Positions 1-64,000 of a stretch of 64,000 nt of DNA are shown in pieces. The notes under the pieces are model-generated. The model saw only the letters and a program-made list of their open reading frames with translations, ran no database searches and was not told where the DNA came from. The position numbers were made by a program, and so were the translations under genes. The DNA comes from Thelephora terrestris. Taxonomy: Eukaryota > Basidiomycota > Agaricomycetes > Thelephorales > Thelephoraceae. The stretch is taken from NCBI GenBank assembly GCA_015956445.1, contig WIUZ02000002.1:1860001-1924000 (forward strand). Direction: 5' to 3'. The first letter of the stretch is position 1, and each line of letters opens with the position of its first letter.

Positions 1-1220
1 TGGGTCTTACCAAAAAAAACAACACAGAAGCCGTAGCAAGCCTCCGCAGCAGATGTTTTAGACGGGTAATCTGCACGTCAAGTCTCTACATAATACATCT
101 GGTATTCTCCCGCACTTTCCCCACATAGATTTGTATCCTCATGTTACACTGATATTTCCCTCATTGGTCCAGGACTCCCGCGCCTTGGTACCATCATTAC
201 CCTGTGTGTCAGGTATACCTTATATTCCTATTTCCCTTTCCCCCCCACTGTTATGTTCAATTGAGTTTATAATTTACCAAAGATGCAAGTCAAGTAGGCC
301 ATACAGTAGCAAAGTGTAACATAGGTGGTACTACCTCAGCACTATAAACTGGCATCAAAAAACAGGAGGAGGGACTGCACTTTTCTTTCTCCATTCTAAA
401 TCCCTTCTGTGCTCATCTACCCCTTGCTCAATACACAAAGTAAGCCAAAGAATCCTTGTTGTGTTTTACTCTTACTGACTTATTCAAGCAAGTATTATTT
501 TGCAAGTGTATTTCATACTCCCAATCCCTTCTCCTCTACCAATCCCACTGCTCTGCCTGTTGTGCAAGATGTTCAGGCTTCTATCTGAAAATGCAAGAAA
601 GTTAGAACTCTCCAACAGAACAAAACAGCAGGGCTAATATTGCATCACCCCTATAACCATTCCTTTGTGGCACTTAACTCAGGAGTAACTGCTCCTCCCT
701 TCTTAGAAGGAGCAGATCATCAAATATTCCTGTGGAAGTCTTTGTCCCACCCAGGAACCTTAGCTTCTATTCTATTTAGCATCAGCACCACTTATTAGTT
801 GCCTCACCCTAGGGTGCTGTTAACAACTTGTGTTCACACCCACTCTCCTGCCCTTATTGTAATTCGGTCGGACATCTAAAATGACCTACCTTGGGATATT
901 ATAGAATACCTCCATCGCTTTGAAGAGTGTAGTTTTCAAGACCTTGAACTGTTTGTTCAGCAACTACAAATGTTCTGCATCAACTTCAATGCCACAATCT
1001 CACCCTATCAGTCAGAATCCCCCCTCGTTCTTAATCTCCCACCCCTTCTCCCTTGTGCCCCAGGAACTCCCTTCTCCAAACCAAGACCCAACACACCTTA
1101 CCCCACTGATTCTCGAGCGCCCCACAGAAATTAAGCAGGTTTTTAACACTGACAGTTCCCCTGTAATTCATGGGCAATATCATCTCCTTTCCCTCTTTCT
1201 GGGTATGATCCATGAGTCAG
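1..1220. other. No gene recognised
   Basis: Low-complexity, AT- and CT-rich DNA. The longest open frames (about 100 codons on + at 920-1225) have no recognisable composition or domain and overlap an equally open frame on the other strand. I see no RNA gene or clear repeat here. Confidence 0.5.
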
Positions 1221-1440
1221 TCTAATAGGTTGGTTACCTTCTGTGGGAGGTTCCCTTTGTAATCTTAAAGGTACATCCCTTGTTGTTGGCAGCCTGAATA
1301 TTTATTAGTCATCCAGGGTTAATGAAGGGCCAAGTAGGAGTGGTCTCAGGATCAAGACTAGCTGCTATGTTTTCATGGATCATATCTTGCATCTTCTAAC
1401 TTCTAGGCTATCTTGATTAATAGTTTCATCATCACGACTG
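1221..1440 (+). repeat. Conserved noncoding block shared by three LTR-like families
   Basis: This stretch contains CATCCCTTGTTGT at 1274, followed by a GCCTGAATAT..TAGTC..CCAGG pattern. The same succession recurs near 50945, and in a weaker form near 53783 and 56930, each time beside an LTR-like coding unit. That spread suggests an LTR or leader segment of related elements. Its function is unknown. Confidence 0.5.
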
Positions 1441-1581
1441 CCACACCCCTACTCAGTGATGTCTCTCTTCATGGACACTCTTTTTGTACATTAACTGGTC
1501 AATTCATCCATCATCTCTCCTTTCACTTCACCCCAAAAGACATCAATGATGATGGTTCTATTCCAAAGATATTATGCTTCA

Positions 1582-2395
1582 TCAAGGTATCCAAGGAAGG
1601 GTGCTGGACTCTGTGTGGTCCATCTTATCCACCTTTTTGACTGCCTCTATCAGCTGTGAAACCAGGATGTCTTGGAGATCACTCACCCAAGGGTGCAAGG
1701 TTGACCAGTTTTCCTCTGGAGGGGAAATATAACTTGGCAAGGGAGAAGATAGCACAAAACTTTCAGTCTGCACAACCAACTGGTAGGAGGTTTCACCAGA
1801 CCTGCTTGCCTCTGACTCAATGGGCACAAGCTGCTCCTTCCTTAACCTGTCTGCACAGCTATAAGGCTCATGTCTATCCTTCCCACAACAAGCACACTGT
1901 CCTGTATGAGTAGGACCTGCTGGAAAGTGACCTCCATCATTGGACAAGGCTGTCAGATAATCTGAAGACCCACTCCCATGAAGGGCGAACAATACCTCCA
2001 AAACACCAAGTCAGTTCTAGTCAAGAAGAACAAACTGGAGGTCCCACCACATTCAACATAGACTCCACGGTGGTCACCTTGCTCAACAGCTGGTTGACAG
2101 TCTTCTTCAAGTCTCAACCTCCATGATCGGTCTTCATCTTTTCTTCCATCTCCCAAAGCAGTCCTTGCAACTGCTGGCTCTCCCTATTCAGCATGTTGTT
2201 ATAATCAAACAACATCACTCTCATAAAGACCATGTCAGGCAACCACAAGTTGGCTTGGTGATCTATACGGTCCAACACCTGGTCCCTAACATGCTCCTCC
2301 TCAGGGTAGATCTCATCCAAGTACTGAGGAGCACAAAGACAAGCATATGTGTTGTTTTTGCTGCAGGAGATCTTGGCAAAGGAGGAATATGACAT
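1582..2395 (-). mobile_element. LTR-like element fragment with gag-type zinc knuckle
   Basis: Two or three overlapping coding-like stretches on the minus strand. The downstream one (1582-2001) contains a CX2CX4HX4C zinc knuckle of the retroelement nucleocapsid type around 1850-1900. The upstream one (2114-2395) is acidic and helical. No reverse transcriptase or integrase is visible. I read it as an old, partial, broken gag-bearing fossil of an LTR-type element. Its limits are uncertain because I could not find paired terminal repeats. Confidence 0.45.
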
Positions 2396-2739
2396 GTGGA
2401 AGAAGTCCTTCTTTTAAACTGCAATAGGCTCGATTGGCCTGCACTCATCAGAGCAGAATCAAATGTGGGTTGCAGGTGCCAGACTCCGGCAGGTAAACAT
2501 TGTGGGTCTGTTCCATAGTCAACACATTGGAGTATTTGTATGCCAACTACGACTTGTTGATGATAGCAGTGCTAGCTGGGTTTTGACTTGGGAACTTAGA
2601 TCAGTATATGCTATGTGCGTGCAATGCAACGAAAAACACTTGCATGTAGCACAGCTAGTGTTTCTCTTCACAGCAGCAGAGTTGGCACAAAGAAGGTTTG
2701 GTTTAGGAGAAGCTGGTGACACAAGAGAAAAGGAGTGAA

Positions 2740-3585
2740 GTTTGGTAGTGAGGAAATTTGATGAAGAAGCAAGCCTCTGCTCCCCAACAGCAATTGTGAT
2801 TGGTGGAAGTGTTTAGTTGCTGCTGAAGCTGCCACCATTTTGATAGTATCTAAAGTACTGTATTTCCTTCTGTACAGAACAGGCTTACTATTGCAGGTTA
2901 ACTTCTCTGCCTGAATGTGTTGCGGGTGACCTTGAGGCCAAGCAAGAGGCTATCCTGTGAGACATCAGAGAGAAGCCCAACCTCTCTTTTCTGTGTTGTA
3001 CAAGGAGACTAGACCAGATATTTATTGGGAGACAATCTGGTCAGTTCAATCTATTAGTCCTTGTAGATTGTTTGGGCAGAGATAGTGTAGCACTTCCTCA
3101 TAGCCTTTTGGGTATACCTGAATTGTAGAGAGTTGCTCAACTGTAGCTGAAGCAAGAATAGCCCTGGCAGGAATGTGAGAAACCTGGCCAGGCCCATGAA
3201 TCTTTGGGAATGTTTGTACTTTGACAAATAAGTACATCCATGGCCTGATGAAAATTACTCAAACTCACTGGAGAAAGACACTGGAAGAAAGTCAAGAGTT
3301 CACTCCATGCAAGCTGCATGAAGCAACAGCCATGTCAAGGCAAAATGAAAACAAGCATACAAGAGCTCCTGAGTCAGTGGAAGGACTGTTGGGTGTGTGA
3401 GTAGAAACTGCCTGGCCTAGTTTCAAGGGTTGAGATTTGGTCAAGAACATAAAATACAGGGCCAGTGATTGTTGGTTTTTCTTGTATATGGTTTATTTCA
3501 TCTTGAATTTTGAGCAAGTGATGTTGTTTTTACCTTGCAGGGAAACTGGACTGGTGAGAATCTCAATTCTTCCTCATGATAAAGA
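2740..3585. other. No gene recognised
   Basis: Only short open frames of about 60 codons occur on the minus strand (3046-3319), without a recognisable domain. The sequence is probably decayed repeat DNA continuous with the element to its left. Confidence 0.4.
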
Positions 3586-3589
3586 GTGC

Positions 3590-3790
3590 TTGGCCAAGCA
3601 CTGATGGGCTTCATTAAGCACCGATCAGCATCATTAAGCACTTATCAGCATCGTTAAGCAACAAAGTACAAATTTTGGTGATGATGCTGAACAAAAGGGC
3701 TCTATGCTTTTCATGTGGATGCTTAACATGCTGATCTGTGCTAATTTATGCTGATGGATGCTAATTCGTGCTGAGTTCAGCACAATCAGC
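3590..3790. repeat. Small degenerate inverted repeat
   Basis: Repeated motifs of the type CATTAAGCAC/GATCAGCATC run through 3600-3665. Reverse-oriented counterparts (TGCTTAACATGCTGATC and ATGCTGATGGATGCTAA) lie at about 3720-3775. The layout is that of a short foldback or MITE-like relic directly upstream of the tRNA array. No target duplication was identified. Confidence 0.4.
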
Positions 3791-3825
3791 AGATTGGTAA
3801 AATTTCTGATGATCTGGGGTGTAGA

Positions 3826-3875
3826 CTTGAAATCTTCTACCCTGTGAGGGCGTAGGTTCGAATCCTACAGGTGCT
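3826..3875 (+). pseudogene. 3' half of tRNA-Ser (array edge)
   Basis: This holds only the long variable-arm hairpin, the T arm with B box GGTTCGAATCC and the acceptor 3' strand. The D arm and first anticodon arm are missing, as expected for the broken edge of an unequally recombined tandem array. Confidence 0.75.
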
Positions 3876-3948
3876 ATTTTTGGCCACCTTCCACCACAGG
3901 AACTACTCTGCAATGGCACATGGGCTGTGCACTCGGCACAGGTTACAA

Positions 3949-4058
3949 GGCACTTTGGCTGAGAGGTTAAGGCGGCAGACTTGAAATCTGCTCCTCATGG
4001 GGTGTAGACTTGAAATCTTCTACCCTGTGAGGGCGTAGGTTCGAATCCTACAGGTGCT
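3949..4058 (+). tRNA. tRNA-Ser(UGA), copy 1, with enlarged variable arm
   Basis: A seven-base-pair acceptor stem forms between GGCACTT and AGGTGCT (two G-T wobbles). There is an A box (TGGCTGAGAGG), a perfect anticodon stem GCAGA/TCTGC around loop CTTGAAA (anticodon TGA) and a B box GGTTCGAATCC. A normal gene of this sequence would be about 86 nt. This one is 110 nt because the variable arm between CCTCATG and TGTGAGG holds an extra hairpin that repeats the anticodon-arm sequence TAGACTTGAAATCT. The insert could be a recombination scar between two tRNA-Ser genes. An unusual intron is less likely, because removing sequence up to the second loop would leave a mismatched anticodon stem. Confidence 0.8.
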
Positions 4059-4131
4059 ATTTTTGGCCACCTTCCACCACAGGAACTACTCTGCAATGGC
4101 ACATGGGCTGTGCACTCGGCACAGGTTACAA

Positions 4132-4241
4132 GGCACTTTGGCTGAGAGGTTAAGGCGGCAGACTTGAAATCTGCTCCTCATGGGGTGTAGACTTGAAATC
4201 TTCTACCCTGTGAGGGCGTAGGTTCGAATCCTACAGGTGCT
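4132..4241 (+). tRNA. tRNA-Ser(UGA), copy 2, with enlarged variable arm
   Basis: This is the second array unit, identical to copy 1 over the tRNA as far as I can read. It has the same anticodon TGA, A and B boxes, and nested hairpin in the variable arm. Confidence 0.8.
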
Positions 4242-4314
4242 ATTTTTGGCCACCTTCCACCACAGGAACTACTCTGCAATGGCACATGGGCTGTGCACTC
4301 GGCACAGGTTACAA

Positions 4315-4424
4315 GGCACTTTGGCTGAGAGGTTAAGGCGGCAGACTTGAAATCTGCTCCTCATGGGGTGTAGACTTGAAATCTTCTACCCTGTGAGGGC
4401 GTAGGTTCGAATCCTACAGGTGCT
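4315..4424 (+). tRNA. tRNA-Ser(UGA), copy 3, with enlarged variable arm
   Basis: This is the last array unit. The tRNA and its downstream T5 run match copies 1 and 2. The sequence diverges a few bases further on, after GGCCACC, which marks the right edge of the array. Confidence 0.8.
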
Positions 4425-7400
4425 ATTTTTGGCCACCCTCTCCTACATTTTCCACCCTTGGTGACAAATTTCAGGGCCTGTGGTTACCCATGGTGGTTAC
4501 ACCATATACCAATTTACTTATACCAATACACAAATTTCTCACCTGTTAAGACCATGGTGTTTCCAACCCTCATATGGTAACATTTCTTTGTTGAACTTTT
4601 TATTTTCTCCTGATGTCTGATCATTTCACACTCCTTTCATCTCCCCATTTTTCTCAGAAGCAACCATTTTTTGCAAATTTTCCAGGGTCTCAACTCATGC
4701 CAAAAACACTTTTGCTATGGTACACTCAAAATACAAGCACAGGTTCTTCCTCCATTTGATGCAACCCACCATCTCACTTCGAGCAAGGGGTGGTTTTTTG
4801 GCCCACAACATTCCAAGTTCCTGCAAGGAAATCTCATTCATCACAAAAAAAGGTGGCAGGCAACCCATTTCGTGATTATCTGCGCTTCTTCAGCAGATAA
4901 TGACAAAATAACCTCATTACATAATCTCAGTCATAATTTTATATAAGCTGATGCACCATTCACAGTGGGGGAGTCACAACCATTTGGCTGGCAGGAAAAT
5001 AAGCCCATGGCCATTTTGCTGATGTTCAAGATATACCTGGCCAAAATCCACCCAGCACATTGTAATTGTATCCCCAATTTTTAGGTTATCCTGAACAATA
5101 TTTCACCCACATTTGACAAGTGAGTGTACGCCAATGGATTCCTTGCATTCTTTGTCCCTGGCGTAGGATTTGAATACACCGATCTGAGGATAGTATGGTG
5201 AGAATATATCTAAAATCACACATGTCTGTCATCTTGGTTGAATTCTAACATCAGGAAAATGGCAAATCATTAGCCATGCGCATTGATGCACTTGGGATCG
5301 CCGAAATCGCGAAGCGTCGCGACCCGGTTTCTCCATGCGTCTCTATTGAATGACTGTCAGAAGGATGTGCGTGGAAGCGCCACCCAGTTTTGTCAGAGCG
5401 TTGTCGGACCCCTGGATTAATCATGATTTATTTACGATTTTTTGCACAATTAATAGTGTACTTACAGCCCAAGCAAGAATATTTTATGGATAATTGTTTA
5501 TTCATTTGATAAGATAAGGACAATAGATAAGATAAGAGATAAGATAAGCCTGGAAAATCATGGAAAATCATGGAATTCCTTGGAGCCTACTGGAGAACAC
5601 TGGAACGTATTAGAAGGTAATGGAACATTCTAGAAGGTGACGGAATGTCACAGATGTGACCACTGGTCACCCAAAGGAACAAGACGGAATGCCATGGAAC
5701 ATGATGGAATGTTATGGAATAATGTGGAATGCGTTGGAATGTTCTGGGACATTCTCCTGTAAATTAGTATATATAGACCTCAACCACACTTCTAAGGGAC
5801 AGTCAGTTCACCCCACCAGGACAGCAGCTCACCCACTACTCAGGGAGAATCACCAACAGCCCAGTCTTCACCTAGACTGAGGCTCTCTTTGCTAGTTTTC
5901 TCCCACAACTTTTCATCTACCCCCTACCCCTTAGGACTGATTGGTTGAGTGATTTTGAGTAATCACATACCACTTTCAGCCTCATCCTCTGTGTGAAGAA
6001 GCACTAAGTCAGAAGTACTGATCAAGCCTAGCACACTTGTGATGTTGGAGTTTTTGGTGTCTGTATTGCTGAAGTCTGATACTTTAGGCAGATAGCCCTC
6101 CACTTCAGAAGAGTGTTTGTCTAGGTAACAGCCAGATTTAGCAGGTACCACAAAGGTCTCCGACATATTCTACGACATAACATTTTATCCCAAGTTTATT
6201 TGAAGTTATATTTGTTTGACGCACTAGGCGTCATCTGTAGCAAGTTTAAGGTATCTGACATACCTCTATAAGCTCTACAACATATCTTGTCACTTTTACG
6301 ACATATCAAGCACAGCCTCAGGTGTAAGCGTACACCTTCCTTATTTGGTTTAGCTTCACGACACAGCCTCAACACAGCTTTAGGTACAGCCTAAGGACAG
6401 GACTATTACACAGCCTCAAGCACAGCCTCAAGGCCCATCCTTGAGTCAGGAACCCCATTCCTATCAGAACATAGATTCCCACAGTGAAGTTAGGTGTCTA
6501 ATCAGAGTGTACAGAGCCCCTGAGTGATAACATTACTGATTCCCTAGAATAATTACTGAGGGACACACTACTAGTAGATCCCCAGCGAACTCATCAGGAC
6601 CAAGAGCCGGAAAGAGGAACCCCGCTCTACCCTGTGGAGTTGTTAGTCGAGTTCATTGACTAATCAACCAGCCTGCTTGGTTTCTATACTCTAGTCTCTA
6701 AGCAAACCAAAGGGTGTTAGTTATCTTCCGTATAGGAAATAACACTACACTCCCCACGAACCCGACAGCGTGTAGAAACGTTACCTGGGTTCGTCAAAGT
6801 GGATGGAATTGCAAGTAGTTTGATCAATGTGCATCGAAGCGCGTGGAAGCGCATGGATTCGCATCGAAACACTTCCAATTGCCAAAAATCATGATTTTTT
6901 TTAATTTCAATTTTGACGCGCCGCCTAGAACCCACCTGCAATGTGGCAGATTTACTGTAGTTTCACAGTCCAAGGTTCGTTGACGAGCAACGAGGATTGT
7001 ATTGGATCCATACTACAGGTAATGACGAGCAACAGAGGACACCCTAATCACGAAGGTGGGGGAAAACAGACACATTGACACCTTACAGGCTCACTTCCTT
7101 TGTCGCGTGTCAAGCCGGCCGCTTTGGGGATCAACACTAAGCGGGGGCACATTGTATAAATGGGAAACCCACCCATGGAGTATCACAAGTGCACCTGATA
7201 GACCCGCTGCCTACATCGTGTCCTCGATTGGCCACCCTGAGATGCAACGCATATGAGAGTCAGGTAGAAGATGGTGCGGGAGCAGTGATGGTAAGAGAGA
7301 GATGTGGGCCGGAAGCTTACGAGGTGACACAATGCGCGTGGCGGTGTGGAACGCTGGAGAGGAATGATGTGTATTTTGAAGGTAGCAGATCAGATTAGAG

Positions 7401-7855
7401 TTGACGCTAGTGTAGGAAAAATTCAGCGGCGAAATGTGGCACAATCATGTGGGGTGGAAGACTCACCCGATGGGAGTGAAGGTATGAGCACCATTTGCAG
7501 TGATATGAGGGAGAGGTCGCGATGCCCAGGATGTTTGCTGTTGTGATGGCGGCAGAACTAGACAGCAGCAATGGGAATCAGAAGATCCTCGCGCGCAGGG
7601 TGGGGAGTTTGGGGGAATGAGGGAGAGTACACACCTTTCTCTCTTTGGTGAGCCCAGCTGTTGGAAGCCATCTGTTGCTTTGCTCCTAATGCAAGTGACG
7701 GGAAGTCGGGCGATGCCAGTTGGCGGACATAGTCGATAGACGATCTTGATGTTGACGCCTTGGGATGGGGGATGTCAGAGAGTGGAGTATGTACCGGTGA
7801 AGTTGCAATCGTGATGGTTGAACGTCAAGGCATGCACAGCGGCTGGATCGAGCGA
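4425..7855. other. Repeat-like intergenic DNA, no gene
   Basis: No convincing coding region. Visible structure: GATAAGATAAG repeats at about 5508-5547; an irregular run of TGGAAT/TGGAAC words at 5550-5755, ending in a TATATATAGAC promoter-like site near 5768; and scattered CACAGCCTCAAG words at 6300-6440. A second region rich in GCATGGA/GCATCGAA words lies at 6820-6870. The TATA site next to a short-repeat block would fit the promoter part of an old LTR, but I found no matching terminal repeat. Confidence 0.4.
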
Positions 7856-8440
7856 GAGCCCATTCAGCTACTTTTTCCCCATGACCCATGGACCGTATGG
7901 CGTGACAAAATCCCATGACCCATGGGCCATACGTCGCCGTACGACAGGTACAAATCCCCATGACCCATGGACCGTACGATGGTGTGTGGGCCCCATGACC
8001 CATGGGTTGTACGGTGCTGTATGACAGTATGGCCTGTCCATGACCCATGGGTTGTACGATGCCGTACGGTGGTATGCCCTTCCCATGACCCATGGGCCGT
8101 ATGGTGGTGCTGGACAGCCATCCACCCTGCCCATGACCCATGGGGCGTACAGCGCCATACGGGGGTTTGCCCTACCCATGACCCATGGAGTGTACGGCGC
8201 CGTACGGTGGTATGCCCTGCCCATGACCCATGGAGTGTACGGCGCCGTACGGTGGTATGCCCTGCCCATGACCCATGGACCGTACGGCGCTGTACAGTGG
8301 AATGCCTTGCCCATGACCCATGGGTTGTACGGTGCTGTATGGTGGTATGCCCTATCCATGACCCATGGAGCGTACGGCGCCGTACAGTGGAATGCCTTGC
8401 CCATGGCCCATGGGTTGTACAGTGCCGTACGGTGGATTAC
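7856..8440 (+). repeat. 45-bp minisatellite, arm of a foldback relative
   Basis: About 12 units of 45 bp contain CCCATGACCCATGG and, in several units, the perfect palindrome GTACGGCGCCGTAC. The left edge (GAGCCCATTCAGCTAC, then CCATGACCCATGGACC) resembles the terminus of the large foldback at 17366. This therefore looks like one arm of a related foldback element. Because 45 is divisible by 3, it stays open in several frames on both strands with a 15-residue repeat; I do not call it a gene. Confidence 0.7.
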
Positions 8441-8660
8441 CTTGAAAAAAAAATTTAATGGATTACCTAATAAGGAACTATATGATGGATTACCTAAAAA
8501 AGAAATATTTGATGAATTACCTAAAAAGAAAATATTTGATGCATTACCTAAAAGGGAAATATTTGATGGATTACCTAAAAAGAAAAATTTGCTTGACTGC
8601 CTAAAAGAGAAATAGTTGATGGATTACCTAAAAAGGAAATATCTGATTGATTCTGGAAAA
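8440..8660 (+). repeat. Degenerate GATGGATTACCTAAAAAG tandem repeat
   Basis: Roughly eight imperfect units of 27-30 bp. Similar words occur in reverse orientation at 10890-11100 (TTTTTTGGTAATCC, ATATTTCCTAAAAAGG). The two blocks may therefore be opposite arms of one foldback, now separated by an inserted LTR-like copy. Confidence 0.6.
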
Positions 8661-8759
8661 TAGCAACATCCTAACCTAACCTCAAGGCACTGCCAGATCA
8701 GGAATCCATTCACCTCTTGCATTAGTTTTCTGTTTGTAGTCCTGACTGACCCAAAGTGG

Positions 8760-8935
8760 TTAAGCTAACATCATCCAATCTAACCTAACCTAACCTAACC
8801 TAACCTAACCTAACCTAACCCTGACCTAACCCTAACCCAACCCTCACCTAACCTAACCTAACCTAACCTAACCTAACCTAACCTGAAACAGCCAATCTAA
8901 CCCATTTCACCCTAACCTAACCTGCAGTGGTCTAT
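8760..8935 (+). repeat. Interstitial CCTAA repeats
   Basis: CCTAA-type pentamers dominate here, with a few CCCTAA hexamers. Matching TTAGG repeats occur at 10459-10545. Similar blocks are part of the foldback at 18.6 and 19.4 kb. That makes them a component of this repeat family and not an old chromosome end. Confidence 0.65.
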
Positions 8936-9026
8936 CCAACCTGACTATAGCTTTGCTTAAGCTGACCCATGACAAACAAGTCCTAACTTAAACTTGACCT
9001 TGCCTAGCACACCAACATGTAACATG

Positions 9027-10458
9027 GGTAGGTTTTCAGTTTGGAAATTCGAGTATGACTCTTGACTAACCAAACGGCCTAGATGGAACGATTGGAGTGT
9101 AAGGTGAAGGAAGCAAAGGCAGACGTCCTTCGTCTGTCGGCGGAGGGTCTCTTGATGAAGGAGACCATGACCGACTTCCAAACGAGGACGAACAAGGCGT
9201 TGGAGGCGATGGTGCTTAACCATCAAGAGTTAGTCACCGGCCTAAAGGTTCAGGACGTCAACATCCGGGGTGCCTTGGATGCGAGGGACAATCGCCTGGA
9301 TAGGCACTCGAAGAAGATCGGGGCTGAGAACGCTAAGGTTCTTTCAGCCTTTGCAGGTTTATGCAATTGCTGACAGACTTCTTCTAGATCGAGGAACTCG
9401 AGGACTTGGTGTCTGTGTTGACGGCGTGGGTCAAGTCCTTGCAGGACAAGACCTGCAACTACAAGGAAGGTCCTGTGTTGGTGGGACAGGGAACAGCCGA
9501 CGTCCCGTTCGAGTTGGAGTACGCCAACGAGGTGGTACTCCCATTGCCTAACCCGTTGTCCTACGCCACGCCTCTGATCGAGAACGTGGTGCCTGTCCCG
9601 ACTCCGGCTCCGGCTTCTACTTTGGCCGAGTCCGACAAGGAGAACTGTCGGCGTTGCCCGCTGCAGCCAATCAGTCAGCTGGTCAAGATCGAGGATGAGG
9701 TCATGGTCGTTGACCGGGCCGAAGATGCTCCGAGGGTCGTGGAGGTACGTCCGGTGACTAAGGGGCAACGTTGCAAACACTCTCGACACCGTCCTGCTCA
9801 TTGCATGGCCCCTTTGGCTAACCCTTACCCTCGACCAGTTGAGTCGGATGGTGAGCAGTCTGGTCGAGGCGAGGGACGAGGATTCCGATATTGGGTCAAC
9901 CGTCCCAACCGACAGGTCGAGTCGGAGGTCCAGCGTAGGCACCTCACTCGACTCGCAGTACAGGATTCCGCCCAGGGGTCTGACGAGGGAGACGGAGGGT
10001 CTCTTGTCGACTACGTCGACAGCGCTGCCGAGCAGTCACCCGGTGATGGAGATGTGGGACCAGGTGTTCCGCAGTTCGGTGACATCTGGGAGGCTGATCG
10101 GTCCGCTCGAAGGAGTCTCTTCCTGTCGGCTTGAACTAGAGGTTCAGTTGAGCGCGGAGGATGGAGACGCCATGTTCAGAGAGATCCTTGCGAGGAGGGG
10201 CCGGTTCTTTGATCTTCGGGATGGAACGCTGATGACTATGAGGCCTGCCGTAGATCGAGTCGACTTTTGAAGGACGTTTATAAGCATCGTATATAGCCAT
10301 GTTGTTCCATTTTGCCGTGAATGAATTGCGCGTTGTGTGTGTTTTGAATGATGGGTGGGAAGGATAAGGAGTGTGAAGCATTCAAACATAAGAAAGGGTA
10401 AGAAGAGTTCGAAGAAAGAGTGTGTTATAAAAAGTTTAAAAATACCATGTTCCTGACA
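9027..10458 (+). mobile_element. LTR-like family C, partial third copy
   Basis: Closely related to the two units at 51976-59445. It begins inside the coding-like region and ends with the same CCTGACA terminus at 10452-10458. It encodes parts of the same coiled-coil, acidic protein rich in E, V and P. It lies between CCTAA and TTAGG repeat blocks, so it probably inserted into an older foldback element. Incomplete and fossil. Confidence 0.7.
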
Positions 10459-10545
10459 GTTAGGTTAGGTTTAGGGCAGGTTGAAGTTTAGGTTTAGGGT
10501 TAGGGTTAGGGTTAGGTTAGGTTAGGTCTAGGACCAGTTATAGGG
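10459..10545 (+). repeat. Interstitial TTAGG/TTAGGG repeats
   Basis: TTAGG units with three TTAGGG-like units in the middle, the reverse of the CCTAA block at 8760-8935. The short length and interior position argue against an active telomere. Confidence 0.6.
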
Positions 10546-10619
10546 GTAGTTTATGACCACAAACAGGTCTGTATTTTATGATATAATGAAGACTATAAAT
10601 ATATTTGTAATTATCAACT

Positions 10620-11230
10620 TTTATTATTTTTTTGGAGCAGAAGATACATTAATATCAAAATTACAAGCTATATAATGAACAAAAAAAATGAGAATAATTT
10701 TTATAAAATATTTACACATATTCTGGAATTTCTGGTAATTTTTCCGGATTTTTCCAGCCAGAAAAATGATTTATTTGAATATTTCTGGTATTTATTTGCA
10801 ATTTTGAGCGCTTTCCAGACCTGTGGGAATTTTTTCGGTATTTTTTAGGATTTTTCTGGCATTTTTCCGAATTTTCTAGCATATAATTTCCTTTTTGGTA
10901 ATTTTTTTCAAAAGCATTTCTGAGTTGCTTATGTAAGCCATCAAAATTTCCTTTTTTGGAAAGTATTTCCTAAAAAGGAAAATTCTTTTTTGGTAATTTT
11001 TGCCAAATGCATTTCTGAGTTGCTTATGTAAGCTATCAAAATTTCCTTTTTTGGTAATCCATCAAATATTTCCTAAAAAGGAATTTCCTTTCTAGAAAAG
11101 ACCCCTCCAAAAGCATTTTTGAGACACTTATGTAAACCATCAAAACTTTCCTTTTTTGGTCAGTCACATGACCTGATTATGTCAGCCATAAAAATTTCCT
11201 TTTTGGGAAAATCACATGACTGGCTTATAT
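10620..11230. repeat. AT-rich degenerate repeats
   Basis: Imperfect repeats of about 100 bp built on AAAAGCATTTCTGAGT..CTTATGTAAGCCATCAAAAT and TTTCCTTTTTTGG. Part of it mirrors the repeat at 8440-8660 in opposite orientation. No gene. Confidence 0.55.
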
Positions 11231-11394
11231 AAGCTGACCCAGTCACCCGGTAGTACCATATCATCGGCATTGCACAACCTGCAGGCCCAATTGCAATGCC
11301 TAAAGCATTGCACAAACTACCGCATGCTCGATTGCACAAATATGAGATACCGTGGTAATGTGCATTTACATCTAATAAGGACTACTGCAGGCGT

Positions 11395-11873
11395 TCAGGC
11401 GTTGGTGTCTCAACCCGCCGAATCTGTAGCCCTGCTTCTTCTTGCACAAGGGCCTCACACCTTGCTTCACATGACTTGATGTGGCACTTGTGAGAACCAT
11501 GGTACCGCATGGAAAGTTTCCCGCATCAAGGACAATCATGGATGTCGTCCTGGATTTTGGTTACAGCTTGTTGGCGGGTGCGCTGGGAGCGGCGTTGAGC
11601 CAAGCAAGTGGAACGAGTTGTGTGCATATCACATGCATGATACTGGGATTGAGGGAGATGACAGCCGACACGTGTGTAAACAGGGTGTGTGTAAACCAAG
11701 ACGTGTTGAAGGAGGTGTAAGAAAGCAGCGACGTGCGGCCACTCATTATTCATCATCCTTTGTACAATTCCATTGAAATGTCCCACATTTGCACCAACAC
11801 ATCTCAAGTAGTGAAGTAGGCAAGTGGACGACACTGAAAATGAGTTATGTATCCCTCCCCAAACGCTGGCCAT
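11395..11873 (-). pseudogene. Decayed zinc-finger gene fragment, copy 1
   Basis: On the minus strand an open stretch (11526-11873) runs into a C2H2-like pattern, CP then CGKLS and two spaced histidines. A TGA sits between the first cysteine pair. The duplicate at 60456-61001 has the same TGA, so the interruption predates the duplication. The pattern resembles the N-terminal finger of Plavaka-type transposases, but no transposase core follows. Confidence 0.35.
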
Positions 11874-11899
11874 AACGACGGCAAGGTTTTATGGAAGTG

Positions 11900-12700
11900 C
11901 ATGGATGTGCTTGCACAGGTTTAGGTTGAGTCATTATGTGGAAGCGGTCCCACGATATGGACTTTGTTGTGTATGTGCTTCCACGGCTAACAATCATGAT
12001 GGAAGCACTCCGAATTGCGTGGAAGCATGTGGAACATGTGGCCTTTCTGCCGAAGCGCGTCAATTGAGCAAAATTGCACAGAATCCAAAGTACATTTCCC
12101 TGATGGCAGGACTTGAATGGCCTCATGTGCAGCAACAAGTTCTATGCTTTTCAGATTCATGGCATACAACCTGTCTGCACATCATTAACAAGTGCTGAGA
12201 TTTGCCAGTCAATTCCTTTGGCCCTTTATTTGACCCAACAATTTTGTTTCAGTAATGAACACACTCTCATGTACATTCCCAAAGTTTTCTTTGCTGATGA
12301 ATGATTTCAAACCTTCCAGTCTACCACAATCTTTTATGTTCTTCCAACACTCAATGTTTGATGATGACCAGCCTTGCATTCTTGTCACCACATCAAGGGG
12401 GAAAATGACATTGCCAAAAAAAGCATGTAGGCTAAAAAAAACCGGAAAACATAACATATCTAGAAGAAACCACATATCAAGAAAAATAACATATTTGGAA
12501 AGGTAACATACACTGAGCCACCAGGGAAGAGTATAACCCACTCCAAGCCAGGATGAGGTGGGAAATTGTTTTACATATTGACTGGGAGATTTTTTCCCCC
12601 AGGCTGGACAAAACGCCTAGAGAATATCACCAAAAGCTGAGGGTGGTTGAGTGGTCTGTGTGGACACAAAGCTATCACCAGTTCAGGAGCAGCGCTTGAT
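11900..12700. other. No gene recognised
   Basis: Duplicated noncoding DNA. Short open frames on both strands are present in both copies, but they overlap each other and lack domains. Poly-A-rich words surround 12425-12440. Confidence 0.4.
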
Positions 12701-12727
12701 GCCACTATGGCTTCACTAAAACTCGGG

Positions 12728-14054
12728 TCAGAAATATGGTACAGTACGGGTCACTAGAGCGAAGAAAAAACAGACACTAAGCTCAACTCTCTTTGTGCCT
12801 GAAAGAGTTGAGATGACCAGCTGGCCATCCTCCCTAAATTTCAGAAAGAAATCCCCACACAAATCCTGAATGGAGTCGAAAGCATCAGGACTGAGCTGGA
12901 ACTCGACTTCCGGCGTGTCTTCATATCCCAATGTACGTAATCTTCCAACAAGCCCACACATGGCATCTTCCAGAGCTTGCCTCCTGTCTGCATCCAGCGG
13001 GGACACCACTGCATCGTAGAGAATCTTGTGAATGTTTTGGGAGGTGATTGAAGCAATGGTGGCGCATAGCCTTTCACATGAATACGGCCGGTAGAGCACA
13101 AGCTCTTGAAGCTCTGAACAATTCTGGAGATCCAGAACGGCATTGCCTGGAAAGGTATTGGTTTGATTCTGCCTTTGATATTGGTGCAACTCAAACACTG
13201 AAAACATGCTTACATTTATATAGGGTTAAGGTCATAAGGCTCTCCTCACACATGTTGATGAGGTGCTGGTAGTCCGGACCCTCCGTATTCCAGAAAATCG
13301 CTTCCCGTGTGATTTCAAGCTCATCATAAGCCACCTGCATGCTGGATAGCTGATCTAAGAATGTTGTGAGATACATCACTTCATCGACCCGAAGCCTCCC
13401 ATGCAGGCGCCTGGAAGGGACCATTGGCTCCTCATTGTCATCTCCACTACAGGGGGAAATGATGTCGAGATCGCTGAGGTTGGGGAAGTAGCAAACGATT
13501 GCGAAGCACGAAGGCCATGAAATCTCGACACAGTCAGATGTTAGAGACGAGAGGGTGTGTTGAAATGCTGAGAAAACCTCGAGATGCTGGGAGAAATTTT
13601 TGGGGAAATTCGGGCCGCTCAGTGTTAGGGTCTGAAGTTGACGGAATGGGGGCAGTTGTCTGGGAAGGGTGTCGCAACCGTGATGTCTCGATCGAAAGTA
13701 GAAGAGCGAGTGGGTGTGGTCGAAAGGCTCGGCTTTCCCGGGTCCAGTTCTTCCCTCCCACGGTGGATAGCTGCCAATATCGACATCTATACAGGAGAAT
13801 AGCAGTCTCTGGGTGGGGTATACCCACGACTTTTCAACCAACGAACACGCCCGAAGCGTTTCATTGTCGTCATATTCGTCATATATGAGGTTGAAGATTT
13901 CGTCGAGCAAGTCCTGTGGAAGCTTCATGCTCGACGAGGAGGACAAGATTGGAAGGCCTAGCGGAGGAGTGGCAGTTGGTGCGGGCAGGGAGAGATTTGT
14001 AGAAGCCGCCTTGGGGGCGGTTATGGACGGGGTGGAAGCCTTGTGAAATGCCAC
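12728..14054 (-). CDS. F-box domain protein, copy 1
   Basis: Two exons, 14054-13214 and 13146-12728, separated by a 67-nt intron (GTAAGC..TTCCAG) that joins in frame; 419 residues. An F-box lies at about residues 43-80 (LPQDLLDEIFNLIYDE, then LRACSLVEKSWVYP). It is followed by leucine-rich segments such as LQTLTLSG and LQELVL. Such proteins link substrates to SCF ubiquitin ligases through Skp1, and they are strongly expanded in agaricomycetes. The substrate is unknown. An alternative start is the Met just before the F-box, which is the one available in the duplicate at 61858-63067. Two intact copies 49 kb apart point to recent duplication. Confidence 0.8.
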
Positions 14055-14900
14055 GTAAGTCCACGATTGCTATTGGATAGCTGTTAAATAACACCTCGTG
14101 TACTCGGCGTGCACAGTTTACCCGCGTCGCGCCCAGCACAAGTCAACCGAATGCTAGGGGTCCCTCACTTTTTACCAAGGATTCAGAACCCTCCGGTTTA
14201 CCACGATGGGCCGTTCTGTCGAGCTTTCTCAGAATCGAGGGTAAATGCGTGACAATGATGAGCCTCATGTCCTTGTCGTTATCAATTCATCGAGGCCGAG
14301 CTGCCCACAAATGGCTTGAACGATAATGCGCACCTTCAAGCTAGATGAAGGAAATCGTGTTCGGGGCGAGACCCATAAACAGGCACTCCCGAAAAGTGTA
14401 TTCTCTACTTCCCCTCAACGATCTCCACGGGCTTGTCCACCGCCGCACTCTTCCCCCCGGCCGTTCGACACGCTCCCGCCACGTCCTTCGCTGGCGCCCT
14501 GAATCCCTCCGACTCTTTCCCTGGCCGCACCAGTCTCGCTACCGGTTCCCCAAACTTGCCAGCTTCGATTTCTGGCGCAACCCTTTTGTTGCCGTAAATA
14601 CCATACACGGTACGGGAGCGTCAGAGGCGTCACCCCCTAGGTGCTGTCTCCTTACAATCCATGTCCCCTCGGCCTCTGAATTCAAGGCTGGACTCCAGCG
14701 CAGCACTGTGTGTCCTTGAAGACAGTCACTTCGTCGGGGGCCAACATTTGTCATCCAGATTCGGAAACCCATACATCATCGGATCGAGAACTGATGCAAA
14801 TCGATGCGGACGTCTCAATCATTCTAGGGGTTTCTTGGCTTCTGTGGATTTCCAACAGACTCCAAAGCCTCGACAAAGTGGGACAGCCTCCAGACTTTAC
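14055..14900. other. Intergenic, possible short peptide
   Basis: A minus-strand frame of 67 codons at 14405-14608 is also open in the second copy (63532-63738), with an in-frame 3-nt indel. The two peptides differ at roughly a dozen positions, which does not suggest strong constraint. I do not call it a gene. Confidence 0.35.
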
Positions 14901-14912
14901 CAGGGGGCCCTG

Positions 14913-15039
14913 GAACGTTCTATCATGGTGGTGATTGTGAGCGCTTGTGTCACGCAGATCCCAAGGAGGAGCTGAATCCCACCCAATCTGTGCGGATTTT
15001 GTGGGGCACGTCGAGTTCTGGAGAATTCTAAGAAAATTC
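14913..15039 (+). promoter_or_regulatory. Heat-shock elements upstream of Hsp20
   Basis: GAACGTTC at 14913-14920 is a minimal GAAnnTTC dimer. A denser cluster lies at 15016-15039: TTC-TG-GAG-AA-TTC, then GAA-AA-TTC, that is alternating inverted nGAAn units as bound by trimeric heat-shock factor. It sits about 55 bp before the TATA box of the gene. Confidence 0.65.
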
Positions 15040-15091
15040 CATAGTGCTCTGGAGCCACTAACTCTGCATCCCACACATCTGGCCCCTGAGG

Positions 15092-15098
15092 TATATAA
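15092..15098 (+). promoter_or_regulatory. TATA box of Hsp20 gene
   Basis: TATATAA lies 92 bp before the start codon and is followed by a CT-rich leader, as usual for strongly inducible fungal genes. Confidence 0.6.
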
Positions 15099-15189
15099 CC
15101 GCATCTGCTGTATCCACCTGCTTCTCCCCACTCACAACTCAACACACACTCTTCTCGTCTCTCTAACCCGCTGCTCTCTTCCACTCGCG

Positions 15190-15771
15190 ATGTCTATCAG
15201 CCGCATCTACCCCTTCTTTGACCTGGACCAGTTCATCGACGACACGCTCCGCCCCTGCGGCGGTCGCAGTGGTCCCCCTGTTTCCTACGAGGAACAACAG
15301 GTCCCCCGTTTGTTGAAGCCAAGGTAAGAAATCACCCGGCACCCAGCCACCACACTTTGCCTTCAGATACTGATGGAGAACCGTTGCAGGATGGACCTAC
15401 ACGAGGACGCGAAAAAAAACCTCGTGACGGCCACGTTCGAGCTTCCCGGGCTGACCAAGGATAAGGTCAACATCGACATGCACACTGGGAACCTCATCAT
15501 CTCCGGGGAGGTCTCCGAGTCTACCGAGAAAAACAAGCATGGGTACGCTGTTCGTGAGAGGAGGACTGGGAGGTTCTCCAGGAGCGTTGGTCTCCCTGAG
15601 GGTACCAAGGTAAGTGCGGTGGCTTGTATTCACACTTCCAACGAGGACTGTGAGCTGATGGGGATCGTATAGCCTCAGGATATCAAGGCCTCGATGGAAA
15701 ACGGGGTCTTGACGGTCACATACCCCAAGGCCACCGCCGGCCAAGAGCCCCAATGCATCACTATTGATTGA
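15190..15771 (+). CDS. Small heat-shock protein, Hsp20/alpha-crystallin family
   Basis: Three exons, 15190-15323, 15390-15609 and 15673-15771, give an unbroken 150-residue protein. Introns have GTAAG donors; the first acceptor is GTTGCAG just before RMDLHED. The alpha-crystallin domain spans about residues 46-140, with FELPGL, SGEV, RRTGRFSRS and the closing segment NGVLTVTYPK. Family role: ATP-independent holdase that keeps unfolding proteins soluble in the cytosol as an oligomer. The N-terminal part, IYPFFDLDQFIDDTL, is the usual variable region. Heat-shock elements and a TATA box stand upstream. A 5'-truncated copy lies at 40651. The gene's 3' flank was later split by two transposons at 16447 and 28990. 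Confidence 0.9.
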
Positions 15772-16446
15772 ACCCCGCCAAACGTTAGGGGAACGAACAC
15801 TTGTATCCCACCAAACGAAAATTTTGTACAACTCCCTCTGAATTCCTCTCTCGATCTTGACTGTATTGACTCGAATATTCTTGTAAATTACAAGTGATTT
15901 TGCGCGATCTACATATCACCGTTTGAATGTTCTCTGCGGTCATTTTGTTTGAGCCATCAAACTTGAGAACGATGGGCTACCGTGCGTTTGAATCGGCTAG
16001 GGTAACACGTTTCCCACAAACCGCTGTCTGGGGCCCCCTCGAAGCGAAACCAAGACTTCGCGCCAATCACGCTGACAAATACACCTAAGCCCTCGTTGAA
16101 AGAGGCTGACAGTTACTCTTGCAAGCCATCGCATCGCTTATCTTTCGTTGGCGCCACTCACCACAGCCAGTCAGCTACCTGCCAGCCTACTTAGTGTCGG
16201 ACCAAAGCCGGAATCAGCCCTTTGCCCTATGGAGGCGCGAACCTGCGGGACGCTTATTGCTACATAGATCACCCGCAACGGAAGATGATTTCGTCCGGGG
16301 GACGGTATCTACTTCTCCGCATCCCTACCACGAGGCCGACGCTCACGTTTTCACGAAGGCGGACCTTGCAAAGGATGTAACCATTCTTTTTGGTGGTCTT
16401 AACGTTTCTTACGGTGAACTCGTAGGTGTGAAGCGCGTAGTACCGT
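15311..16446. repeat. Duplicated segment, left part (filled site)
   Basis: Direct match to 40651-41776, covering the Hsp20 gene from the end of exon 1 through its downstream flank. The match breaks at 16446, where transposon element 1 starts, and resumes at 28953-28989 and 35995-36270. No gene lies in the 15772-16446 flank. Confidence 0.85.
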
Positions 16447-16929
16447 CATCTGGAAAAACTTAGGCAACTAAGCGACAATATTCGATTGTTAATCGGGTGC
16501 TAGCCGCGTTATTCCGAATAGTTCGAATAGCGGTCCCACTATTTGAATAGCGCTACCGTAGCTGGGCTACAGGTCGGTAGTGATGCTATAGTGCCTGAAT
16601 AGCAGGTTATTATGAGCATAATAGACTCTGAATAGCGACTCGTTCGACGTGTCATAGGTTGCAAATAGCACGCTCATTTTTAGATATAGGATGGTTGGCA
16701 AATCAATATATTCGGAGTGGGGGTGAATTATTCATACGGGATTACCACTACGTAGACATACGCGTTTCAAGGGATATGACCAGAGTCAAACCCGCATATT
16801 ATCCGTATCCATTAAGGTGGGTCCGGTCAATGGTCCCGAGGCATCATCCGCCGGCGACCCTTTAGATAACAACTCGTTCCTTTTCGGCTGAATTTCAGTG
16901 GTCTAGACACGAGGTTTGACAGGGGAGAC

Positions 16930-19900
16930 CTACATCGTTCCATTGTAGATATCCGAAAGTAGTCGTGCGAGCTTGCGGCCTCCATTCTTCGATACCCTAA
17001 CTCGCTCAAACAAGTTTAGGTGTCCGGTGTAACGGTCTTTTTGCTTGTCCTCAGAGAATTTCACCCGTGTTCCTTCAGCTATTTCCGTAAGTGCAACTTC
17101 AATCTATCACGACGTCTCAGCCATAGCCCGGACACCCGCAAGGTCAGGATGCTCACCAACGTTGCCGCCAATGCCACCATTGGTTTCGGAATCTCTCGTC
17201 CACATTCTCCGGTCGGTACCTGGCCTTCAAGAGAATTGTCGCATTTGAAGAAATATGCGAGGATAAACAGCATCTCTTGGCGCTGATATGGTGCAGTGCC
17301 GTCAGGTGCACCCTAGTGAACTACAGTTAAGTATGTCAAATCGTAAGATTTGCACGTGAGCTCACGAGCCCCTTCAGCTATCTTTTCTCCATGGGTCATG
17401 GACCATACATCGTGACAATTCTCCATGGGTCATGGGCCATACAACGTTGTACAACGCGTTGTACAACCCATGACCCATGGGTAATGGAATAGTATCCGTT
17501 GCCCATGCCCCATGGGTTGTACAATGGTATCTGTTGCCCATCCCCCATGGGTTGTACAACACTATCCGTTCCCCATGGGTCATGGGTTGTACAATGCTAT
17601 CCTTTCCCCATGGGGCATGGGTTGTACAACGCTATCCAATTCCCATGCCCCATGGGCTGTACAACACTATCCAATTCCCATGCCCCATGGGTTGTACAAC
17701 ACTATCCAATTCCCATGCCCCATGGGTTGTACAACACTATCCGTTCCCCATGGGTCATGGGTTGTACAACGCTATCCATTCTCCATGGGGCATGGGTTGT
17801 ACAACACTATCCAATTCCCATGCCCCATGGGTTGTACAACGCTATCCATCTCCCATGCCCCATGGGTTGTACAACACTATCCTTTCTCCATGGGGCATGG
17901 GTTGTACAACGCTATCCATTTCCCATGCCCCATGGGTTGTACAACGCTATCCATTTCCCATGCCCCATGGGTTGTACAACGCTATCCATTTCCCATGCCC
18001 CATGGGTTGTACAACACTATCCAATTCCCATGCTCCATGGGTTGTACAACGCTATCCTTTCTCCATGGGGCATGGGTTGTACAACACTATCCTTTTCCCA
18101 TGCCCCATGGGTTGTACAATGCTATCCGATTCTCATGCCCCATGGGTTGTACAACACTATCTGATTCCCATGCCTCATGGGTTGTACAACACTATCCAAT
18201 TCCCATGCCCCATGGGTTGTACAACACTATCCGTTCCCCATGGGGCATGGGTTGTACAACGCTATCCATTCTCCATGGGGCATGGGTTGTACAACACTAT
18301 CTGATTCCCATGCCCCATGGGTTGTACAACAACATCTTGTGCCCATGGGGCATCAGTTGCAGAATGGTGTCCTTTCTCCATGTCCCATGGATTATATCAC
18401 TATTCCAGGAAAGGAGATACTTTATAAATCAACCATTAGCTGTGTGAATTTGAAAAAAATAGACTCTGTTTGTATGCATGGTAGACCATATATCAGTTTG
18501 TGGCTCTAACCTAATGGAAACTAAACTTAACCTGATAATAGCCACAACCTAATCCTCAATCTAACCTGAGCCAATGTAAACTTGACCCATGAACCTAAGC
18601 CTAACCTAATCCTAAACCTGGTCTAATCCCAAATCTAACCCTAACCTGACCTGACCTAACCTAACCTAACCTATACCTAAACTAACCTATACCTATACTA
18701 ACCTATACCTAACCTAACCTGGTATGGGCAAACCTAACCTACCTATCATGACCTGTTTCAGCCTAATGTCATGTATGCCAGCCAAGACTAACTTCACCCA
18801 GTTGCAAACATATGACTTGGGTCACAGGACCATAAAGCAAACTGCAGTCCCCTCACTCTGTGCCCAACCATCCCATAAGCCCACAGATGTACATATATAT
18901 CATCAGCAACCCAGCATCATGCTTATCACCCATGTTCAACCACAAACCACTCTCACCCTTTGTTCTGTGCTATCTCAAAGCCTAACCATAACTCTAGCTC
19001 ACCCACCCATATTAATCCTTGTGTGGACTATGTTATAGGTCTATAAACCATATGTTTGTAGGCCACTTGCTTGTGGGCCCAAGGAGGTCCATGAACTTGA
19101 GTTGTGGTTTGTCTGTGAGATGGCACAGAACAAAGGGTGAGAGTGGTTTGTGGTTGAACATGGGTGATAAGCATGATGCTGGGTTGCTGATGATATATAT
19201 GTGCTCTGTGGGCTTATGGGATGGTTGGTCACAGAGTGAGGGGACTGCAGTTTGCTTTATGGTCCTGTGACCCAAGTCATATGTTTGCAACTGGGTGAAG
19301 TTAGTCTTGGCTGGCATACATGACATTAGGCTGAAACAGGTCATGATAGGTAGGTTAGGTTTGCCCATACCAGGTTAGGTTAGGTATAGGTTAGTATAGG
19401 TATAGGTTAGTTTAGGTATAGGTTAGGTTAGGTTAGGTCAGGTCAGGTTAGGGTTAGATTTGGGATTAGACCAGGTTTAGGATTAGGTTAGGCTTAGGTT
19501 CATGGGTCAAGTTTACATTGGCTCAGGTTAGATTGAGGATTAGGTTGTGGCTATTATCAGGTTAAGTTTAGTTTCCATTAGGTTAGAGCCACAAACTGAT
19601 ATATGGTCTACCATGCATACAAACAGAGTCTATTTTTTTCAAATTCACACAGCTAATGGTTGATTTATAAAGTATCTCCTTTCCTGGAATAGTGATATAA
19701 TCCATGGGACATGGAGAAAGGACACCATTCTGCAACTGATGCCCCATGGGCACAAGATGTTGTTGTACAACCCATGGGGCATGGGAATCAGATAGTGTTG
19801 TACAACCCATGCCCCATGGAGAATGGATAGCGTTGTACAACCCATGCCCCATGGGGAACGGATAGTGTTGTACAACCCATGGGGCATGGGAATTGGATAG

Positions 19901-22406
19901 TGTTGTACAACCCATGAGGCATGGGAATCAGATAGTGTTGTACAACCCATGGGGCATGAGAATCGGATAGCATTGTACAACCCATGCCCCATGGGGAATG
20001 GATAGTGTTGTACAACCCATGGGGCATGGGAATTGGATAGTGTTGTACAACCCATGCCCCATGGAGAATGGATAGCGTTGTACAACCCATGACCCATGGG
20101 GAACGGATAGCGTTGTACAACCCATGGGGCATGGGAAATGGATAGCGTTGTACAACCCATGGGGCATGGGAATTTGATAGTGTTGTACAACCCATGCCCC
20201 ATGGAGAATGGATAGCGTTGTACAACCCATGACCCATGGGGAACGGATAGTGTTGTACAACCCATGGGGCATGGGAATTGGATAGTGTTGTACAACCCAT
20301 GGGGCATGGGAATTGGATAGTGTTGTACAACCCATGACCCATGGGAAACAGATAGTGTTGTACAACCCATGCCCCATGGAGAAAGGATAGCGTTGTACAA
20401 CCCATGACCCATGGGGAACGGATAGTGTTGTACAACCCATGGGGCATGGGAATTGGATAGCGTTGTACAACCCATGGGGCATGGGAAATGGATAGCGTTG
20501 TACAACCCATGGGGCATGGGAATTGGATAGCGTTGTACAACCCATGCCCCATGGGGAAAGGATAGCATTGTACAACCCATGGGGCATGGGCAACAGATAC
20601 CATTGTACAACCCATGGGGCATGGGCAACGGATACTATTCCATTACCCATGGGTCATGGGTTGTACAACATGTTGTACAACGTTGCATGGCCCATGACCC
20701 ATGGAGAATTGTCACGATGTATGGTCCATGACCCATGGAGAAAAGATAGCTGAACCCTGTGAGCTCACCGCTTTCGTTGTCCCAAAATGGAAAGCCTCCT
20801 GGTGCAGGAGTTTCTTCGCTATCTCTGCCTTTTCGGCGTCCGCTGAGCCCAATAACTTATAAGATGTTTTCGCCTTCATCTTTGCTTGCGCTTTCTCTGA
20901 AGTTTTTTTCCCGGGTTGTGGGCTACCGACTAAGGCCCTTGCCACATTCAACACTGTTTGACGATAGCCACTCCAACGGTTTCGAATCTAATGAGTAATG
21001 GTCAGTGATGGAAATGTGTGGCGGGTTGAACCGGCAATCACCATAGACGGCAGACAATAGAAATAATCGAGGTCGACTCTTGCACGTTCTCCCACCGCTT
21101 TGATGACGTGGCCGCAAGTCCTTGCAGAAAGCTCAAACTTGAGCGCATCCACCAGCCATCGTTCCTGTTGATCAACATCTGGGAATGAATCAATTAGGAG
21201 TAAGTTGGAATTGGCCCGTTTCACAGCAGCGCTCAAGCAGTTGCTGATTTCGGTGGTTTGGCTGGTCTGTTTGTAGGACCCGTTGTCTTCTTGAATGAGT
21301 TCAGTGAATGCTGGCCAAGCCGGGACAGGCTGTGCAAGACCCATGTTGCCGTGGTTGGGGAAGAGGCTAGTTTGTGGGTGAATAATGGTAATTGCGCCAG
21401 GATTGGTCATATCCATGAGTGAGCCGTCTGGCTGCTGGAACGATGGGCCTGGGGCAGGGACCTATCACGCCGAACCGATCCAAATCGATCAGCGTTGACG
21501 TTCGCTTGAATGCCACAACGGTTCACCTCTCTGATGATACGGTGCGCTCGTCTTCCACCCTACCAACAGGTGAGATCTCACGCATAAGATATGGAAGGTT
21601 AACGAGGACTTACGTGCACAGTTGGCTTGATCAGAGCGGTCTCGTGGTCGTCAAGATTGTTTTCGATACCGCCGTCCCCTCGGTATTTGACATCTTGGCC
21701 TGTGGCGACTCCAGCACCAGTTTGGGGGCGCTGGGTTGACATGGGACTGTGTCACAGGTGTTTCGTCAAATCGGAGAACTCCATACCTCTTCAGCCAGCT
21801 GTATTGCGGTTGGAAACTCGTCTGCCTCATCGTTGCTCAGTAATGGTGATGTGGCACCACCTTTAAGCTGTGAGCCGCGTTACTCTGTATGCCGTAGTGG
21901 TGCTCACGGACCATCAGTAGTGTGGTTGGTCGTATCATCCTCCCCGTCTTCAGAATCTGAGGAAGAAGTGGGTCGGGCTGGTGCCTTTCTTAAACTGGTC
22001 TTCGATTTAGAGGGTATTTCTGCACCTGGGCTCAACAACGCGAAGATGTGCGAAGAAGTACTGGAAACCTACCTTGCTCTGCGGTTCTGGCACTAACTTT
22101 TAGTGTCGGTTCTGTAGCTTCCTTAGTCGCGTTGGCTGCAGAGTGCACGTTCTTCACGCCCAGGGCTTTTTTGGTTGACCGTTTAGTTGGCTGGTCCGTG
22201 CACGGTAAGTCTTCGGCTTTTCGCTTCTGGATCCCTGTATTCATATTAGCGAACGGCCTCCAGCATGCAACCGTATGACTACCAGCTTCTGCAGTGACAG
22301 GCTCTTCCCCTCTGTTCATTGACCTTGTTCCTATACGGCGGGTGGAAGCGGTGGACTTCGTCACACTGGGGGGATGTTGTTTGGAGGACCGTTCTTTTGG
22401 TGGCAT
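16930..22406 (-). CDS. DUF6532-like protein paired with transposase 1
   Basis: Minus-strand multi-exon gene. Supported exons are 21461-21042, 20987-20769, 17312-17157 and 17103-16930; all join in phase, and the small introns are 53-54 nt. The start (22406 or 22430) and short exons between 21.5 and 22.4 kb encode a basic, KR-rich N-terminus with nuclear-targeting character; their exact joints are not settled. The C-terminal half carries the pattern I associate with the agaricomycete DUF6532 family: LLIDSFPD, PYQRQEM, PKPMVALAAT, a GTRVKFS segment and a final helix. Its biochemical role is unknown. It is transcribed away from the transposase. The intron 17313-20768 contains a 3.4-kb foldback inserted at the splice donor. 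The family name is from memory and needs a profile search. Confidence 0.65.
17356..17365. repeat. 10-bp target duplication (right copy)
   Basis: GTGAGCTCAC, identical to 20759-20768. It is itself a palindrome and begins with the splice donor GTGAGC of the host intron on the minus strand. Confidence 0.8.
17366..20758. mobile_element. Giant Mutator-like foldback element
   Basis: 3,393 bp made of two inverted arms of about 1.6 kb (17366-18980 and 19120-20758) around a short unique centre. Termini read GAGCCCCTTCAGCTATC and, in the mirror, AGGGTTCAGCTATC. The 10-bp target duplication and long arms fit the MULE type; no transposase is present. The outer 1 kb of each arm is a 35-bp minisatellite, about 28 units, with the palindromes CCATGG and TTGTACAA in each unit. 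The inner part holds CCTAA-type repeats. Since 35 is not divisible by 3 and the unit has no stop, all three frames of one strand stay open over hundreds of codons; these are not genes. Confidence 0.8.
20759..20768. repeat. 10-bp target duplication (left copy on minus strand)
   Basis: GTGAGCTCAC directly follows the exon ending at 20769 (minus strand), so it supplies a functional-looking splice donor on the exon side of the insertion. Confidence 0.8.
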
Positions 22407-22463
22407 GGGAAAAGGGAAGAGGGTCGGCAATGAACGCGGCTTCTGTTCCCAGTTTTAAGGTGT

Positions 22464-23829
22464 CACTGGGGGCAAGGGTTGGTTTACTGAGTCAGTAAAC
22501 TGTGAGTAAATCACAAGTAAATGGAAAAAGAACCTAGCGAAATACTTGCCTGGCAAGCGCAAAGCAAATTCACAATTTACTGAGCCAATTTACCTGCAAT
22601 TTACTGGGTTCAGTATGCGCTCAGTATGTTTACAGTTTACTGGGTCATGTGACCACAGTTTCCCCATTAGGTAAACCTCGGAAAAATTCACAATTTACTG
22701 AATAAATTTACCTGCAGTTTACTGAGCCACTTGCCCAATCAGTATGTTTTCAATTTGCTGAGTGGTTTGATCACGGTTTACTGGACTCAGTAAACTGGAA
22801 AAAAACCAAACTGGTTTACAGACGACGTCCCTGATTGGTCAATTTGAAAAATAACCGAAAATTTACCTGGACGTGTCATTGTCAGTAAACTGCAAGTTCT
22901 CTTTCAGTAAATTGGAAATACACGTCAGGTAAACTGAGAAAACACGTGATGATTTGATTGTGGTTTACTGGACTCAGTAAATCAGAAAAAAACCTAACCG
23001 GTTTACTGACGATGTACCTGATTGGCTAATTTGAAAAAAACTCGAAAATTTACCAGGACGTGTCTTTATCAGTAAACTGCAAGTTTTCTTTCAGTAAATC
23101 GCAAGTACACGGAAAGCAAACCAGAAAACACGTAAATTTTGAGTTTACTTACAGTATACACGTGTTTCCTGGTTTACTTTACGTGTACTTGCGATTTACT
23201 GAAAGAAAACTTGCAGTTTACTGATAAAGACACGTCCTGGTAAATTTTCGAGTTTTTTTCAAATTAGCCAATCAGGTACATCGTCAGTAAACCGGTTAGG
23301 TTTTTTTCTGATTTACTGAGTCCAGTAAACCACAATCAAATCATCACGTGTTTTCTCAGTTTACCTGACGTGTATTTCCAATTTACTGAAAGAAAACTTG
23401 CAGTTTACTGACAATGACACGTCCAGGTAAATTTTCGGTTATTTTTCAAATTGACCAATCAGGGACGTCGTCTGTAAACCAGTTTGGTTTTTTTCCAGTT
23501 TACTGAGTCCAGTAAACCGTGATCAAACCACTCAGCAAATTGAAAACATACTGATTGGGCAAGTGGCTCAGTAAACTGCAGGTAAATTTATTCAGTAAAT
23601 TGTGAATTTTTCCGAGGTTTACCTAATGGGGAAACTGTGGTCACATGACCCAGTAAACTGTAAACATACTGAGCGCATACTGAACCCAGTAAATTGCAGG
23701 TAAATTGGCTCAGTAAATTGTGAATTTGCTTTGCGCTTGCCAGACAAGTATTTCACTAGGTTCTTTTTCCATTTACTTGCAATTTACTCACAGTTTACTG
23801 ACTCAGTAAACCAACCCCTGCCCCCAGTG
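22464..23829. mobile_element. CACTG foldback element 1
   Basis: 1,366 bp with two near-perfect inverted arms of about 680 bp meeting near 23147. Termini are CACTGGGGGCAAGGG and CCCTGCCCCCAGTG, with a 3-bp duplication TGT at 22461-22463 and 23830-23832. The arms are packed with TTTACTG/CAGTAAA words. No coding. CACTG termini with a 3-bp duplication fit the CMC (EnSpm/CACTA) superfamily. It lies between the DUF6532-like gene and the transposase gene, within about 60 and 105 bp of their likely starts. Confidence 0.85.
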
Positions 23830-23934
23830 TGTTTCCACGGACCAGGGACGGAAAGAATCAGGTACAAAAAATATTCTAGAATTATTCACTCCGCCAATGT
23901 TGACTCATTTTTCCATCACCTTTTCCTCCCCAGC

Positions 23935-26900
23935 ATGCATCAGCCAGCAAGACATCTATGCCCCGGGTGTGGGCGATCCTTCCTCCCGGGTGGCTACACA
24001 AACCACCTTAAGCTCACCCATGACCCCCGCTGCCAATCCGTTCGGAATGCTGTTTTTCGACAGGCCTCTCATGCACCCTCTCAATTTTTGGACGATTTAC
24101 CAACCCCCGAACCCTTGGTTTCCCCCTCCCCTGTTATACCTGGACCTCCCCATGGCCCTGAAAACTTTGACTCGGATGTGGAGATGTCAGAAATTGAAAA
24201 TCTGGACCAGGACCACACTATAACAGATCGCAACATTACCCTGCCGCCACCCAGTATTGGAGCTGTCGGTCACGGTGTCGATGATCAAGACATTCTCGAT
24301 GAGACATTTGGTGTACTTCACTGCCACCAGTCATCCACCGCCCCCCTCATCATTGGCTCGGATGCAGACTCAGACACAGACTCCGATTCTGGCTCAGACG
24401 CAGACTCCGATTCCGGCTCAGACACAGACTCCAATTTGTCTGATGCCGGTGGTCGTGGAAGCAACCAATCAAATTCCCAGGAGCCAACAACATCGCCCAG
24501 TGAGTTATTCTAGCCTCAAGCAATCTACAACTTATGCTGATTGGCATTGCCAGCCAACCCAGAGTCTCCGCCCAGTGGTTCAGAGAGGAGATATTTCATT
24601 GTGAAATTTGGCGGGAGAGCAGGGGAAGCAGTTAGGAAAAATGACCAGCACGTGCCATATGTGCAGTATTCCCAAGGTTCTCAGGCAGAGAACATGCCAA
24701 CAGAATGGGCGCCGTTCTTGACGCGCATGGATTGGGAGGTTGCTCGTTGGGCAAAATTACGAGGCCCGAGCTCAACAGCTTTAACAGAGCTTCTAGGGAT
24801 TGACGGGGTATACTAACATTCTATATTGACCACTTCTGCCTTGTTCTAATGTCAACTCATTGTTTAGCTGGCAAACAAACTCGGTCTATCGTTCTCGAAC
24901 ACCGACGAGCTCAATCGGATCATTGATGGGAAGCTCCCGAATGGACTTCCAAAGTTTGTTCGAGAGGAGCTTACGCTTGCCGGCCAGACCTATGAATTTT
25001 ACCATCGTGATATAATTCAATGCGTTCATTCCCTCTATGGAGACCCTGAGCTTGCAAAATTTCTCACGCACGCACCGGAGAAGCTTTTTACTGGCCCGGA
25101 TAAGAAGACAAGAATTTACTCCGAGATGAACACGGGAAAATGGTGGTGGACACGCCAAGTAAGATCTCATGTGTTTGCGGTCAACACGTGCCTAAACTAA
25201 TATGATGTGATATAGATCGAACTTGAGGATGAGTTTGGTGGAGTGACAGTCATCCCACTTCTCATCTCCTCTGACAAAACTCGGGTGGTGATGTTCGGTA
25301 CAAAGTCAGCGTACCCGGTGTACCTTACAATCGGGAACATCCCAAAGGAGCTCCGTCGGAAACCATCACGGCGAACACATATCCTCCTTGGCTACCTACC
25401 GACGACCCCTCTACACCATATTTCAAGCACTACCTCTCGTCGCCGAATGGTTGCAAACCTCTTCCACTATTGTATGTCCCGGATCCTTGCACCGCTGGAA
25501 CGCCTAGTTGAAACTGGGCCGATCGAGATGTCGAGTGGTGATGGGATCATACGCCGAACGTTCCCTATCTTTGCGTGCTTTGTTGGAGATTACCCGGAGC
25601 AAGTTCTTGCTTCTGGGTACAAAACTGGGGACTGTCCTCGCTGTCCTGCTAGGCGGCCGGAGCTGGGAGAGTTGAAAGATGATTATGAATACCGAGACCT
25701 CGCTCAAATTTTGGAAGTGTTGTCAACCTTCGAAGACGATCCCGCTGGCTACGGTGCTGCCTGTTCGAAAGCCGGCATAAAACCCATCGTTCATCCCTTT
25801 TGGCAAAACCTCCCCTACTCCGATATCTACCTCGGAATTACCCCTGACATTCTCCACCAACTCTATCAAGGGGTTATGAAACACCTACTTTCCTGGGTTT
25901 CAACGGCATTCGGAGAGAAAGAACTCGACGCCCGTTGCCGATGCCTCCCCCCCAATCACAACATCCGATTGTTCTCCAAGGGAATCACATCCTTATCACG
26001 GGTAACTGGAAAAGAACATGCCGATATGTGTCGCATTCTTCTCGGGCTTGTCGTGGACTTGAAACTCCCCAATGCTACCTCCCCACTTCCCCTTATTGCC
26101 GCCATCCGCTCGCTTCTTGACTTCCTCTACCTCGCACAATACCCCCTCCATACCTCCGAAACACTTCGACTTTTGCATGAATCACTCGAACGGTTTCATG
26201 CGAACAAATACGTCTTCGTCGATCTTGATATCCGGAATGATTTTAACCTCCCGAAGCTGCACTCTCTCGTTCACTATGTTGATTCCATCAAACTCTTCGG
26301 GACAACTGACAACTATAACACAGAGTACACGGAACGCCTCCACATCGACCTGGCAAAGGACGCTTACCGGGCAACGAATCACAGGGATGAATATGCGCAG
26401 ATGACAGTCTGGTTGGAGCGAAAAGAAAAGATTCTTCAGCACGAAAGCTATCTCAAGTGGCGTCTTAACCCTCGATCAACAATCCTCCTCCGATCGACTG
26501 ACATGGCGTACAATGGGGCCCTTACACTGACGAAGTGGCCATCGGCCTGGGCAGTCAAGTTGGGCAACATCGTCGACCAATACGGTGCAAAGTTTTTTCA
26601 AGAAGCCCTCCGCCGTTACATTGTCCTTGCACGACACTCCGGCCCGCCGCTCACAAGGATCCAAGTTGAACGTCAGATCCTGTATACAAACCTCCCCTTT
26701 ACAACGGTGTCCGTATATTATAAACTCAAGTTTACCACCCCGGGTGACACAACTGTGGCCAAACGCATCACTTTGGATTCAATTCACGCCCGGCCTGAAC
26801 GGCGGACAAAAAAGGGGAAAGTAATACCTGCCCGCTTCGACACTGTCCTCTTGAATGTCGGTTCGGGTGAGGAAACGTGTATACAAGGTACGCTCCACAA

Positions 26901-27268
26901 ATTCTTGATGTCTATACTCCCCTCAACGCACATTTAAAGGATACCGCGTAGGTCAGGTTCGAGTGATTTTCACTCTGCCGGCTGGTGTGGATGGAGTTTC
27001 GGCAAAGCCACTCGCATATATCAAATGGTTCACCAAGTTCACAATACCTGACGCAAATCACCGAATGTTCAGGCTGAACCGAAGCTTAGAAGCTGGCGAG
27101 CGGGTAGCGAGCATCGTCCCCATGTCAATGATTCGGCGAAGTGCCCATCTGTTCCCAAAGTTTGGTCCAGTAGTGCCGGAGGGGTGGACCTCGAATAATG
27201 TACTCGAGAAGTGTTCCACCTTTTATCTCAACCCATTTACAGACAAGCATATGTATTTTATTCTCTAG
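23935..27268 (+). CDS. Plavaka-class transposase 1, intact
   Basis: Five exons, 23935-24499, 24554-24807, 24868-25158, 25216-26887 and 26940-27268, join in phase into 1,036 residues without a stop. A C2H2-type finger CPGC..H..TH lies at residues 9-30, followed by an acidic DSDSD-rich linker. The core then runs with MDWEVARWAKLRGPSSTALTEL, MNTGKWWWTRQ and VIPLLISSDKTRV, and closes with LFPKFGPVVPEGWTS and FYLNPFTDKH. These are standing signatures of fungal Plavaka transposases, related to the KDZ/CMC group. I did not assign catalytic acids. It probably cuts the CATC..GATG ends of element 1. An upstream 5' exon disrupted by the foldback cannot be excluded. Confidence 0.85.
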
Positions 27269-27299
27269 TATACATAAAGCAGAGATTTATGATCCTCAT

Positions 27300-28687
27300 C
27301 ATCATCAGCCGTTGACCATCTCGTGCGATACCGTGGAAATTCCAAGCCCCGCACACAAGCGGCCACTGAGCCTCGTCTTCTAGGGAAACCAGTGTCGTTC
27401 CTCTCCGACATTGCGTCAAAGCGCTCATCCGCTGTTCACGTACCTCTGGGACTGTTCTCCAGACTGGCCTTTGTTGTACAACTGATTGAGGAAGCGTCCA
27501 AATTACGACAGTTCCGACGAACAAGCTCGTATAACCGCCACTCCAGTCACTGGGGGCAAGGGGTCAAATACCTGATGGGTACATGCTGAACACATTGTGA
27601 TCACAGTCAACAAGTGATCGCAATGTGCCCAGTGGGGGAAATTTGAATACATTCAAAATGTGCCTGGCCATGTGAGTCCAATGTGCCCAGTAGGCACATT
27701 TTGATTGTGATCACAATGTACCCATCAATGTGATCTCAATGTGCCCACTGGGGACATTTTGATTGCAATCACAATGTACACATCAATGTGAACTCAATGT
27801 GCCTGCTGTGCACATTTTAATTTCTTTCACAATGTTCCCATCAATGTGTTCTCAATGTACTTAGCTCATTACATAATAGTTTCTTTCACAATGTTGTCCA
27901 CAATGTGTCCAGCATGTGGCTGAGCCACTCATTCAAACTTCTTTCACAAAGTATCCAGTGATGTGTCTAGAATGTGTACAGCCATACACATAGTGATTTC
28001 TTTGAAAGTCCATGGTGAAATCGAACAATATTGTGATTACATTGTGATTACTTCAAAAAGAACCCCCTGGGGACATCATGGACACATCACTGGGTAATCT
28101 TTGGAAGAATTTTGAATGAGTGGCTCAGCCACATGCTGGACACATTGTGGACAACATTGTGAAAGAAACTATAATGTAATGAGCTGAGTACATTGAGAAC
28201 ACATTGATGGGAACATTGTGAAAGAAATTAAAATGTGCACAGCAGGCACATTGAGTTCACATTGATGTGTACATTGTGATTGCAATCAAAATGTCCCCAG
28301 TGGGCACATTGAGATCACATTGATGGGTACATTGTGATCACAATCAAAATGTGCCTACTGGGCACATTGGACTCACATGGCCAGGCACATTTTGAATGTA
28401 TTCAAATTTCCCCCACTGGGCACATTATGATCACTTGTTGACTGTGATCACAATGTGTTCAGCATGTACCCACCAGGTATTTGACCCCTTGCCCCCAGTG
28501 AGTAGGTCAAGGTCTCCACTGTTTGGAAAATAAGCGCAAACCTGACGATGAAGAAGCGGACAGAAGAAAATGTCGGCGCAAGGAGAAGAATGACACACCT
28601 CATCGAACCAAATTCATGGTGGCTCGTGAGGCCCAGGTCCAAATACTGAAGGAAACTGAGTCTATTCGTCGTCGTAGGAAGTTGTGA
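27300..28687 (+). other. Possible third coding segment of element 1, split by a foldback
   Basis: Before the foldback an open stretch (27323-27547) encodes a helical peptide with LFSRLAFVVQLIEEASKL and SSYNRHSS. After it, 28532-28687 is open for 51 residues of highly basic sequence (KRKPDDEEADRRKCRRK, ending SIRRRRKL and stop). The two are in different frames, and no good intron joins them. The basic stretch looks like a nuclear-localisation or DNA-binding tail. No counterpart is visible in element 2. Uncertain. Confidence 0.3.
27548..28500. mobile_element. CACTG foldback element 2
   Basis: 953 bp, inverted arms of about 470 bp, termini CACTGGGGGCAAGGGGTC and mirror, 3-bp duplication AGT at 27545-27547 and 28501-28503. 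The arms are dense in CAATGTG/CACATTG words. No coding. It shares only the outer 15-18 bp with foldback 1, so the two are different subfamilies served by one terminal signature. Confidence 0.85.
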
Positions 28688-28952
28688 GCACCAACATATG
28701 GCACTCACGAAATGAAGGGGAAAGTTTCGTCAACGGTGGAGAGATTCACCCGCCGTCGACAGAACCGCTCGTTCCTCCCTACTTCTTTGCCTGTGCCGAA
28801 CCAATTGCACAGTGGCGGTCACTCAAGCGCTCGCCGAGGACGGTGGTCAGTGATAAACAAGCGCTGACATAGTGATGACTTATGAGGCTTACGCCGTTTA
28901 GGGCTACATAGCATCATTTTATCTTGCTTAGTCGCTTAAGCTTTTCCAGATG

Positions 28953-28989
28953 GTTCCGTTGAGAGGAATGCACAGAGTCCCTGTGGTCG
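28953..28989. repeat. Host sliver between two transposons
   Basis: About 37 bp (GTTCCGTTGAGAGG..CCTGTGGTCG) left between elements 1 and 2. It aligns to 41778-41812 of the empty-site paralogue, with GACCCTGTGGTCGC conserved except for one base. Confidence 0.75.
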
Positions 28990-29030
28990 CATCAGTAAAC
29001 GTGACACGGAGACCTTTTTCACGTTATTCC

Positions 29031-29079
29031 GTGCTTATACGGCATATAAGCACAAATAACCTGGTTATATAAACCAGGT
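29031..29079. other. Two adjacent hairpins near the left end of element 2
   Basis: GTGCTTATA..TATAAGCAC (29031-29053) and ACCTGGTT..AACCAGGT (29059-29079) are perfect stems of 9 and 8 bp with 5-base loops, 40-90 bp inside the transposon end. They could be transposase-binding or transcript 3'-end signals. Confidence 0.45.
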
Positions 29080-29308
29080 CACGATTTTATATAAATTTCA
29101 CTCACCATTTTGTCGCGCGGTTTACGGGCCGAAAATAAGTTTGATTAAAGTCCAAAATAAGACGGAAATAATTTAAAAAATAACTAGTCCAAGAAACCGG
29201 GCCATTGTGATTGTGATTCGAGCAGTCAAGAGGCAGCAGTCAGAAAACTGGTTTGTAAATACATGAAACTAGTGACGAGGGTGTCTAGTTCAACACAAAT
29301 GTCGACAG

Positions 29309-31085
29309 CTAGTTGGAGGGTGAGGATGGGGGATCAGCGGGCAGAAACGGTGCAGATTCATCAACTGAAATCCCGGCGTCGACTTGGGCTTCATGTGTGC
29401 GGGTCCTTTCATACCGGCGGAGCGCGTCGAATACTCCCTTCCAGTTGTCATCAGTGAAATGCTTCTTGATCTTGTTGGTGTAGGTGGTTGTTGATTTGAG
29501 GCAGTTCGTGGTGGAGAAGTCTTTCAAGGTTGATATGTAGTCGCCGCTTTTGTGCGCCCTATACCCGCGCTCAACCTGAAATAAAAATCAGTAAAAAACA
29601 TAATATGAAGCGAGTTTGACTTACTGCTGCCGCAGCGAGTGCAAGTGCACCAATCGGGCGATCAGTGTCATCGGGTGGCTGGCGGATACCATATGACTTG
29701 TAGTATGCTGAGAAAGTGCGGATGACAGGAATTGCTTGAAACAGGCCTCGGCGTTTCTAGGACACAAAATTTAAGCAGGAATCACAAGGAACGATGAGGG
29801 TAAGTCATACCTCATCATAATACTTTTCTCCACTGGGGGAGGGAACCTCGATGGTTCCAGGGCGGAAATACTCCCAGACGATAGGATGTTGCTCTGATTC
29901 GAGAAGAGTGTTGATGTAAGCTGCCCTTTGTGCCTTGGAGTCTAGCAAACATTTGGAGTATTGAGTGGGGAGGAACTCGATGACTGCCGTGAGCCCTTCA
30001 ACGCCGATTTGATTACGAAATTTACCGATGTCACGGCTGGTTGGTGCGACAACTGCATCACCCGGGGATAGGTGACACTGGAGTTGCGGGTAGACTTGAT
30101 TGAATTCGTGCTGGTAGATCGGGAGACTAGGGTTCAACCACGGGGATACATCAGAGCAGACCATCTTGATCATGTGACGGATGAAGACATCGCGAAAGTT
30201 TGTCTGCATGCCGAAGGGCAGGTGCTTCACTCCCGGGCTGCGAATTTTCTCGTTCTTATCCTTATACTTCCCTTTGAATGAGTGAACCTGATGTTGATTG
30301 CCGAGATGAAATGGTGAAGGAGCGACAGTGTTTTGTATGGATGCGACGGGATTGAAGAGATCAAGGTTGTCGACGTCTGGCATGATCAGGGGGGACGGGT
30401 AAGGCTGTCGAGAGGAAGAGGACGCCAACGACGATGGGGTATAGAGCATCTGGGTCATTGAGGATGGTGTGGGAGACATCATCGGTGACAAAGGGGAAGC
30501 CTGTCGACGAGCAGCCGGAATCGTCTTCCGTAAGACCTGAGGCCAGTTGTTGATGAGGCCGGATGGTTTGTTGCAAATCGTTGGGCGGACCTCACTGAAT
30601 GAGTGATATTCCTTGGTGCGCTTCAAGGCCCTGTATAAAGAAAAAGAATCAGAACCAACCACAGTTGTGGTTGTCGGGCGTGACACACCGTGGGTCGAGG
30701 CTGCTCGAGGGGATTCGTTTCCCACCCAAAACTATGTAGTCATCAGATTCCGCGTCGGTCGGGGCCTCAGGCTCGGCTGCAATGAGCATATCAACGTCGT
30801 CATCGGGAGGACTACTGTCCCTCATGAACTTGAGGCGTGATCAGATGTTGGAATTAGTCAAAACGAAAGGTGAAGTGGACGTACAAGGGGTTCCTTTGAA
30901 AGGGCGGCGGTCTCGTCCGGATGTTCGAAGGCGGCCAGACGTGCTTGAAGTTCCCGGATCTGATCGTTCTTGGTGGGTGCTTTGGTCCGCTTCTTGGTTG
31001 GAATACCGGCCTTGATTTTTGCGGCCTCGGTCATGACAGGCGCCGCTGGGCGAGCGTCCTTGTTCCTTGCACGGGTTGACACCAT
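29309..31085 (-). CDS. DUF6532-like protein paired with transposase 2
   Basis: Minus-strand multi-exon gene. Exon 1 (31085 to about 30885) encodes a basic leader MVSTRARNK with KKRTK and a short coiled coil (NDQIRELQARLAAF), then an acidic exon starting FMRDSSPPDDD. The main exon (within 29805-30620) has the helical core: IRHMIKMVC, then EGLTAVIEFLP and EQHPIVWEYF. The following exons have RPIGALALAAAA and the C-terminal helix ending at 29309. The RPIGALALA segment aligns in position and character with PKPMVALAA of the gene in element 1, which makes the two homologous. Role unknown. Internal exon joints between 30.6 and 30.9 kb are approximate. Confidence 0.6.
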
Positions 31086-31732
31086 AGTGAGCAAGAGAGA
31101 CTAGAAGAAAAGAGCGACGAGGTGGTGAGAGAAATGAATGGATAGAAGGGGGAGAAGGTGAGGATGGGAGAGACGACAGAACGTACAGGTTCGCTTTTAT
31201 AGCATGAGAGGAATTCAAATTTGAAGGGAGATGTACGGGTGCAGAATAGTTGGGGCTCTTGAGGCAACTCCGTCCGTTTGTCAGAGAAGGGGAGTGTGAT
31301 AAGAACGAGTGCACAGAATGGCAGTTTCGGAAGGGTCGGAAGGGTCTTGTTGCTTCTCCTGGAATCCGAGTGGTCAGAATCATTGTGGGCGGTCTCGGTG
31401 ATGGTAACGAGGACTTACTGAGAGGCGAGGGTGACGTTTCCCGTTCCAATCGACCACCCGGTTGGCATCGGCACCTCCAAGATTGAAGCGGCTAGCGCTG
31501 CGAAGCTTGGACCCGCGGGCATTGCGGAACTTGATCCAGCGAACGTCTTGAGAATTGAAGGAGCGGGCATCACGAAAATCGATATGGCTGGCGCTGGAGA
31601 AACTGACGCCATCGACGCTGGGGGAGTGAACATAGGGAAGATTGGTGGACTTGATGCTGAAAAAATTGGCATCGTCGACGCCAGCGACATCGATGAGGTG
31701 GGCTGGCACGCCAGGTTGCTGGGACCTATTCA

Positions 31733-32233
31733 CACTGGGGGCAGGGGCACCTGGAATCGGTGATTACATCTTGATTACATGGTGAATTCATGTGCACTTT
31801 TCAATAATTGTAATCGTTGATTCCAGGTTGATTACATTTCAAATGTTACCTTGACATGTAATCCAACTGTTGCCACCAACTCCATTTGAAATTTCCTCAA
31901 GATGTTCCCAAGCAATGTTTCCTGAATGTGCCCAGTGGGTACATTGTGAAAACGTCTCATGTTTTTGAGTGCATTTAGATTACATCTCAGACGATTGAAG
32001 AACATGCTGATTACATTGCAGTATCATTTTTGCCGACAGGTCAAAAGCATCCCAGAAACATTTGATGAGAACATTTCAAATGGAATTGGTGGACATTGGT
32101 TGGATTACATGTCAAGGTCACATTTGAAATGTAATCAACCTGGAATCGGTGATTACAATTATTGGAAAGTGCACATGAACTCACCATGTAATCAAGATGT
32201 AATCACCGATTCCAGGTGCCCCTGCCCCCAGTG
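31733..32233. mobile_element. CACTG foldback element 3
   Basis: 501 bp, inverted arms of about 250 bp, termini CACTGGGGGCAGGGGCACC and mirror, 3-bp duplication TCA at 31730-31732 and 32234-32236. The arms are rich in GATTACA words. No coding. Like foldback 1, it lies between the divergent starts of a DUF6532-like gene and a transposase. Confidence 0.85.
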
Positions 32234-32575
32234 TCACTGCTGAAATGTCTTGTGTGTAGAGCAGCAGCCGCGTTGTTGGCCAGGACGTGGGAAGAAGAGA
32301 GACGAGGGAATCGGAAGTGTCAGCGGTGGGAGGTGAGGAGTGAGAAGGCAGGGCGAGAAGAGTGGGTGGGACTTGACTTCGTAAAATCGCCGTGCCCATC
32401 ACATCACCATGTGTTGGGAAGCAGGCTTGTGACCTGTCACAAGTTCCTTAAGTTCCTGTCCCTCGCGCCCTCGGTTCCTCACGCCAGCAACGCTCCGCTG
32501 CCACTTCGACACTCTTGTCTCATTCCTCCTTCGACTCCCCTTCGTTACCGCAAGCCACCCAGTGATTCGCCCTTC

Positions 32576-35500
32576 ATGGGTCCGCTGTTCTTCGCCTGCA
32601 GCAGATGTGGGAAGATTTGCAAGTCCGTTGGTGGACTTACTCAACATTCCTCGGTCCACCGCCAACCCGCCCAGCCCGCCCATCCCATCCAAAATTTGCG
32701 TCGCGAGTACCACCCGCTACTCAGCGGTAACTCCTTCCTCCCCATTCCTTCATCATCAATCTGATGAGAATTTACAGGAACGCCTTGCGATCACCTCGGA
32801 AATTTTCTCCCACCCAACTCACCACCAGCACCACCACCCCAAAAGGCCAACGACAACTGGACCCCGTTCAAATCGCGGGCTGGATTCGAGCTCGCTGAAG
32901 TTCTGTACCTCAAAGCCAACCTCTCTCAGAGCATCATCAACCATATCCTCGACCTTTGGACTGCCACGCTCATCCCACATGGCGACCTCCCCCCTCTCAT
33001 CGATCATCAGGACCTCCTCACGCAGATCGATGCAATCAAATTAGGCAACGTCCCATGGAAGTCTTACACCGCCCAGTACCAATGGCTCCGCCCCGACGCT
33101 GGTCCAATACCGGAGTGGATGAAGACCGAATATCAATTCTGGTACCGTGACCCCAGGAAGGTCATCCACCACCTCCTCTCGAACCCCGAGTTTGCCTCGG
33201 GTATTGACTACGCGCCTCACCGTGACTTCAAAGACGAGGAACGGCAGTATCGTGATTTTATGAGCGGGAACTGGGCATGGGATCAGTGTGTACGTAGACG
33301 TTTACTACGAGCTCGTCGTTATTAACCCCACCCCCCCCCCCCCCCCCGGATTACAGGACACTATTGCAATGGATGCTAGGACGCACAGCGCGATGTTCGT
33401 TCCGATCATCCTTGGGACCGACAAGACGACCGTCTCAGTCGCAACCGGCCAGCATTCATATCACCCCATTTACCTTTCGGTCGGCAACGTGCACAACCGC
33501 CTTCGACGAGCACATAAGGACACGCTCGTCTTAATCGGCTTCCTTCCTATACCTAAAGGTACTCCTTCCTTTCTCGTTACCATGCGCAATCTAATGCATC
33601 GCCCCATAGGTACTCGGGAAGATGCAAAGGACGAGCTCTTCCGCGATTTCCGCCGCCGTCTCTTCCACGGATGTCTGACAGCTGTCAATTCTACCGTCAA
33701 ACCTTTCATGTTGACGTGGGATCTTGTCCGATGCTCCGATCATCACTTCCACCGGGTGATCTATGGCCTTGGCCCCGAAATCACAGATTATCCCGAGCAG
33801 TCGGTTGCCGCAGGGACCGTTTATGGCTGGTGTGTCACGTCTGTATAATCTCTGTCCCATGCAACACTCACGCACTAACTGGTTCCTCTTCAGGTGTGAA
33901 GCCGACCCTCAAAACCTTGATGATCCAACAGCCGAACTGCGGACTCAGGAAAAAATGTTCGCACTTCTCGAGGCAGAGGACGATGACACACTGTGGTTCC
34001 ATCATGGAATGGTATCCGATTTTCTGGTGCATTGTTCACCTTCACTCACTCCAGAACACGTGCTGACCTTTGATCCCAGCCATTCACGGCCAGCTTTCCC
34101 CGCGCAGATATCTACGAACTTCTCAGCCCAGACCTCCTTCATCAAGTCATCAAGGGAACATTCAAGGATCATCTCGTCACGTGGGTTGAGGAGTATCTCA
34201 AGATTGTGCACGGTCCCTCGGAGGGGTCACGGCTCCTCGATGAGATCGATCACAGGTCCACAATTTCAATTAACAATCAATGTTCCGATCATTCCTCACC
34301 TTTCTCCTAGGATTTCCCTGGTCCCCCTGTTCCCTGGCCTGCGAAGATTCAAACAGGGGCGAAATTTTCAGCAGTGGACTGGAAACGATTCCAAGGCGTT
34401 CATGAAGGTGGGCGCTTTCGTTCTCAGCAGGGCTTATGTACTAAGCCAAACAGGTCTTCACCACCACGCTGGAAGGCATCGTTTCGGTTGATATCATCAA
34501 GACCCTTGCCGCATTCCTGGATTTCTGTTATATCGTGCGCCAGGACACCATTGCCGAGGTCTCATTGACCGCCCTCGACAACGCTCTCGGTAGGTTCCAC
34601 CACCACCGTGAAATCTTTCGAGAGTCCGGCGTACGCCCAACTGGATTCTCACTCCCTCGGCAGCATTCCCTCAGTCATTATCATCACCATATCAAGAAGT
34701 TCGGGGCGCCAAACGGGCTTTCCTCATCAATCACTGAGTCCAAACACATCATTGCCGTCAAGAAACCATGGCGCCGGTCCAGTCGGTATGAAGCGCTTGG
34801 TCAGATGCTCACGATCAACACCAGAAACAACAAGCTCGCCGCCGCACGGACTGACTTCTCGTCACACGGCATGCTGGACGGCACTTGCCTCGGTGAGGTG
34901 ATTGACAGGCTTCGCGAAGCCCTCGAGGATGCCGAAAACAACGATAGCGATACAGATTCCGACTCAAATTCTGAGAGTGAGGACGGCCAGGATCTCGATG
35001 CCGATGAGGACGAGGATGCCGTGACAGGTCCAGTTGACGGACCACCCCCGTTGAGCGATATCACCCTCGCGCTGAAGTGCGGTGAGTATCCCTCACCATC
35101 TTACACGTCTTATCGTCGCTTACACTGTCAACACAGCACGCGGCTATCCTCTCGGGTCAATCTGGGAGCTCGGCAAGCATATCAAACAAGAAAACCTCGA
35201 AGCACTCGTCCAGATTTTCCTCTTCTACCACCAGAATCCCAACTCCGCTGGGGCCCCTTCTGTCTCTGCCTGCCCGTCTATCGACTCCATCGAAGACATC
35301 TCCATCTTCCATTCGGCCAAGGCGGTGTTCTGTGCTCCGAGCAACTCTCCCGGCGTTGGAGGTCTCTACCGCGAAATGATCCGGTCCACCCCGAAGTGGA
35401 AAACAAGCGGCATCATAGCACCACGTCGCGATTGTGTCCTCCTCCACACTGGTTCGGATATGCCAGGAGCCAGGGGTTTTGAAGTTGCAAGAGTTCATCT

Positions 35501-35810
35501 GTTCTTTTCGTTCGCACTCGAGGAGGAGGTCTTTGAATGTGCGCTTGTCCACGAATTCTGCAAGAGCTTTGATGATCCGGACCCCAACAATTGCATGTGG
35601 GTCTTCGAGCCGGACTACGATAGGGACGGGTTCAGATTAATGTCAGTGATTCACATTGATTCCATTGTTCGCGCCGCCCATCTTTTGCCTGTATTCAAAG
35701 ACGACACTCCCATCCCGAGGGAGATTAACTTCACCCACACACTCGACGCGTTCAAGGCTTTCTACCTCAACAAATATATCGATTACCATTCCTTCGAAAC
35801 TTTGTTTTAG
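32576..35810 (+). CDS. Plavaka-class transposase 2
   Basis: Multi-exon, apparently open throughout. Exons 32576-32726, 32778-33289 and from 33357 are clear; further small introns lie at about 33.56, 33.83, 34.01, 34.25, 34.4 and 35.08 kb. It starts with a C2H2 finger (FACSRCGKICKSVGGLTQH). Then come the family signatures NWTPFKSRAGFELAE, DFMSGNWAWDQ, DTIAMDARTHSAMFVPI, GTDKTTVSVATG, FPGLRRFKQGRNFQQWTG, GFSLPRQHSL and SITESKHIIAVKKPWRRSS. The C-terminus matches the family pattern (VRAAHLLPVF, AFYLNKYIDYH). It belongs to a different clade from transposase 1. One intron carries a run of 17 C bases (33331-33347). Probably catalyses movement of element 2. Confidence 0.8.
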
Positions 35811-35994
35811 TCTCCCGGTCACTGTAACCACGATGTTGAGCACGAATATTATTTCTTACTTCTGATCGATCTTATTTCCTCTTTATTTTCTCGTGCAAAA
35901 CACGCACGAATTGTGAAAAAGTAAGTTCAAAATAATCAAAATAATCTCGGATAATCAAATAAGTTGAAATAATTGAGCGACTACTTGACTGATG

Positions 35995-36270
35995 CGCTAA
36001 GGTTGTGCCCAAACGATCCACGGGGTGAGCAAGTTCCGTGAATGTGAAGCGCGACCTCGACGATTCGTAGCGAACATCCTTACCACTTGGGATATGGTAT
36101 CTCATTCCCTTGAGACCACCACCCCCGACGCATCCCACCGGACCCAGTTGTTCCACTGCTCCATTCTACAACTCACCTCGAGCAGGTCGCTACGTACTCA
36201 ATGAATCCATGACTTCCCTCACCTGGTTTATATCTTGCCATCCAGGTGAATGCCTCCTGGGGGCAGCAAC
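35995..36270. repeat. Duplicated segment, right part (filled site)
   Basis: Continues the paralogy to 41813-42070 after the two transposons: GCCCAAACGATCCACGG..CGATTCGTAGCGAAC and CTTGGGATATGGTATCTC are shared. No gene. Confidence 0.8.
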
Positions 36271-36799
36271 TCCAATTCTTATTGGTCCAGTAGTAGGGTA
36301 ATCTTCTCAGGTTTCACAAAGTAAGGTGTTTTGCCGGCTTCTATCATCGCTGTGCTGGTAGTATGAAACCCAGAATTCGCTCTACATATCAAAATGGTCC
36401 TCGGATCCTGCTCCATTGTGCGCATATATATATCACCGGCGGCTCTGCCGTAGTACAGCATCATTTACCAGGCCGCGGCCGGAACGAACGGGTTTTTAAT
36501 CGACTTAATGTAGCCCACAGATCAACACGTGTTCACAGAATGATTCCCGTGTCCAACTGTACAAAGCGTGATGGTGGATTCCATAGATCTTGATTACTTC
36601 AAGCTGGCGGTCAAGCCGCTCCCTCGTGTGTAACGTCCTCCTTGGCCGGAGCGCCAATGGCCGTAATTGTATTATTGAACACTACTAATACACAGAACCA
36701 AAATTGAATCGTACCACACACACCCGCTGATTCGTTCGTTTGGACCCGTCACCCCGAGTCGGAAGGAGAGGCAAACGCGCAGGGTATAGGGATAGATTA
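36271..36799. other. No gene recognised
   Basis: Intergenic DNA downstream of the MGMT gene. Only open frames of about 60-75 codons without domains. Confidence 0.5.
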
Positions 36800-37550
36800 T
36801 CAAGGCTGCCACATGGCCAAGCTGGGAGCAATCAGACGACCCTGATCATCGAACCTGACCCCTTCGAGTCTCAGCATCCGCAGTTTCCAGTCACAATCGG
36901 ACACCATCGAACGATTCTTCGAACCCGTCTTGGGTTTCTCTCCACAGAACCCTCCAATCGTTCGATCGGAGGCGATGACTCTGTGGCATGGAATGAACGG
37001 AGCGAAAGGGTTATTCGCGAGAGCGGTGCCGACTGAATGAAACCGGTACCGCGTGAGGGGCTCGAGCACACTGCGGCTCGTTCAGATGCGAGTGGAGAGG
37101 GGCATAAGTACCTGAACGTGGCGAGCCCTCGCGGAGAGTGACGCAAATCACTTTGTACGTCGTGACCTTCCCAACCGGAAGCTGCTGAATCAAATCGTAG
37201 ACTCTCCAATGGTGCTGTGGCACTTTCTGTAAACGCGTTCGCTGATCAGAAACAAAAACTGTACCCTTGGGCGATTGAGTACGGACTTTCCCATCCTTCG
37301 TGCGGTACGATTCTCTCTGAATTTCGCCTTTTGGATAGAAAACCTTTACTCCCATCTGGTTGGATGTGAAATTAGAAGCAGGCTTTCGAGACTTCGCCCT
37401 CTGCGAAGCGTTGAACACCCTCACCGTGAAATCCTTGACGCTCTTCGCTCCCATTTCGTCCTCCGAAGCCTCTTCAGGAGGCAGTGCGTCCAGGATAGGT
37501 TTGAGGCCCTTCAATGCGGGTGCAAGAGGTTTCCTAGTCGTGCCAGACAT
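36800..37550 (-). CDS. O6-methylguanine-DNA methyltransferase (MGMT)
   Basis: Two exons, 37550-37112 and 37032-36800, with a 79-nt intron (GTACTT..TTCAG) that joins in frame; 223 residues. The motif IPCHRV near residue 162 holds the acceptor cysteine. VYDLIQQLPVGKVTTY matches the helix-turn-helix entry of the family, NNPFAPF the asparagine hinge, and MLRLEGVRFDDQGRL the C-terminus. Reaction: one-step transfer of alkyl groups from O6-alkylguanine in DNA to the cysteine, in the nucleus. The family core is about 100 residues from the VYDLI region onward. The preceding 115 residues, basic and unlike bacterial Ada/Ogt N-domains, are an extension of unclear role. Confidence 0.85.
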
Positions 37551-37990
37551 TGTGAGAGTCGTTTAGTCAGGGAAGACGGAGTGGGCGAGACGCGTAGCCG
37601 CCCGTTGACTCATTAACGATCGGTCGATCACGTGCCCAAGAAAACGCGTCCCGAAGCTGAACAGTGAGTCTTCGAACCGACAAAGACATTCATCCAACAT
37701 TGGAGGCTTGTAAAACGTGAATCTTGATACATGAAAAACATTAGGAATCGTACATCGTCAGCTAGTAGAGTAGTAAGGGCATATATGTCCGCCCCTCTAA
37801 AACAGGGCAGTCCCCTCCAAATTTAAGGTGGGGAGCAACCCACTAACATCACCATGAAAAAACAATTCTAAGGGTCGGTTAAACGTACAAACATGAGCAC
37901 ATCCTAAAACTGTCGTTCGAGATCCCAGCCTTCAACGACGAACGGTCAGAAGGAGAAAGTCTCAATAAATCCCAAGGCGGGTAGACCATT
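37551..37990. other. Intergenic between MGMT and ABC relic
   Basis: Promoter side of the MGMT gene and 3' side of the ABC transporter relic. No further signal is recognised. Confidence 0.45.
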
Positions 37991-37991
37991 T

Positions 37992-39645
37992 CTACAGCTC
38001 CCGCAACTTGGCCGCTCTTCGGATATCTTGAAGCGAAATCTGCGAACGGTCGCACATCCCACGGAAGATCCCATCTTCCATGTGGTACAACCTCGTTGGG
38101 GTATCAAATTCTGCGATCCGTCCAGCGTCCATAACGCAGATCCTATCGTAACCAATGATGGTCTGGAGTCGGTCTGTCGGGAGAGTGACCGTTAGATACG
38201 GAGCGCCCTCGGACTCGATGTGTGAGATTGGTAACTCACGAGCAATACACAGAATGGTGCGGTCTTCAAACTCCGTAGCGATGGTATCTTGAATCTTCCT
38301 GTCGGTCTCGTAATCGACAGAGGCTACAAGCAAAGGCGGTCAGCATATCCGCGACACAAGTCTGGAAAAGAGGTTGACCGTACCGGTGGCTTCGTCCAAG
38401 ATCAACACCCTCGTATCCTTAACCAAAGCCCTGGCCAGTGAAACCAACGACCGTTGTCCAACAGACAAATTGCTGCCCTCGTCCTCGATAACGGTATCAA
38501 GGCTGAACCTCTTCGGCCCATCAGCCTCCGCCTCTCCCTCTACCACTGTGCCTTGGGTTTTGATCTCTTCTACCAAATAAGATCGTTTAAAGGCGTCCCA
38601 GAGCTTAGCGTCGTCGAATTGATCGAAGGGGTCCAAGTTGGACCGCAACGTGCCTGAGAACAGCAGCTGCGAGTCCAAATGAATCAGTAAACAGAATTGC
38701 GAGGGATCAGAGAAGAAATGCGTACCTTATCCTGAGGAATGATAGCCAAGGCGCTCCTGAGGTCCTTCAAGCCTATCTCGGATATATCCACGCCATCGAT
38801 AACGATAGACCCAGCAGACAACTCCACGAGTCGATACAGCGCCGTCATAATCGACGACTTCCCGGCGCCCGTCCTCCCAACAATCCCGATCTTCTCTCCC
38901 GGAGCCACATCCATAGTCAACCCTCTCAAAACGTCCGGCAACTCAGGTCGGTACCTCAGAACCACGTCCCTGATTTCCACGTGTCCCTCGCCCGGCCACG
39001 GTGCCTGTGGTTTCCTTTCTGGAATCTCGTGCGGAGGCTTGCGGAGGCTCCTGTTCGAGACCGTCCGCGTAATGCATGATGCGCTCGACGGAGTTCCTGT
39101 CGTTCTCCAACTTTGCAACTTGACGGACGAGCCATCAGAAGGTCTGCTGGATGCTAATGATGTAACTGAGAGTGACGCCGGTTTGGGCGGGGGAGATGGT
39201 GAATCGGGCGACGACGAAAGTGAGGAGAAGACCAAGGATTTCTACTCGCATACCAAGCCAACGTTGATTAGTAATCGTCAGCCAGTAGGCCCTAATGTAG
39301 ATACGTCAATATCTTTGGTACGACCTGGGAGAGGCGCACACGAACCTGTTCTCGGTGTTCACCCGTTCCTCGCTTTCTTTACGGAACCGGTCAGTTTCAC
39401 CATAAGCCCGGATGGTAGCTAGACCTGTGAGAGACTCCGAGAAATGTGCATGCAACGAAGAGCGCAAGATGGCATCCAACTGCTTCAACTCTCTCGCGCT
39501 AGCCCTGTAATACAGCGGAAGGAAGTAGTAGGCAATCAAGATCGCACCGACCGCGACCAAGAACCAGGGGATAATGACCGCGATCAACACAAACGCTCCG
39601 ATGACGTTCGAAGCCGTCATCAAAAACATTCGCATCGAATGCCGT
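37992..39645 (-). pseudogene. ABCC-type transporter, C-terminal half, broken
   Basis: Homologous to the last third of full-length ABC-C (MRP/YCF1-like) vacuolar exporters. It starts inside a membrane segment (MRMFLMTASNVIGAF) and includes Walker A GRTGAGKSS, signature LSVGQRS, Walker B VLILDEA and the H-loop CIAHRL. Two short introns before SVDYETD and HRLQTIIG still splice in phase. Damage: everything upstream is missing; a TGA replaces a glycine codon in QQTF-x-WLVRQ near 39160; and a 10-bp tandem duplication (AGCCTCCGCA twice, near 39035-39055) shifts the frame. The preserved splice sites suggest that it decayed recently. The 5' end is joined to a glycosyltransferase fragment. Confidence 0.8.
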
Positions 39646-39808
39646 TTCGTTCGAGGGCCGGGAAGGACGCGATGTGCACTTTCACGTGTGGCCGCGTGGA
39701 GGCTTCCAGGCCCATCGCCAGAATCGTGTTCGCTTGGCCACTCTCAGAATTCGCCACGAACAGGATTTTCTTGGTTAGAACGCCAGCGGGGCCGTTTTTT
39801 GTGTCCAT
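39620..39808 (-). pseudogene. UDP-glycosyltransferase N-terminal stump
   Basis: The open frame begins with a Met and reads KKILFVANSESGQANTILA, then HVKVHIASFPALER, which is the N-terminal nucleotide-fold entry of fungal GT1 family enzymes. It stops homology at PALER and runs into the transporter relic (the breakpoint is near 39645). The rest of the enzyme (about 400 residues, including the UDP-sugar motif) is absent. A chimeric transcript would carry about 50 residues of glycosyltransferase and then go out of frame. Confidence 0.65.
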
Positions 39809-39814
39809 AGTTTG

Positions 39815-40185
39815 GGGTGAGGTTGGAGGTGTGAGTGCGACGGGAGGGGAAGGATTCTGCCGTTAGTTATACATCTTGTGGTTCGATGCGGTCGGGATGC
39901 GGCTCTCTGCTTTCTTAGTCAGTAGCAGGCTTCAAGGCGGGCTTATGCGACGTGACGCACAGAAGATTTCCCTCATTGTACTGCGCGGTTTCTGGGTATT
40001 TGAGATAGCATGTAGCCGACGTCTTACCAGCAGTTCCATGCAAACCCGCGGAGGCAATCACTGGAGTCAGCTGCAGGCCAGAGCAATTGATCGGGGATCT
40101 ATTCCAGCCGCAGACCGGGACACAAGATGATACTCCCTTCTCCATACCCCCAGCCACGTCTAGAGAGAATCATACACGCAACAAT
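39815..40185. other. Unassigned stretch between gene fragments
   Basis: A minus-strand open frame of 80 codons (39915-40157) shows no known domain. Given its neighbours it may be another stray gene piece. Confidence 0.35.
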
Positions 40186-40589
40186 TCAGTTAGCAGCCGC
40201 GGCTTCGGCTCTCGCTTTGTGCTGAATCAAAGCCAGCTCCGTCTTCAACTTCTTCAGTTCATCCACAGCCTTTGTAATGATCGTCTGATGCTCCGACAGA
40301 TGCCCTTCGCCTTCAACTCCCTCACGATATCCCCCTGACTTCTCACTCTCTCTTCCCACTCCAACACTTTCGCCGTCCCAGGGCCCGTATCTTCGGAGGG
40401 TCCAGCTGCCTTAGACTTCGCTTCTTCTTCGACGCGACGGAACCTCTCCTTGCACACCTCAATCATCTTCTCATCAATCTTCTTGAACAGATGTTCGGGA
40501 GTCCTAAATATGCCCAGGGAGGGTCCAGAGGCAGACGGCCACCACCGTGCGCAGATCTCACGTGCCTCGGCGGATGACTGTGGGGTCAA
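40186..40589 (-). pseudogene. Aminoacyl-tRNA synthetase C-terminal tail fragment
   Basis: The minus frame reads PEHLFKKIDEKMIEVCKERF, later QGDIVRELKAKG. After a one-base frameshift it continues as EHQTIITKAVDELKKLKTEL and ends with an alanine-rich tail at 40186. The helical QGDIVRELK..DELKKLK pattern is that of a WHEP-type appendix. The PEHLFKKID lead-in best fits eukaryotic methionyl-tRNA synthetase, in my recollection. The catalytic part is absent. This is a stray, frameshifted gene end. Confidence 0.4.
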
Positions 40590-40650
40590 GCGAATTCATC
40601 CTTCAGTCAAAAAGGGGACACACCCAAAGCGCAGATCTGAAATACCCTCG

Positions 40651-41095
40651 TTGAAGCCGAGGTAAGAAATCATCCGGCACCCAGCCACCACACTTTGTCT
40701 TCAGGTACTGATGGAGATCCGCTATAGGATGGTCCTACACGAGGACGCAGAAAAGAACCTCGTGACGGCCACGTTCGAGCTTCCTGGGCTGACCAAGGAT
40801 AAGGTCAACATCGACATGCATGCTGGGAACCCCATCATCTCCGGGGAGGTTTCGGAGTCTACCGAGAAAAAACAAGCATGGACACGCTGTTCGTGCGAGG
40901 AGGACCGGGAGGTTCTCCAGGAGCGTTGGTCTCCCTGAGGGTACCAAGGTAAGTGCGGTGGCTTGTATTCACACTTCCGACGAGGACTGTGAGCTGATGG
41001 GGATCGCAATCGTATAGCCTCGATGGAAAACGGAGTCTTGACGGCCACATACCCCAAGGCCACCGCCGTCCAAGAGCCCCAACGCATCGTTATTG
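40651..41095 (+). pseudogene. Truncated Hsp20 copy
   Basis: Paralogue of 15311-15771. It lacks all of exon 1 except its last bases. Exon 2 is recognisable (LHEDAEKNLVTATFELPGL) but shifts frame around STEKKQAW, where the intact gene reads STEKNKHGYAV. Intron sequences are retained, so the copy arose by DNA duplication, not retroposition. No promoter is present. Confidence 0.8.
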
Positions 41096-42180
41096 ATTCA
41101 ATCCGGCCAAGCGTTAGGTCAACGAACACTTGTATCCCACCAAACGAATGTTTTGTACGACTCTCCCTGGACTTCTCTCTCGATTTTGACTGTATCGATT
41201 CGAAGATTCTTGTTAATCACAAGCGATTTTGCGCGTTCCACATATCCCCATTTGAATGATCTCTGCGGTCATTTTGTTTGAGCCACAGAGGTCGGATGGG
41301 CTACTGTATCTGAATCGGCTAGGGTAATGCGCTTCCCGCACAACCGCCATCTTCGGGGCCCCCTCGAAACGAAACCAAGACTTCGCGCCGACCGCGCTGC
41401 CGATGAAAAACACACCCAACCCCTGAGAGAGGCTAACAGTTACTCCTGCAAGCCACCAGTTATCGTTTCGTTTAATCACAGCGTTTCGCTAGCGCCACTC
41501 ACTACAGCCAGTCAGCTACCCGTCAGCCTACTTCAGTATCGAACCAAAGCCGGAATCAATCCCTTGCCACGCGGAGGCGCCTGTAGAACGCTCAATGCTA
41601 CGGTCACCCTCAACAATAGATAATCCCGCCCGCGTAACAATATCTACTTCTCCGCATTTATACCGCGAGGCCGAAGCTCACGTTTTCACGAAGGCGGACC
41701 TTGTAAGGGATATAACCACTCTTTTGGTGGGCTTCACGTTTCTTACGGTGAAATCATAGGTGTTTAGCGCGTACCGTTCCTTCGGGAGGAAATCGCAGAG
41801 ACCCTGTGGTCGCTCAGGTTGTCACTGCCCAAACGATCCACGGAGTGACGAAGTTCCGTGAAGTTGAAGCGGGCGGACTCAACGATTCGTAGCGAACAAC
41901 CTTACCACTTGGGATATGGTATCTCATTCGCTTGAGACCACCACCCCCCGACGCATCCCACAGGACCCAGCTCGTTTCCACCGCTTCATTCTACAATTCT
42001 GGCTCGAGCATGCCGCCCCGTACTCAACGAGAGGATATAGGAATCAATGACCTCCCTCAGCCGGTTAATATTTCGCCAGCCATGTTCTTGCGATGTTTCG
42101 TCCGAACTTGCGCCACAGAGAACCTCAACAAGGTCCACCCTAGGCGGTGAATCCAACCAGGTGAATGCGTCCTGAGGGAT
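40651..42180. repeat. Duplicated segment, empty-site copy
   Basis: Uninterrupted paralogue of the locus split by transposon elements 1 and 2. It reads from the Hsp20 relic through TTTCTTACGGTGAAATC, GCGCGTACCGTTCC, ACCCTGTGGTCGCTCAGG and GCCCAAACGATCCACGG. Both insertion points lie in it at about 41775 and 41813. Identity to the filled copy is roughly 85-90 percent by eye, so the duplication is older than the F-box duplication. Confidence 0.85.
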
Positions 42181-43638
42181 GCTGAGCACTTTACTCTCAT
42201 CCGGCACTGACATCATCCGCTGTTCTGCATATACTCTTCCTTTACATGTTCTCGGTTGTCGTATCTTTTCTTTCTGTCATGTTGTGTTACTGTTCCTGTT
42301 GATGAAGCCGATCCGTTCACACTCTCTGTAGAACTTGTCGCTACCGCTTATTGATATCGATGTTCAAAATTCATGAAATGCGAAGCTAATGTGGCGTGGT
42401 TGTACGAGTTACATACAGTATTCGCACGATAAGTGCGAACTTGAGGCATTTCACGGACCTTCGGGTTTCCCATCGAAATTTCCGTCAACATGATATCACA
42501 ATCATCCATCCCTTGTGACAGCGAGCCAGATTGCCCGCAGATTTTGCGCGCTACTTCGTCCGAAGTCCGTTGACAACCTGAGGCGCTGGATGTAGTTTTT
42601 TGTCGGCCAACTCTGCTCCCCACAACGTTTGGAGGGCGGGGACTTCAAGGGTATTGGGGATCAGAGCCAAGGAGACCGCACGTTTGAGGTTCATAGCGAG
42701 AAGGTAGGTGGCGATCCGCGTGGCGAGGTAGCTAGATCGAAAAGGGGGCCGGGCCAAACGTGGGTGGGAGTTTGAGTAGATATTTCATAGGTAAGCAGAT
42801 TCTGCGAAGCGGGGCTTGAGTCCGTCGAGGACATGCAGAGCGCGGTCCAGTAGGATCGGGTATTGAGTCATTCAGAGCGCGCAAAACCATCGGAGGGAAC
42901 ACAACCGATATCTTCTTCAAGGACTTTATGATATGATACGAGGAGTACGACGCTGTGCAGTTTTCTATCGCCGCTGGAAAGACTGTTAAAGATATTTCCA
43001 GATCCACGAGAACTCTCGCCATCCGCGTGGTTGCGATGTGGAATGTCACATCGGTTGGCTACCGTGCCTTTGTGCATGTACGGCAGTAGTGGGAAGACCG
43101 ACCCAGTCGAGCGGTGGGGTCTGGCTGGTATAGGCCGCCTGGAAGGGTAGATCAGTCGTGGTCTATTCAGCGAGGTTACATGGGATGGTGGGGTACGGTC
43201 GGGATAGGACTGGGAGGACGTTCGATTCCGGACGGTGATTTTGCAGGAACCGAACCGGGGATGACCACGACAGAAGAATCAGGTGGGGTCACTGGGTCGG
43301 AGAGATTAGGAAAGCGAACGGATAGAGGTCTTCAACATCAGCGACGTAACGGCCCAGTAAAGACAGGGGACTGCCCATCTCATGGAATCTGGCGTCTGTG
43401 CCGCGCAAAGCATCGGTATGGCTGGATGGAGTATACAGAGCAGGGATAGAGACTGGAACACGCAGAGGACGTGGGACAAGCCGGGCAGAAGGATGGGATA
43501 CTGTAGGTTGAAAACGAGGGATCTCTGTCCGTCGCGGATGATCTAGTGCGCCCATCCACGCGCGGGGTCGCCAGAAAGGGAAGGCGAGCGCCGCCTCTGA
43601 TTCTCTTATCGTCCCGCCATCTGACCTCACTCAACGAC
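42181..43638. other. No confident gene
   Basis: Minus-strand open pieces at 42348-43077 (for example PPMVLRALNDSIPDP and NTLEVPALQTLWGAEL) have the flavour of a decayed F-box/leucine-rich gene, but no F-box is visible and the pieces are in different frames. The rest, 43.1-43.6 kb, is upstream DNA of the NLR gene. Confidence 0.35.
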
Positions 43639-57520: not shown

Positions 57521-59261
57521 ATGTCCTTCCCCAACAACTATACCTACAAAGTCGCCCATGGTATCTCTACCATCTCCCGTATCGACCGTCGTGTCGCCGC
57601 CCGCAAGTCCTACGCCTGTGCAGCTGGAACTCCCTATACCACGGATGACCAGGTATGGGGGAGGTTTAGAGCTTCTTGTGTTAGCACTAACGCCTTCCTC
57701 TAGGTAGAGGTTACGTTCTTTTGGGCGTTGATGTCCAGCTAACGGCTTCTAGATCTTGGAGGTCGTCACGGAAGTGGACGCCGAACGTCTCAGGGAGACG
57801 ATCCCTCACTTGATGGGATTGACCTGGGACGATGAGCTCTGGGTCCGTACCATGATCGCCGAGAAGGTGAACTTCCGGATGAGGGGTAGGTTCGGAGAGT
57901 TGGAGCATCCGATCAAGAAGGAGCTCTGGTACACCCTGCAAAGAGGGATCTACGATCAGGATCTGTTGGAGCACGGGGCAACTGTTCCTCGGGCCGTCCG
58001 CCATGCCACTGCTGCCACGATGCTGTTGTGGTCGCTCGTTCGGGAGGGGGAGAACAAAGTAGGTTCTCCGTTTGGATATTCGAGTATGACTCTCGACTAA
58101 ACAAACTGCCTAGGTTGAACGATTGGAACGCGAGGTGAAGGAGGCGAAGGCAGACGTCCTTCGTCTGTCAGCGGAGGGTCTTCAGATGAAGGAGACTCTG
58201 GCCGCCTTTCAGCAGGGGACGAACGAAGCGTTGGAGGCTATGGTCGCCAACCATCAAGAGTTGATCGCCGGGCTGAAGGTTCGGGACAACAACATCAAGG
58301 GGGCACTGGCCAGGAGGGATGAAAAGGTAATGCCACTTTCATCATTGTTTTAGAATGATGGAAGTTGACATTTCCTAGACCGAACAGCTCGAGGACGTGG
58401 TGGCGGTGTTGACGGCGCAGGTCGCTTCCTTGCAGGATAAGACCTGCAACTGTAAGGAGGGTCCGAAGTTGGTTGGTGAGGGGACCGCCGACATTCCGTT
58501 CGAGCTGGAGTACGCCGACGAGGTGGTACTCCCGTCGCCTAACCCGTCGTCCTATGCGACACCTCCGATCGAGAATGCGGTTCCCGTCCCGACTCCGGCT
58601 CCGGCTTCCACGTTGGCCGAGTCCGACAAGGAGAACTGTCGGCGTTGCCCGCTGCAGCTGATCAGTCAGCTGGTCAAGATCGAGGATGAGGTCATGGAAG
58701 TCGATCGGGCCGAAGATGTTCTGAGGGCCATAGAGGTACGTCCGGTGACCAAGGGGCAGCGTTGTAAACGCTCTCGACGCCGCCTTGCTCATCGCATGGC
58801 TCCATCGGCTAACCCGTACCCGCGTCCAGTTGAATCGGATGGTGACCAGTCTGGTCGAGATAGGGGACGAGAGTTCCGCTATCGGGTCAACCGTCCCTAC
58901 CGACAGGTCGAGTCGGAGATCCAGCTTCGCCACGAGCTTCGACTCGCAAGACAGGATCCCACCCAGGGGTCCGACGAGGGAGACGGAGGGTCACTCGCCG
59001 ACTTCGTCGATAGTGCTCTCGAGCAGTCACCCGGTGATGGAGATGTGGGACCAGGTATTCCAGAGTTCGGTGACATCTGGGAGGCTGATCGGTCCGCTCG
59101 AAGGCATCTCTTCCTATCGGCTTGAACTAGTCGTTCAGCTGAGTGCCGAAGATGGTGACGCCATGTTCGGGGAGGTCCTTGCGAGGAGGGGCCAGCACTA
59201 CGATCTCCGGGATGGACGCTTGATGACCATGAGGCCTGCCGTAGATAGAGTTGACTTTTGA
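57521..59261 (+). other. Family C coding-like region, unit 2
   Basis: Same plan and nearly the same sequence as the unit-1 region, including VKEAKADVLRLSAEGLQMK and the CRRCP motif. The copy at 9083-10270 matches its second half. Three copies keeping the same protein style suggest that the frame mattered for spread. Part of an LTR-like fossil. Confidence 0.5.
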
Positions 59262-59450
59262 GGACGTTGTATAAGCATTGTATAGCCAGTTGTTTCGTAT
59301 TGCCGTGAATGTATGCGCGTTTGTGTGTTTTGAATGATTGGTGTGAAAGATAAGGAATGTGAAGCATTCAAAACATAAGAAGTGGTAAGAAGAGTTCGAA
59401 GAAAGAGCGTGTTATAAAAAGTTTAAAAATACCATGTTCCTGACAAAGAG

Positions 59451-60455
59451 GTGTGAAGAGGCCCAGGGGGTTTCTTGTGATTCGGTAAGCTAATACAGGG
59501 TATTTATAGGTAGAGACAGTGCGATCTACGCGAAAGAGATGGGAAAGTCGTGAACAAATGGAGAAACGGTGGGAAGATAGGAATAGGTAAATAGAAAGGG
59601 GTAAACGCGAGTCTGACGCAGGGTAGGGGACCAGACGGTATGTCGGGAAGTCGGAACGATGCTGGGGTAGACGTTACTGGGAGGATGGAGCGATCATGCG
59701 AAGCAAGGCCAAAAGGGGAAGTCCGCAAGCTAGAGATCAGAAGATCGTACCTGGGCGCGAGATCGGGAGCAGTTGAGGGTGATAGGCAAGCGAGGAGACA
59801 GGTCAACATGTGGCTCGACGGAGTGGAACCAGACCGTAGGAGGGGACGCGTCATCGGGACCTGATCAGGGACCTGGAGCCATCAGCCGATCACAACATCA
59901 CGTGCCGTTCGGGGGGGATGGCCACGGAGGCGGAAACAGCGTGCGATGACGCACATCGAAGGGATTGCGGGAACGGTTCGATGATCGGGACGTCAAGTGG
60001 GTGTGACACCCCTGTGACCGATCGAGGGGTCGTCGGTTCGCGTAGGTGGGGGGGGGTCGTCGAGATAGATGGGGTAGGAGCTGAGACTGGAGCTTGAGTC
60101 GAAGCTCACACGAATAGACAGCGGGTCACCGTGTCAACGATCTCGGGTGGGTGCTGAGAATGGGGATGATAGATAACAAGAGTCTTCCCGGTCTCGAGGG
60201 GAGTTTGGACGAGTGCCCCAAAACCACTGTGATCGCCAGCATCACTGACATTGTCTGGAGTTTTGCCAACGTCGGCGTGTGAAGTTTTGCCAACATCGGG
60301 TGGTGTTTCACCGCCTCCATCATCCTGCGTGGTATCACTGTTGTTTCAGAGGGTGTTGTACTCGAAGAAATTTGGCATGGTGTCATCAAGGTGATTGCTC
60401 TCACTAGGTGATGCTAAAATCTACATCAACACTTTATCACAACAGATGTGGGATG
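59451..60455. other. No gene recognised
   Basis: Insertion target DNA of the family C composite and GC-rich sequence (a G run near 60047-60056). Open frames are short and domainless. Confidence 0.4.
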
Positions 60456-61001
60456 CTACACACTGGATTCAGCTGTATTCTCAGCGTTCATCTCAGCATC
60501 AGTGAGGATGGGAGTGTACGGGTCAGGCATTGGTGTCTCAACCCACAGAATCTGTAGCCCTGCTTCTTCTTGCACAAGGGCCTCACACCTTGCTTCACAT
60601 GACTTGATGTGGCGCTTGTGAGAACTGTGGTACTGCATGGAAAGTTTCCCACATCAAGGACAATCATAGATGACGTCCTGGATTTTGGTTACAGCTTGTT
60701 GGCGGGTGCGCTGGGAGCGGCATTGAGCCAAGCAAGTGGAACGAGTTGTGTGCATATCACACACATGATGCTGGGATTGAGGGAGATGACAGCCGACACG
60801 TGTGTAAACAGGGTGTGTGTAAACCGAGACGTGTTGAAGGAGGTGTAAGAAAGCAGCGACGTGCGGCCACTCATTATTCATCATCCTTTGTACAATTCCA
60901 TTGAAATGTCCCACATTTGCACCAACACATCTCAAGTAGTGAAGTAGGCAAGTGGACGACACTGAAAATGAGTTATGTATCCCTCCCCAAACGCTGGCCA
61001 T
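60456..61001 (-). pseudogene. Decayed zinc-finger gene fragment, copy 2
   Basis: Longer than copy 1 on the C-terminal side. After the finger (CGKLSMQYHSSHKRHIKSC) the frame continues with EEAGLQILWVETPMPDPYTP to 60456. The TGA inside the first cysteine pair is shared with copy 1. The left duplication border (60520) lies within this fragment. Confidence 0.35.
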
Positions 61002-61857
61002 AATGACGGCAAGGTTTTATGGATGTGCATGGATGTGCTTGCACAGGTTCAGGTTGAGTCATTATGTGGAAGCGGTCCCACGAGATGGACTTTGTTGTGT
61101 ATGTGCTTCCACGGCTAACAATCATGATGAAAGCACTCCGAATTGCGTGGAAGCACATGGAACATGTGGCCTTTCCGCCAAAGCGTGTCGATTGAGCAAA
61201 CCTGCACAGAATCCAAAGTACATTTCCCTGATGGCAGGACTTGAATGGCCTCATGTGCAGCAACAAGTTCTATACTTTCCAGATTCATGGCATACAACCT
61301 GTCTGCACATCATTAACAAGTGCTGAGATTTGCCAGTCAATTCCTTTGGCCCTTTATTTGACCCAACAATTTTGTTTCAGTAATGAACACACTCTCATGT
61401 ACATTCCCAAAGTTTTCTTTGCTGATGAATGATTTCAAACCTTTCAGCCTACCACAATCTGTTATGTTCTTCCAACACTCAATGTTTGATGATGACCAGC
61501 CTTGCATTCTTGTCATCACATCAAGGGGGAAAATGACATTGCCAAAAAAAGCATGTAGGCTAAAAAAAAACTGGAAAACATAACATATCTAGAAGAAACC
61601 ACATATCAAGAAAAATAACATATTTGGAAAGGTAACATACACTGAGCCACCAGGGAAGGGTATGACCCACTCCAAGCCAGAATGAGGTGGGAAATTGTTT
61701 TACACGTTGACTGGGAGATTTTGTTTCCCTAGGCTGGGCAAAATTCCTAGAGAATATCACCAAAACCTGAGGGTGGTTGAGGGGTCTGTGTGGACACACA
61801 GCTATCACCAGTTCAGGAGCAGCACTTGGTGTCACTATGGCTTCACTAAAACTCGGG

Positions 61858-63067
61858 TCAGAAATATGGGACAGTAGAGGTCACTAGAACAAAGAAAAAA
61901 CAGACACTAAGCTCAACTCTCTTTGTGCCAGAAAGAGTTGAGATGATTAGCCGGCCTTCCTCCCTGAATTTCAGAAAGAAATCCCCACACGAATCCCGAA
62001 TGGAGTCGAAAGCATCAGGACTGAGCTGGAACTCAACTTCTAACGTGTCTTCATATCCTGATGTATGTAATCTTCCAACAAGCCCACACATGGCATCTTC
62101 CAGAGTTAGCCTCCTGTCGGCATCCAGTGGGGACACCACTGCATCGTAGAGAATCTTGTGAATGTTTTGGGAGGTGATTGAAGCGATGGTGGCGCATAGC
62201 CTTTCACATGAGTACGGCTGGTAGAGCACAAGCTCTTGAAGCTCTGAACAATTCTGGAGATCCAGAACGGCATTGCCTGGAAAAGTATTGGTTTGATTCT
62301 GCCTTTGATATTGGTGCAACTCAAACACTGAAAACATGCTTACATTTATATAGGGTTAAGGTCATAAGGCTCTCCTCACACATGTTGATGAGGCGCTGGT
62401 AGTCCGGACCCTCGGTATTCCAGAAAATCGCTTCCCGTGTGATTTCAAGCTCATCATAAGCCACCTGCATGCTGGATAGCTGGTCTAAGAATGTTGTGAG
62501 ATACATCACTTCGTCGACCCGAAGCCTCCCATGCAGGCGCCTGGAAGGGACCATTGGCTCCTCATCGTCATCTCCACTACGGGGGGAAATGATGTCGAGA
62601 TCGCTGAGGTTGGGGAAGTAGCAAACAATCGCGAAGCACGAAGGCCACGAAATCTCGACACAGTCGAATGTTAGAGACGAGAGGGTGTGTTGAAATGCTG
62701 AGAAAACCTCGAGATGCTGGGAGAAATTTTGGGGGAAATTCGGGCCGCTCAGTGTTAGGGTCTGAAGTTGACGGAATGGGGGCAGTTGTCTGGGGATGGT
62801 GTCGCAACCGTGATGTCTTGATCGAAAGTAGAAGAGCAAGTGGGTGTGGTCGAAAGGCTCGGCTTTCCCGGGTCCAGTTCTTCCCTCCCACGGTGGATAG
62901 CTGCCAATATCGACATCTATACAGGAGAATAGCAGTCTCTGGGCGGGGTATACCCACGACTTTTCAACCAACGAACACGCCCGAAGTGTTTCGTTGTCGT
63001 CATCTTCGTCGTATATGAGGCTGAAAATTTCATCGAGCAATTCCTGGGGAAGCTCCATGGTCGACAA
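61858..63067 (-). CDS. F-box domain protein, copy 2
   Basis: Exons 63067-62344 and 62276-61858, with the same 67-nt intron as copy 1; 380 residues. The F-box is near the N-terminus (LPQELLDEIFSLIYDE, LRACSLVEKSWVYP). A one-base insertion near 63080 puts the leader found in copy 1 out of frame, so translation must begin at the Met just before the F-box. The remainder is uninterrupted and very similar. Role as for copy 1: putative SCF substrate adaptor. Confidence 0.8.
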
Positions 63068-64000
63068 GGAGGACGAGATGTGAGAGGCCTAGCGGAGGAG
63101 CAACAGTTGGTGCGGGCAGGGAGAGATTTGTAGAAGCCGCCTTGGGGGCGGTTTCGGACGGGGTGGAAGCCTGCGAAAAGCCACGTAAGTCCACGATCGC
63201 TATCGGATAGCTGTCAAATAACACCTCGTGTACTCGCCGTGCACAGTTTACGCGCGTCGCGCCCAGCACAAGTCAACCGAACGTAGGGGATCTCTTACTT
63301 TTTACCAGGGATTCAGAACCCTCCGGTCTACCACGATCTGTTCTGTCGAGCTTTCTCAAAACCGAGGGTAAATGCGTCACAATGACGAGCCTGACGTCCT
63401 CGTCGTTATCAATTCATCGAGACCGAGCTGCCGACAAATGGCTCAAATGATAATGCGCACCTTCAAGCTAGATGAAGGAAATCGCGTTCGGGGCGAGACC
63501 CATAGACAGGCACTCCCGAAAAGTGTATTTTCTACTTCCCCTCAACGATCTCCACGAGCTCAGTGTCCACCGCCGCACTCTTTCCCCCGGCCGTTCGACA
63601 CGCTCCCACCATGCCCTTCGCTCGCGCCCTGAATCCCTCTGACTCTTTCCCTGGCCGCACCAGTCTCGCTACCGCTTCCCCAAACTCGCCAGCTTCGATT
63701 TCTGGCCCAACCTTGTTATTGTCGTAAATATCATACACAGTACGGGAGCCTCAGAGGCGTCACCCCCTGGGTGCCGTCCCTTTACAAACCATGTCCCCTC
63801 GGCCTTCGAATTTGAGGCTGGATTCCAGCCTAGCGCTGTGTGTCCTTGAAGACGGTCACTTCGTCGGATGCCAACGTTTGTCATCCAGATCCGGATCCGG
63901 AAACCCATACATCATCGGATCGAGAAGGCTGATGCACTGTGCAGATCGATGCGGACGTCTCGATCATTCTAGGGGTTTCCTGGCTTCTGTGGATTTCCAA
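63068..64000. other. Duplicated intergenic DNA
   Basis: Counterpart of 14055-14860. The short minus-strand frame 63532-63738 is shared, but I do not regard it as a gene. Confidence 0.4.

Follow-up and report, generated by a model that had tools for sequence, protein, structure and literature searches.

The window analyzed here is a stretch of 64,000 nucleotides (C12:1860001-1924000) from the 40.6-Mb genome of Thelephora terrestris, an ectomycorrhizal mushroom. It contains two Plavaka DNA transposons, referred to as A (16447-28952) and B (28990-35994), which were delimited by comparison with other copies, by their inverted ends and by the 2-bp duplication of the target; Plavaka reportedly originates with Iyer and others (2014). 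Each element carries a Plavaka transposase gene on the plus strand and a second gene on the minus strand, head to head and within the element ends. The features of the two elements, in window coordinates, are as follows.

16447-28952, no strand: element A, Plavaka transposon, from the C8-copy alignment, inverted ends and target duplication GT; 12506 bp, about 6.8 kb without inserts
16447-16473, plus strand: left inverted repeat of A, 24 of 27 bases matching
16786-22406, minus strand: DUF6532 gene of A, split by 17366-20758 and by further breaks; PF20149 match, annotated homologue P0008
17366-20758, no strand: palindromic insertion within the DUF6532 gene of A, 10-bp duplication GTGAGCTCAC
22407-23934, no strand: spacer of A between facing start codons (chosen by eye), 159 bp with the nested insert removed
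22464-23829, no strand: foldback insertion in A, exact CACTGGGGGCA ends, target duplication TGT
23935-27268, plus strand: Plavaka transposase gene of A, from PF18759 exons, start codon by eye
27548-28500, no strand: foldback insertion in A, exact CACTGGGGGCA ends, target duplication AGT
28926-28952, minus strand: right inverted repeat of A, pairing with the left end
28990-35994, no strand: element B, Plavaka transposon, from the boundaries of four other copies, inverted ends and target duplication CG; 7005 bp, about 6.5 kb without insert
28990-28999, plus strand: left inverted repeat of B, 9 of 10 bases matching
29309-31085, minus strand: second gene of B, probably DUF6532-like from sequence comparisons; five exons spliced by hand, stop-free in that reading
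31086-32575, no strand: spacer of B between facing start codons (chosen by eye), 986 bp with the nested insert removed
31733-32233, no strand: foldback insertion in B, dispersed across the genome, exact CACTGGGGGCA ends, target duplication TCA
32576-35810, plus strand: Plavaka transposase gene of B, from PF18759, start codon by eye
35985-35994, minus strand: right inverted repeat of B, pairing with the left end

Element A was delimited by its C8 copy (L012), since the alignment of this copy to window positions 16447-17365, 20759-22463, 23829-27544 and 28502-28952 spans those limits. The inverted ends of A start with CATCTGGAAAA, and the target duplication is GT in the window and AA in the C8 copy. 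Element B was placed at 28990-35994 because other copies start and stop there: in a DNA search with 28501-36300 as query, they start at query positions 489-491 (window 28989-28991) and stop at 7494-7495 (window 35994-35995). Its inverted ends are short, CATCAGT(A/C)AA, and are flanked by the duplication CG; a 2-bp duplication match by itself has a chance of 1 in 16. The outer limits drawn in the initial annotation, 16447 and 35994, coincide with the left end of A and the right end of B. The gap between the two elements is just 37 bp (28953-28989), and open reading frames beside them, at 15328-15672 and 37011-37562, look by eye like a small heat-shock protein and an Atl1/MGMT-like protein.

Palindromes were also considered as terminal repeats and ruled out: the four palindromic and foldback sequences listed above are insertions with their own target duplications and are missing from the copies compared. 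The one at 17366-20758, which interrupts the second gene of A in the window copy, is large and palindromic and consists of 35-bp tandem repeats, with AGGTTAGG-like repeats nearer its center. The foldback at 31733-32233 has at least 32 further genomic matches at 92-97% identity among the 40 candidates scored out of 286. Other Plavaka loci contain two of these matches: the one at C12:2491603-2492109 separates a DUF-type gene from its transposase, and the one at C45:2170067-2170568 has transposase matches on either side.

Both transposases carry the Plavaka domain PF18759 above its curated cut-off of 26.3 bits, with 78.2 and 268.5 bits in the A exons at 24868-25200 and 25216-26937, and 96.1 and 161.8 bits in B at 32768-33325 and 33264-33848. 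Their N termini are weakly zinc-finger-like, under the Pfam cut-off. A weak match to DUF6830 (PF20722, 18 bits, cut-off 24.3) was observed in the C-terminal part of the A transposase (25216-26937). The tail of A 3' of the transposase (27293-28684) contains short open reading frames, broken up by the insertion at 27548-28500, and none of them had a match that would point to a third gene there. The PF18759 matches, the strands and the mapped ends bear out the description from which this study started, namely a transposase and a second gene head to head between the terminal repeats of both transposons.

The second protein of A, read with X at the breaks, matches the DUF6532 profile PF20149 with 69.1 bits (E 6.2e-19), and its annotated 557-aa homologue P0008 matches with 78.7 bits; the curated cut-off is 24 bits. 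Profile matches to the A gene are spread over window positions 16789-22454. The A protein is a member of DUF6532, a family for which the Pfam entry gives no function and whose cut-off the A protein and its annotated relatives exceed by far. The B protein of the window (519 aa) showed no PF20149 match in a search with a maximum E of 10, where filters drop most rows above 0.1. Among its homologues, P0001 (52% identity) matches profile positions 56-193 with 20.3 bits (E 5.7e-4), under the cut-off, and P0003 gave no PF20149 match. Three protein searches returned 7, 11 and 10 proteins, the named ones all from T. terrestris.

The relatedness was also assessed by profile comparison. First, small alignments of B against DUF6532 gave hhalign E values of 0.23 and 0.028, which are not significant. 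A larger B-type profile (15 loci) compared with 12 DUF6532 rows scored 26.5 with E 0.015 and an hhalign probability of only 3%. None of 200 column-shuffled decoys scored as high (largest 22.9), the reversed profile scored 15.9, and transposase controls scored 15.9 and 18.3. In the profile comparison, the support for B came from this larger set and its decoys. Given the sub-threshold P0001 match and the decoy-tested score, but also the low hhalign probability, we regard the B protein as a probable remote relative of DUF6532 and do not file it as a member. The initial label "DUF6532-like" for both proteins was therefore right for A and is probable for B; of the two profiles proposed for the search, the Plavaka one was found in both elements and PF20149 in A.

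Among the second proteins, no Pfam DNA-binding domain was recognized in A, B or the annotated homologues, and structure models had mean pLDDT values of 34.3 and 35.0, which makes them unusable. Searching PDB sequences with the A alignment returned no rows; the B alignment returned two weak ones (E 0.1 and 0.23), LysM receptor kinases matched in a low-complexity part. Basic clusters are present in seven of eight DUF-type proteins, in one of the three exons read of the A transposase and in none of five pieces of the B transposase. These clusters are a weak hint that the second protein may act in the nucleus.

The pairing seen in A and B recurs across the genome. We merged PF20149 hits with B- and A-protein hits into 52 DUF-type loci (all 20 PF20149 rows; 115 B-protein and 36 A-protein rows joined into 32 and 12 stretches), a number that may count one insertion-split gene twice (C7:888733 and C7:903563). 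Plavaka hits gave at least 70 loci, a lower bound from scoring 123 of 261 candidates, using 71 of 132 rows with exon rows of single loci joined by eye. Within 12 kb and among the Plavaka loci scored, 43 of the 52 DUF-type loci have a divergent Plavaka transposase, one has a tandem one, none a convergent one, and eight have none. For the 19 PF20149 loci alone, the same search gave 15 divergent partners and four loci with none. Since 3.9% of the genome lies within 12 kb of a scored Plavaka locus, about two of 52 would be expected by chance. Two of the eight unpaired loci (C23:1931863 and C12:3407896) retain remnants of a transposase whose strand and side are those expected. Viewed from the 70 scored transposase loci, the nearest DUF-type gene within 20 kb is divergent in 44, tandem in two, convergent in one and absent in 23; the convergent case is window A, whose own partner is the next nearest.

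Many loci are recent copies and not independent, so the argument rests on the uniform orientation and on controls with other transposable elements. No DUF-type locus lies within 20 kb of any of 59 KDZ transposase loci (joined from 125 rows), and LTR integrase hits (142 of 144 rows used) come within 12 kb of five of the 52, with two convergent, one divergent and two tandem. The expectation in the initial annotation that a genuine pair should be enriched in other copies is thus upheld in this one genome by 43 of 52 divergent pairs against none of 52 in the KDZ control.

The best-scoring 20 of the at least 70 transposase loci, excluding window A, were examined more closely. With a DUF6532 profile, to which several of these loci had themselves contributed rows, 13 of the 20 showed the second gene with an E value under 0.01, each time upstream of the transposase and on the opposite strand; two further loci, L020 and L021, had weak matches (E 0.002). 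On two control stretches of the window, which add up to 43 kb, the profile gave no match. L030 has a DUF-type partner 11 kb away. No second gene was detected at the E level used in L016, L018, L022 and L029, where L016 sits at a contig end and L022 had a match at E 0.059 that was excluded from the count.

These 20 loci were also scanned for inverted ends of the CATC or TGT type that are accompanied by a 2-bp duplication. Five of them (L014, L015, L024, L025 and L026) have CATC ends around both genes, with 15-20 of 20 bases matching and a 2-bp duplication. The C8 copy reaches 14 of 20 and is backed by its alignment, and L013 also reaches 14 of 20. One base shuffle per locus gave matches in four of 20, the best at 14, so that values of 13-14 alone are no evidence. 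The scan found nothing above 13 in L011, L017, L019, L021, L029 and L030, although one L021 end coincides with a copy boundary, and no match in L016, L018, L020, L022, L023 and L028. TGT ends in L027 matched at 20 of 20 and were discounted, as they sit in a palindromic repeat. End sequences differ between families, which shows that more than one Plavaka family carries the gene pair. Second genes lying outside the terminal repeats had been named beforehand as evidence against the pairing, and in A, B and these five loci they lie inside. No general subterminal repeat was found in eight elements; counts in A and B were slightly above those of shuffled ends, AT-rich in B.

Distances between transposases and between second proteins are closely correlated in ten type-A loci (r 0.982, a value reached by one of 20000 permutations). 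With the loci reduced to four lineages, the correlation is 0.994, the best of 24 permutations. The two gene trees differ solely in how L011, L017 and L026 branch, a point at which the transposase tree has a support of 0.27, so the proposed congruence check came out in favor of joint inheritance. The second gene is under purifying selection: dN/dS is 0.13-0.31 in eight of ten type-A pairs giving a value (0.26 for window A against the C8 copy) and 0.11-0.19 in seven of nine type-B pairs, the other two having 0.32 and 0.47 with dS near 0.04 or less. For the transposase, seven of ten pairs give 0.04-0.11; of the other three, one gives 0.72 (dS 0.013), another, nearly identical, gives zero, and the third is saturated. 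Between diverged pairs, the second protein is about 2.3 to 4 times as different as the transposase. As judged from these substitution rates, purifying selection keeps the second protein, which argues that it does something for the transposon. The initial annotation spoke of independent retention in different lineages; retention stands, but independence is too strong a word, since type-A proteins and transposases share ancestry, which points to one old pairing kept through diversification.

Location inside the ends, genome-wide divergent pairing, congruent distances and trees, and purifying selection together indicate that the DUF6532-type gene is almost certainly an integral transposon gene. 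With the lack of KDZ or LTR pairing, the same evidence sustains the earlier view that this is a gene of the transposon rather than a neighboring host gene. The second protein is encoded within the element and conserved, as in known two-protein systems. What it does can be proposed with less confidence; by analogy, we give about an even chance to a nuclear accessory factor acting with the transposase. The transposase and the DUF6532-type protein are encoded head to head in one pair of ends (CATC...GATG, 2-bp duplication) and have been co-inherited during diversification. The second protein would then work inside the nucleus, either together with the transposase or on the DNA of its own family's elements, and might help to bring the transposase to the ends or set its dose. 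The pair inside the ends, the 43 of 52 divergent loci, the distance correlation, the low dN/dS, the basic clusters and the Harbinger and En/Spm precedents count for an accessory role. The lack of a Pfam DNA-binding domain, the transposases' own weak zinc-finger-like N terminus and the lack of a general subterminal repeat count against it, as do the four of 20 transposase loci without a second gene (one cut by a contig end) and the broken gene of A.

Another possibility, which we consider rather unlikely, is an anti-silencing factor that shields its own family from being silenced by the host, in the manner of VANC in VANDAL, and is not needed for cut-and-paste. An element-encoded, constrained protein that diverges faster than its transposase would fit this role, and such a role has been proposed for TET/JBP on some PlavakaB elements elsewhere (PMC12730594). 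However, fast change fits a DNA-end-binding protein as well, and the searches made gave no link of DUF6532 to chromatin or methylation. The TET/JBP profile PF12851 had no match in this genome, nor did the same search give any in control genomes. Self-regulation, in which the second protein would repress or adjust transcription starting in the shared spacer and thereby hold down the amount of transposase, appears improbable: start codons face each other across a short spacer in A, but the spacer is 986 bp in B, copies with large spacer inserts persist, and no binding site is known.

It is very improbable that the second gene is a captured host gene or passenger without a transposon role, as its lack of a known function and its broken state in window A might suggest, because it is under purifying selection across families, with dN/dS well below 1 in most pairs, and shows congruent distances and uniform orientation. 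Chance neighborhood of repeated genes is hardly credible, for although transposons cluster and eight of 52 DUF-type loci have no scored Plavaka locus within 12 kb, it is contradicted by the one-sided orientation (43 divergent, one tandem, none convergent), the KDZ and LTR controls and the transposase remnants at two of those eight.

Returning to the accessory factor, a broader reading can be offered tentatively: DUF6532 as a whole may be a family of transposon proteins that serves Plavaka as its obligate second factor throughout mushroom-forming fungi, having joined it before the Plavaka families seen here split and co-evolved with the transposase since. If so, DUF6532 counts in fungal genomes would largely be transposon copy counts. 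A Pfam domain without known function gains a home in this genome, with 43 of 52 DUF6532-type loci beside Plavaka in one orientation, evidence that comes from one species, T. terrestris. DUF6532 expansions in mushroom genomes should accordingly not be taken as host adaptation.

No description of the Plavaka/DUF6532 pairing was found in the open-licence literature searched. Within that literature the pairing appears new, while two-gene DNA transposons as such are already known. The single paper in it that names DUF6532 lists this domain with PF18759 for two Ganoderma species and draws no link between them in the text consulted (PMC8955403). PlavakaB was described with termini CATCA..TGATG and a 2- or 3-bp target duplication, and Plavaka was placed near EnSpm (Kojima 2025, PMC12730594). 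A and B share with PlavakaB the PF18759 transposase and 2-bp duplications (GT, AA and CG); the termini of B are CATCA..TGATG, and those of A, CATCT..AGATG, differ in the fifth base. The extra gene that was reported for Plavaka, on some PlavakaB elements, is TET/JBP, whereas a DUF6532-type partner is absent from the main text searched (PMC12730594).

VANDAL elements with VANC likewise encode a second protein in a DNA transposon (PMC10398659, PMC5735166). They belong to another superfamily, and anti-silencing, shown for VANC, is only a candidate role for DUF6532. PIF/Harbinger needs ORF1 and the transposase, where ORF1 binds the ends and places the transposase in the nucleus (PMC2836001). PIF/Harbinger and the elements described here both have two separate, conserved genes per element, but ORF1 is a Myb-like protein with a demonstrated requirement, whereas DUF6532 has no Myb match and its role would follow by analogy; judged by their Pfam names, the transposases belong to unrelated families. 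En/Spm (CACTA), which depends on both TnpA and TnpD, resembles A and B in combining a transposase with a fast-changing second protein (PMC2613891). TnpA, however, is produced from a single transcription unit through alternative splicing, and its targets are subterminal repeats (PMC2613891), whereas A and B encode the second protein in a gene of its own, divergent from the transposase, and the search for a general subterminal repeat was negative. The gene pair described here would thus add a candidate two-protein system to EnSpm-related elements, as a concrete two-component transposon testable in yeast.
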